A DNA stretch of 64,000 bases, from assembly GCF_964204865.1 (NCBI RefSeq), contig NC_135250.1, positions 4,092,001 to 4,156,000 on the forward strand, written 5' to 3'. The translations under genes were made by a program, and so were the position numbers. The DNA comes from Styela clava (taxonomy: Eukaryota > Chordata > Ascidiacea > Stolidobranchia > Styelidae). Shown here piece by piece: positions 1 through 64,000 of the stretch (its first letter is position 1; each line of letters opens with the position of its first letter). The notes beneath the pieces are model-generated. The model was not told the origin of the DNA, did not search any database, and saw only the letters and a program-made list of their open reading frames with translations.

Positions 1-981
1 TTATTAGAACTTAGCTCTAATTTGTTTTGTTATTCCCACCACTGCTCAAGATAGCTGTTCTGCTGTATATTAACGTATCTACTTCAGTGTTCATGGGAAT
101 TTCATTTGATTAATTTAATTGAAGTTTTGTCCTGTGATTTGCTGAGTGATTGAAATTAGGCAATTGTCAGGGATGGCAAAGACTGTGCCGTTGTCGGTCA
201 TGTGGGCAACAAAGTAGGCCGTGAAGTGTCCGAATTAAGAAACTTCCTTGGTGCACATACTTTGTGAGCACCCATTATTGTTTCGAAACCCAAACCATTG
301 AACTCAACAAACTTTTGCAAAACCTCTATAAAGTGTAACAAGTTTAATGAAGTGGCGAAACCTAACACAGACTCTCAGGTTAGAATGGAAACTTGCGAAA
401 CCCGAGGGTGTCACAGAATTGAGGTTATCATCTATCATTGGCAGCCTGTGATATAAACGGATTCACGCTGTGAAATTCAAAATGTCTTCAACATTCCATC
501 GCTTACAAAATAAATGAGAAATCCTTGACGTAACATAACTTGATATTAATAAAATAAAGACACATATATATATTTGAATTAGTAGCAAGCAATTAACGCT
601 AAGAATACGGAAAGGATAGCACAGTCAGGAGCAGTGTAGTATATAAATCTTGCGTGAAAGCTGTATAGAAACAGAAAAAAAACATGGATATCGATTAGTT
701 GGAGCAGTTTCAAATAAAACCAATGAAACTTAAAGTCCTGAAGCAGAGTGCCCCACAACAGAATGGATCCCCAGATAAACCTTTTATTCTTAATATTAGC
801 TCCCAAACCCAATAAGGGATGAATAAACATTGGCATTCCGAGGCATTGTAGATGCATTTGCTGTATATACTATTACTGCCATAATCAGCAGTGCAATAAC
901 ATTGTATGAGGTAGAACATCTCTATCTAACTGCACACCGAGTTGAAATAAAGTCTTATATTAATTTGGAATGGATGGTTAC
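1..981. other. Intergenic, no confident gene
   Basis: AT-rich sequence without a recognisable conserved gene. On the minus strand, around 795-911, a short open stretch encodes a hydrophobic segment (NVIALLIMAVIVYTANAS) ending in GFGS and a stop at about 795. It could be the last exon of a membrane protein, but I found no convincing acceptor in frame and no family match. The rest looks like old transposon sequence. Confidence 0.3.
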
Positions 982-1221
982 TAGGGCTGGGCACTTCGAA
1001 TCGGAGGATGAATAATTCAAATCGGTTGAGACAGAATTTTGAATCGCTGCCATCTTGTATTTTGAGTCTGCCAAATGTCGGAGTGAATCCTTTCAATATT
1101 TGTTTTTATTAGACCCATTATAATTAAAAATGTCACATACATATCTCTTAGTGTTTGAGATTCGATTCCACAAAAAAAATAGATTCTGAAATGATTCGGT
1201 ATTCAAGAACGCCCAGCCCTA
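982..1221. mobile_element. hAT-like MITE, TAGGGCTGGGC family, copy 1
   Basis: Ends are the inverted repeats TAGGGCTGGGC (982) and GCCCAGCCCTA (1221). The subterminal sequence carries TTCGAATCG-type motifs and the same internal text (GAATCGCTGCCATCTTG) as the copy at 29715. Flanking 8-mers ATGGTTAC and ATGGATCT agree at 5 of 8 positions, so the target duplication is decayed. Confidence 0.8.
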
Positions 1222-1255
1222 ATGGATCTATATTCAAAGCTTTTTTAAAATCAGT

Positions 1256-1456
1256 ACCAATCGGCCAATGAAAAAACTTGAAGAATGCGGTATTCCATTG
1301 GATTTGACCATAAATCGCCTGAAAAAAATTAAGGCCCCAAACGAGGTATGTAGGTACTACTGTTTTTTTTCAACAACCAGTACAGCCGAGAACTCTGTAA
1401 GTCATATTCAGGTGCCATCCAATGTCAGCACAGTATCAGCGATACATAAGCATATT
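1256..1456 (+). CDS. Possible 3'-terminal exons of an unidentified gene
   Basis: A candidate acceptor (AAATCAG ending near 1255) opens a frame reading RPMKKLEECGIPLDLTINRL and on to KAPNE, followed by a good donor GTATGT near 1347. A second acceptor (ATATTCAG, ending about 1411) would join in frame to VPSNVSTVSAIHKHI and a stop, giving a roughly 63-bp intron. The composition looks coding, and the frame would converge on the VIPAS39 3' end about 270 bp away. I do not recognise the family. It sits directly after a MITE, so upstream exons would lie left of the window or before 982. It could also be chance. Confidence 0.3.
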
Positions 1457-1726
1457 TAAAAAAACATGGTCCAACATGTCATTAATTAATTTTTACATAC
1501 CTATCCCGAAACAATCTGCACCCTACAGACACTCGGAAATCGTAGCGATTTTCATTTTGAAAAACAACCACAAAACATGATTAGATATAATTAAATAGGC
1601 AAAACAAATGATTGTGAATTGTGCAATAATAAAATAAAGAATGGATTCTTAAAATCGTTTCGCAGATCACATAATTTTGTTTCTAATGGAACTTCCTCAG
1701 CACCTGAGATATTTATCTGATAAAGA

Positions 1727-4700
1727 TCAATTCTTCCATTTGGTTTCCTGAAAAAAATTGAATTTTGTGTTTTTTATGTTGGAACGCATACATGCAGTAA
1801 TTGCAAGGTGAAAGAGTTTGGTATTTTTGCTGGCGATCGAGACAATATCATAATTTCAAACACCTGGGAGCATAGTTTCTTCTGAGGTGTGCTCTTGCGG
1901 CATTGCGCAGTAAAATCATCCCAGAGGGAAGGAACACTGCTTGGCAGGGAAACAGGGTTGTAATTTATTACTTTTAAGGTGAAAACCAACAAAAAAGCTT
2001 GCTCATGCTGGGTTTTATCGTTTTATTTTGAATGACCGGGAACCCGCTGAAAATTTTCTCCAAATTCACAATCATGTGTAGCCAACTAGCATCCAAAATT
2101 CAGACGAAATTTGGTTAATTTTATATTGGCAATGAGTTAAGAGTCAAATTTTGGAACGCTTGGAAGGCAGTACTCCCGTAGTGTGTGTACCAGGTTAGGG
2201 TTAGGCCATAATTTTATTCCAATTTTCGCTATTTGGGTCTATTATGAGTTCGGGGACTGTCTTGTGCCCCTTCCCATTCCCTTGGGTTTCAGTCCCTTTA
2301 TACAAATTGACGTAAGGTAGGCGAACAAAATTAGTCACCTCGTTATTGGTAACACACTTCTGGAGCACCAGAAAATGATATCAGCCTTCAAAAATAGGAG
2401 TCAAGTGAAACAAAGAGCTTATCATGGTCTGAGTTTAGCGTTGATTTTCAAAATCTAATAAAAGCCTCATTAACTTACCGGTTTCCTTGATTCACTTAAC
2501 AAATATTGTCTCATATGTTGATTTGTATCAGGTATATAGTTTAAATAGGACATGAGTCTTTGTCGATCTTTCTGGTATACAAGTGTCTGTGAATGTAAGA
2601 AAGTAATGCAAAATATAAGGAAACCTTAGTAAAATAACTATGAATGAGGTAGGTGGCAAAGAAAAACTTTACAACAGACTCCAGAGTTCAATGCAGAAAA
2701 AGTTTAACTATAGCATTGTAGCTTGTAGGACAGAACCACTATCTCTAACTCAGGGGTTCCAAAACCAGGGTCGCGACCCCAAATTGGGTCGGAGTGATAA
2801 ATAGATAGGGTCGCTGAGGTATGGTAGAGGATGGATGTACAACTCATCTAAGATTTGACAAACCATGTTAAATTTAGCAGTTTGTACCATGGCTTAATGT
2901 AAAACAGGCCCATAGGCATCACTCTATGCTTTTGTTATTGAAAATGTAGGTTTTATTGTGACATCACTGTTGGGTTCTAGCTTATTTTACTTAATACCAC
3001 CACATGACCAAACTCAAAAGTCCAGTGAAAGAAGCTCTAAAGTTTCATGAAAAATATATATATTGACCTATTGGGTCGCACTGGACACTTGAAAGTTGTC
3101 TTTGGGGTCGTCCTGAAAAAAGCTTGGGAACTCCTGCTCTAACTACTAAAAATTATAAAGCAATTGGTCAAAGCAGTTTAAAACCAAGACAATTTTCTGT
3201 CACCACCAATAAATTGTCAGTGAGAATTACGGGACTGCCTCGCTTTTTAGCTGCTTCGACTGTCAAACATCTCATTGGTGTTCTAAGTAAAGTATGCATA
3301 GACCAAACCAGTAATGTTTATTTTGGTCTTCCCAAAACATAGTAACTCCCAATAACTTGAAATACACCAGTGACTGCTTGACAAGAGCTTACTTGAGGCA
3401 GAGATTTTAAAATATACGTAGACTATAATGTCGAGCAGTTTCCAAACCGCAGCCAGCGGGCGGTTTGATATGGCCCACAGAACTTAGGTGAAAAAGTTTA
3501 TCACTTTGTGTTTTTATCTTTTTGCATTCTAGATATCACCAATTGTTATGACAATATCACAGTTTAAGCGCATGTATATTCGTGACAATTCAATTATACC
3601 GACATTTTAATTGCATGTGTCGGTACAGGCACCTTGTAGGCGCTTCCCTCTCCCAGCTAGCAAATATATTTTTCCCTCAAATTTTGACCCCCGCTCATTC
3701 AACTTGACCCCTGATGTAGAGTAAGATGAAAAGCAGGAGACTTTTAGTGGAAGACAACTATATACTTACATCAATAACAACTTTGTGGCATTTTAGCTTT
3801 TGAGCCATTTCTAGTCTCATATCGGATGTTTCAATCTCAGCACAATATTTCTGAATCGCCTGTGAATGAATACAGAAAGAAGTAAGCAAGAGATATGAGA
3901 ATTAGTGTGAGGATGTTTCGCGACGTATAACAATACGTGGTTAGCGTTTGGTACCATGTTAGCGGTTTTCAAGCGGTGTTTTACGAATACAGTCCACAGG
4001 TTCATAAGTTTCCATTCAAATACAAGTTTCTATTTTATTAATATCATATATATATTATATTTTACAATTAAAAATAAATACATATTATTTTTGTGTCTAT
4101 ATTAATATATATATTTGTGTATTGTTTGAATATAATCAAATAATTATTAGGTTTGTCACTATTATTTAACTTGCTACACCCTAAAGATCATTTTGTTTTT
4201 GCAGTATTTCGTTTGCTTTTGTGTACACTTGTAGTTTATGCAATAAAGACAATAAAACACAATTACATTATTGTACAGGGGTTACGCAAGCGACTGAAAC
4301 CTTACATTTCGTTTCCGGTTCACCAAAAAGGTTAGAAACCACTGCTGTATGGGTCCACAGCAGAACCGTGGAGTCGGAAAATTTAATATGATCATTTAAA
4401 AGATCTTAGTCTTTTCCCCTGGGATAAATATGGAAATCCTATCCTACATCACAATATTTACTAAAATTTTTGAAGCAAATGTCATTACCATCAATAACCT
4501 ATGAAAAAAACGAGCAACTACTCACATCAGGAGGTGCCAGATTTTTACTTAGAACATCGACAACTTTATCGAATCCCATAACAGCATGTAACCTTGGACC
4601 TCTGAATAATGATTTTGGTATTGTAAGCACTTGCTCCAAGTCTCTCCACCTGTTTACGAAGACAGAAAATAGAATTTGTTTTAGAAAACAATAATAAATT

Positions 4701-7700
4701 GATACTCCCATAGTATGTGTACCAGGTTGAGTTAGGTCATCATTTTATTCCAATTTTCCTTATTTTAGTTCTATTACAAGTTCGAGGACTGTCTGTGTTA
4801 GCCAAGTGAATATACCCCCTGACCATAGGTTCCAGTAACTTTACACAACTTGATGTAAAGTAGGCAAACAAAATTGTTACCTCCATATTAGTACACATAC
4901 TTCTGAAACGCCAATAAATTGGATCAGTAAAGCCCAAAAGAATCCATATTACGATAGCCTAGTGCAAAGTTTACAAACCGGAAGTAAAGTTTATTCTGCA
5001 GAGAAGAATTTTGCCTTACAAAATAGGCGCATAACAATAGCTAGAAATCTGTTAAAGATAGAATAAACAGTTTCCATGCATCTCGATGGGGTAATAAAGA
5101 ATTCATTTGAGCGCTGTGCGTCTCGTGAGCGGTATGCTCGGGTAATAATTTATCATGTTCACTAAATTCCTAAGTTTATACCTAATTGTTAATAATTATT
5201 TAATCCCTCCCCAGTTTATGGATTACCGAGATGAAAAATGGCTCTCACGAAAGAGTATTTACTTCTGCGGGTGTAGATATCACACAATTTCAATTTTCAG
5301 GGTAGTTTACGAGATAACTGTGAGATCTATAACCACCGAAAAAAGCTAGTCACAACACGTCACCCCAACAAGTTAACAAAACGATCCACTGGCCCAAAAA
5401 AAACAAATTCTTTAAGCCTTCTTGATCCCTAACATCTGTGGTTGTGAGATTAAAATAAAATCAGATTACAATATTCCGTCAATGAATTCACGATAAAATC
5501 AATAATATGATATGCTTTGTATTAAACAAAGATGTGGTCGCATAACACTAAAATGAAATAAAAAACCATCTTACTGAATTATTCAAATGCAATAACTCAA
5601 GTAATCAAAATTAAAACCAGTGATTAAAACGCGCAAATATATCTGTGAATACTGTGAGGCATCTATAATATGATATAAAAAGGTGTGATCTAACCAAAAC
5701 AATAAGTAAAGATTATTGTATTAAGGCGTTTTAATAATCAGAAGCAACTTAAAGTAAAAGCCGTCGTGGTACAAAATTAGGGTCAATGAATTGAACAATA
5801 ACTTTCTACCAACTATCCCATCCTTAATTACTGATAATTTGAAATGATTTGTTCTATTAGTTCAGGGGTTCTCAACCTGGGGTTCACAAACCACTAGAAG
5901 ATTCCCAAGGCTACTTGGATGACAGTCGAGCTTTTGTATGTTGCTGTTTTGTTAATATCCTTTATTACTACCAGAGGAAAATGCGTGCCCATTGAAACTA
6001 GACGCTAATTGAAAGGTAGATTTTTCCTGATCTTGCGTTGTTGTGATTGTGACGCAACAATGTAAAATTCAAGGCTTTGCGTACAAACTGTGAAATCTCT
6101 AAAGACAGCGTGCTGCGAGCATTGGAAAAAGAAATTATGCAAATTGAAAATTGGGAAAAATTTTAGGAATTCATTAGTTAGGCAGACGATAACGGCAATA
6201 ATATCAACAAGACAATTTAATTCAGTTAGATATGGTCAATGAATTGGTGTTGCAACAAATTGTTAGTCAATATATCACAATTTTGTTCGGTGTCTGATTA
6301 CCGGGGGTTCGCATTGATTGTTTCGTGACTCGAGGGGTACTTAACAGAAAAAGGGTTTGAGAACCCCTGCATTAGTTGCAGATATACAACAAATTTGACC
6401 TCTCCCTAAGATGAAACAGCCACATTTAATAATGATAGTTTAAGAATATTGTGTTAATACCAAATATCACTTACTTTCTCATCCGACACAATGCAGCTAT
6501 GGCTGTATAAACAAAAGCTTTCTCAGCTACTCTATATTCATTTTTTATAGATTGAGGACTGCTGAGAATACCCTGAAATTCAACAATAGTTTCTGAAACA
6601 TGAAAATCGTGGTTTTACAACTATTGTCTTAGCTTTCTACACGTTCATATGCAGGGCAAAAAAATAAACATATTGTAATAAAAATATTTCATCAAGCAGG
6701 GATGATCAAAACTCAATAATTTAATGTTCAAAAATTCTTAACAATATTTAAAATACATTTTGGTAAAATAATTTTCAATGACCATCTTATAATCTATTGT
6801 AAGTAAATGTGTGACCCACAATAAAAAAATCACCAGTCTACATAAAAGATTTAAATCAGCACCTACTAACTAAACTTAGATAATATATGTTTAAACTCAA
6901 TTCTTCTTATGTCTTTTTAATTTAATAAAGTGATTAAAATTAAGGTTTTGTGGGATTTTAAAATGTATTCAGAATTACAGATCCTGGTGAATTTTTTTAG
7001 AACATGGTATTTTTATTTCTGCAACAGCATCCTTGCATTATACGGATACGGATCCGCTAGCACAGCAAAGGCATTGAGGAAAGGTTGGGAGTTAGTCTCG
7101 CAAAACCTCTACTGATATTTATGTTCAGGATAGTTCAGTATTTGGTTAGGACAATCCCTTGTGATCAAGTATAATCCATTAATGAGATAATTGAATAATA
7201 CAGTACAATGAATATGTTATGAAAATTATATTTCAAACGAAAATTTCAAATTTGAGACACAAGGAAATGATTATAGATATTACTTACCTCTGGTTCTCCC
7301 CAATGATAATAACAACAATAATATAACGTCGTTATAACAGATTTGTTTGTAAGATTCTCTCTTCTTGGGTGAGTTTTAAAAACCGAAGGTTTTTCGGATT
7401 CTTGAGTTTTACTGTCGTTATCGTCAATAATATTTTGCCGATTCAGCAATGACACTTGGTCTTGAATTTCTCTCGTTTCATTAGCGAGTCGAGGATCGGA
7501 ATCAAAGTAGTATCTAGAAGATAAAAACTATTAAAATTTGTTGGCACAATATCTGTTAGTCAATATTGTCATGCTGAGTGTTAGGAAGCCATGTAGGGTG
7601 AAGAAATTCGGTCGATGTCAATCTCCCATAAGATAGATGTTTAGGGAAGTAGAAAAAGATTGAAATGAGGTTTCACTGTTGCCAAATTTACTCCATGAAG

Positions 7701-10700
7701 CCATGTGAACGCAATTGTCTTTAGTACCTCTAAAACCTAGGCCACACACTTGAATATATCTCATGACATGCTGGTTTGCTATAGCAGGCCAGGGCTACTC
7801 AACTATTTTTACCGAAGATCTGCATACAAAACTTCAAAATTATTTGGGTCCGGTCTTTCCAGAAATTATATTTATACATCCTTAAACGTGAACTTCCTTG
7901 ACCGGTTGATGATTATCAGCTAATCAAGATTGCTTATTATGGTGTTATCATTCTTTTCATAAATATTCAAAACAATAAAAGTCATTTTAAACTTTAAAAG
8001 TGGGGCTAATGATCCAAAATAAAGAACTAGGTGCGGTCTGAATCAAATACTCGAACGGTCCGGATTCGGACCGCAGTCCGCCAGTTGAGTAGCCCTGTGC
8101 TATGAACCCTTGACCCGGTAAATCACAATGCCTAACTCACTTTATACAGTCTTTGAGTGCATTCATTCGAACTTCCGGTGATCTGGCACATTTCAAACAA
8201 TGTCTGTATTTCAACATGGCCGCTTCCTCAGTTCGACCAAGGACCATTAATATTTCATGCAATTCTTCAATTTCAGATATCGCTTGTAAATAAGCACAAT
8301 AATGATCGACAGCGACTGGACGACTCATGAGCTCTTTACTGAAAAGTTCTAAAAAAATTTTCACATTAGTTGATGATTTGTGTTATCACAGCCTTACAGG
8401 AAAAATTCAAGTCCTTTCTAAAGTAGTAGTTAAGTATCAAAGACAGCTTGTAAAAAGCCATGTACGGTGGAGGTGTAAAAAGTCTGTTGATTGGAGTTTT
8501 GTACAGCAACACTATCTACTTAAAATGAAATTCTATGCCAGTGACTCCCAACCTTTTACGGCTTGTAGCCCCTGTGTTCATCATTCTGGTTATATTTATA
8601 GTATGAAATTATAGAGAACGTGGAAGAAGAAGTACATAACGAAATTCCAATGAAATTAATTTTGAGGGCCATGGCCCCTCGGTTGGGAACCGCTGTTCTG
8701 TGATTCTACATGATGGCTTGGGGCCAATGGGAAAGATTTTGGTTTTCCAAAAGATAGCTTCATCCATATCAATGGATGCTTGATTGTACAGAGCACTGTA
8801 CAGGGTTTGTAGTAGTGAAGGTGTGACAAAGGCTGTTGATTGCCGTAGCCTCACTGACTTTGCTAAAACTGCCATAGGTTTGCAATAGTCATAGTCATAG
8901 TGAAGTTTATTTTTTCCAACCAGTAAAATAATAACAGATACATCGCAAGAAATATGCGAAAAAGTCAAGAACATAATTTTACTGGGGAAGGGAGGCAGTG
9001 GGGATCCAAAGTTGGTTGTAACATGGTATTGATCCAGAAAGATTCTAGTCTTTCCAAATATGTTAGCTCTTTACGCATTAGTTTTAAAAAACTTTGAAGA
9101 TTTGAAAATGCGATCCTATCAGTACCCATTATATACAACTTAATTTTATAAACAACTTAATTTGCGAAATATCGTATTGGGGTAAAGCTCATATAGGAGT
9201 TATACAGATTACAGAGTATTTCCCCACATAAGGTTTACCAATTCATGTTTCAAAAGGATATCCTGAGAAGAATTATTATTATATATCAAAATTAGTTCAT
9301 TGTCCTAAATCAATTCAAAAGCAAAAATTAATTTCCAAACTCAGTCTTTTGACAAGAGTCATCATGAACAATGAAGACTTCTACTGACCTCGTTTTAAAG
9401 TATTTCTCATGAATAATGTTATAGAAAGAATCGCATTTCCATCATGTCTTCTTATTGCAGCATCTAATAATGCTGTCTTGTCTTCAACTGAACGATACAG
9501 TTCTTTCACAACTGATTCACCGAGCTGGAAGAAAAAATGATCATGAAAAATTAGATAATTTTAGATTTTAAGCTAATTTTGATAATCGTATCGAGCATTT
9601 TCAAAGTCCATTTACAATTTCTATTTTGTTATAAAGTCAATTCTCAATATATCCTAACCAGGTTTGTTTCATTTTAATCTGTTTTATTTTTTAGGTATTT
9701 TATCTGGTACTCCCAAAGTATGTGAACCAAGATGGCGGACACCGGATTTTAGTTCTACAACGAGTTTGGGGACTAGCCAAGTGACTCCTGTGGTATTTGT
9801 ACCTGAAATTATCGCGTACCCTAACCAGGTATACATACTACGAACCGGTGTCCACCATCTTGGTTCACATACTACGGTAGTACCTTTTTTCTTCATTTAA
9901 TACGCCTTTATATATGACCACACTCAAACGCATGAATCACAAGTTTGAAGTTGAAAAAATTGCATAATTCAATATTTTATCAACCTTTTGATTATTGGAC
10001 ATGAAGTGTACTTTTAGATTTTGCTAAATTGTTGCGAGACAATCGCTTTCCCTTACAAAAAATGGAACAACCTATTTCAAATTCTCAATACTTATAGAAG
10101 GCTATTCCTTCATTTTTTTTTTTTTTAATTCCCTCTGCATCCTTTGGGGCCCAATAATTCACCCAATATTTTGCTGTTTTGATTCAATCCAAGTGAAAAT
10201 ATCTTACCATGAATCTTTTCAAAGTTTCTTGTTTAGAGGGCGCTGTTGCTCTTTCACGTTTTGCTTGGGTTAATTGTTTTCTCAAAGTATTTCTTTCTGT
10301 TTCTAGTTTTGCTAACACAGTTGTTGATACTCCTTGAGGTGCTGGGAATTATAAATTGAAGATTTGAAAATATAAGAAAACAAGGAGGTAACACTAATAT
10401 ACCTACAACATTAGTATTAACACGGTTTCTTGGGACCTCACCAGTGATGTCCGAAACAAATCGATATGCTCCAAATTTATTAAAAATTTTGAGTTTGGAA
10501 TAATTTAGAATATTTTTATTTGGAAATTGAGAGGGATTCAGAGCCATCAGACAAGCAGATCAAAATGTATGATATCTCAACTAATAATAAACAACACAGA
10601 GAAAACAATGACCTTTCAGAATGTGTTCAAATTAGTGAAATATTTGGTTCTGGCCATTTCTGGACATCGCTCTCCAATTTCGGTTGACTGAGAATTAGGG

Positions 10701-13700
10701 CTGTCCAAGCGAACCAAATATTCGAAATCGAATGGAATCGCAAATTATTTCGAAGCGTTTTTGGACCGATTTAGAAATCGCTAAAATTTGGTACATAATG
10801 CGCCTCACGACCACCTTTGCACGACCGGCAAGCAAAAACATGTTTCTATCGCTTTCTTTGCTGTAAAAAGGTCTCTCCTATTGCCCGGTGACATGTAATT
10901 ATCCATTCCATGCATGGTCATAAATGAAAAGTTATTGGTAACAATGATTTAAAGATGACGTTTTTTGAGAGAACACAAGGAGAAAAAGGCAAATTTTGTG
11001 TCAGCCAAAAAACGCCAGTTCTATAAATAGAATCGATTTGTAGCTGTTGTGTCAGTAATCATAGGAACATGGTACAGGACTGAATCAAGTTTTGGAGGTC
11101 CAATATCTTTTTCCAATAAAATTTATTACTATGACAAATAATTGCAATTTTGTGAGTTGATGGCTGTTGTACAGCAACAATATGGTCATCAAATATTAAT
11201 GTCATCAAACTAGCTCTGAATTTGTGAGTTCCCGAAATGCAATTTTGAATTTTTTGGACAACAGTTATATCTATATTAATAATTGTTTTTATCATTTTAC
11301 TGAAAATTACACTAAAAATATTGAGTTAATAATACTAATGATAATAGGACTAAAATAGCAACTACGAGCATTAAAAGAGTCTGTGCAATTTTCAACTCTC
11401 AAAACTTGATAGTTTTCAAAACCCTATTTTTTTGACCAGTTCAAGGAGGATTGTGTTCTCCTTTTATAACTCTGGAAACATAGTTATGCAAAATGTTTGC
11501 AATAATTTAGATATAACTGCACATAAGTTAACACAATATTGAAGAGGAAGTTTTTTTTTGTACATTAGATTAGAGACAATTAAGGATTGCGCAATAATAT
11601 TCTTTTATTCGGTTCGATTCGAGAAAAATATTCGGTTCGATTCGAATCAAAAAAATATTCGAGTTTGGACAGCCCTACTGCGAATTCACAGTGTGGAGCA
11701 ATTTTTCGAAATGATCAAAAATTGGGAATGAAACAATGAGCCACTACAGGTCAGCTATTTCACATAAAACTCACTTTCATTTTTACTTGATTCCAGTGGC
11801 GACACAACACTATTACTCATAGATGCTCCTCCCCGAGCAGAGAATTTTACAGACTGTAAAAAAAGAATAGTTTTACATGATGGAAGAATTGATATACGAA
11901 CTTCAATTTAGTCTAATCAAGAGGTCGAAAGTGGGACAAGTGGAATATCATTCATTAACCCTGATTTTATTGAATGTGGTAAGAATCATATTTTAATTAT
12001 TCCACTACACTGCCATAAGAAGTTTTTTATTAGATTTGATTTTTGGCAATTTTAGCGCCAAAGTATTCGAACTTGGGCAATGGATTTATTAAACTTGTCT
12101 GCAGGATTACCTGTAACTGGACATGACACTGTATTTTGGGACTTCTAGCAAACACTGCAAGAACAAAGTAAGATGCTTCTGAAGATGTAGTCAAATTTTT
12201 CCGGGATGCCTTTTCGAACTTGAAGGTTGCCTCCCAACTTTTGGTGCTCTCGAAGTATGCGAACCAAGATGGCGGACATCGGAACGTAACATGGGTAACA
12301 GGTTAGGGTTAGGCGATAATTTTTTTCCAATTTTCCTTATTTTAGTCCTATTATCAGTCCGAAGACTAGCCAAGAGCCTCCCTTAGTATTTATAGCTAAA
12401 ATTATGGCCTAACCCTAACCTAGTACACATATTACATTCCGATGTCCGCCATCTTGGTTCACATACTTCGGAAGCCCCCAACTTTTTATAAACAACAAAT
12501 TGAAAAACAAAAAAAATAAATAGAATCTGTCATCACCTGAGAAGCTGAGCCAGTCTTTCCTCGAAAAGCACGAGCTGAAACCGCCGTTGCAATAGTTGAT
12601 GCCTTGGTCTTCTGTGATGTTTGAGAATGAGGTCTGAAAATCATATAAAGTAAAGACTTGAATACAGATAAAGATTTCTTAGAAATTTTATGTATTTTAT
12701 TTAAATAGAATGAAATGGTCTTGTGGTCAGATTGCTGGATATTTGGTGAAGAACTTGGATTCTAATTCAAGGCAACCACATCAACCCCAGAGTGTGATTA
12801 ATTGGTTATTAGGCAATGCCAAACCCGAAAAATATTTGTCTTTTCAAAAGAGTAGCTCTTTACATATTGTTTTGGATGCAAAAAGCTGAAATAAGCATCT
12901 TTTGATATTTGAAAAAACTCACTAAGATTTGTAAATTATTAGTCAGAATTTCAAAAACAAACTTCATTTCCTCGTGCATAGGTAGACCTACATAAATTAT
13001 GTTTCAAGCTTATGTTTGTCTTATCTGAATTCTAAGGAAAATTCATAATATTTTACATATAGAGTGTTTTTCATTTACTTCACAAACTACTGATAGGCAG
13101 GAAAATACCCTGTACTAGATACACCAAAATCCTAAAAAATAATTTTCAATCAAAGAAGTTTGTGAAAAAAGAAAGCAATTTTTGCAACACAAAAAACGAG
13201 GGCACACTTCTTTTACCTACTAAAATATAAAACCATTCACCATTGGTCTGATATTTAAAGAAAAACAACATCTAGACTACAATGTAGTTAATATTCCATT
13301 CGATCACGTCATTGCAACACTCACCTGTCAGGATTAGCAGAAGATCCATCCCAATTAGTAACTTCTATTGTGTCTTCATCTTCTTCATCGTCGAAATTAA
13401 ATTTTGTGAGTGCAGATTTATTCCAGTAGTCTTCTGAATCTTCCTGACTGGCATTGGACGGCTACATAAAAGAAGAAGAATTTGAAAGTATAATTAAATA
13501 AAGTGATGAGATTTATATTAGGCTCTGCTCGGAATCACCAAGAAAAACCCTCATAAGATGTCACTAGAACACATGCTACAAAAATTCAACAGATGATTCC
13601 AAACCAGGGATGGGCAAGATTTTTGGATCAGGGGCCAAAAATTTTGCCCACCTAGACTGACGGGCCATGTAAGTGTGACGTAAAAAGTTACATTTCATGA

Positions 13701-13982
13701 ACAACAATTGTTACAAAAGCAAAGAAACAATAAGTCTCATACCAATTTTGATTGCAATCACAACAAATTTGTTAAGCTATTTTTTAGCTAAAACATCAAA
13801 ATTTGGTTTTTGTTTAGTTGTGGCAGCACCCGACGGGCCATATTGAATTACCAAACGGGCCGGATTCGGCCCTCGGGCTGTAATTAGCCCATGTCAGTTT
13901 CAAACCCATTTATTGACATACCCATCAAGTTTATCGAAAACGTATTGAATTGAGTCACCTTGGTCGCTTTTCTTGCTGACAT
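1727..13982 (-). CDS. VIPAS39: VIPAS39 / SPE-39, VPS33B-interacting trafficking protein (13 exons)
   Basis: Complete gene reconstructed by splicing. Exons on the minus strand: 13959-13982, 13325-13461, 12537-12633, 11775-11853, 10208-10341, 9389-9524, 8141-8348, 7288-7513, 6475-6572, 4526-4649, 3770-3859, 2479-2571, 1727-1747. All introns are GT-AG and all phases agree, giving 1467 nt, 488 aa (human about 493). The acidic N-terminus carries the family motif EDYWN..ALTKFNFDDEEDE. The middle matches the VIPAR domain: LLDAAIRRHDGNAILSITLF, RPVAVDHYCAYL, GRTEEAAMLKYRHCL and HPRRENLTNKSVITTLYYCC. The last exon encodes only ETKWKN plus stop, like the human C-terminus. The family binds VPS33B (CHEVI) and acts in late endosome/lysosome and apical recycling traffic. 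Start: MSARKATK, the first ATG before the conserved acidic motif. Introns hold many MITEs. The gene lies 885 bp downstream of GTF3C4 on the same strand. Confidence 0.95.
2170..2369. mobile_element. MITE family B, copy 1 (VIPAS39 intron 12 to 3' side)
   Basis: Starts with AGTACTCCCGTAGTGTGTGT and ends with CTTCTGGAGCACC. The interior has ACCAGGTTAGGGTTAGGCC, GTTCGGGGACTGTC and GTAGGCGAACAAAATTAG, the diagnostic B-family order. It lies in the last VIPAS39 intron. Confidence 0.85.
2751..3136. mobile_element. hAT-like non-autonomous element with perfect 8-bp target duplication
   Basis: Left end CAGGGGTTCC, right end GGGAACTCCTG, flanked on both sides by the identical 8-mer CTCTAACT (2743-2750 and 3137-3144). 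Subterminal GGGTCGCGACCCC and TTTGGGGTCG motifs are typical of hAT MITEs. It is in VIPAS39 intron 11. Confidence 0.9.
3434..3715. mobile_element. Transposon fragment, hAT-like
   Basis: Begins with a hAT-like end, GCAGTTTCCAAACCGC, followed by GC-rich subterminal sequence (CAGCCAGCGGGCGG). A possible opposite end is TTGACCCCTG near 3711. No clear target duplication. The similar end GGTTAGAAACCACTGC at 4332-4347 is probably a separate fragment because VIPAS39 exon 11 lies between them. Confidence 0.45.
4410..4450 (+). repeat. SINE 3' tail fragment
   Basis: The text CCCCTGGGATAAATATGG and AAATCC matches the 3' end of the tRNA-derived SINE copies elsewhere in the window (for example 47342, opposite strand). 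Only the tail is present. Confidence 0.5.
4701..4912. mobile_element. MITE family B, copy 2
   Basis: Starts GATACTCCCATAGTATGTGT and ends ACTTCTGAAACGCC, with the B-family interior (GTTCGAGGACTGTCTGTGTT, ATATACCCCCTGACC, ACTTGATGTAAAGTAGGC). It is in VIPAS39 intron 9. Confidence 0.85.
5863..6369. mobile_element. hAT-like element, CAGGGGTTCTCAA ends
   Basis: Left end CAGGGGTTCTCAACCTGG, right end TTTGAGAACCCCTG. Flanking 8-mers TATTAGTT (5855-5862) and CATTAGTT (6370-6377) match at 7 of 8. About 507 bp, non-coding. It is in VIPAS39 intron 9. Confidence 0.88.
7020..7115 (+). repeat. Dispersed repeat F, copy 1
   Basis: The text ATCCTTGCATTATACGGATA, GGATCCGCTAGCA and GGGAGTTAGTCTCGC recurs at 28425-28510 in the same order and orientation, with about 80% identity by eye. 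There it leads into a retroposon-like tail. Confidence 0.65.
7790..8097. mobile_element. hAT-like MITE, CAGGGCTACTCAAC ends
   Basis: Left end CAGGGCTACTCAAC and right end GTTGAGTAGCCCTG are perfect 14-bp inverted repeats. Subterminal GC-rich GGTCCGGATTCGGACC. The right flank TGCTATGA resembles TGCTATAG a few bases before the left end, so the exact left boundary is uncertain. It is in VIPAS39 intron 7. Confidence 0.82.
8539..8695. mobile_element. Short hAT-like MITE
   Basis: Ends CAGTGACTCCCAACC and GGTTGGGAACCGCTG. Flanking 8-mers TTCTATGC and TTCTGTGA match at 5 to 6 positions. 157 bp. It is in VIPAS39 intron 6. Confidence 0.78.
8880..8945 (-). repeat. Retroposon 3' tail, minus orientation
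   Basis: On the minus strand a GGAAAAAATAAACTTCAC sequence runs into a short CTATGA microsatellite (8889-8902). Several other tails in this window have the same plan: an AATAAA-like motif followed by a simple repeat. Confidence 0.45.
9706..9884. mobile_element. MITE family A, copy 1
   Basis: Long terminal inverted repeats: GGTACTCCCAAAGTATGTGA at the left, CACATACTACGGTAGTACC at the right, each with the AACCAAGATGG / CCATCTTGGTT module and the CACCGG / CCGGTG module. The core has GGGGACTAGCCAAGTGACTC. It is in VIPAS39 intron 5. Open frames here on both strands are by-products of the palindrome. Confidence 0.88.
10696..11677. mobile_element. hAT-like element, TAGGGCTGTCC ends, about 980 bp
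   Basis: Left end TAGGGCTGTCC, right end GGACAGCCCTA. Flanking 8-mers CTGAGAAT (10688-10695) and CTGCGAAT (11678-11685) match at 7 of 8. Subterminal ATTCGAAATCGAAT motifs at both ends. The interior shares GAACACAAGGAGAAAAAGGC-like and AGTTCTATAAATAGAATCGA-like text with 53763-53870. It is in VIPAS39 intron 4. No transposase seen. Confidence 0.87.
12243..12479. mobile_element. MITE family A, copy 2
   Basis: Left GGTGCTCTCGAAGTATGCGA, right CACATACTTCGGAAGCCCC, with the AAGATGGCGGACATCGG module inverted at the other end and GGTTAGGGTTAGGCGATAAT inside. It is in VIPAS39 intron 3, 58 bp downstream of exon 3's donor side. Confidence 0.87.
12712..12790 (+). repeat. Possible degraded tRNA-derived SINE head
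   Basis: TGGTCTTGTGG resembles a Pol III A box, and TTGGATTCTAATTCAAGG about 40 bp downstream resembles a decayed B box. No 3' tail matching the main SINE family was found. Confidence 0.35.
13605..13897. mobile_element. hAT-like MITE, CAGGGATGGGC ends
   Basis: Left end CAGGGATGGGCAAGAT, right end TTAGCCCATGTCAG. Flanking 8-mers TTCCAAAC (13597-13604) and TTTCAAAC (13898-13905) match at 7 of 8. GC-rich GGCCGGATTCGGCCC subterminal hairpin. It is in VIPAS39 intron 1. A related element lies at 52688. Confidence 0.87.
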
Positions 13983-14302
13983 TTTTTCCTGCTTTTGTAT
14001 ATTCCTTTATTAATGCCAAACAACAAACATGAAAAATCCAATTCTGATTTCTCTATTCTATATCACCATTTTCATGTAAATAAATACAATTTACGCTAAA
14101 AAAAGGGTGTTGGCAGTGAAGTAAAAATGGGGAAAATAAGTGGAACATGATTTAAATAATATCGTCATAAAAAGACAATAAAATGCACATAGTATAAGAA
14201 AACGCCAATCCTAAGAGATTTCATATGGTTAGATAGCAGTGGATCCTTTGTATATGACCTTGTTCAGAGCAAAAGACATGTATATGCGCCTTATACACAA
14301 CA

Positions 14303-14492
14303 GCGCTCTAGAAGCATGTGTACAAATATGGAGGTAACTAATTTTGTTCGCCTACTTTACATCAGGTTGTGTAAAGGGACTGACACCTATTGACATGGTA
14401 ACAGAAGCCGTCCCCGAACTTGCAATAGAATTAAAATAAGGCAATCAGGATAAAACGTTGGCCTAACCTGGCACACACACTACAGGTGTACC
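14303..14492. mobile_element. MITE family B, copy 3 (inverted), in the GTF3C4-VIPAS39 spacer
   Basis: Reads GCGCTCTAGAAGCATGTGTA to ACTACAGGTGTACC, the reverse of the B consensus, with GTAACTAATTTTGTTCGCC and GTCCCCGAACTTGCAATAGA inside. It fills part of the 885-bp spacer between VIPAS39 and GTF3C4. The rest of the spacer has no gene I can support. Confidence 0.85.
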
Positions 14493-14866
14493 CAAAACAG
14501 TTCCAACAATCTCTTAAACATAATCATCTCCACATTATTAACATTCACGCCTGCCATGATGTGTTATTAAGCAGGATGTTTCACAGAGCATTGATAACTT
14601 CCTTGTTTATTTCCTTTTCAATGACTAACCATAAACAAGTACACTGTGATGCAATTATAAATGAAATTTTGACCATCGCTCAGGCAATAGGTTGGCCCAG
14701 ATTTTCAAGATTGCATGTAAATTATAAATGAATACAAAAATCCTATCCTATTTGGAGTCAAAGATCAAGGTAGTTTCTAAGCATCCTAAGGAATTTCCCA
14801 TTAAAGCATACTGATGGGTCAAAGGTCAAGAGAATTTATTTTGAAGCATATTAAAATAAGAAACAA

Positions 14867-17020
14867 TTAAATCATAGGAAGACCACTGTATATTGAACAA
14901 TCTTGTAACAGGCCATTGATCGCACATTCTTCCGCATTCCCTGAATCATTTAAATTCAATGCCCTTGAATTACTGATTTCACACTTTCTTGCTTTGAAAC
15001 AATGAAGAGCACAAAATGTCAAGCAACATCGAAACCAAGTCATTGATTTAGACTCTGTTATGGCAGATTTAGCGTCCTCAGACATGGTTAAAAATTCTCT
15101 TGTTATCGGACACGTTTCCTTTTTAACAAGCTCATAATTTTTTGAGGTTCGTACCTTTTCTACAAAACTAAAATCATCTTCGTTTAAAATATTTTTGTTT
15201 TTCCACAACCAATTTATGATAGTTTTTATAGGAATTTGATGAGTTTCAGTTTTTTCATTGTTTGAATTTATGAACCAGTGTTTTATAACTTTCATCATTT
15301 GCCTGCTTGATAATATTTTTTCATTCTGCAGAATTTTTTTTGAGTAATCTTGTCCCCCTTCCGAAAAAACAGCAGAATAAATTTTCAACAGAATCCATGT
15401 CAAGCGTAACTTATTGCTTTCCGCATCATCGAAATCAAGAAACCGTTCTAGGCAAGTTCTCAGTAATACAGAGTCTGACTCATTCTTAAACACACTTTTG
15501 TTAATAAGATGAAGTCGAATGGACTCAACCAAATCTAGTTTCATTTTTTCCTCTGCATTATTTTGTTCTACTTGAGCGCACAATGATTGAAAACATTCCA
15601 TTCCGCTTTTAAGAGTTAAAATTTCCAAATACGCTGAATTTTCAACAAGTATAGATAATGATACTTTGGGTTTTGATCGTAAATTCGCAACAAAAGCTCC
15701 GTTAGGTGATAAAATATGATAATGCGTTGTTTCGTGAAAAACCATAGAAGATTGATTAGTCTGCTCCGATAAAACCTCATACTGTAGTCTTAGATTCTCC
15801 TCGGTAGATTTTTTCAAAACAACTTTAGCTTGACGACCATCTCTACTGATTGTAAGCCACGAAGCGGGTTGGTCTACAAATTGTATATTCACAACTGGAA
15901 GAATGTGTAACCCAATTAAAACTGAATGTGATATCAACGCAAGATCAGAAGATATTTTCATATATAAAAGCAAAGGTCCTTTTGCCACAAGCAAACCAGT
16001 GTCATCACCTTCATCAGTTTCTCTCCAATCAATAGCAGAAACCGTGAGCTGGTCTCTGTCGTTCCAAACTTCATTCTCTTTCAACAAATTTCCATCTAAG
16101 TCAATCTCTAAACAATTGACCACGCCTTCAATTCCCCCAATTGCTAGTTTGAGAATTTCTTCTTCATTCGATCCAATTTTCAACCAGCTAATACTTTTAA
16201 TCCCTTTTAAATTTGTTTTAATGTAACTCACAATAGTCACAACTGAAGTTGAACTAATCGGCAGATGCAACTTCCAAATTATTACAAAGTTATTTTTCGT
16301 ACCAGTGGCAAGAAATATAAATTTTTCATTGGAACTTTTTATGTATGTTTTATCCCACCATTCCATGCAAACAATACAAGGTGCATATTGTTTCTCGACT
16401 ATATTCTGGGATTTTAATTTTTGTGTTGGGAATTTAATTTTAGGGTAATATTGTTCATTTTTAAGCAGAATTTTGACTAATATTTCAGTTAGATTTCTAA
16501 TGTTGTTCCATTGTACAAATATACCATCAGAAGATTTTGAAAACAATTGAAGCTGATGCCCCATTGTCAAAGTGGCAAGAACAGTTCCGCTACCTACTGC
16601 ACACCCTAGTGGTGAAAACTGAACCGCTCGGAATCCCATGTCTCCAACTTCTTCTGATCCATGAGATCTATTTATGCTAAGATCCATATGCATTCGATAA
16701 ATTTCGAAGTCAGGGTAAGCAGAATTTTTGGACGGTACAGCACACAACATGTCATAATCATACATCATTTTCCGAGCTCCAGCGTCGTAATCAAGCGATT
16801 CAATCGGCGAGATGGCTTGGATTTTGAAACACATTTCCGAGCTGTTCACGTCATATAATGGATTCAGATCATATAGCATTACATTTTTACTCGTAGCAAC
16901 TGCAATGCAATTATCTTTTGACCAGTCCAATACATAATCGCCAACGATCCTATCCCGCAAGTCTACATTGCTTGCAACAGATAAAACATTTGTCTTATTG
17001 TTACTGGTAGCAAGTTCCAT
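14867..17020 (-). CDS. GTF3C4: General transcription factor 3C polypeptide 4 (TFIIIC90), intronless
   Basis: One uninterrupted 717-aa frame (human about 822 aa). The family is a subunit of TFIIIC, which binds Pol III promoters and helps recruit TFIIIB. The N-terminal half looks like a WD-type propeller: residues 30-65 VLDWSKDNCIAVATSKNVML, then FRAVQFSPLGCAVGSGTVLA near 127-146, which matches the family's W/F-SP-GC motif, and later HSVLIGLHILPVVNIQFV, matching the family's VTGLHSLPIV segment. A variable helical region follows. The C-terminus aligns with the TFIIIC90 zinc domain through W-x-RCCLTF (about 662-669), yet several metal cysteines are missing. The start MELATSN is the first ATG. A tttatt (AATAAA on the coding strand) at 14835-14840 would be the polyA signal 27 nt past the stop. 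It is diverged, so the identity rests on motif order. Confidence 0.85.
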   Translation of the reverse strand: MELATSNNKTNVLSVASNVDLRDRIVGDYVLDWSKDNCIAVATSKNVMLYDLNPLYDVNSSEMCFKIQAISPIESLDYDAGARKMMYDYDMLCAVPSKNSAYPDFEIYRMHMDLSINRSHGSEEVGDMGFRAVQFSPLGCAVGSGTVLATLTMGHQLQLFSKSSDGIFVQWNNIRNLTEILVKILLKNEQYYPKIKFPTQKLKSQNIVEKQYAPCIVCMEWWDKTYIKSSNEKFIFLATGTKNNFVIIWKLHLPISSTSVVTIVSYIKTNLKGIKSISWLKIGSNEEEILKLAIGGIEGVVNCLEIDLDGNLLKENEVWNDRDQLTVSAIDWRETDEGDDTGLLVAKGPLLLYMKISSDLALISHSVLIGLHILPVVNIQFVDQPASWLTISRDGRQAKVVLKKSTEENLRLQYEVLSEQTNQSSMVFHETTHYHILSPNGAFVANLRSKPKVSLSILVENSAYLEILTLKSGMECFQSLCAQVEQNNAEEKMKLDLVESIRLHLINKSVFKNESDSVLLRTCLERFLDFDDAESNKLRLTWILLKIYSAVFSEGGQDYSKKILQNEKILSSRQMMKVIKHWFINSNNEKTETHQIPIKTIINWLWKNKNILNEDDFSFVEKVRTSKNYELVKKETCPITREFLTMSEDAKSAITESKSMTWFRCCLTFCALHCFKARKCEISNSRALNLNDSGNAEECAINGLLQDCSIYSGLPMI

Positions 17021-17198
17021 ACTGATGATAAGCTACCACACCTGAATAAATTTAAACATTTGAAATAGGAGTTTAGTTTTCCATAAGGGTGTACCTGTAA
17101 GTGTTGGACAAATACCGGTACACAGTACTGCAATAAAGCTGTGTAATAGACCCTATAGTAGATGATGTGTCCAGTTCGTTTCAAAGATAATTAATTAG
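17021..17198. other. GTF3C4 upstream region
   Basis: 5' flank of GTF3C4. It holds the palindromic ATACCGGTAC motif at 17110-17119 and no recognisable repeat. It probably contains the GTF3C4 promoter, which I cannot delimit. Confidence 0.35.
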
Positions 17199-17475
17199 TA
17201 AGTAAGTAAGTTTATTTCGACTCCATAATCAGCAATAGACGATAAAATATTTGATAAAAACATAACGAGAATGTCGGTCGGAGACTGAAGACTTATCGAT
17301 CGAAACTGCGGTTTCGATTCATGACTCTATCTAAATATAGATAAGTAATAAATAAAACTGATTATAGAATCGAGAAAGCAAACGAAACCTCAAGTAAGTT
17401 TTAAAGTGTACAGATTTTAGGTGGGAAGGTATTGATAAAAGTAGTACTGTAGTAGTACGGTACGTGTTCGCTTAT
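17189..17475 (-). mobile_element. SINE-like retroposon with TTAC-repeat tail, copy 1
   Basis: Read on the minus strand it ends GATTATGGAGTCGAAATAAA followed by CTTACTTACTTACTAATTAA, a microsatellite tail. A second copy at 44428-44605 shares the ends and the segment ACTGATTATAGAATCG plus AAACCTCAAGTA. Copy 2 lacks about 70 bp of the middle, including CTTATCGATCGAAACTGCGG. Confidence 0.75.
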
Positions 17476-18081
17476 CCAAATTATTGATTATGTTCTGCAA
17501 TATTCTGATATTTGTTTCAATATAAAATCTGAAAATATGTATTGTAATTTTGTGTACGTAGGCCTACATTGCAACAACTTAACCTTACGCCCTACGTTAC
17601 CTAATCCAATGACTGTAGTCCAGACTAGAACCTTGAAAATTTGCTACCCTACCGGCTACCGCCATGTTCCTACTACATTACTAAAATAGCGATGTCCGTT
17701 ACGCTTACGGTGCCGGTATGTCAATACAGTCTACTATAATGGTTATATCCACAATGAAATGACTTCGTCTCTACGAGAATAGTTATGTCGATACATCATT
17801 ATGAGACTGTCGATTCCCGCTATGTCCCTACTAGACTATAACTGTGAATGAACGCCTCCTCTAAAATTGCTACGTTTCTTCTTTCGGCGTGAGCCGCTTG
17901 GAGGTAGGACGTATACATTTGTATCTTAATCAATCTTTGGTAATATGAATTTGGCGTAGTTTAAATTTACATCATCACTTCTGCTTTGCTGCCGTTTGCT
18001 ACGTGCTGAGGAGTAATTGGGATTTAAAAAAAGATGAAAAAAGACTCCGCAAAATCTGGTATGTGCAAATACACCGGTATC
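17476..18081. other. Intergenic, no gene seen
   Basis: No conserved frame or RNA gene is visible. A few TACCGG-containing motifs (17640-17715) occur. The rest is unremarkable. Confidence 0.3.
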
Positions 18082-19334
18082 GGTTCCTCTAATTACCGGA
18101 ACGGACCCTAAATTACCGGAACGGGGTGGGAAACATACATAAACCTACCGGAACGGACCTTTAGATGTCTTGCATATGTCATTTCATATACTTCCATGCA
18201 ATTTTTATAATAAATCGGCAAACTTGGGGGGACAGTGGTAAAAATCGACAATCAAAACCTTCTTGCATGTTATCAGCCTTTAATTTTCCTTGTAGATAAG
18301 ATAACGGGGCTCGAAGCTGTGTTATCAGTAGAGAAATCAGCAGGAGCACTCTGAACCGTCCTCGCTATAAAGGCTATAGCGACAATCGTTTTCAACTCGT
18401 GGTCACCTCTCGCATTTTCCTATGCTGAAATTTTAAATTCAAGTATTTTGTCAAATATGTTCACGTACTTCAACCAGTTCCAATATAAAATGTTTAGCTA
18501 CATAGTTACAATGTCTGCACAAAAATGTTTGTGAAAACAGTTTTTAACATATTAGTAAATTTTGAAGGAGTCATTTTAGAGGATCAGATTTGTATGTATG
18601 TAGATAAACAAGAGGACGATGCTCAAATATATGGACACGAAGCAATATGCAATATATCAAGGTAGATTACAGTGCCGGAACGGCACTTTTTACGGCTGAC
18701 AGGAACGCGAACTAAAATAACAACATTTTCATTTTAATGACAGGCTTAGGTGGATATTTATGTTGTGCTACATAGTCACAACACCTGCACAAGAATGTTT
18801 GTGGAAACAATTTTTATTTGTTTCAATCTGAATCTATGACTACGTTATCTTATCTACAAGGAAAATTAAAGGCTAATAACATATAAGAAGGTTTTGATTA
18901 TCGATTTTTATCATTAATTCATATTGATAAGAGATGATACAGGAATTGATTGCTCAATTTACATCCACTAGGCGGCGCAAAATGAAATTGGTATTTTCTA
19001 CCATTTATCCCCCCAAATTTTCTAATTATATTTGAGAAATCGCTTAGAAGAACATAAAATATCCTTTGCAAGATTTATACAAGTCCGTTCCGGTAAGTTT
19101 AGGTAGGTTTTTCACTGCGTTCCGGCAATTTAATTCGTTCCGGTAATTAAAGAAAATTATTTTTACCACTGACCCCCCTCCTCCCCTCCCAAGTTTGCCG
19201 ATTTATTATAAAAATTGCATGGAAGTATATGAAATGACATATGCAAGACATCTAAAGGTCCGTTCCGGAAGGTTTATGTATGTTTTCCACCCCGTTCCGG
19301 TAATTTAGGGTCCGTTCCGGTAATTAAAGGAACC
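18082..19334. mobile_element. Fold-back DNA element with nested inverted repeats
   Basis: Outer arms of about 165-175 bp (18082-18244 and 19157-19334) are near-identical inverted copies starting GGTTCC and carrying several AATTACCGGAACGG units. A second inverted pair lies inside (18236-18307 with 18843-18915, sharing AATCAAAACCTTCTT and CTTGTAGATAAGATAACG). A third partial copy of the terminal motif array, in right-end orientation, lies at 19079-19152. Two internal direct repeats (18492-18545 and 18762-18818) share CTACATAGT and TGCACAA-AATGTTTGTG. No transposase frame and no clear target duplication. Confidence 0.85.
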
Positions 19335-20053
19335 CCAAATATATAATTGGGTTTAGTAGGCTACAATACATGTCTCAAGTCACAGCTAGAAGCATGGAAG
19401 GGTAAACAGGTGAAATACTAGAATTGAAAACTAAACAAAAAGTAATAGCGCCGAAGATAACAACTTGGTTAGTGGAAACAAATGGAATACAACAATTAGA
19501 AACAATCAACATTCTAAATGATGAACAACGAAATAATAGGATTCGGATAATAAAGACTACTTTGGCATTGCTGTACGGGTTACCCAAGATTCCAATTTTA
19601 CATACTTGCTTCGCAAAGAACTAAGGAAAAAGAGATGGACAGACAGGCATTTTATATGAAACATTGCACCTAGTGTACAGCACATCACAACGTCGGATTT
19701 TATTTACAATGAGGAAATCAACCAAAAGACATTTCGATTTTTATGAGCTCCTGCAACCTTACTCTGTGGATATTATTTTGGCAATATCTATTTTTTCCTC
19801 TTCTGCTGCCAATAAGTGGTTATGTACCACCTAGAACACCAGCATAATTTGAATTTTCTACTGTAACATCAATGTTTCACTTTTGCTCATGGAATTTCTT
19901 TGTGTGAGTGTGTAACTGAGATTGCTTTTACTGTTTTAATAAATGGTTTTACACCTCCATGTTGCCTGCCAATATTGACAGTGTTTGGATATTGTTTTGG
20001 TAAATAGTTCCAATGTATATAGCTTTTTGTGTTTTTTCCTGTGTTACTTCGAA
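19335..20053. other. Intergenic, no gene seen
   Basis: Short open frames occur on both strands around 19375-19624 with no recognisable domain and no splice support. I treat them as chance. Confidence 0.3.
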
Positions 20054-20540
20054 CCAATGAGCATATATACAATGAGTGGAAACTTGCAAAGATTTGCTCA
20101 TTTTGGTATTGTTCCCTGCATTTTTTACGTCGTCCGGCTAAATGGTTCGTTGCATATTAAGAAAACGCATTGCTCGCTGCCAAGATCCCTTGCTTCAGCC
20201 GAGTCGGGTGCGAAATTGGCCGTATTGAGGTCTTTAATTCTTCAATACATATTTGGTTTTGGGTTTCGAAGTATGGTACGCTGAAAGCATACAACTATGG
20301 GCATATGCTTATTGGGAATGCATATCTATTAGACAGAAAACGTAGCTACAGTACAGAATATGAACCAGTCGCCCAGTGGAGTGCGGTTATTTATGTATTT
20401 ATTAGGATAAGGTCTCTCAGAGAAGAACCACGGTCTCTCGTCCGGTTACCATTCCAAGTCGGGTATGGGATTAGTTATATTGTTTGTTTTCGGAAACATG
20501 GACTTGAAGCATGGAATATGTAGAAAAATATAGAGAATTA
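20054..20540 (+). repeat. Long dispersed repeat E, copy 1 with SINE-tail segment
   Basis: 20054-20404 is the inverted partner of 23652-24001 (shared text CGTCGTCCGGCTAAATGG-like, TTTGGTTTTGGGTTTCGAAG, CTTATTGGGAATGCATATCT). It is followed by CCACGGTCTCTCGTCCGG and CCAAGTCGGGTATGGGATTA, part of the SINE family seen at 47342 and 33012. A short piece recurs at 20829-20905. Frames in this segment are not genes. Confidence 0.75.
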
Positions 20541-20929
20541 TAGAATAAACAACCCATTTGAGAGGGAATTGAAAAATTTATGTGAAGCGTTATTTCAAAA
20601 AGAAAATTATATGTTTATGATATGTATTTTATATTTACTAATTTCATTTTTATTGTTTTATATCAATGCGTTTATTAAAATAACCTAATTATGGTATGGA
20701 TTACTACTGGAATTGAACAAAATAAATACTGAATCATGGATGCAAAATGGAATATGAACTTATTTATATTATATTATTTTAACCGTAATTAAAATCACTC
20801 ATTGAGTGAACGAATGAGCATACTGTAATGCTTATTGGGAATACATACCATCTATTAGGCAGAAAACTTAACTACAGAACAGAATATGAACCAGCCAAGT
20901 GGTGACCTGGGATATTGTATTCATTGATA

Positions 20930-21050
20930 TAGATAGAGATAGTTTATTTTGAAAAGTTCACAATCTGACAATACAAACAAATAAAAAATGGAGAGTTCTG
21001 GAGAGCGAGCAAAACCTTTAAAAAAGTATAAAACACGATGAGTATCATGT
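20930..21050 (-). repeat. Retroposon 3' tail, minus orientation
   Basis: On the minus strand the sequence ends GAACTTTTCAAAATAAACTA followed by a TCTCTATCTA simple repeat, the same AATAAA-plus-microsatellite plan as the other tails. Confidence 0.45.
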
Positions 21051-21132
21051 GCCCGCCGTGTTATAGCAAGTAGTAATGTGTAATGAATTTAATTCACTAT
21101 GGTAAATGAATTGCTATCTTTTTATTTGTTAT

Positions 21133-21590
21133 GAGCACACTTGCTGGAACTCCATAATCTATTATTTTATTTGTTAGTAACACTTTTTATAAAAATATCA
21201 AATTGTTTATCATACTTGCATCCATATTTCGCCCTAAATTCAATGACACTTTCTCTGTATCCAAATATCTATGTACATGACCACATTATTTATTTTTTAG
21301 TAATACTTCATTTAAAAGTATCTTAATGTTTATTATACTTGCTATTCTGGTATTTAATCAGTTTTTTGCCTTAAATTTTATTCTATGATACTTGCTCTGT
21401 ATCCAAATATCTATATGTATATGAGCACTTTATTTATTTTTTAGTACCGGTAATACTTATTTAAAAATAACCTATTGTTTATCATTGCTATTTCAGTATA
21501 TTATCAATATTTCGCCTTAAAATTCATTCTATGATACGTGCTCTGTAGCCGAATATAGATATGTACATGAGCACTTTATTTCATATATAT
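21133..21590. repeat. Tandem repeat, about 146-bp unit, 3 copies
   Basis: The landmark GAGCAC/GACCAC followed by TTTATTT recurs at 21133, 21279, 21423 and 21569 (spacings 146, 144, 146). Each unit carries TTAGTAA-ACT, TATTTCGCC or TTTTGCC, and CTCTGTATCCAAATATCTAT. The copies are diverged. Confidence 0.8.
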
Positions 21591-22084
21591 ATATATCTGC
21601 TAGAGAAGGGTCAAATCCTGATCATGTATTAATGTGTGTCACTATCCTCCAAATCACTTGCCAGTCATAATCAAGTATTATAATTTGATGTGTTCAAATT
21701 ATAGTGTATAAAGAAATCTACTCATGATTTCATTACTATTATCAAATGTTTATAATTAAAGTGCTATAATAATAGAATTTTCCTCATCTTTGCCCATGTC
21801 CTATCACATTAATTTTTAGTAGATAAATTTTCCAAATAATAGGTATCCTCGCTAACCCATTTTTATGCAGTTGATATGCAATACATGTCAACTTATCAGC
21901 TGAATAAATGATGATCTTAGGACAAAACATGATTATTTAGTACTTTCCAAATCAAAAATTCTTGTGAATAATGTATATAGTGAATACGGTATATGAGAGC
22001 TATTGAAGAATTTAACACCGAACCTGTTAAATGACCCCAAATGTTGTAACGTTGTCTCCCAGTCAAACACCTGAGCATCTGTTT

Positions 22085-22142
22085 TTTTTATTATAATTTA
22101 TATATGTTCATGGTTTGACGAACGAAATAAACTCTCTCTCTC
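22085..22142 (+). repeat. Non-LTR retrotransposon 3' tail with CT microsatellite
   Basis: GGTTTGACGAACGAAATAAA is followed by CTCTCTCTCTCTA. The same end, inverted, is at 38610-38665, and a related end without the CT run is at 28530-28585. The 3' end of a LINE or SINE is likely; no reverse transcriptase is visible upstream. Confidence 0.6.
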
Positions 22143-22645
22143 TATTAGTTTAAAATACTGTAAATATTTGCATATCAAAACTTGTCATTTATTTCGTTCC
22201 ATCCATGTATTTTCAACTGTTTTTCCAATAAAACGTACTTATGCCTTACTGTTACTACTGTTATTTGTAGCTTATTATTGTTAGCTAACTATTTTGAGGT
22301 GGGGCGCAAGACTTCACAAATTCTAAAAAGGGGGTGCAGCTTGAAAAGTTTGGGAATGTTTGTATGTAGTAGACCCTAACCTGGTACACATGGTTCCAGT
22401 GTCTACCAACTGGGTTTACATACTTCAATTTGTATTACAGTTGTAAAACAGAAAAAAGCTGAATGTCGGTCTTATTCCATCTGTAAATTTACCAAAAACT
22501 CCACAAAGAATGAACAATGTGCCAGACCATGTGTATTATCGATGAAATGAAAAGTGACATATAAAAAATACAGAAGCTGTAGAAAATATTTCGCATTCCA
22601 AAAAAATTAGTTCACATATTAAATATTTTACATTACAAAAAAAAT

Positions 22646-22844
22646 GGTGCTCCAGAAGTATGTGTACCAATATGAAGGTAACTAATTTTGTTCGCCTATT
22701 TTATATCAAGTTGTGTAAATGGACTAAATTCTATCGGTAGGGGGATGGATATTCACTTGTGTAACACAGACAATTTCCGAACTTTTAATAGAACAAAAAT
22801 AAGGAGAATCGTAACCTAACCTGGTACACATACTACAAGAGTAC
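22646..22844. mobile_element. MITE family B, copy 4 (inverted)
   Basis: GGTGCTCCAGAAGTATGTGT to ACTACAAGAGTACC, with GTAACTAATTTTGTTCGCC and TAACCTAACCTGGTACACAT inside. A partial family-A end, CCTAACCTGGTACACAT, lies separately at 22375-22400. Confidence 0.85.
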
Positions 22845-23377
22845 CGAAAAAACAGCCCACATAGTAAAAGCAGTTATGGAAATACTTTACATTACAGAAA
22901 AATTAATTCACATAGTAAATAGCAGACGCAGGATGTATTTTGCATTGCAGAAAAAATAGCTCACATAGTTAATAGCAGTCCTGAAATATTTCTCACTATT
23001 GATAACAAAAGTATAATTGCATCCAAACCAACAGTATCTATATGACTATATAAAGGATCGTTAAAAGTAAATGATATGCAAGAATCATATTGATAACAAA
23101 ATGTATTCTAATCAATTTTAATATATCTAAAACAAAATCTTCATAAATATTTTTTGTAATTTACAATACATGAAAATATGTGAAACAAACTCAGGTTCTC
23201 CATTACATAATACACACATTTCATTCCCTGATTTTCTTCCAATTTCTGGCTTTTGTTTTCAAAGGCAAGATACCAGGTATCCCAGAGTAATTTATAGTTA
23301 AACTCAGTATTTTTAATAGGTAAACGAATAGCTCGCAGAGCCATGTGATTCATATGGAGGACAGAGCTATGATTGTG
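22845..23377. other. Intergenic, weak short repeats
   Basis: Three to four degenerate copies of a phrase like TTTTACATTACAGAAAAAAT / TTCACATAGTAAATAGCAG occur between 22595 and 22995. No gene is seen. Confidence 0.4.
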
Positions 23378-24003
23378 AGAGGCCGTGGTTCGCCATGTAT
23401 TTAAGCATTCTACTCGTTTTTCCTCTCCCATGGATAAATATGTAAATCCCAGGTTATATCAATGAATAAATACATAAATAACCGCACCTCTCTCGGCGAC
23501 TGGTTCATATTCTGTTCTGTAGATACGTTTTCTGCCTAATAGATATGCATTCACAATAAGCATATGCTCATAGTTGTATGCTTTCAGCGTACCATACTTC
23601 GAAACCCTTCCTCTCCCATGGATAAATATGTAAATCCCATGTTATATCAATGAATAAATACATAAATAACCGCACCCCTCTCGGCGACTGGTTCATATTC
23701 TGTTCTGTAGATACGTTTTCTGCCTAATAGATATGCATTCCCAATAAGCATATGCTCATAGTTGTATGCTTTCAGCGTACCATACTTCGAAACCCAAAAC
23801 CAAATATGTATTGAAGAATTACAGACCTCAATACGGCCAATTTCGCACCCGACTCGGCTGAAGCAAGGGATTTTGGCAGCGAGCAATGCGTTTTCTTAAT
23901 ATGCAACGAACCATTTAGCTGGACGACGTAAAAATGCAGGGAACAATACCAAAATGAGCAAATCTTTGCAAGTTTCCACTCATTGTATATATGCTCATTG
24001 TTC
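23378..24003 (-). repeat. Long dispersed repeat E, copy 2, with 188-bp tandem duplication
   Basis: The sequence from TCCTCTCCCATGGATAAATA at 23421 is repeated from 23609, a period of 188 bp, with few differences. The longer unit continues to about 24001 and is the inverted partner of 20054-20404. The left edge (23378-23452) matches the SINE 3' end (GGCCGTGGTTCGCCAT, GGATAAATATGTAAATCC). Confidence 0.8.
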
Positions 24004-24469
24004 TAACATTGGCACGCATTGTTAGGTATTTGTATTCACAGCTATTGTCACTCTATTTTTATTCCCATTATTCAAAACTTCATGCTGCTTTTCAACCATG
24101 TATTTATTTATCTGTCTTGCACATTTGATAGGTTTTTGGTGATTTTTTGCATTTCTGACAGCGAGCGATGTCTCCCATAGATTTTGACTTGTATATTTCT
24201 ATGCTATATAGGAATCTCAGACCCAAAATATACAGAATTTGAGATCAGCTTTATTTATATATATTTACTTGTAAGGCTAATCCTGGCGATTTCTCAGCTA
24301 CCATAATCGTATACGAACATTTGAAACATCTATCAGAGACGGAGGAGGTCGTTGGGATTCTATTACATTTAATTTTATCTACCTGAATTTTGCTGTCTTA
24401 TTTCGAGCGCAACACTTATTTTACTCCATGCAAATTATCCACTGATTCAAGCAATTATTTGGCTTTTAT

Positions 24470-24745
24470 CATTTTAAATTGAGTTATAAGAACTGCCCGA
24501 TTTTGAATCGTGTCCATATTTTTTGTACAATCGTATTATTTCTATTTGATTTTTTGGTGGGTGGGCACGTACTTGTACATTTTTTAACTTTATTTTATAT
24601 TATGCTCGCCTTCCAGGTATCTCTGTATTTGTTGTTTGTTTACTTTTTTGTATTGTTCTGTATTTGTTGTCTGTTTACTTTTTTGTATTGTTCCGTTTTA
24701 GTCAGAGAGCCGAAATAAAATGATTGATTGATTTATTTATTACTC
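24470..24745 (+). repeat. Retrotransposon 3' end with TGAT microsatellite
   Basis: GAGCCGAAATAAAATGATTG continues into ATTGATTTATTTATTAC, a typical tail. Just upstream is a 34-bp tandem duplication, TGTATTTGTTGT[T/C]TGTTTA..., at about 24627 and 24661. Confidence 0.55.
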
Positions 24746-25810
24746 ATTCTGACACTGCTTTTATCTAACTCACTAGTTCGCACTTGTTTAAGCCAATTTA
24801 ATAAACACAGCCCGATCATGTCTGTTTCGACGTAAACAGTTTTAAATTAGAACCTACCGCACCTGCATTTTGTTTGTAACACAAGTCAGACGCCCGAACG
24901 CTGGAACGATAACACGTTCGTGTTTTTATCTTTTTTTGTAATATGTTTGTGAGTGTAATATCATGGGTGAACAGGCACATGTATTTATACGTGTTTTAAA
25001 CCCTACTCGAGGTTTTGCCTGTTTTCCCATTATTCAGTGTGTTTGTTTTATGTGTTCATTACTTGTTATGTGTATGTTTTTTTGGGTAAATCAAAATAAA
25101 GATTATTATTATCCCGACCCGACCAAAGTGACTACTATAGTTACTTTGTACCCGACTAAAATGGCCATGCCCCCCACCGCCATCTCCCTGTTGTTCCCTA
25201 CTAAAATCCCTACTGCACACGTTGCATAGGTACCGGTACTGCAAATCATTTTTCCTATTTATCCTGATAAAGAGGTGAACCAACGAATGTGCAGTCAATG
25301 GTCAATAATATTGTAGTTATTTTTTTTCAAATTACGTTAGTGTTGAAATTATTTGTGAAAAAAGTCTCTCAAACGTCAAAATATAATCGGATTTGAAAGG
25401 TAAAATAGAAGAGAATTTATAATTGAAACGACTAGGATTGACGTAACTAAACATTTACGGTAAGAATTAATATGTTGATATTTCCCTATAATATACAATG
25501 CTTTCAAGTCAAGTTTTTTTTTTTCCAATCAGTAAAAATAAATCCTACACGATTTACGAGAAAAAATAAAGCACTCGGTTTGAACTGCCGTTGAAGGAAA
25601 TCCAAAAGAAATCAAATTTGATTATCGAGAAACGAGGTATTTTGGTTTCGCACTGCTGTTATTGTCGGAAAGAATGATTCGCGAATTAATGAACCGGCAT
25701 TGCTGTACAGAATATAATGGATATTGGAGATTATATTAGACAAGGTGATCCTCACTTCAACTGGATTACTTGATGAAAATGTTCAGGCATTTGGTAAACA
25801 TAACAATTTT
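24746..25810. other. Region 3' of the CUB receptor gene
   Basis: No gene is recognised. Another simple tail (AAATCAAAATAAAGATTATT at about 25089) and a GGTACCGGTACTGC motif at 25228 are present. The part next to 25811 should hold the 3' UTR of the minus-strand receptor gene. Confidence 0.35.
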
Positions 25811-28800
25811 TTACTCAAAACATTTATCAATCACTTCGTAAGAGTTGTTCGGCGATATTATATCTTGGTTCCTATGGGAAGCCTTCTGACGATTGTTCAG
25901 TTTATTAGCTGAGCTCGAAGATCCACGAAGTGCCTCTTCTACCATATCAGTTGTATAAGACTCGTATTGGGAAATCCACTCCTCCCCGTTTGCAGTTAGA
26001 TTTAGTATATCGCGACTCTCGGTGATATGTTCCGTCAGGGATTTTGAGAATCGTTGAGATCCGTTGGTCTCCAGCCCACAGCACGGCGATGTGTCATCAG
26101 CAGAGAAGTAACGTTTCTTCTGCATTTGTGAATAATTGAGTGAACCGTATAATACATTATCTTTAATCTCTGGGCCGTAATGACTGGATTCCACGTTCAA
26201 GTTACGATCATTCTCACTGGTAAGACTCTTGTTCGTTGTAACAGTAGCTGGATTTGGCATTGTAGGTTGCTTTACTAATTCAGAAGAACTGGCAACACTG
26301 ATTGGCTCGTACAGAATATCATCCATAATTTCGCCGTTTAATTTCTGATTTTGTACGCATATTGCGAGATTTTCTATTCCGATGTTTTTGATGTCTAGTT
26401 TCTTTTGATGACCTATTTTTTCTATGGATTGATTCGAACTTAGTGCCTTCCAGGATATGACGTCGTAGGCTTGGTTGACCGAACCATTTAATTCGTATTT
26501 GATTTGTTGTTTCCAAACCCCATCAATCTCACAGTAATTGTTTTGCTGGTCAGTATTCTTTTGATGATTCAATTTCTTTCCATCATATAAATGTTGTTGG
26601 CTTGATTTACCGTTGGCTTTGAGGGGCTTATCGTTGGCTCGAGCTTTATTTCTAAAAAATAATAAAATGTGGCGTTTGTTTTGATCTCGCTGACTATACT
26701 ATTTGTCTTTTAACGACACATTGGCTTAATTTGAAAGTTCTCCTTCGATTTGTGCTGCTTAAATTTACTCTGAGTCAACGTTTCAGCCAAGATGATTGGC
26801 AATTGTACCGGCGTTACTTCAAATAAAAGTGCATAAAACAAAAATGACTCGATTGTTAAAGCAATTGCCAAATGTTTAAAAAGTTTTGCACTTTTACTGC
26901 CTGATGAAAAGGTTTTTCATGCTCAGCTTTATTGTTTTGATTTTCCATTACACAACAATCCTAATTAGTTACCTTTTTATCATCAACAGTACTCCAATCA
27001 AAATTACAGTTGCTAAAAATGCCCAGCAGAATCCACCGACAGCAAGAGGAATAGCTAAGTTACAATCGCAGTTTTTGGAAGACGACTGAAGAGGTATCCT
27101 TGTTACAGGCTCTAGAAATGAACGATAATAGTATGGTATTTAGTATGGTGAGAAAATAAACTACTGATTACTGACTGATAATATATATATATATATTAAA
27201 AATGTTATCCATCAATTTATCGTTTTGGGGTCTTGAAATTTTCAGTCATTTTTCTTCACAAAAAATTAATTTGCGTGTTTTTTTATAATTGTACGTTATA
27301 AAGTATATTTTTGGTTTTATCTCCTTCAATCTTTGCTTCATTAAAATAATAGTCATTGTTAGTTCGCCATGTAGATTATTCTGTATCGGAATAATGCTTA
27401 AATTTCTATTCGCGTGATGAAGTACATCAAAGGTTTTACTTTGCCTCCGCTATGTAAGTCGACGAAAGGAATTTCCATAAATGGATCGTACATTTTAGAC
27501 ATTGTTTTTGACTGGTCGTAGACACGAAGTAGAGATATGGATCGCTTAAAAAAATGATTTCTCCCAATTTGTTGGACTATTTATCCATAAGAGACAGCCC
27601 CCTTAATTATTCAGGTGAAGACTCATTGTCTCTTGTCTGATTACCATCCAGTCTATCTAATTTAAAATACTCGGACAGAAGGAAAGCGGAAATCTCAGAT
27701 GGCTATTACTCGTATTCGCTTCAAGATTTTTGGTGTTTAACTGATCGTGATCTTAATTAAAGCAAGTCTGTCTCATTCACATTTGTTCATCGCAATACTC
27801 ACCAATTGGTTACTAAAAACGTAATCATTACCATCTGCCGTTGTTGTTTCTGTCAAAAATCCTTCGATGGTCGATGTTTCATTTGGAATCACAGTGGATA
27901 TTCCGATCGTTGCAGTGCTGGTTTCTGGTATGGTCGATACTGTTACGATACTCGTGGAAATATACGGAGATGTAGTCCGCGGAGAAGGTGTCGTGGGTTT
28001 TACTGTAATGAGATAGAAATCGTAAAACGAAACTTATACGTTGTAATACAAGTCAGATTGTAATTATGTGCATTATCCATATCAACACATAATTATGGCG
28101 GATCATATTGTTAAATTATGTGTGCTCAATATTTGAAGTGTTGCGTTAGTTCGCTTATACGCATATGGTGGAAGCTGAATTCGATGACCGTATGGTCGTA
28201 TCGCTCCATCCTGTCCATAGCAAAACAATTTTATTGCTATTCTATCCGATTAAAGAGTCCAGCTGCACACTAACACAAATGTATTTCTGTTTGCTTCATT
28301 GTTGTAAACTGCTTGTCTGTGGAAGTCTGACTCTGGTCAGACGAAACGTTACAGAAATACATTTGTTTTAGTGTGCAGCTGGACTCTTTAATTGGATAGA
28401 ATAGTCATGTGTATTCCAGCTACAGTATCCTTGCAGTATACGCATACGGATCCACTAGCATAAAGGCATAGAGAAAAGATAGGAAGTTAGTCTCGCGCAA
28501 CCCAACTCAAATTTAACTTTATTGCCGTTGCTATATTTTATTGATGATTGTATTTTTTGGTTGACGAAATAATAAAATCTTTTTCTCCTATACGATATCG
28601 AAACAATAGGAAAAACGACTAATGTTGAAAATGACGCTTTTTATTGCTGATAGCGAAACTGATAACTATACATAAGTCAATACATCACAGACGTTTTGCG
28701 GAAATAATTAGGAGTATGAATTGATACATTGAATCGCTGCTTTGTATGCTATCTGGCTGCAATAAAAAAGGGGGGTTTAGGACAGCTACATATAATGTTT

Positions 28801-31643
28801 ACAGTTCGAGACGCTTCACTATTCGATGACCTTTTGTTAATTATTTTCAACGCACGGCAGGCAACTGCTCCATTTTCCATCGCACGCCAAGATTTAGCTG
28901 AACAAAATAAAGATGTTTTGCGGGCGAGTTGCCCCGTGGCTAGCTTTTTGAAAATAGATAAGTTGACGTATAAGTTTCCATGACACATGCCAGAAACGTA
29001 ATCGGCGCAAATCTCTAACGGTAGGAAAATTATTTTATCTTTCTTTGATTCGCATTGATATTTTGTATAAGTATAACCATTAATGATGCCATATTAGGAA
29101 GTCACATTTTATTTTGTAAATGTTTAATACCCCATCCCTTGTCCTTTTCTGAGCATAAGTGATGCTGTTTTCATATTACCTGTGTTAATATCGTAGTAGT
29201 GATAAGTCATGTTGAATCCAATTGGAATAGGATTGTCTTCGCACTTTCCGTTCTCACTTTTGAAGACAACTTGGAAATCTCCTTCAGCTGTACATTTAAC
29301 GTTATCACTTTGACAAATGTAATGTTTGTAGTATATCAATACGAAGCCCGACTTTTGGTCCTTGCTTGCTTTAACTACAAAAAACAACAAACATATGGGG
29401 TAATGGATGTTTCACCAATTTCCTTGTTTATTTCCGTAATAATTACAAATCAGCAATAAGTTAACAATGACGTAACGATTGGAATTTATCCCGCTGCTCA
29501 GACACTTCTTTCGCTCAGACAAATATTCAGGGTGTGGCTTTTGGTAGTTTTGCATGTTGTTCGTCAGTTTTTCGATGTGTTTCCAGTAAGTAGTTGTAAA
29601 TCAAGTGTCTTTCGAGGGACTTTAGTTTAGTTATAATAGTCCAAAATTGATACCGCAAACGCTGCGGTAGACCAGCCTAAAATTAGCCATCAGTATCTAT
29701 AAGCGGCACGTGGTTAGGGCTGGGCATTTCGAATCGAATATTCGAATCGAATAGTAAATTATTCGAATCGGTTCAGAGCTAAATTTCGAATCGCCGCCAT
29801 CTTGTTTTTATCTTTCCGCTTAATGGTCGAGGTGAATTCCCCAATTTTTTTTTCATTGGAGTCATATTTTTTTAACGAAATTCTAACATATGACTATTTT
29901 CTGTAGTGAGTTATTGATAAAACGTGTTTGTTATTCTGTGTGAACGCTCAGTAATCTATCTGAGTGGTTTATTCTATGTTTTCAGTAATTCATTTGTTGA
30001 GAGGACCAATTACTATATTAAAGTCGCTTACGATTATATATTTTCAAGTATTCGAGATTCGATTCGATTCGAAAAAAATTATTCGATTCGATTCTGAAAT
30101 CACAAGGTATTCGAAAATGCCCAGCCCTACACGTGGTCTGTCATTGTTTTGAATAAAAACGATAGTTCTGAACATGTGAGACGGTTTGTAAGCGCTAACT
30201 CTCCAAAATACCCTCAAAATCAGCGTTGAAAATTTTGCAAAGATATAGTATAGGGAGAATCTTTCAGGGGTCAAGGGTTGGGCAAACGTCCATTTTTATT
30301 GATGCAATATCGTTGAAAAGATATTCATTTTTCCTGTGGAATGAGAGTTTCAAGACAAATACGCGTTGAGGTCTTCAATATGCTGGATGGAAACTAGAAA
30401 TCGCGGATGCCGTAAGACATAAGTAGTCAGTTCTATTTCTAAAAGACCACACAAAGCGGAGTGACACGATTGAAACTAACGAGACGGGTTGGTAGCACGA
30501 AAGTCATATTGGGGATGGTGAGATGCGTATCAAAATAGGAGTGGCAAAATACAGTCGATGTGTGTCGCAATCGCGATATAATTGATTGTCTTGAGAGGAC
30601 AGGCGAATTTTTTATTACTTACATCCTGGCAGAGTAAGAGTCGCAGACCGACACGGCAAGTTGATGAATGTGACATTTATTACTAAAATCTGATCGTCGT
30701 CAGAAGGTGAGAGGTATAGCGTACATTCCACACATTCCCCATACTTGCTGTGAGGGTAACCAGGCGATGCAAACCATCCATAATCCTCGGATTGGCCAAG
30801 CTGACAACTGTTGCTATAACCGCCGCATTTCTTACCTGAAATTATTAAAATGTTTTTTTTTTATCTGCGGAACCACCAGTTATGTTGTGTGGCAAAGGGT
30901 ATTTTGTGGGACCTCCTGAAGTATGCGCACCAAGATGGCGCACAACCTGAACTCGGGTTGTGTACCAGGTTAGGGTTCAGGTTATGCGATATCTTGGTGC
31001 GCATACTTCCATTCCATGGAGTACCATTTTGTGCATCCCAATCAAAACATAAAGTTAGTTCCAATGTCAAGGTTTTAAAACAGTATTTTAAAAGTTGCAT
31101 ATTAGAATTTTGGATGCCACTATTGGAACACCAGATTTAGAACTGTGGTACGGTTTTTAGTATAAATCTATTAAAAATATGCCAAACCGCCACTTGTTTT
31201 TGTAAACTGTGCGCAAATATATATATCAAAGTGGTTAGACTGAGAGTGATGCTGTTCGAATGTATATTTATGGACTAAATGTTGTTCAACCCTATTGTAT
31301 TAATAGAGTATGTAAATTCAATGTATAGTAAGTAGTCCTATTTTATAATAATGGACCTATTCCCTTGATAAATCGTTAGCCTGGAAATGGGGTATTTACT
31401 ACTTTTCATTTAACTTACATACTATTAATACAAAGAGGTAAAATAACATTGAAGTCCAAGTTACTTCTACATTCGCAAGTTCATGTATCTTACCCAATAA
31501 ATGGTAAACTAACCCCATACTCGAATGAACGAATATAAAAATCACATTTAGTATTTCCTCTATCATAACTTACCTTCGACACGGCATAGCAGCAAATGCA
31601 ACAAACAAACAACCAAATATGAATAGATGTTGCTTAGTCGCAT
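25811..31643 (-). CDS. CUB-domain type I membrane receptor with tyrosine-motif tail (6 exons)
   Basis: Reconstructed by splicing; no name recognised. Exons on the minus strand: 31574-31643, 30623-30835, 29180-29374, 27803-28002, 26973-27109, 25811-26651. All are GT-AG with matching phases (1,1,1,0,2), 1656 nt, 551 aa. Residues 1-23 are a signal peptide (YLVVCLLHLLLC). Residues 27 to about 140 are CUB-like: CGG, ASPGYP, Y then C58, a hydrophobic strand VINVTFINL, then GFVLIYY. About 160-225 is a Thr/Ser/Pro-rich stalk. Residues 244-270 are the membrane span (AIPLAVGGFCWAFLATVILI), then basic KRNKAR. The 280-residue tail has Y311 (YCEI), Y324 (YELN), Y334 (YDVI), Y386 (ILYEPI, ITIM form), Y440 (VLYGSL, ITIM form), Y445 (YSQM) and Y543 (YEVI). 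CUB domains bind proteins or glycans; tyrosine motifs suggest SH2-based signalling. Function is inferred only. The weakest call is that exons 2 and 3 form one CUB fold. Confidence 0.8.
28237..28404. mobile_element. Palindromic MITE, 168 bp, in receptor intron 3
   Basis: Arms of about 55 bp (28237-28292 and 28350-28404) are nearly perfect inverted copies sharing AAAGAGTCCAGCTGCACACT and AAATGTATTTCTGT. The short loop has GTCTGACTCTGGTCAGAC, itself a small hairpin. No target duplication assigned. Confidence 0.85.
28425..28585 (+). repeat. Dispersed repeat F, copy 2, with retroposon-like tail
   Basis: ATCCTTGCAGTATACGCATA, GGATCCACTAGCA and GGAAGTTAGTCTCGC match 7020-7115. The sequence then runs to TTTTGGTTGACGAAATAATA, a tail related to that at 22110. 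Confidence 0.6.
29715..30129. mobile_element. hAT-like MITE, TAGGGCTGGGC family, copy 2, perfect target duplication
   Basis: Ends TAGGGCTGGGC and GCCCAGCCCTA. Flanked on both sides by the identical 8-mer CACGTGGT (29707-29714 and 30130-30137). Subterminal ATTCGAATCG repeats at both ends. It lies in intron 2 of the CUB receptor. Confidence 0.95.
30908..31025. mobile_element. MITE family A, copy 3, shortened
   Basis: GGGACCTCCTGAAGTATGCG to CATACTTCCATTCCATGGAG. Core lost; the ends meet near TACCAGGTTAGGGTT. Substitutions such as ACCAAGATGGCGC are shared by both arms. It lies in receptor intron 1. Confidence 0.75.
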
Positions 31644-32630
31644 TGTAATAAATTTTAGCCTAGGAATTATATAACTGGAAAGCACAAGAAGCAAAAATGA
31701 TAGCAATTTCTTTTTCGTATAATGACGTGATACGACGCTCACTCGTGTCGTTTACTTCGAACAAGACTATATAAAAGCAGCCCTTGATATCTAACGATAT
31801 CTTAATTAGAATTCGGTTGGAAACCAAAGACTTATCGATCGAAGGTTAGGGGATCCTCCAAAACAGTGGTCTTACTCCATAGTGACACCGTGTGTCCCAT
31901 CACTAATTAATTTATCACTCGCTAACTATACGACATAATCCATTTAACATAAATAGGCTTCTGATCCATGCTATGATGAATGCACATGCATAATCTGCAG
32001 CAGATCCAATCTCACTTTCGTGAGATATCGCGTGCATCTAACATACAGACAGACAAATACCTATCAACATACTTACCGATTAAGATCGATAAGTAATAAT
32101 CTCTCTAAAGACTTACTTCGCTGTCAAAGTTATTCGAGGTATACAAGCGGGGAGGTGGAGTGGGCATATCCCCCAGGCTCCCTGGCTACGCCTATGTCTA
32201 CTACTCCATAGCTGTTTCTCTGATCGTATTGACCTTCATTGCTTTTCGCGTCCATAGGTATTTGCTAATGCGTAATTCTACATAATGATTCTTCATATTC
32301 TCAGCGGCTCTTTAGCGGTAGCCCGTTTCACATTTTGTAAAAAAATTTTATGAGCTTCTACTTCACTGTAATAAGGCTATTTTTCGAAATTCATCTAATT
32401 TTATATAGCCGCCAAAGCACGATCAAATGTTTCTAAACAATTTTCTAAACATGTTTCTAAACAAATTTATTCTACCTTTTCACTTCAAGCCAAATATGAT
32501 CAAGTTTACAATATTTTAAACGGTTGAAAGAACTAGCCTACATCTGCTGATACCGAGTGACTACTGACGATAAAAAATAAATCTAAAAGTTTCACCAGCC
32601 AATTTTTACTAACGAAACACTGCACAAATC
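31644..32630. other. Divergent spacer, 5' flank of the CUB receptor
   Basis: Upstream region of the receptor gene. A plus-strand frame at about 32128-32272 with a hydrophobic stretch overlaps transposon-like text (CAGGCTCCCTGGCTACGCC), so I do not call it. GACTTATCGATCGAAGG at 31831 resembles the retroposon at 17289. Confidence 0.35.
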
Positions 32631-32834
32631 GGTACTCCCGTATTGTGTGTACCAGGTTAGGTTTACGGCCTAATTTTTTTCCGATTTTAGTTCTATTACG
32701 CGTTCGGGGACTGTCTGTATTAGCCAAGTAAATATACCCCCTGCCCACAGACTTCCGTCCCTTTACACAACTTGATGTAAAGTAGGCGAACAAAATTAGT
32801 TACCTGAATATTGGTACACACACTTCTGGAGCGC
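32631..32834. mobile_element. MITE family B, copy 5
   Basis: GGTACTCCCGTATTGTGTGT to ACTTCTGGAGCGCC. A clean copy: GCGTTCGGGGACTGTCTGTA, AATATACCCCCTGCCCA and AACTTGATGTAAAGTAGGCG in order. Confidence 0.88.
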
Positions 32835-33011
32835 CCACAAATCTATATCAAATTATAATTCTAGAAATACACAAATTTATATATTTTCAGTTCAATGTTT
32901 ACTTATTCCGCTTCATGTAAACATGGCCATATGTTCGCAAAGATAAAGCGAATCGCAAAGAAAATATAAACATTTCAGTTTCTACTAGTAAAATGAAAAC
33001 CCTGTGTTAGG

Positions 33012-33306
33012 ACAGGATTTACATATATATCCCGAGGGAGAGAAAAGTCGATGAGACGGCTTAATAATATGGCGAACCACGGGCCCTCGCCCAGTTACCA
33101 GTCCATGTCGGATATGGGATTATTTAGCCAGTTATTTGTTTTCGGAAGCATGGGCTTAATGGTAGAGGAATTCGTAACCGGCCAGTGGCTACGTGAATAA
33201 CCCTAAGGCGGCTAGGAGTCGAGCAATCCTCTCGCACATGACTATCCTCGCATGGGAATCGAACCTGCGAACCCAAGCAGGGTAATCACGATGCGCCACA
33301 CCGCTA
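33012..33306 (-). mobile_element. tRNA-derived SINE, copy 1
   Basis: On the minus strand: tRNA-like head with a B-box region CGCAGGTTCGATTCCCATGC, then GAGAGGATTGCTCGACTCC, body, and 3' end GGGATATATATGTAAATCC. The plus strand shows GGGAATCGAACCTGCGAACC. Same layout as 47342-47690. Confidence 0.85.
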
Positions 33307-33607
33307 AGTATTAAAACTGTAATCCTTTTTTACGAACTTGCAACATATAGTCTAAATAGCTCTTGGCAATTTACTGGTCGTCGTCAGAGACTAGTCTCTT
33401 TTGTTTCTGAGTGAGTGCGCGTTTAAGCAAATTTACCTAAAAAATTGAGATCAATCGCAACAATACCAAAAGACGTAGCTAGCGCTTAGTATGACCAAAA
33501 TTATTGTTAAATTCACTTTAAAAAATCTATGGCAATAAATGAAAGAAAAATTATGTAATGATATCCAAGTAAAATGATTTAATGAAGTGATACCACAAAG
33601 ACTGGAA

Positions 33608-33824
33608 GGTACTCCCGAATTATGTGAACCAAGATGGCGGACACCGGAACGTAGCATGTGTACCAGGTTAGTTCCAAATTCTCTAATTTTCGTTCTATTA
33701 CGAGTTCGGGGATTAGCCAAGTGGATCCCGTAGTATTTGTACCTGAGATTATGGCATAACGCTATCCTGGTATACATACTACGTTCCGGTGCCCGCCATC
33801 TTGGTTCACATACTTCGGGAGGAC
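33608..33824. mobile_element. MITE family A, copy 4
   Basis: GGTACTCCCGAATTATGTGA to CACATACTTCGGGAGGACC, both arms with the AAGATGGCGGACACCGGAAC module (right arm GTTCCGGTGCCCGCCATCTT). Core GTTCGGGGATTAGCCAAGTG. The open frame across this copy is not a gene. Confidence 0.9.
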
Positions 33825-34191
33825 CGTCTGGAAATCCAAACAATTCCATTTATTTATTACTCCAAGCCGCAAGGTTTGTGTGAAAACACAACCGCAAATA
33901 AATAAACAAATATTATGGACTACGAAAAAAAAGATTCGCAAGATGGGCGTCCTTTTGCATAACATGTGTACAAAAACAGATTTAAAAATATGGGAATTTC
34001 ACTTTTGGAAAACCAGTGTGCAGTTTCGTTTTGCGTCCATCGACCAATATTTGTGTAAAAAATCTCGAAGTGAAAGGGAATAATATTTGTTTAAATATTA
34101 CCATTTTACCGTGATAAATAACGATTTTATCTTAAAATCGAGCGACATATGACAAAAAACAAATATTTATATATATATTACCACATCAATA

Positions 34192-36311
34192 ATGTCGGTA
34201 TTGTGTAAAATTCCATTTCACTCAGCTAATGATATTGAACACGGGCGAGAAATGACGACGAAAAATGAAAATGAAGTCAATATTTGTCTCACGACAGGTA
34301 AGTGTTAGATATCAGTGGTTTTTTGTACATAACCTTGTTCAGAAAGAAAAACGTGAATGAGCGTTGCATATGAAACTGAAGACCACGAGCTGTGATCCTA
34401 CCGCGTTTCCCCGGAAATGAAACCTAGCCTAGAAAAGAGACCTAGCCTGAAAATAAGACCTAGCCTAAAAATATAACCTATTCTGAAAATAAGACCTAGC
34501 CTAAAAATATAACCTATTCTGAAAATTAGACCTAGCCTAAAAATATAACCTAGTCTGAAAATAAGACCTAGCCTAAAAATATAACCTATTCTGAAAATAA
34601 GACCTAGCCTAAAAATATAACCTAGTCTGAAAATAAGACTTAGCCTGAAAATAAGATCTAGCCTGAAAATAAATCATATATATGTTTCAAAAATGATTTT
34701 AATATAAGCCCTTCCCTAAAGATAAGACCTAGTCGATGACGCATTTTTTTTTAAATGAAAACATGTTACCTATAAGTAAATGAATACCGGTTTTCATATT
34801 TTGTATATTTGAAAATCTGGTAATTCTCTACTTTATAATTTTGTTTTTGATAAATGAAAATAAAATAAATCCCCCAAAATAAGCCCCAGTGTTGTTTTTC
34901 GAAAGAAAATTGAAATAAGACCCTGTATCATTTTCGGGGAAACACGGTAGCTTGTATAACGGCATAAATTTCGACGAAGACATCGATGTATTGAACTAAA
35001 TAATCATCCGCTTCTCATACCTTGTGTGGGTGGGTCCAAACAAGGTTCTGGAGATGACACAAAAGACGGGTTGTCCCATTATACGCATATATACTCCTGT
35101 GATTGAAAGTATGCCTATTTTACACACCTTTGGCTTTATTAGAATACAGCGTGCAGAATGATTTTTAATTAGAAAAGACTATTTAATCTACATATATATA
35201 TATATACTTGATATAACAGTATTTCACTGTAATGCGTAACATCGTGCGTGAGAATAGCGATAAATTTTTTAGAAGCCGTTCATTATGTTCTCCAGATTCA
35301 AATCAGGAACGAACGGATTCGAATAATGGTGGCTTCGGGCAAATCAACTACTTGATCGTGGGAGTTGGAGCGCCTGTGTTACTAATCGTCATTATTGCAG
35401 TTATTTATATTGTCATGCAACAACAAAGGTTAGTTATATGGATTGTGTTATATATATCAGGAGAGAGCGAAAAACTATGATGGTTCGACGGTTAGCGCAT
35501 CATACTAAGCGTTAGAAAAACATTTACCATTGCATCTCTGGCTACCCTGGTCGGGTTCGCAGGTTTAAAGAATAGGTATATATGTCTGAGGAGGTCGCTG
35601 GATCTTTTGTACAAAATCCTCGCCACTAATGCAAAAATGTGAGATTTGGGAAATTTTTAAAATAATAAAATAGTAATTATCAAGTTAGAGTTGGGGTCAG
35701 AAATAATTTGAATATCCTGCACAATCTGCATGCCTAGGCCTCGCGGGAACTGGATAATTGCTATTTTTTAAATTATTTTATGCGGTGGCAGGGGGTGTTT
35801 TTTATTGGCGGGACTTTGTTCAAAAGATCTGTTTTTTTTATTACGCGCCATGCAATGTAGCGGTGGCGTTTGATAGCCGTTCGATTGAGCCACCGGATTA
35901 AATATTTCTTGTCTTTTCCCCGAAATAAATGTGAAACTCGTATTATACGAAGTTGCCAGTGGCTTTGACACCTCTATTCCCGGTTCTCAACAAGGCACAA
36001 TAATCTTCTAACAATTCTAATTTAGTCTTCAATATCGTACGCGTCGAACAAGCCGTTTTCCTAAATTTACCCTTATATTGTCATAAATGATGGCTATGTT
36101 AAGGGGGAAGTGCAGGAATGCTTATTGATAATTAAAAATGAAAGTATTTCACAGGCGGCGACGGGCTGAGGCAACACCCGACGTTTCTTTCAAAACATGT
36201 AATACCAACGAAAGCGAAAATTCTGTATCGGCAATGCAGCGCGAGGAAGATTTAACCATCGGATGTGACGCCAAGAAGAATGATATTTGTGAGATGCAGA
36301 CAATTTGCTGA
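34192..36311 (+). CDS. Small single-pass membrane protein (3 exons, 5' end uncertain)
   Basis: No family recognised. Exons 34192-34297, 35296-35428 and 36155-36311 join in phase (1, then 2) to 396 nt, 131 aa. The second exon encodes a clear span at about residues 53-76 (NYLIVGVGAPVLLIVIIAVI), followed by QQQR and an RRRR cluster at the next exon. The tail ends DICEMQTIC-stop. There is no signal peptide at the first ATG. A good acceptor (CCATTTCACTCAG, ending 34225) in the first exon suggests that exon may instead begin at 34226, with more extracellular exons upstream that I did not find. Alternatively translation begins at the ATG at 35232. It is divergent from the CUB receptor, and like it has a separate TM exon ending in phase 2 inside an Arg codon. 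It may be a receptor remnant. Confidence 0.5.
34399..34949. mobile_element. MITE with CCGTGTTTCCCC ends and internal tandem array
   Basis: Left TACCGCGTTTCCCCGGAAAT, right ATTTTCGGGGAAACACGGTA are inverted ends of a widespread eukaryotic DNA-transposon type (ACCGTGTTTCCCCGAAAATA). It sits in intron 1 of the small membrane-protein gene. Confidence 0.85.
34423..34675. repeat. 18/36-bp higher-order tandem array
   Basis: Two 18-bp variants, GAAAATAAGACCTAGCCT and AAAAATATAACCTATTCT, alternate to give a 36-bp higher unit repeated about five times, ending in two plain 18-mers. The unit derives from the AAAATAAGAC subterminal motif of the host MITE. Confidence 0.93.
35482..35600 (+). mobile_element. 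tRNA-derived SINE, 5' head only
   Basis: GTTCGACGGTTAGCGCATCA (A-box region), TACTAAGCGTTAG, and GGGTTCGCAGGTTTAAAG (decayed B box) followed by GAGGAGGTCGCTGGATC, matching the head of the copy at 47342. It is truncated at about 35600. Confidence 0.7.
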
Positions 36312-36664
36312 CGAGTATTGTAATCGAAATGCTGATAGAAGGAATGCTGTTCCACACTCTAGAGAGTTTTTAGTCGACAAGGATAGCGGTACCACTAAAC
36401 ATTTACCTATATACAATTTTCAAAGTTCATTATCGAGTAGAAATCACTAAATTTTAGCACCTGTGCCACTATTTAAAGTGGACTTTTTAAACAGATGGAT
36501 TGCAATAATGATCAACTTTTGGGACGAACGCCGTAAAACTTTCGAGGAGGTCTCGCGGGCCGCAGTCCGAGAAAACCCCAAAGTGATCGAAACATCGCGA
36601 GTTTACTCACTTCAAATATATTTAGGAATGAGAGTTTATCGTTCTAATCAGTTTTTCAGGGAAA

Positions 36665-37039
36665 CTATATAAAGCCTTTAGTTATTTCAAAAGTTATTTC
36701 GTGGTATTTTCGGTTTTTGGTTTTGTAATGTCGCTTAAAATTATATTCTTTCGTGACGGATAGTACTTGAAAACACACCAAACACTGTGGTTTAACGTTG
36801 TTGTGGGTAAGGAAATACGTTTCCTCTCGGTTTGCTTTGGTCACCTTTTTTCTACACTCATTGTATGATGAATTGTTATATTTGAAAAAAATTATTACTT
36901 GTAGCGCGAGCAGGCCTATAGTGCTACCGTCAAAAAACAACCAAGTCCGTCCAAGTTGGGACTTCAGACCCAGATAATAAAAAAATGCATCACACTGCTG
37001 CGGTTTGTCACTGCTGTCACGCGACCAACGCTTGAACAT
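36665..37039 (-). pseudogene. hAT transposase fragment with BED-type zinc finger
   Basis: A 124-codon minus-strand frame. Its last 65 residues match the N-terminus of Charlie/ZBED-like hAT transposases: NREETYFLTHNNVKPQCLVC, then SVTKEYNFKRHY and a TKN in place of the usual TKH. The finger Cys pair (CLVC) is present. The second half is altered (KNRKYHE), and no catalytic RNase H-like part follows. The first 55 residues are unrelated. It belongs with the hAT end at 37606. Confidence 0.65.
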
Positions 37040-37539
37040 AGAGGAGTGTTTCGACTAAAATAAAGGCAAAAAACGTCTCTTTAAATAGGGAGTTACTTGA
37101 TGCTAGCTCATCTCATGGGCTTGTTCCTGTCTGCACAAGACGATTCATTCTTCTTTTACCGATCACAGGACAGCCTTTTACTGAATCACTTTTATGTGTT
37201 TACTCTGGTCGCGTACCACCGATAAAACTTCTTTTTGGGTTTGGGCCAAAGACAATTGAAACGCGCTATGGGAGTATTTTAACATAGCACAACATCCATT
37301 TTATACCTTCGTGCAAACTTGCAACGTATTACTTTTATGTAGTAAGAACGTATTAATTGCGTGCAAAATCGCGAAAGCATTTGCGTCTTCTGTCGTCAGA
37401 GCTAAAAGGCTTTAATCATCGTTTCGTTTTAGGTGGGAAGTAGCGGTCGAGGGCAATCTCAAGACAGCGAATACACGGTATGGAAGATATATAAAGCGTT
37501 GTCGCAATATTTTAGTCAACTCAAAAATTAATTGTTAGG

Positions 37540-37606
37540 ATAATTCAAAGCTGCTCGCGTACCACTCGAAAAGCTTTCGCGTACCACTAGTGGTTGAGAA
37601 CCACTG
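37540..37606 (-). mobile_element. hAT terminal inverted repeat, 5' end of a degraded autonomous element
   Basis: On the minus strand, CAGTGGTTCTCAACCACTAG starts at 37606, followed by two GGTACGCGA subterminal repeats. A third similar GGTACGCGAC lies at 37207-37216. About 600 bp further along the same strand is the BED-finger transposase fragment. The 3' end of the element was not found. Confidence 0.7.
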
Positions 37607-38609
37607 CCATGTAGATGATATAGGCACTGTCGTGGCGTTTATATGAACAACAAATGAAATTCCGTAATTTTAACAAACATCAATCCCGGCATAGAGAGAC
37701 ATAGAGATTAGGAAAAAGGCTAGGTTTTCAGTTGGAATAGTTTGAAATTAAATCAAAATTGTTCTGCTAATAAATACAAATATCTGCCAATGGTTTAGTA
37801 GTCTACGCTAAAATTGTTCGGCATGTGATGGCGGGCCGCAGTTTGGACCACCCTGATCTAAAAAATCATGCAGCTGACATTTTGAATATTTATTGGTCGA
37901 TGCCGATAAATTACAGATAATACTGATACATCGATGCCTCTAGTTTTAATTTTAATTATTATAACTCTCATTTTGCTCCTGATTTATTATTTACGATGTT
38001 TACGATTAATCACGCTGCGTCGTGAACCGCTGGGGTAAATGAAGCGGTTTGTTGACCTTTGCCATTCGGCTTGGAAGGCCTTGAAGTGTTTGCATGTTTT
38101 CCGTGTTCTTCCAGTATTGTTTCTATTTGACTGTTAATTTTCAGGTTATCTATATTAATTTAGCCAAGAGTAAAATATATAATAACAAGGGTTAACAAAT
38201 ACTGTTAATAAATACATTGATAGACGTACAAGCAAATATGGAGGTAAAATAGACAGCTAGATCTGATTTCTGTATTTTTCATAATCATACTTCTGTACTT
38301 ATCCTTTTATTCCTGAGGAAGAAAGGCCCATAAGATTGCCTTTCGTCCGATTGCTAGTTCATCTCCGGTTAGGAATGCCCAGTTATTACTTTGAAATGCA
38401 TTGTCAGATGCTTTTCCTCATTTTGCTATTCATATTGGGGGTTTGATATTTGATTTGTAAAACACAAAGAGGCTTATGTCAAATTAAACTTAATCTCGTA
38501 TTTGAAAGTATTTTCAAATTGGATTCAACTGTGTTCTGGTGTTATTTCTCCAATCCTGTCTCCAATTTAGTGCCTCATTTTTCTCTGTTAACTTTTATTG
38601 ATGGGGCAG
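37607..38609. other. Intergenic, transposon ends only
   Basis: GCGGGCCGCAGTTTGGACCA followed by CCCTG (37831-37855) is one end of another hAT-like element; its partner was not found. The rest shows no gene. Confidence 0.4.
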
Positions 38610-38665
38610 TAGAGAGAGAGAGAATTTATTGTTTCGTCAAACCAGAAACCACATACAATATATAT
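38610..38665 (-). repeat. Retrotransposon 3' tail with GA/CT microsatellite
   Basis: The minus strand reads GGTTTGACGAAACAATAAATT then CTCTCTCTCTCT, the inverted match of 22105-22142. Confidence 0.6.
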
Positions 38666-38949
38666 ATGATAGCAAAATGAGAAAAATTAGGTTTCGGTAG
38701 ATGACAGGGGGGTAACAGTCATCTGAGTCGGTTACCACCCAAAGCAAGCACACGAATAAATAAATTAATAACACAGGTCTGCAGGTTCTGTAATATTGCA
38801 GTATTAGGTTGTCACCTTCAATTAGAATGATTGGATACTATAATCTCAAATGGCTCATGCACTAATTACACTGTTACAGCATTAGATAGAATATTTCAGA
38901 AGGCTTGGTCTTCACTTGAAGAAATAAGGGAATTTTACTGTGGAAAATC

Positions 38950-39911
38950 ATGTCGGCAGCTTGGCGTTGCACAGCCTTGCACTCTCGAGTTACTACAGGA
39001 TTTCTGGAATATTCTGGCATAAAATCGATACTTTCATTATTGGGAAAAACCACACAATATAAAAATGATTGCAATCAAAATTCTTCAACGATACCGTACC
39101 GAAGAGAAAGTTCCATTGCAGTAATAAATGTTATTTTGGACCCAAAAAGAAATTAATAGTGAAACGTAAAGCTCCCACTAAAGAAGTCAATAAGCTATTG
39201 AAAACACCTGTAGACGATGTCTATTTAGCAGATCTTTACGAACCAAAGGTTTATGATATTTTAGAAGCGATTACAACCTTGAAAAGATATACAGAGCTGG
39301 ATTTTTCTGACCCTGATTCAATTGTTAAGCTCAATATGCAACTTCACCCTGCCCCCATGAAAAAGGGTCGGCATCAGCAGATATTTTCAGTTGTTGAACT
39401 GCCAAATGAATTTAAATACGATAACAAAATATGTGTCTTCACAGAGAATGTTGACATTATCACAGAAGCATTGCAAGAAGGCGCAAGCCGAGCTGGTGGC
39501 GATGATATAATACAAGAAATAAGTTTCGGAAAGTTGAAGTTTGATGCCTATGTGACAACGTTAGAGTTTCATAAGTCAAAGTTATTTGGAAATAAAGAAG
39601 CCACAATAGCTATTGGAAAATTGATGCCGAAAAGACACAGTGGAATTACTGAAGATATTATTGGAAAACTGCAAGAGTTTAAGACCGGTACAATTATTAC
39701 AAATTTAAGCAAATCAGAAAATGAGTCATCAGTTGTAGTCGGTCGGATTAACCAAAGTGCAGAAGAGTTATCAGAAAATATTGAATTTGTAATGGAGCTT
39801 ATAAGAGGAAACCAGAATCCAAAACATCCCCCAATCATAAAAAATGCTCAATTAAATTGCTGTGAAGAACATTTGCCACTAAATATTGATAATGATTCGG
39901 ATTTAGACTGA
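38950..39911 (+). CDS. MRPL1: Mitochondrial large ribosomal subunit protein uL1m (MRPL1), frame break near 5' end
   Basis: From about 39120 to 39911 the frame matches MRPL1: DDVYLADLYEPKVYDILEAI, LKRYTELDF, ICVFTENVDIITEALQEGAS and AGGDDIIQEI. uL1m sits on the L1 stalk of the mitochondrial 39S subunit. No ATG begins this frame: it is closed by TGA at 39066-39068. The only good N-terminus is in another frame: ATG at 38950, MSAAWRCTALHSRVTTGFLE, Arg/Ser-rich and acid-poor early on, like a mitochondrial presequence. The two frames overlap at 39069-39154. Explanations are a one-base loss or assembly error, or a 26-bp GT-AG intron at 39096-39121, which fits the phases but would be unusually short. 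A polyA signal AATAAA lies at 40437. It is intronless otherwise and tail-to-tail with RNF14. Confidence 0.88.
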
Positions 39912-41335
39912 TTTTGTGTTTGAATTTGACGAATGATTGCGAAAACGGTTTATCTGACACAGGAAGGACCTTTGAAAAGTTCCATCTGGCTGGGATTGAC
40001 TTCGGATTCCTGTTACATTGAGAATCTACAAATATATTTCTGGAATATTCGAAATTTTGAGTCGTCAGACTTTTAGAAATCTAGAATTACTATTCTTGGC
40101 AGCCACTAACGAGAATAATAGTCCACCAAACAACACTAGTTTGGTTGAAGCAGCAGCTTATACTAAATTCCCCTGATTCCCTGAGAGACGTCATTCAAGT
40201 GATTGAATACTGATGTGTAAAATATGTTCTTCAGCGCGTGCCCTTGGCAATTAAATCTGATGTATCAAAGCACCAAGTCTTATCATACTGTATTTCTCAA
40301 ACGTGTTTGCTAATTGCGACTCAAATGCTTTCCTTAGAAGTTACCTTGTTTGAATTTTATAATCCACATTGAAGGGTTGCAGAGAAAAATTATTTATTTT
40401 CAGGTTCTCGCAAACTATTGCTCAAAGAATTTGTGAAATAAATAAATACTTTTTATAATTGTTTCTGTAAAATATCTATTTGAAATGAGATTGCATTTGG
40501 TGAAATTGCTTGCAAACAGTACGCTAACTTACATTGGCAGAAGGATGCGTTATTACTATTAGTTGTAAGAAGCCCAAACTAGTGACATCTCTGTAAAATC
40601 GTAGTTGAATCCTTTGAAAGGTTGATGAAGAAAGTTCAAATTTATTTTCATAAATTACAGCTCTGTCGGCGGTTAGGAAGGAATTTAAAATAATCATTCC
40701 TGTATTATGAAATGGAATACGAGAAGGTCAGAATCGAATAAGCTTTTTTAGAGAATATATTTAGACCTTGAACTAGTAATACATCTAACAAATGCCCAAT
40801 GTAGACAAGTATAAAGTCATGTACTAGCCAAGTCAGAGATATTTATTGACTGAATAAGCACTACATTAAATAAATTACTAAAGAGGTAAAATAAGTGCAG
40901 GAATTAGTTGCAACCAATTGACGGGAGGGGGTGTTGATTACTTGAGCTATCAGTCATGGTTTGCAATATGATTAAACAGTCTTAATGATTCTCCTCTCCC
41001 TCAGGCTAAATAAATACTTATTATGCCCATCGTCCCGTTAACCAAGTGAATGGAAAATTTATCAGAATTTTTTCCAAGCATAAAATCCATCACTACGATT
41101 GAAAGAAGTTGTTCAAAGGCCACATTAAAAACATTTTTATCGATAGCAAGCGACACACAAATATTAATACATTTTGATTCCATGACAATCTGTTGAACTT
41201 TTATGGCGAAGTTCTAAATAAATCGATTTAAACAGCTAAATGAAGCAATACAATACTGATAGTTCTAATTCATTATTCAAACAAAACATAAATAGATTCT
41301 GAAGAATATCACAATTTTTCTACACTATAAATAAA
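39912..41335. other. MRPL1 3' region and spacer
   Basis: Contains the likely MRPL1 3' UTR up to the AATAAA cluster at 40437-40446. Between there and 41335 no gene is visible. TCCTCTCCCTCAGGCTAAAT at 40991 resembles the SINE tail. Confidence 0.4.
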
Positions 41336-41510
41336 CCAACCAAGATGGCGGACACTGGAGTATGTGTACCAGATTAGGCCATAATTTCAGGTACAAATAC
41401 TATGGGAGTCACGATCTCGTAATAGGACTATAAGGAAAATTGGAATAGAATTATGGCCTAACCCTACATTCTGGTGTCCGCCATCTTGGTTCACATACTT
41501 CGGGAGTACC
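41336..41510. mobile_element. MITE family A, copy 5, left end truncated
   Basis: Begins inside the arm (CCAACCAAGATGGCGGACAC) and ends at the standard right terminus CACATACTTCGGGAGTACC. It lies 167 bp downstream of the RNF14 stop. Confidence 0.85.
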
Positions 41511-41676
41511 AAATATTCAGTGCCACTGTGGTGCAAGGTCTACAGCCATATATTGCCTAAATTGAACAGCAAATTTTACTATGACGATTTCTTGTTCATT
41601 TTGCTGCATTTAGGTGGGAGACCTAACGCGATAGTAGCACCAAATATTCTTGAGCTTCCCATAAAGTACCAAAGTG

Positions 41677-43080
41677 TTACCAAAACCAGTCCATATCATC
41701 TGGCAAATCATCATTCATATCGACACCCTGGAACAATTTATTAAAGCACCTGCTGTTCATAGTGTTATAATGATCATATGGATTTGCTAAACTGAGGCTC
41801 CTCATGCATAGCCAGCAAAAATAGCATTTACATTTATAGCAAGTCATTTTATTACAACCATCTTTCTTTTCTATTGCAGCGCCGCATCCTGGACAATTTT
41901 TAGAGTTGTCTGTTAACCATTTCTCGCTCTCTAGATTTTGCATGGTTAATCGTAAAATTTTTGAACCGTATTTTGTTTCAAGTTCCTTTCTTGTTTTGTC
42001 GTCTCCGTCTTTATACTTTTCGCAAACATCCCGAAGTGCAGATTGTTTGAGCCTACAAGGCTCAATTCCGTGATACGCTAATTTACAAAAGGGGCAAAAA
42101 GAAAACGTACAGACGGAACAGATCCCGATTGTTTCATCAGGTTCAACAACAACTGGACTTTGGCAAGATTTTCTCGGACAATACATTATGTCATTCATAG
42201 TATCTAAGGTCGTTTGAAATAACATTTTCTCATATCGTTCAAAGTCTTCATTGCTGACCAGTTCTTTAATTTGAGCAGGGTATGCTTGAGAATCGCACTT
42301 ATGTTCGGGGCATATTAATGCTTTCATGTTCCCTTCCTTGATTTGGAGATCAAAATATGACTTTATACAGTCTACACAATAGACATGCCCACAGTCCTTA
42401 AATTGAATACAATTTTTTCCATATTTTTCTGAAAAACAAACATTACAGTCGAAAATTGTATTATCGAAGGCTTTTTTCATTTGCATTTCATCATATTCCA
42501 AAACGAAAGGCAGAATATCCGAAAACCTACCCACGTCTTGCATTACCCTGTGATCCAATTCTTTCATTTTCCTTTTTTCATTCATTTTCTCTTGGTTGAT
42601 TAAAATCTCCTCAGCAAGCCCAAGAAAATTTAGCAAGTCTTCTTGTAAGAATTGAAACCATGTGTAAAGAATCTCTTGCCCTTGCTGTTCCTCCCAAATT
42701 TCATCCAGTTTTCCACAAACATTAGAAAGTTGGGATCGATCCAGCCAGACGCAAGTCAAAGTTATTTTTGGAGGGTTTCTTGACGGGTAGTCGCTTGGAA
42801 AAATAAAATTTAGGTTTACAGGTGGAAGATATGAAATCTGATGGGTCGAGTCCACAGGAGCTATAGCTGAAATATCATTACTCGAACTCTCATTCCTTTG
42901 AGCGTATTTGCAGGTAAAATTAATTGGAGAATTTTCTATATTTGGTTGAATCGTCAACTTCCCAGATTTGAAAATTGTACCGCAGTCATTCACGGTTTCG
43001 CTCTTTAAAATATCCTGGTCTTCAAATATGCTTTCAAGAGCAATCAGTTCATCATTTTGGGCTTCTGCATCATCCACCAT
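41677..43080 (-). CDS. RNF14: E3 ubiquitin ligase RNF14 (RWD-RING-IBR-RING), intronless
   Basis: Single 467-aa frame (human 474). RBR ligases take ubiquitin from an E2 onto a RING2 cysteine before transfer; RNF14 acts on androgen-receptor and beta-catenin/TCF transcription and on stalled translation factors and crosslinks. Residues 8-155 are the RWD domain (ELIALESIFED at 11-21; FPSDYPSRNPPKI at 94-106). RING1: C212, C215, C230, H232, C235, C238. IBR: about 285-345 (CPRKSC, CSVCTFSFCPFC). RING2: C396-C425 with CPGCGAAIEKKDGCNKMTC; the catalytic Cys is C409. The acidic tail DDLPDDMDWFW is kept. Start MVDDAEAQNDELIALESIF fits the family's N-terminus. Human RNF14 has several introns; none here. 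Head-to-head with FLOT1 over 1.6 kb. Confidence 0.96.
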   Translation of the reverse strand: MVDDAEAQNDELIALESIFEDQDILKSETVNDCGTIFKSGKLTIQPNIENSPINFTCKYAQRNESSSNDISAIAPVDSTHQISYLPPVNLNFIFPSDYPSRNPPKITLTCVWLDRSQLSNVCGKLDEIWEEQQGQEILYTWFQFLQEDLLNFLGLAEEILINQEKMNEKRKMKELDHRVMQDVGRFSDILPFVLEYDEMQMKKAFDNTIFDCNVCFSEKYGKNCIQFKDCGHVYCVDCIKSYFDLQIKEGNMKALICPEHKCDSQAYPAQIKELVSNEDFERYEKMLFQTTLDTMNDIMYCPRKSCQSPVVVEPDETIGICSVCTFSFCPFCKLAYHGIEPCRLKQSALRDVCEKYKDGDDKTRKELETKYGSKILRLTMQNLESEKWLTDNSKNCPGCGAAIEKKDGCNKMTCYKCKCYFCWLCMRSLSLANPYDHYNTMNSRCFNKLFQGVDMNDDLPDDMDWFW

Positions 43081-44427
43081 AATTGCCTTTTAGTATTTTT
43101 CAAGATTCAATTTAAAAGAAAAAATAAACATTCTATAGGACAAAGCTTAATAATTTATACAGCTGGGCTCCCAAGCTAAAATATGAATATTGACATTACT
43201 GCATAAACCGATATAAGTAGTTTGAATCCATCCTAACCACTGACCGTGGGTTCCGTAATGGTACAGTACCGGTACCACCTTACTTACAAGTACAGAAGGA
43301 CGGTATGGTACCGGTACGGTGCTGAATGACAAAATCTAATTACTGACGACTAAACTTTTCTTAAATCATTGGCATATAGACTACCTATTTTACCCGTCAT
43401 CATTACTAATCTTCATCATCGCATATTTACTTTATCGCATGAACGTTTCTTTTTTTTTTTTTTATAGATAAAATAATAATATAAATCATTACATACAGAT
43501 GAGACAGTATAAATTCCATATTAAATATTGATCATTTGTATCCGTATTGTAGCATATCCGTTGTAAATAAACGTTTCTTGTCAAATTTAACTACGGTGTC
43601 CTAAACTCCAGAAACTGTGACGATTTTATTATTTCTGTATTTGTGTGCCATTTGTCGAAATGTTTACCATTCTTTTCGATTCACGTGACTTTCATGCATC
43701 ATCAGTCACAAGATCGCTGGTTCCAGTTGTGGGTTTTCAGGTATTTTTCCGTTTTGCCCAAATTGACTAACTTTGGTTTTACCTAACCTCGGTGCTATAT
43801 ATTGTGTATTAGAGTTTGTTCAACGGTTAAAATTGCTCTCTTAAAGTTTAATTATAAATCCGCAAATGCGAAGTTCTTGCAACATGTCACGCGTCTATTT
43901 CTGTATTTACTGCTCTGTCCGTCTGTTTCGTTGTGTTCATACGGCTATGCGGTACGTACGGTACCGTACCGGGTACATTTCAATATTCAGATATTTGTCA
44001 GATGCCAGGAAAGACTATAGTATGCGGTAACTCTGATCGGAATAGATTTGAGTCCGTAAGGCTGTAATATTTGCATTCATATGTATCACCCAAATTGAAG
44101 ATTTGAATACATTAAAACAAGTCAAGTTTGTATATTTAAAATATGCAATATTTTGAACCAAAAGTAAAAAAAAATTCGGTATCAACTAATACTCAATTCC
44201 TCAATAATAATTCTCGGTAGATATGGCACTTCAGTCTGTTAGCACTGTAGCAGGGGAGTGGTGGCATGTACGTCACTTATACTCAGTCCCCTATTCTTCT
44301 CAGTGAGTAGCCTTTGTGTGACCATGCTTTGAACAAATCTTCCTTCAAAAATAATAAACGCTTCAATACAGTTTGAGATCTTATTACGGTATTATTGCAC
44401 CGATCCTTAATAATATGTTATAATGTA
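43081..44427. promoter_or_regulatory. RNF14-FLOT1 divergent intergenic region
   Basis: Both genes should be driven from here. It holds a cluster of palindromic KpnI/AgeI-like motifs: AGTACCGGTACC (43266), GGTACCGGTACGG (43309) and GGTACCGTACCGGGTAC (43959-43975), plus a 15-nt poly-T run at 43449. No TATA box can be assigned with confidence. Confidence 0.35.
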
Positions 44428-44605
44428 AAAAGTTTATTTCGACTCCATAATCAGCATAATAGATGATAAAATAATTGATAAAAACGAAATAAATAAAACT
44501 GATTATAGAATCGGGAAAGCAAACAAAACCTCAAGTAGGGGTTAAAGCTTACAGAATTTAGATGGAAAGGTATTGTTTAAAGAAGTAGTACGTGTTCGCT
44601 CACCT
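44428..44605 (-). mobile_element. SINE-like retroposon, copy 2
   Basis: Minus strand ends GATTATGGAGTCGAAATAAA as at 17189-17475. It lacks the internal 70-bp segment and the TTAC tail. It lies about 90 bp before the FLOT1 start codon, so it is in or next to the FLOT1 promoter or 5' UTR. Confidence 0.75.
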
Positions 44606-44696
44606 TCATTGTTATATTCAATCTCATTCATAATAACTTTTTCTCAGTTTATACCATTTGTGCTTATCTTAATTGAGCAAAACATTGATCAAAAAG

Positions 44697-47600
44697 ATGG
44701 GTTTTGAGACATGCGGACCAAACGAAGCCATGGTTGTATCTGGATGCGGATACGGGCGTCCGCTAATGATTCCTGGTGGCCGAGTTTGGAAATGGCCAAT
44801 GATTCAACAAATCCAAAGAATTTCGTTGAATACAATGACATTACGGATTAAAAGTGAGAACGTAAATACACAGAAGGGTGTTCCTATCTCTTGTGTTGGA
44901 GTAGCACAGGTGATTTGATTATATATATGCTTCAATTAACTTTTAGATTCCGTGTATATTTTTAATTCAGTGTTACCCATTGGGTTTCTGTGGAAACAAC
45001 TATCTATCGTTATTCTATCCATTTGCGCTTGTGGAGCAAGGATGTTATATCTCCGGTCTGAATTTTGTCAAAAGAAACTTATAGTAATATATTTGTGATA
45101 TTAAATATAGTTGCGCCTAATTCAGTAATTTTATCGCAGACAATATTGTAGACTAGTATATGGCTGTTTTTCAAAGTCAGGAATGAGAATTAAGCATTAT
45201 TGTTCTAAACAGAATTGTGAGGTTCGGGAAAATTTACAATCCCGACTCATTTGATTAATGAAAATTTCGACTCCTTCTTCTGCCTCTAAACTTGGTAGAA
45301 ATCATATTTTGGTTATAAAAGCTAATACTCCACGTCACAGACCTAATTCCAAAACATTTTAAATGATTTTAGTTTTTTGATGACAGTTTTTTTTATGGTA
45401 TTTATTTTAACTACTATGATCTTATGATATTTCTTGCCTAATGACTTACTGTATGTTCAAATTGTTATTTCAGGTAAAAATACAAGGACAAAACCAAGAA
45501 ATGTTGGCGAATGCCTGCATGCAATTTCTTGGTAAGAGAGAGACAGAAATTCAAAATATTGCACTTGAAACATTGGAAGGTCATCAGAGAGCCATTATGG
45601 GAAATATGACTGTTGAAGAAATCTACCAGGCATGTTTACCTTTTGATGCAATTTGCCACTATTAACTAAGAATGTCTATCGATCACTTATTGTTGGATCT
45701 CCGCACTCGGAAACCCTTATTCTCAGTCGTGCTGTCTGTCTGTCTGTTAAGATGTAGCGTCTTAATGGCTGGATCATTATGGATTAAATTTTTCACATGG
45801 GTTACCAGTGACCCTAGTAATGTACGCTTCATAGAAAGTCCGAATTGAAGTTTCGTTTCCATAGCAACAATAAAAAAACGCGCCGATTGTTATGAAATTT
45901 ATCGGCCTTTTTCGTCAACTAAACCAACCATTTTTCTGAGTAAAAATATTCAACTCTAAGTAGTTTTAGTTACTGAAATTTTATTTTAATCTGTACAGGA
46001 TAGAAAGAAGTTTGCAAAGCAAGTGTTTGAAGTCGCTTCATCAGATCTTATCAATATGGGAATTACTGTTGTATCTTATACCCTCAAAGATGTAACAGAC
46101 AGGTATTTTGTTATGAAACTTTGTTTGAAGCCAGGGCTGTGAAGTGGGAGTATTTTTAGACTTTTTTGAGTCAGAATTGAAATCACTAATTCTTCAGAAT
46201 TCCATACTTTCGATGGTTTTCATAGATTTCTACTATTATATCACATTGTACAACAGAGATAAGATATGTGAATGCATGTCCCTGCATGGTGTTGAATTAT
46301 TAATTAGAGTTTTCTGTGGCCATTCAATTTGAGCGTTATAGACTCATAAGATTTGTGTAACCTAGATTTCAGCGGCAATTGTTGATAAAACTTTTCTGGG
46401 ATATTCTCCGTTGCATATTATTGTGCTCTTACTACGGATACGATTACTACGAACTGCCTGTGTGTTAGTCGTTAATAAAAATTAGTTTTATTGCGTCATT
46501 TAATTGTAACTCAATGGCATGCAATCAATTTTGGGCATATACAGTCAACATTAAAATTTATTTTTCAAAGCCCTCTTTGCCTTTCAACCTTTCAACCTAT
46601 TTGTAGAAGTAAAAATATATAAAAAAAAAACACCTTGGGGGTGAATTTTCACTTTTAAAATTGAGTAATGGGTAAATTAGAGACTGAAGGTTGACGATAT
46701 TTTTTAAACATGGAGATATGCAAACACTTTTCTGTATTTTTTATATGAATCTTGGGTTCTGTAATGTTTTTGACTTGAAGCAAAATTATCCCATGTATAA
46801 ATGGTATTCTTCTATTTTTAGTGAAGGATACCTATCTGCTCTTGGTAAAGCAAGAACAGCACAGATTCATAGAGATGCAAGGATTGGAGAAGCTGAAGCT
46901 AAAAGGTATTTTATATGATTTTGTATGTTATATGGCAATTACTTAAATACTCCCGAAGTATGTGAACCAAGATGGCGAACACCGGAATGTAGTATATGTA
47001 CCAGGTTAGGGTTAAACCATAAATCTATTACAATTTTCCTTATTTTAGTTCTATTTCCAGTTCGTGGACTAGCCGAGTGACTCCCGTAATATTTGTACCT
47101 GAAATTATGGGCTAACCCTAATCTGGTACACATACTACGTTCCGGTGTCCGCCATCTCGGTTCACATACTTCGGGAGTACCCTTAGTTGTAAGCTCTTTT
47201 CTACCTAACAATGTTGGCGGCACAGGTTGGACATGTGAACCCCATGACCTACCATTTCATCAAGGGTTTATTTATTAAATTATGGGGGCCATACAGAGCC
47301 GGAGACAATCCTGTCTTTTGAAAATTGTAGCTTCTCATGCATCAGGGGCTTAGGATAGGATTTACATATTTATCCCGGGGGAGAGGAAAGACAATAAGAC
47401 GGCTTAACCATATGGCGAACCACGGCCTCTCGTCCGGTTACCATTCCAAGTCGGGTATGGGATTTTGTTAATTATTTGTTTTCGGAAGCATGGACTTGAT
47501 GGTGGAGGAAGCTGTAACCGACCAGCGGTTATGTGAACCACCCAACGGCGGCGAGGAGTCCAGCAATCCTCTCGCACATACCCATCTCTGTATGGGATTC

Positions 47601-50600
47601 GAACCTGCGAACCCACGCAGTGTAATCAGAGGTAGGGTGGCAGTTTATTCCTAACGCTTAGCACGATGAGCCACACCGCCGCGCCTTCTCGTGCAGAGCC
47701 TTGTTTTGATGTTTTGGAAACATTGTATACAAAATGTCATAAAATTGGGTAGGCAGTGAATGCCAAATGTGTGGAAATTTACCGTAGAAAAATATGTTCT
47801 ATAATAATAAACATTTGACTATTTGTTTAATCCGTTTGAAAATTCCTTCCCTCCTGGCTGAGTATAAATGTGACCTTACCAAATGATATGTTTGGAAATT
47901 TCAATTACGTGATTTCAGAAAAAAATGTTTTATCCATATTTCAGATGATTAAAATTACGAATGGGAATAATTATTATTCTTTTTAAAATTTGTACATATT
48001 GGGTATTGAATACACTAATTGAAGGCTGGTAAACATAGAATTTCTGGAAGAATTAGCAAATTATTAATAGATGAACTGGAAGCATTTCATATATCTTGTG
48101 GTTGTTGTGCATAGATTTGAATTTCAATAAAAGCTTGTTTTGGTGTATAATTTCGTTATATTTTTAAATGGAAGCATCGTTGGAATTTTCTGACCAGAAA
48201 TTCATTACTATAGTATAATATTTATATAGTTTTAGTAAATCTTGGCATTACATGTGCATTTCTTAATCTTCAAATATAAATAGTCTCATAACCACTTAAT
48301 ATTGTTAACCAAATGTCTTGGTCGATCATGAATTCTCTTATACAAACTATTTAGTGTCAGACAATATGCTTTTATGTACACCCCACTCATCAATATATAG
48401 TTATAGTACATCTCAGAATTACAGTGTTCATGCATAACTTTTTCTCAAAGGCGAGTCTCTTTTACTACTAAGTGAAGGCTTGTGGATTTGCCTCAAGCAA
48501 ATTATCTTAAAATTCCTGTGTGTAAAAAAATCCCAGTCATCTCAAATTGTTCACCGTTTTGTTTTTCTAAAATTCCTGCACCGAAGGGCACTTATGAGTT
48601 ATCGTCATGTGAAATCACTGATGCGTGAATAAATATCTCTCTTAGTATTCATTTATGTTTGGTTTGTGTGTAAAAGTGTTTACTTTGCTTGTAGTATTTC
48701 ACAGCTCATTCTCTTGTGATAATTGTTGGCTGAACAAATTAATACACTGATTTTCAGAGATAAAATAATAATATATCGGTATAAATTTTTTGCCATTTAT
48801 GCCATTTTCCAGCATTTCGCTATGAACAAGGTCTATTACGAATTGATACTTTCCATATATTCGATTACTATTGAGCAACACTTCAATACCAAATATAAAA
48901 TAAACAATAAAATTTAATAGAAAATGTAACTATTGGATTTTTGTTGAAATAAACAAGTAACCCAAGGAAATTTGAAGGCGACCCAGTTTTAGGTCGCGAC
49001 TCGTGCCCCATGGGTTGGCAATCACTGCTATACGCCTATACCTATAGGCCATCTCTACAGTTGTTATTGTGATGCTCCTACTTTATAAAAACAAAATAAT
49101 TCATCTCATACTTATGGTTATCGGGGCATAAATATCTCAAAACAACAATCTTATTTATACAGGGATGCTGGAATCAAAGAAGCTTTGGCAAATCAAGCAA
49201 AAATGAAGGCAAAATTTGAAAATGATGCAAAAATTGCCGAATCGAAACGTGATTTTGAGCTAAAGAAAGCTGCTTATGACAAAGAGGTAGAGTATAACAA
49301 ATTTCAAATTTAATCCAAGATGTCCAAAACAAATTAAATGATCAAATCCTTTTCTATAATTTGTTATTTCTTTACATACCTCAATATTTAATATAAAGAA
49401 TTGCTGCTTGATTAAGAAGTGTTATATAACGGTATCTTCAAAGAGCCATAATTCATGCACTGTTGAAGTGTTCAAGTACATTATGTATTTTCATGCAGAA
49501 ATGTTTTCTAGTATAAAATACTAGAATGAAATACTAGGAAATACTATAAAATACTACTTCAAGTCTAATTAGTTGCAAAAATTTTCTAAATTTATGTGAT
49601 TTTCTAATTAAAAAAAATATTATTTGAGCATTTGACAGATTTTAAAAATGTGCTTCGATATTATTTAGTTTTAGACCATTCTTGACCCAAGATTAAATCA
49701 TTAACCAGATATTAAAACTATCATGACTCGTGACTGGCATTAATGCAATAAATGTTGTTTCTCTCGTGTTGATGAAAGACAATATTCTCACGAGTGGGAG
49801 TTTCCTGTCATTATTATGAATTGACTGAATTGTCGTCTTCTTTTCCTGTTGTGTGTTTGTCTTACTTTGAATGTTATAAAATCACTATATTTCATTTGGG
49901 AATCAAAATCAAAAAATAATACGTTTGAAATATTAACTAAAAAGAGTTATTTAAAAACTTGAACTTTTGATTTTTTAATTTGAATTCTATTATACGCCCA
50001 TCTTACCATAAGAATTATTGGTACTCCCGGAGTATGTGAACCTAGATGGCGAACACCGGAACATAGTATGTGTACCAGGTTAGGGTTAGGTCATCATTTT
50101 ATTCCAATTTCCCCCAATTTCAGTTATATTATGAGTTCGGAGACTAGCAAAGTGACTCCCGTACTATTTGTACCTGAAATTATGGCCTAGCCCCAACCTG
50201 GTTCACCTACTTCGGGAGTACCAAATTATTTTGTCATTCAAGTATGAAATTCAGGATTCTATACACGCGTCGCATATAATAGAATTGTTACAATATCCAT
50301 AACTCAATAATATAAAACTTTAATGCTGCTTACATCCTGAAAGTGACGAAACGATCATAAAATTCCAAGTTTTTTTTTTTATATAATATAAGCAAGTTAA
50401 TTGCTTGTTAAAAAAAAATGAGTGTTTTTTATTTATTTAAACCACGATATTCCAACCAAGGATATTCCTCTTCCATTACTAACAATAATTTTTCCATATG
50501 CATTACTCAAAATCACCTTCAAACAATAATAATAGTCTCATAAAGCATAATGTGATCGATATAGTAAGTTGTTCTGTCTCAATATTAAATTTAACTCATT

Positions 50601-53600
50601 TGATAATTTTATGTCAAGTTCTCAAACAGGCAGATAACGAGTAATTTTTTAGAAAATGGATTGATACACAAAACGATTAACGCTCTAGAAGTATGTGTAC
50701 CAATATGAAGGTAACTAATTTTGTTCGCCTGGTTAAAATCATTCCATAATCTCATGGGCAGGGGGCATATTTACTTGGCTAACATAAACAATACCCGAAC
50801 TTGTAATAGAACTAAAATAAGGAAAATTGGGATAAAGTTATGGCCTAACCCTAACCTGGTACACATACTATGGAAGTGCCAGACTATTTACGTTATCACT
50901 TGCATATTGCAAACCACTCGTTCTGAATATGATGTGAAACAAAGTATGAATGAAAGGAGGGTCTATTAAATAATAAATTTGTCTTTTCCTACAGGTCAGC
51001 ACAAAGAAAGCAGAATCCGAACTGGCGTACAATCTTCAAGAAGCCATCACGAAACAGTCGATTAAAGAAGCCGAAATGCAGATTAAGGTCGAAGAAAGAA
51101 ACAAACAGATTCAAGTACAAGAACAGGAAATCAGCAGACGAGATAAAGAACTCACAGCTCAGGTCCGGTCGATGTTTGATTCATTTCTTTTTTGTACGAG
51201 TATGTACAGACTCGAGTTCAAATATCACATCACTAAGCGAGGAGGGCTGTCCTTCCGAGTTGCCAGAAAGTCATTGACATTAGGTTGAATCATTTCTAAT
51301 ATATACTTTCAGGAAATTAAATAGAGATAAAAAGGAATATCATAAATATGAATTCTTGGAGAAACTGTTTCGTAAAAATTTTGCTTTCAAGCAAAAAAGA
51401 GAGAAATGATTTTTGTGTTGTCATACATGGTAGGATTCCCTTGTCTATTTGTTTGAAGCATTGCTTAAAATTATAGAGCTTTATATATGATATTTACGGG
51501 TTAGTCAGTTTGCCTTGTAATGACATTGTTTTGACTGATATTTTATCTTCTATTATTCACAGGTCAAAAAACCAGCAGAAGCTGAGAAATTCAGAATGGA
51601 AAGAATTGCTGAGGCTGAAAGAAACAGGGTATGTTTTATTATGTTGTTGAAAATAAAAGCGGAAGGTGTGATAAACAAAGTGAGCTGTGCCTGAATGTTT
51701 TTTTGCCTCTTCCGAACTTTTTCGTATTAGTAGTTTCTTGTCTGAAGCCATCTTCGCAAGTTGCAAATTAGTGATTGAAATTTTAAGAACATTGCGTTGG
51801 GTGTAAAAAAGTGGACGGGCTGTGTTTAAATGGAAAGATTTTATTGCCTCCAAATGGAATCTATTGCTTGGCGATAGGCGCACTGTACTTCAAGTATAAC
51901 ACATTGCCCTGGGTGTGAAAAATTGGGCGGACTGTTTTAATGGAAAGATTTTGTTACCATTCAAGGTATCCATTACTCGGCGGTTGGCGCATTATAGCGT
52001 TAGGAATATGCTTGTCATCACTCCTTTGATTATCCTGCACCAGTTCGCAGGTTTAAATCCTGCAGGTAATAATTATGTTCGAGAAGATTGCTGGACTCCT
52101 TGTCATCGTTGTTGGGTGGTTCATGTAACCACTGGTTGGTTACGGCTTCCTCCACCACCAAGTCCGTGCATCTAAACTAATAAATAGTTAGCTAGGTATT
52201 CCATACCCCACATAGACAGGTGACCTCATAATAGTCCATGGTTTGCCATATGATTAGGTCATCTTATTGCCTGTCTCTCCCTCAAGATGAAATGAAAATT
52301 CCCTATCCCATCATATCAATGCTTATTTGTTCAGAGTGAAAATAACAAAAAAAATTGATTCATTCCAGATCATCTTGGAGGCAGACGCAACTGCCCAATC
52401 TATTCAAATGAAGGGAGAAGCAGAAGCATTTGCTGTAGAAGCCAAAGCTAAGGCAGAAGCTGAACAGATGGCAAAGAAAGCCGATGCTTGGAAAGATTAC
52501 CAAGAGGCCGCCATGGTTGATATGGTTCTCTCTACCCTGCCTAAGGTAAAGTACTGTTTGTTTAATATAAAAAGGATTCCCTTCAGAACTTTTGAAAATT
52601 TCTTAATTGGCTTGTGCTATATAAGCACTATTGATGATTAATGAAGGCCGCGGATGGAAATGTTGGATATTCTTGTTTTATATAAGTCAGGGGTGGGCAA
52701 GATACGGCCCGCGGGCCCCGTCGGCCCGCGACGAGATTTAGACCGGCCCGCTGACTGTACATCATGATATTACATCATTACACTTTTAGTACATTATGAT
52801 AAATTCATTATTGGTTTTTTGGTCTCTATTTTTTTGTAGTTTAAACTTTACTTTAAACGCGATTTAAATTTTTCTTTCTTGCATTAGCGAATAAATATGT
52901 GATTAAGATATTGAACACTATTCATGTTATAATCAGGCCCGCCGATAACTTCATTTTCCCACATCTGGCCCGCCGACTAAAGAAGTTGCCCACCCCTGAT
53001 ATAGGTATAGGTATATTTTATATAGGTAGCGAGTAGGGCTGTCTAAACGAATTCCCTTTTCAAAATCAAATCGCGAATTATTTGAACCGTTTTCTGGACT
53101 AATTTGCAAATAATAGAATCTTCTGGTAAAATGAACATATGGAAGAGAAAGTATTTCAACCACCATTGCCCTGTGTTTTTTACCAGGCAAGTGGTGTCGT
53201 TTTGTGAGTAAACCACTCTTGCCCCTCACATAAGTTATTCCAGAAGTTCTTCTTGCATTCCTTTTGCATGGAAGACTAGATGTCGCAATCTTCTATTTCC
53301 CCTGTGAGTCGCAGTTCTTACCACTTCATGGCAGCTGCTGCCACGAACGAACGAACCGCAGCGTCATTTCAGAACTATATTTACTTAAACCTGAAACCTA
53401 ACCCAAAATCCATGAAAACTGTATCCATAACAAAAATGGTCCAACTTACCCAATATTTGTCACCATCAGGGGCAGCCCTGCCAATACCGCCGGCATGCCT
53501 TGGTTACGGCAGCAAAATTTTACCTGCCGTTGGTTTTCATACTGCTGCCGTGGTACCGGCATTGGCATCTCGCCATAGGTTTGTGGCAGCTAAAAAGTCA

Positions 53601-54889
53601 GTCGCCGTGGTTTGGCCATAGCGGCCATGGTTTTGAAATCCTGCCATGGTTTCGCGGCAGCTTTGGACGCCACAAAATACTCAAAACTGCACGGTGGCAC
53701 GCTTTTAGCCATTTCATACATGGTCCAACTCAAAAGTTATTATCGGAAATAAATATTTAAAAAGATGTTTTTGAGAGATTACAGAAGGCGAAAAAAGCAC
53801 TTTAGTATTGTCTAAAAATGGTAGTTCTATTAATAGCATTGATTTGAAGTTGATAAGTTAGTAATCAATCATAGAAATCACAATATCGTAAAGGGAGTTC
53901 TAATTGTACATGATTCGGAAAAAAATTTTTTAGGGAATCACATTTGAAATAGGAATTTAGATTTAGTTTAGTTCGAATGAGCAATGATGAAACATATCGC
54001 CATCCTATGATCTTCTATGATTTATGCGATATGGGCTTAACTGAGCTCTCATTTTGTCGCTCTAAAAGTTTGTGTACCAAAATGGAGGCAACTAATTTTT
54101 TTCACTCATTTTACATCAAGTTGTGTAAAGTGACTGAAACCTATGGGCAGGGGTATATTCACTTGGTAATCACAGACAGCCTTCAAACTCGTGATAAAAC
54201 TAAAATAAGGAAAATCATAATAAATTTATGGCCTAACTCAACTCTAACCTGGTACACACACTACAGGAGTACCTTCATTTCATCAATATCCATTTTGTGA
54301 TTGCATACTTGCACTTCCATCATATTATTATGACCAATTGTTGGTACTCCCGTAGTAGTATTATGTGTACCAGGTTAGGGTTGGGGCATAATTTTATTCT
54401 GATTTTCCTTATTTTAGTTCTATTTCGAATTCGGGAACTGTCTGTGTTAGTCAAGTGAATATACCCCCTGCCCATAGGTTTCAGTTCCAACTTGATGTAA
54501 AGTAGGTGAACAAAATTAGTTATCTCCATATTGGTACACAGTACACACATTTCTCAAGCACCCATTTGTCTTCTGGTTCTGTGCCTTATTTGGGGGATTT
54601 GTGCTGAAAACTAAAAAAAAATCGTCTGATTTGAGCAGATCAATCGGCATTTACTTGGATTTTTTGAATTTACTTGAATAATTTATTGAAATTCTTACTT
54701 CAGATCGCTGCTGAAATTGCTGCACCTCTATCTGCTACAAAGAAAATCACTATGGTGTCAAGCGGAAAGGGAGATATCGGTGCGGCTAAACTGACAAGCG
54801 AGGTTCTTGACGTTGTTGCTAGACTTCCGGCTGTCGTCGAGAAGCTTACCGGTGTCAACATGACGAAAGCCCTCAACATTAAGGTGTAA
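44697..54889 (+). CDS. FLOT1: Flotillin-1 (9 exons, complete)
   Basis: Exons 44697-44909, 45474-45629, 45999-46102, 46822-46905, 49163-49286, 50995-51162, 51563-51628, 52369-52545, 54704-54889; phases agree; 1278 nt, 425 aa (human 427). Flotillins form hetero-oligomeric scaffolds at the inner face of plasma-membrane and endosomal microdomains. Residues 3-180 are the SPFH/PHB domain: [49 protein letters not shown]. Then the helical flotillin domain rich in EA/AE repeats: [35 protein letters not shown]. The C-terminal block [17 protein letters not shown] is kept. Intron 2 starts with GC instead of GT (CAG|GCATGT). The first residues are [12 protein letters not shown]. The Cys that is palmitoylated in mammals (Cys34) aligns with Met35. 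AATAAA at 55278 is the likely polyA signal. Confidence 0.97.
46948..47181. mobile_element. MITE family A, copy 6 (FLOT1 intron 4)
   Basis: TACTCCCGAAGTATGTGAAC to CACATACTTCGGGAGTACC, the most complete copy: both long arms (AAGATGGCGAACACCGGAAT and GTTCCGGTGTCCGCCATCTC) and the core CTAGCCGAGTGACTCCCGTA. It begins only 43 bp after FLOT1 exon 4. Confidence 0.92.
47342..47690 (-). mobile_element. tRNA-derived SINE, full-length reference copy (FLOT1 intron 4)
   Basis: Minus strand from 47690: GGCGCGGCGGTGTGGCTCAT with A box TGGCTCATCGTG, then a perfect B box GGTTCGAATCC (about 47600), GATTGCTGGACTCC, body, and 3' end CCGGGATAAATATGTAAATC. About 350 bp. The A/B spacing exceeds a tRNA because of an insertion (AATAAACTGCCACCCTACC) after the A-box half. 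Confidence 0.88.
50020..50222. mobile_element. MITE family A, copy 7 (FLOT1 intron 5)
   Basis: GGTACTCCCGGAGTATGTGA to CACCTACTTCGGGAGTACC. Its right arm is shortened: the CCGCCATCTTGG module is missing. Confidence 0.87.
50681..50880. mobile_element. MITE family B, copy 6 (inverted, FLOT1 intron 5)
   Basis: CGCTCTAGAAGTATGTGTAC to ACACATACTATGGAAGTGCC, with GTAACTAATTTTGTTCGCC, GGGCAGGGGGCATATTTACT and TATGGCCTAACCCTAACC. Confidence 0.87.
51788..52005 (+). repeat. About 110-bp tandem duplication abutting a SINE (FLOT1 intron 7)
   Basis: The segment ATTGCGTTGGGTGTAAAAAA ... GGAAAGATTTTATTGCC ... GGCGATAGGCGCACTGTA is followed by a second version, ATTGCCCTGGGTGTGAAAAA ... GGAAAGATTTTGTTACC ... 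GGCGGTTGGCGCATTATA. The second ends in the A-box region of the SINE at 51979. Confidence 0.72.
51979..52318 (+). mobile_element. tRNA-derived SINE, copy 3 (FLOT1 intron 7)
   Basis: GGCGGTTGGCGCATTATAGC (A box), CGCAGGTTTAAATCCTGC (B-box position, decayed), GAGAAGATTGCTGGACTCC, CCATGGTTTGCCATATGATT and tail CTCCCTCAAGATGAAATG. It ends 50 bp before FLOT1 exon 8. Confidence 0.82.
52688..52998. mobile_element. hAT-like MITE, CAGGGGTGGGCAA ends (FLOT1 intron 8)
   Basis: Left CAGGGGTGGGCAAGATACGG, right GTTGCCCACCCCTG. Flanking 8-mers ATATAAGT (52680-52687) and ATATAGGT (52999-53006) match at 7 of 8. Subterminal GGCCCGCGGGCC palindrome. Confidence 0.9.
53034..53990. mobile_element. Diverged relative of the TAGGGCTGTCC element (FLOT1 intron 8)
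   Basis: Left end TAGGGCTGTCTAAACGAAT. The right part (53763-53890) shares AGATGTTTTTGAGAG, GGTAGTTCTATTAATAG and GTTAGTAATCAATCATAG with the right half of 10696-11677. The right terminus is not clear. A GC-rich block (53470-53690) within it has repeated TGCCGTGG / CCATGGTTT phrases. Confidence 0.55.
54057..54273. mobile_element. MITE family B, copy 7 (inverted)
   Basis: GTCGCTCTAAAAGTTTGTGT to ACACACTACAGGAGTACC, with GGGCAGGGGTATATTCACTT inside. It is 70 bp from copy 8 in opposite orientation. Confidence 0.87.
54343..54562. mobile_element. MITE family B, copy 8
   Basis: GGTACTCCCGTAGTAGTATT to ACATTTCTCAAGCACC, with GAATTCGGGAACTGTCTGTG and ATATACCCCCTGCCCATAGG. It ends 142 bp before FLOT1 exon 9. 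Confidence 0.87.
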
Positions 54890-55049
54890 CTGACAACCTC
54901 TGACTTTAAAAATTTTTTTTGGATTTTTCCACCAGATTTTTTACACTATTAAGAGTTGTTTCAAAGAATAATTGTCAACTTTAACAATTAATTTACCCCA
55001 GTCTCGACTTAACAATTATGAACAATCTCCAGTTTCATGAAATAACAAT

Positions 55050-55410
55050 TTTAATTTAGGCATAATCTGTTATGCATGATTAAGTATTATTTGCTTAACT
55101 CTATTAAATTGACCGCAAAGTAAAAAATATGTTTTGGACAGAATTTTATATGCATCATTGGGCATGATTTGGTGTTAGCTTTTTTGACTATGATATGTTA
55201 TTTACTGTAAAAAAATATATAATTTTGGCAGAATTCGTCATGCATCATTATGCATTAACTCTTTATGTTGTACATTCAATAAAGAATTTTACTAGGTTAA
55301 AATTTTTTATGCACCATTAGGCATTGACTCTTATGTTGTTCACTCAAAGAATATTATTTTTGGCAGAAATTTTTATGCATCAAGAGGCATGGTTTGATAT
55401 AATTTTATTT
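55050..55410. repeat. Degenerate repeat in the FLOT1 3' region
   Basis: The phrase GGCAGAAT-TTTATGCATCAT-AGGCAT recurs at about 55137, 55229, 55297 and 55360, with a weaker start at 55060, spaced 60 to 95 bp. The AATAAA at 55278 lies within it. Confidence 0.6.
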
Positions 55411-56606
55411 ATTCTTTGATGTTTCAATAAGATTTGTGAGGAAAGAATTCGCATCCATGGCTATTATATTCGATATTAAACCATTTGTAACCTTGTTTTT
55501 ATAATTGATTAAGCTGGTGGCCATATCATTTGGTAAATTTTTTTAAATTCAGTTTTTTACTTCTAACCATAAGTACGCTTTTTATTGTTGGTATTACGTA
55601 ATGGTAAAATGTCATAAATTCTGATGGAAGCATTTAAATCACTAACGGTTGATCAACTGTTTGTTGCTGTACTTGATGCACAGCAGTAGACCACCATATT
55701 TTAGGGTGTTTATCGCCCTGTATTGAATTGTATTAAAAAAAAATCGATGTGCTTCACACAACTAATGGTGGACATATATACGCATGTATAATAAAAGCTA
55801 GTAAGATATATCGAGAACTGACTTAATAAAAAAAATTGTAATAAAACAGGACTTTATGAACACCCTATATATATGTCGGTGGACTAAAATGTCTCAAAAT
55901 TGATAAATATACAAAAGATATACTGTAAACATGCATAAACGCCCTTTTTTTTTATCAATTTCCACAGTCACTGGTTTTTATTTCACATCATGGTACTCAT
56001 TGCATTCATTTTTATTTTATTTTTGTGTGAATATCTAATAATCAGAGGTTTGTGCTAGAGAAGTCGCAGGTTGTGAAATCTAACGAGAGAGTTTGAGCAC
56101 AGAGTATGGAAATGATAGATATATTGTATTTGAAATATTCTCGTTTTTTTCCCCTTTCATTCATTGCTATTATGTTGAAAATCTTGACTATAGTTTGTCC
56201 ATATAGTCTAAAAAAAATTAAAATTACAAAGGGAATTTATCGATACCATATATTGTGTTGGCCCTTGCAAATGAATTATTAAATGAAGTGAAAATACTTG
56301 AACGTGTACGGATATGTAAAGAACAACAAACCTGGTAAATTGACTTCATAACAAAATTGAAATTGCGAAGGGATTTTATGGACACCCCATGAAAGATAAA
56401 CGTGAAATTCTGAATCTTTATTTATGAGATTGATAATGTTAAAATCAAGTGTCGGGGAGAGTCACTAAACCCTGAGTCTGGCGTCACAATTCATCTGAGC
56501 TAAGTCGACTAGTTGATTTCTCAAGTCTTTGCTAATCAGTGACTCAAATTACGTGTAACACTCTGGTTTAAGTTCTGATACCCACGTGAATATGAATATT
56601 GGCAAC
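55411..56606. other. Spacer downstream of FLOT1
   Basis: AT-rich, no coding or RNA feature seen. It may include alternative longer FLOT1 3' UTR. Confidence 0.3.
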
Positions 56607-56880
56607 CAATGTTCCCTCTATTTTTTGTAGTATGTGTGCGCAGAAATTTTTGTGTGTGCGCACTTTTTTGGAAATGACTAATATTTGTGCAAAAACCAAT
56701 GAAGAAATTTTGCATTTTAACTGGGTAATAGGTGGGCCAACAACAAACTTTCTCAACCTGCCAACCGAGAACATTGTTACATTACATCGAAATACGTCTG
56801 TGCGCAGTAAATCTATGCGTGTGCGCAGCCTCTGAAAGCTGTGTGTGCGAGCACACGCGCACACCTTAGAGGGAACACTG
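56607..56880. mobile_element. hAT-like MITE with perfect 8-bp target duplication
   Basis: Left CAATGTTCCCTCT, right AGAGGGAACACTG. Flanked by identical TTGGCAAC (56599-56606 and 56881-56888). Alternating GTGTGTGCGC / GCACACGCGCAC subterminal runs at both ends. Confidence 0.93.
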
Positions 56881-59700
56881 TTGGCAACCTTTATAAGATT
56901 CTTGGGCGTCACTGCCCGATAGCCAGCTTTGGGTCTTCGCAGCATCCCTTCTCCAGTTAATAAGTGTGATTATCCTTTTTCTTTGTATTTTGTGTAAAAT
57001 AGTCAATGACTTTGGCCTCCCAACACTCCTAAAATCACTTCAATTTCAAGACCTATTCAATGTTTTTGTACATTTGGTTTTCCTAACATTTGTCATAACA
57101 ACCTTTTCCCTATTTTATATAAAAACTAACTGAATATTAATGTATGTTGCATTTCAAATCATTGCCTAATGCTGTCCAATCGAAAATGATTTAAACAGCT
57201 TGGTGAAAAACAGAGAGAGTCTTAGTCATGGTGTTATTTTTTGTGTGGAAGGCTATTTTTCATTGAATTTGTTCTCATCTTCATTGCTTATTTCTAGCTT
57301 TCATAACATGCCTTTTATTTTGATCTTGCTTCTACCTATCTTTGAAAATCTGAATTTTGAATGTTTCTAATCCGTTATATTTAGTCTACTAGGATTCATG
57401 AGAAATCATTGTCATAACTGGCATGCTTGTTTGTTGAGAATAATGGAAGTCACCCAAATTTTTCACTCTTATTGAAAAAAACTAGAAACTGTTGTTCATT
57501 TAGTGATTGTATTTAATTACACATTAATTGAGCAATGGTGTCATGTGAGTAGGTCCTATTACACTGGCATGATTGCGTTTTTTTTTCAAGAATAGCAGCT
57601 TTTTTCTAGCAGTCTGCCTGCCCATGTTCAGAGCTGAAAGACAAATAAGCGCTTACCATTTGAAAATATAACACTTGTAGAAGTAGTATCATGTAGTAAC
57701 TTTATGCAGTATTTTACTCCTTTGGATTTGGGATATTTGTGTCACCGTTAGACATTGTTAAAGCCAGTTGTCAACTGGGTAGCAGTAAGTATTGTGTGAT
57801 ATCCTGTGTGGAAACTTGATTTGGTGCATTTTATATAAATGTGATATTCTAAGATCATGAGAGAAAAAACTAGGCATACAAGATGGTATTATTGGCAAAA
57901 TTGTTGGTTTGTGCAAAGGTTTTTCTCGCAATGTGCCAGCCCGTTAGAAAAACCAAAGTTTCAATATGCTCGGCTTTTTGCATTTTTCAGGGATTGATTT
58001 TAGATGTAGAATTTTTGTTTCTTTTATTCACTGATGTTTACATATTGTAAAATGTGCATGCTGTAAAATAAAATGTAACCAAGAAATTGTTTTTTGTTGT
58101 ACAGTGTGAAATGGGGTGCAGGACTTGATACTGATCTCATTCCTTGCTGTTTGAAGTCCAAGGCTGTCGTGTGATTTGGAGGATATTGAAGTCTGGGTCA
58201 TATTTTCTGGAGTCTGAATTTCAGACTTTTGAAATTTCCGATTGAAGTGTACCCTAAGTTCTTGAGTTTAATTTCCATCTGTCATATTCGTTATCTTGGA
58301 TTCGGATTTTATTTTCATGTGGGATAAAATTTGCCTGGCACCAGAAGAAAATTTTTTATGAAATATGTTAACATAGGCTGATATGAAACAAAAAACAGGG
58401 ACAGTGCGGATTGGACTTGATTCCCAGACTTAGTAAAATATAAATCGTGAATATTAAAACCGATTGAAAACATGCACTTTCTTTCCAGCGTTTTCGGTAA
58501 TTTAAATGCGCAGCTAACGTGATATGCTGAAGTGACATATTTAACATATAATGATGACATAAGGATATAGTAGTCTCTCTTACGGAACTAGTGAAGTCAG
58601 TCGCAAATTGATAGGTAAATGGACTGCCTCCGTTAACATTAAAAGAAAATTTATTTACGACTGTCATTATGTATGATGACTACACACCTTGTCACAACTA
58701 GTCCAGCAGGAGTAGACATTGGAGGGGATAGATACTATTTCCTGACTTTGCCTACCAGTTTATATTACCGTTAACCCGTTGGACCACCTGCGTGATGTCA
58801 CACCCAGAGGGTACCACCTCTTAATTGATATTATAAGTCTTTCAAAATATCAATATGAAACTTGCGTTATGCTGAACCTATTATGGGTATCCCCAGAATT
58901 GTCTTCAGCTTCTCAAATACAAGAAATTAGCAAAACAAATTCATTGGCAGTGCAAATATTTTATTCAACAAAATAGGACATCATTAATATTTTTTCTCAA
59001 GAATTAAGCTGAAAAAGATCCAAAACCTGTAATGATTGATGCTGCAGAAACAGATTTTTCAAATCACTGTTTCTCAAGTAAGCATCAGTCTATTATCACA
59101 AGACAACTTTAGCAGACACAGTAACAGAAAACATGTCGTCACCATAGTTCATTTTGGGTTACAAAAAGAAAGCTGAATTCTAACTCATGGCTAAGTATTT
59201 CCAATTACCAATCAGAGTCAGGATGAGCAAAGGTAAGCATTTCAGATGAACAGATCTGGTATAATCGCAGTAATGAACTATCCTGAGCCCACAAATTCAG
59301 CAATTTTTTAGTTTCGAATCGCACCACACCCATGAAAATAAACCTTAAAAAATCTCCGATATTTCAACCCTACTCCATTGTTTGTATAACAACATCAATG
59401 TATGACCATTTCACAGTTAATCATATGGCTTAGTGAATGTATATCCCTTGTTGGATTTTGATTTATTTGGGAGCAATTCAGTTAATGATTGAAATTCAAT
59501 TTAACACATTAAAGCAGTAGTATTATAATCCCTATGAAAAATCAGTTTCAATTGTACAGGTGCGGGTCTTAATTTCACAGATCAAATAGGATCCTTATTC
59601 AAATTTTTTTTATGAGGCATTTTAGATGAGCTTCTATATAAACATTCATTTATTAATGTCTGTACAGTCAGTGAGAGTCCGCTTGTGTTCAGGAAATTTC
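56881..59700. other. FLOT1-URB1 spacer
   Basis: 2.8 kb between converging genes. Short frames at 58315-58667 (minus) and 58779-58976 (plus) have no recognisable domain or splice support. A TTTATT at 59648 (AATAAA on the minus strand) could end URB1. Confidence 0.35.
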
Positions 59701-59825
59701 CCACATGGTCACTTCAGTCTCTATTTCCATCTGGAATAATGCTCATGCACAATTCAGTTTCTTTCAAGATTGACTCAAAAGTTGTTCTGCGATGATTACT
59801 GTGCGGCCTAATTACATGCATTTCT

Positions 59826-62800
59826 TCATATCCAATGTGAACCTGAAAACAGAATCAAAATTGAGTTTGACAATACGCTTTTAAATTATATGTAGAAATA
59901 TTGTAAAATCAATTTTATTTAAAATAACAAGACCACCAAACCAAGCGTTTAGGACCTCATAAAATTTGCTTAAAACTGTAAAAAAATAGGTGTATATAAA
60001 TTTGGGTCTCACCTATTTGATCATATCCTTCCCTGATATTTTGCATTTTGAGAAGAACGTTCAGATAAGTACCATTCTCTCTCGAATCTGACTCAACTCC
60101 AGAATTTAAAATCCTGTTCAAGATCACCAAACAATCTTTTTTTGATTCACCAAGCTCATCAAAACGGTTGCATATAATATCATAACAATGGTGGAGGAGA
60201 TCCATCATTTGTGAGTCAATTTTGTCAAATGCTACCCAAGTTTGCACCCATTTTAAAACCCTTATAAAATGTTTTTCAGACCAGTTTCTGTCATCAATAC
60301 ACACTTTTAGAGCTTTTCCAAAAACCCATTTTGCGCATCTGAGCCATAATTCAGAATCTCGGTCCTTAATTTCTTCAACTTTGTAAAATTGAGGTGTCCA
60401 AAACATTAAAATATTGACAAGATGAATAATAATATCATTGGATTCAAAATTTGTCTCCAATTCTGTAATGGCGCGCAAAACTTTGACGTCTTCTTTTTGC
60501 AAGTCGCAGGAATCTTCTAACGTCTGTTGCTGGTCCTTGTTCCTTAAAATCGAATTTTTTCTTCTCTCAGATAAATTTGATAAGCAAGACTCGAGAACAG
60601 ATAATGTATCTGTGAAAAAAGTAGACATTTCCGAGTACAAAGTATCATTTGAAGCATGTTCAATCATGCTGAACATGTTACCTAGCAACGATATTGAAAG
60701 AGTTATCAGCTGCTTCACAACTCTGAACGGGGCAAGAGCTGCTCTTTTTTCTATTATTGGAAGGGTTTTGTCTTCTTCAGGTATGTCTTGAGTACATGCA
60801 ACAACTTGGTCCATCTTTTCACTTGCGATAAATTCATTCACATTTAAGGTTTTCCAAATCATGCAAAGTACTCTAACAACATGAGTAGTATTTTCTTGTC
60901 GTTTGCCTGGGTCACCCAAGCATGGGTATGTTTTTATAACTCCGAAATTTGCAGAGGCTTGTTGTTTGGTGGCAGTAGTGAGCCAACTTATGAGTCCGTT
61001 ATTTCTTATAAGATCATTTGCCACGCTTCGGATTGTGCAAGCTTGCTCGAATATTTGAAAAATTTGTCGACGAACGTAATTGTCACTCACTGGTGAATCA
61101 TGCAAGCACATGAGAAGTTGAAACACGTTTTTCTTTTTTATAATATGATAATCACCCATATCTCGTATGCCTTCAATTACTAGGTTCAAAATCCAGGTTC
61201 TTTCTGTTTTACTCTCCATTTCAGCACTGAAGAACAAGACGTAAAACTCAGGAACATTTTTCAAATCGAGTTGTGGTTTAATCAAAATGAACCGATGCAA
61301 TACTGAAAACATATGATTGTCAGGAGTTTGATGTAGCCTCACAACAGTCGAAAGAAAGTTCGCTACGACTGATGATAGTCTAGGAATAGCATCAATGTCG
61401 CCATCTGTTTTAATTTCCATTCCATTTCGAACGCAACGAATCAAATATAGGGTTAAATTTTTCTCTGGAAACCACGCTGTTATAGCATGTTGATAATATA
61501 ATGACAGACAAGAGGCTGCTAGTGAACGTACCATCGGACAATGACTAGCAAGACAACACATTAAAAATGACAAAGCGCCACTCCTGACGAACATTTTGCA
61601 GTCCAATAGATTCTCAGGACCAAGGAGATCTAGTAAAGCCGGAAGCAAAAAACTGGGATCGTAGACGTTTTGTGTTGATTCTTGAGTTTCGTAAATTTTA
61701 TTTTCTGAAGTTGAAATAGTAACCTTGGGATCATTTTCAAAATAATCCACATTTTTGACATCAGAAGAGATGTTCAACATGCGCCTTCGAAGCGGAAATC
61801 TTGCATAAGTAGCCTCCATGATATCATTATCCAAGCAAGTTAATATATCACTTGGACTTGGTTTTTTCCATAATGTATCACCAAGATTGCGTCTCGCACG
61901 GTATGACGAAAGTGCAGCTTTTCCCCACAGAAACGGCTTATATTCAGACAAACTGACACCTTTCTGCTCAAACAGCAAAATAATCATCAAAATTGTTTGA
62001 TCAGTCTGAGTTAAAGTACATCCATAGGCACCGAATAAAAATCCAAGATCTTTGTCTGAAAGATCATTACGATCGCAGCGTACACACAATTCAAATAACA
62101 ATTGTAGAACAACTAACTTAAGATTTACTTTATCATCTTTCATCTGTACTGAGTCCGCGTCCTCTTCAAGAATTATTGCAAAAAATTTGGAATGATTCGT
62201 CAACATATATTTAAATGTTGGAATATCTGTGATGTTGTTTACAGTCACATATTCCTGTATTTTTCCATCGTCGGCGTAAAACACTTTCACAAAATGTAAA
62301 AGACATTTTAAAGCAGTTGCATTTTCAAAATGATGTTTTAACGTCTGTTTTAAAAATTTATCCCATATCGATGATAATTTATCACAAATAGTAGGATACT
62401 CTTCTACATCTAAATTCTGTATCTTTTGCAGCAGTGTTTCAAATCCTCTATCCGTCTCGCTTTGGGATTTGGGTTGTGATACAATATGATGCACACATAG
62501 AAGAATTTCCGAAGCATGGATCGTATATAGCTTTGGCTTTGAGATAACCTTCTGAAGCAATTGCCCAATGGATAACACAATGTCCAAATTTATATTAGTT
62601 GTATTTTCCAGATTCAAGATAGAATCTAACAGAGGCTTATATAAGTTTTCTTCACCCAAAGCTGTCGCGATTGTAAATATATGTTCCATAAATTGTTTTC
62701 CCATTTTAGTTGATATTACGTCACCAAACCTTTGAGAAAATTCTTCAATTGGTACAAATATTAACGATTTATAGGAATTTAAAATCTCTGCACATTTCAT

Positions 62801-64000
62801 TTTTAAAAACTCATCATTATTTGGTACCAATGTTGATAAAACTTGATTTATAACTGGAATTAATGAAAGTTTCTTTTCTTCATTCAATTTCGACAAATTT
62901 GTTTCTTTACACCAGTGCATGAGAAGCTTTGGGTTATATTGTATTAATTTTGTCATCAAATCCACAGTTTCTAAATCCAGATTCTTTATACATAAATTGA
63001 TGACATCAGCAGATCCACATAAAGCAAAACGTGGATGATATTCCAATAATTGAACAAACAACTCAATTATCCTTGATTTATCTTTGAGATATTTTGACGT
63101 TAAAAATTCAAAAAGCTCTTTTACAGACTCTTGCGAACAGTTTATTTTGTTTTTATCTGCTAATATGCCTTGCAAACACTGACAAATCACTGTGGAAAAC
63201 ACTCTCACATTTGACTTCGAGTTCAAATTTTGCAACAATTTTGAAACTTCAGCTAAAATTTTACACAAATGCGACGCTGAAATAACTGGCTGTAAAGTTG
63301 TGAACGATTCCAATATTAGGTATTCTGGATCCTTTTTCAACTTCGTTAAAGAGAGCTCCTTTAGGAGAATAACAATCAATTTACAAATCTTCGAAATGTA
63401 AAAATTAACGGAAGTTGAATCAGCTTTTACGAAAAGATCATGGTAATTTTTTATCGCATCACATGTGACTGAGGTACATATTTGTTGCAGTGATAAATCC
63501 TTTTTCATCAAGTTTTCAAAATCAATTCTTGTATAATCAAAATCGCATTTTGATAGGTAAATATTATCAAAAAACAGATTTTTTATGCTTGAGCAATCAA
63601 GGAATAGTTTCCATAGAAACAATTTTTCCGGTTGATTAATCATACTCTTTGAAGGACAATCTACTTCCATGCTATTATTTGAAAAACCAGTCTTGGTTAT
63701 ATTAACTTGATTCTCTCTGTAGAATTCTGATGCCTCTCTGAGTAAGAACAGGATACTGTATAGAATTTCTTTCATCGAATTTGTTGGTAGTGTACAGCCT
63801 TCCTTTTCAAAGCCACATAAAGTGTCAAAATAAAGTAAAAGCTGTTGAACTAAACACTTAAATTGATATATTTCAACTTCAGGAACATAATTTCCTGATT
63901 CCTGTATTTCTGAAACCCATGACTTAATTTTTTCCAACAATTTCAATTTCTTGAGATTTTTCTTGATTTTGTAACTTTGCCAAAACCAGCCTTGTACAAA
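59826..64000 (-). CDS. URB1: URB1 / NPA1, nucleolar pre-ribosomal-associated protein 1 (partial, 5' end outside window)
   Basis: Open frame from 64000 to a donor at 60012 (CAAATAG|GTGAG), about 1,329 residues in one exon. The frame stays open to the window edge, and no ATG sets its start (the first residue of the longest stop-to-start call is TTG), so the N-terminus lies beyond. URB1 is an alpha-helical repeat protein needed for early 60S assembly in the nucleolus. Evidence: YDPSFLLPALLDLLGPENLL, then FVRSGALSFLMCCLASHCPM, then VLHRFILIKPQLDLKNVPEF, and ERTWILNLVIEGIRDMGDY, all in vertebrate URB1 order. The end is uncertain: with the acceptor at 59843 the phase gives QIGSHWI and a stop at 59826. 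A longer open frame beginning VHIGYEEMHVIRPHSNHRRT is in another phase. Human URB1 is about 2,270 aa, so roughly 900 residues are missing here. Confidence 0.9.

Follow-up and report, generated by a model that had tools for sequence, protein, structure and literature searches.

The gene described here, from the ascidian Styela clava, is predicted to encode a type I receptor, apparently single-copy, in which one diverged CUB domain is carried on a Thr/Ser-rich stalk. Among the readings considered, the one tentatively preferred is that it works like CDCP1, namely as a CUB-headed protein whose cytoplasmic tyrosines, once phosphorylated, would dock SH2 proteins.

Results and Discussion

Gene structure and coding potential

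The gene model comprises six exons on the minus strand of the window (the whole stretch of 64,000 nucleotides that was analysed), and their in-frame splicing yields a protein of 542 amino acids, with GT and AG at every junction, introns 1–4 in phase 1 and intron 5 in phase 2 (Table 1). In line with an earlier note on this DNA, the product is predicted to consist of a signal peptide, a head, which is rich in cysteines, a Thr/Ser stalk, one membrane span and a tail of 280 residues. The 551-residue form given in that note was also reproduced, by use of the alternative end of exon 4 and the alternative start of exon 5; the two forms are nine stalk residues apart, and motif positions in the longer one equal those in the 542-residue form plus 9. 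The stretch VVCLLHLLLC, as read by eye, would form the hydrophobic core of the signal peptide, and eight cysteines are found within residues 27–139 of the head. A Pfam search over the whole protein returned no domain above the cut-off, kinase included, in agreement with the earlier statement that the receptor has no kinase domain, and signalling via recruitment of SH2 proteins is therefore a natural inference. The tail matched no solved structure.

Exon 6 is coding sequence above chance. About 280 of its codons are open without interruption, more than in the longest run (196) of 30 Markov-simulated 64-kb windows, and its model frame is the only one with a positive codon score (+10.2 bits, the other five frames ranging from -19.5 to -42.4). 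Codon use does not decide the coding status of exons 1–5, which are short: the model frame ranks first of the six in exons 2 and 3 but not in the other three, and exon 4 also has an open reverse-strand frame that outscores it (+3.5 versus -6.3).

Table 1. Predicted exons, membrane span and tail tyrosine motifs of the receptor gene (window positions; residues in 542-residue numbering).
Feature	Position	Strand	Description and basis
Exon 1	31574..31643	minus	Start codon (ATG at 31643) and signal peptide, residues 1-24; donor GTAAGT
Exon 2	30623..30835	minus	First half of diverged CUB-like domain; profile scores and neuropilin-1 match
Exon 3	29180..29374	minus	Presumed second half of CUB-like domain; terminates GDFQVVFKS...GFNMTY
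Exon 4	27832..28002	minus	Stalk, Thr/Ser-rich; alternative end 27803 (donor GTGAGT)
Exon 5	26973..27111	minus	End of stalk and transmembrane span; alternative start 27109 (acceptor two bases on)
Predicted single transmembrane span	26978..27052	minus	About residues 237-261; Kyte-Doolittle mean up to 2.54 over 19 residues
Exon 6	25811..26651	minus	Cytoplasmic tail of 280 residues, 12 tyrosines, stop codon
YCEI (Y302)	26525..26536	minus	Tail sequence
YELN (Y315)	26486..26497	minus	Tail sequence
YDVI (Y325)	26456..26467	minus	Tail sequence
ILYEPI, ITIM-like (Y377)	26300..26317	minus	Tail sequence
VLYGSLNYSQM, ITIM-like Y431 and YxxM Y436 (YSQM)	26123..26155	minus	Tail sequence
YEVI (Y534)	25829..25840	minus	Tail sequence

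The head as a probable diverged CUB domain

The head is probably a diverged CUB domain without the YD-containing calcium site, as judged from profile comparisons. Pfam CUB (PF00431) gave no match to it at E values up to 1 or 10, and exon 2 is absent from the 150 CUB matches of the S. clava genome (150 of 350 candidates were scored). At E values under 0.1, Pfam lists one model for the head, PF22962, which is an Ig-like nucleoporin model that covers part of the second half and stays below its cut-off (E 0.045 and 0.018). Against the solved structures, the best phmmer match of the head was neuropilin-1 (E 0.015), with only about 40 residues aligned, in the SPGYP..Y stretch; the heads of neuropilins are built of several domains, and their tails are short.

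Two CUB profiles were used for scoring. The first, of eight rows taken from solved structures (cubilin, procollagen C-endopeptidase enhancer 1 and neuropilin-2), scored the ectodomain at 17.1 bits and exon 2 by itself at 18.2 bits, and neither score was reached by any of 1000 shuffles. With the second, composed of 20 hand-picked first halves among the CUB matches of the same genome, exon 2 scored 23.2 bits, a value attained by 0 of 2000 shuffles. By these scores, exon 2 carries the N-terminal CUB signature G.(f)xSPxYPxxYxxxxxC together with a hydrophobic strand. Exon 3 alone, at 0.7 bits against the eight-row profile, a score that 267 of 1000 shuffles reached, has no local HMM signal. The CUB-like ectodomain of the earlier note is upheld for the first half; for the second half the local search is silent.

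Glocal fitting gave z scores of 6.6 for the whole domain and 7.5 for the first half (0/300 shuffles each); the fits of the second half (z 4.2, 1/300) and of the last third, GDFQVVFKS...GFNMTY (z 3.2, 2/300), were weak. In the whole-domain fit the domain is over by GFVLIY, near the beginning of exon 3, at odds with the last-third fit ending at GFNMTY. The C-terminal CUB pattern looked for was C..(Y)D, L/V-x-F-x-S-D, GF..xY; the YD after the third cysteine, part of the calcium site in many CUBs, is missing in the head. A structure prediction of exon 2 alone had a mean pLDDT of 41.1, too low to use.

The S. clava genome contains at least 150 CUB matches that pass the cut-off (150 of 350 candidates were scored), and about thirty of them span roughly profile positions 1–62 only. 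The point at which the head is split resembles that of these split CUB exons, but the intron phase here is 1. Among the 20 split CUB exons used for the second profile, a candidate donor in phase 0 was seen in 18 and one in phase 1 in 10, going by the unverified GT[AG] pattern alone, so the intron position does not clinch CUB homology.

Two dense clusters were noticed among the CUB matches of the genome, G000:C19:9355475-9389392 and G000:C3:15714168-15809810 (L003, L005, L007-L013, L015, L018-L024, L027, L029-L031). They differ in kind, one having several CUBs per long frame (mostly 619–898 aa) and the other single-CUB exons (frames of 145–161 aa).

An extra sushi module in intron 3 was considered and rejected. 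The sushi-like C-terminal end concerned, LACDGKWSSCLPCV (28849-28890, minus strand), lies behind an in-frame stop, has no Pfam match, and its acceptor phase, read by hand, does not fit; it is possibly a relic exon, or chance. The same intron holds a 54-nt inverted repeat of 96% identity with arms 60 nt apart (28237-28404), which resembles a small hairpin transposable element.

Tyrosine motifs of the tail

All seven tyrosine motifs listed for the tail in the earlier note were found (Table 1), and no ITAM site is present. Two of the sites, ILYEPI and VLYGSL, with tyrosines 54 residues apart, fit the ITIM consensus [SIVL]-x-Y-x-x-[ILV]. Chance levels were taken from 20,000 shuffles of the tail and from a second background, the 88 tyrosines of four neighbouring non-receptor open frames. 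The two ITIMs do not stand out by either measure: 0.62 were expected on shuffled tails (P 0.12), and 2/12 tail tyrosines compare with 6/88 in the neighbours (P 0.20–0.25), in which 14 of 88 overlapping 280-aa stretches contained two or more. The ITIM count is near chance, and the label carries little weight.

The count of Y-x-x-[ILVM] (Y-x-x-Phi) is marginal, with six sites seen against 2.3 expected on shuffled tails (P 0.015) but a share close to that of the neighbours (6/12 versus 31/88). The single YxxM lies within expectation (P 0.16 on shuffled tails; 1/12 versus 4/88 neighbour tyrosines, P 0.43–0.48). Y-x-x-I occurs at four of the 12 tail tyrosines and at 9/88 in the neighbours (P 0.028–0.048). 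The narrower pattern Y-[DE]-x-I, which was picked post hoc and whose P values are uncorrected, occurs at 3/12 versus 2/88 (Fisher P 0.012, binomial P 0.002). This set looks enriched and is a better lead than the ITIMs, though chosen after looking. Y-[DE]-x-I is near the preference of the Src SH2 domain (pYEEI-like), and YxxM is that of p85.

A further reading, an unlikely one, takes the membrane protein as genuine but its tyrosine motifs as background within a disordered tail. The foldability index falls below zero in 167 of the 230 tail windows, as would suit disorder, and both the ITIMs and the Y-x-x-Phi sites (6/12 versus 31/88, P 0.22–0.25) are close to the neighbour frequencies. The excess of Y-x-x-I speaks against such a reading, as does the number of Y-x-x-Phi sites in the tail as a whole, since none of the 88 neighbouring 280-aa stretches reaches six and few shuffled tails do.

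Y-x-x-Phi is also the consensus of an adaptor-sorting signal, and many animal proteins with CUB domains have functions other than that of an immune receptor. The protein might accordingly be a receptor for adhesion, endocytosis or scavenging, with a CUB head, in which the six Y-x-x-Phi sites serve mostly as trafficking signals, bound by the clathrin adaptor mu subunit, rather than as SH2 docks. This is a possibility of some substance, though a doubtful one: three of the sites have an acidic residue at +1 and isoleucine at +3, which by the preferences given above suits SH2 docking better, and 280 residues would be long for a sorting tail.

Candidate SH2 partners

The S. clava genome gave 50 SH2 exon matches. 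At one locus (L082), SH2, SH2 and tyrosine-phosphatase pieces succeed one another along the same strand, all within 10 kb, the layout of an SHP, the exons not being joined. At another (L058), an intronless open frame of 600 aa, truncated where the locus ends, encodes SH2-SH2-tyrosine-kinase; because the only match of this frame in the PDB at E up to 1e-100 is one chain, named EGFR, over the kinase part, just a Syk-type layout is claimed. A further SH2 pair, on contig C9 (L083), was rejected as a phosphatase, its SH2 pieces standing alone on the scanned strand. Genes with SHP-type and Syk-type layouts, the kind of partner that such a tail would call for, thus exist in the genome, which says nothing on their use by this receptor. 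The earlier proposal of signalling via SH2 recruitment is natural for a receptor in which no kinase was found; that its ITIMs stand out is not supported.

Copy number and genomic surroundings

The receptor gene is apparently single-copy, as far as similarity searches can tell. When the genome (376.6 Mb in 379 contigs) was searched, the 5 candidates scored for exon 2 at E up to 0.001 gave no match but exon 2 itself, and the 1 candidate scored for the tail at E up to 1 was the tail itself. This counts against an expanded family, although strongly diverged copies could escape such searches. A tandem cluster of receptors was likewise rejected: tblastn of five protein parts against the window gave nothing below E 0.05 beyond the gene itself, and Pfam scans of the near flanks yielded just a weak zinc-finger fragment. 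In these scans (17.0–25.8 kb on both strands, 31.6–39.1 kb on the plus and 31.6–40.0 kb on the minus strand, E up to 0.05) no Ig, sushi or CUB match was found. The self/non-self or haemocyte role suggested in the earlier note gains no support from a gene whose exon 2 and tail have no relatives in these searches and whose flanks contain none of the three domains.

The nearby genes look housekeeping, encoding a TFIIIC subunit, ribosomal L1, an RWD-IBR (RNF14-like) ligase and a NopRA1/URB1-like protein; a flotillin-like piece scores below the cut-off. The NopRA1/URB1-like open frame, of 1347 aa (59957-64000, minus strand), runs off the window end and is intronless where visible, and those of the TFIIIC subunit and the RWD-IBR ligase are likewise long single frames. 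The zinc-finger fragment, of the Spin-doc type (36665-37054, minus strand), is below the family cut-off and may be a transposon relic. Two repeats were also noticed, a 36-bp unit in 7.2 tandem copies (34415-34672) and a 188-bp unit present twice at 98% matching (23420-23795), the latter probably a recent duplication.

Comparison with known receptors

CDCP1 has several CUB domains, for which Pfam holds separate CDCP1 CUB models, whereas the receptor described here has one CUB-like domain on a Thr/Ser stalk. Those models (PF23665, PF23668) gave no match to the head; a typed CUB consensus reaches both weakly, below the cut-off. According to PMC4395315, Src kinases phosphorylate the CUB receptor CDCP1, and SHP2 binds directly to its YAVI and YGHL sites; the authors suggest that these SHP2-binding sites may compete with Src kinases. 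The likeness lies in a transmembrane protein with a CUB head and tail tyrosines in a YxxI/L context, the docking of Src-family kinases and SHP2 being that of CDCP1 (PMC4395315); here such motifs are present in the tail and their docking is predicted. The CDCP1 tail has five tyrosines (PMC4395315), whereas that of the receptor has 12, one of them in a YxxM. DCBLD1 and DCBLD2 are CUB-containing transmembrane scaffolds whose tails dock SH2 adaptors after phosphorylation by Src/Abl; they differ in having a discoidin-CUB-LCCL head and YxxP motifs for CRK/CRKL (PMC6029619), and YxxP does not occur among the seven motifs listed here. The pairing of a CUB head with a tail of this sort, regarded as unusual in the earlier note, consequently has precedents in CDCP1 (PMC4395315) and DCBLD1/2 (PMC6029619).

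The fester co-receptors (FcoR) of Botryllus are type I proteins of 520–610 aa with tails that can carry ITIM, hemITAM and Y-x-x-I/L/V core motifs, and, according to PMC12065747, they form a family of 53 loci with polymorphic haplotypes and a head of IgV, sushi and two Ig-C2 domains. The receptor shares with them the type I topology, the long tail, a similar length (542–551 aa), two matches to the ITIM consensus and several Y-x-x-[ILV] core motifs (PMC12065747). Together with the SHP layout found in the genome, these likenesses suit a true inhibitory immunoreceptor, with another head, whose two ITIMs would recruit an SHP-type phosphatase and silence haemocyte or allorecognition signalling in the FcoR manner. 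Such a role is nevertheless improbable, given an ITIM count near chance, a single CUB-like head with no Ig or sushi above the Pfam cut-off, scanned flanks with neither of these nor CUB, and the finding of no second copy, where the FcoRs have 53 loci (PMC12065747). Among the invertebrate chordates, an ITIM-type tail is also described for amphioxus BbLcLRR, which has a non-Ig head but differs in that this head is leucine-rich-repeat; its ITIM or ITIM-like tyrosines are phosphorylated by Lck, and SHIP1, and less so SHP1/2, associated with it in Jurkat cells (PMC8211107).

By the features compared, the receptor would be a member of neither CDCP1 nor FcoR, and its predicted layout is a new combination within a known kind. 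In the library searched, no paper was found joining CUB domain, ITIM and ascidian, nor one joining CUB domain, transmembrane, tunicate and immunoreceptor; among papers on the CUB domain with ITIM, none is about a CUB-ITIM receptor, as judged by title and the start of the abstract. As it stands, the receptor gene is plausible but ordinary-looking.

Proposed mode of action and its significance

In the tentatively preferred CDCP1-like reading, binding of a ligand to the head, or clustering, would lead to phosphorylation of the tail by a Src-family kinase. The Y-[DE]-x-I sites (Y325, Y377 and Y534) would then tether the Src-family kinase via its SH2 domain; an SHP-type phosphatase could dock at the LYxx[IL] sites (Y377 and Y431), and the p85 subunit of PI3-kinase at Y436 (YSQM). 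As its output, the receptor would modulate Src/SHP/PI3K signalling, in an activating or an inhibitory sense depending on context, and would not be a dedicated ITIM off-switch.

It is quite improbable that the gene encodes a lineage-specific immune or self-sensing receptor of an invertebrate chordate, in which a CUB head and a combined ITIM, Src-SH2 and PI3K tail evolved independently of CDCP1; were this so, the ITIM/SHP circuit would have been attached to new heads repeatedly.

Should SHP and Src proteins dock at the tail sites, as the CDCP1-like reading predicts, S. clava would offer a receptor of this type with a single minimal CUB head, encoded by apparently one gene and hence simple to knock down. 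Such a receptor would also help to decide whether phosphotyrosine scaffolds with a CUB head are of ancient origin or evolved more than once.
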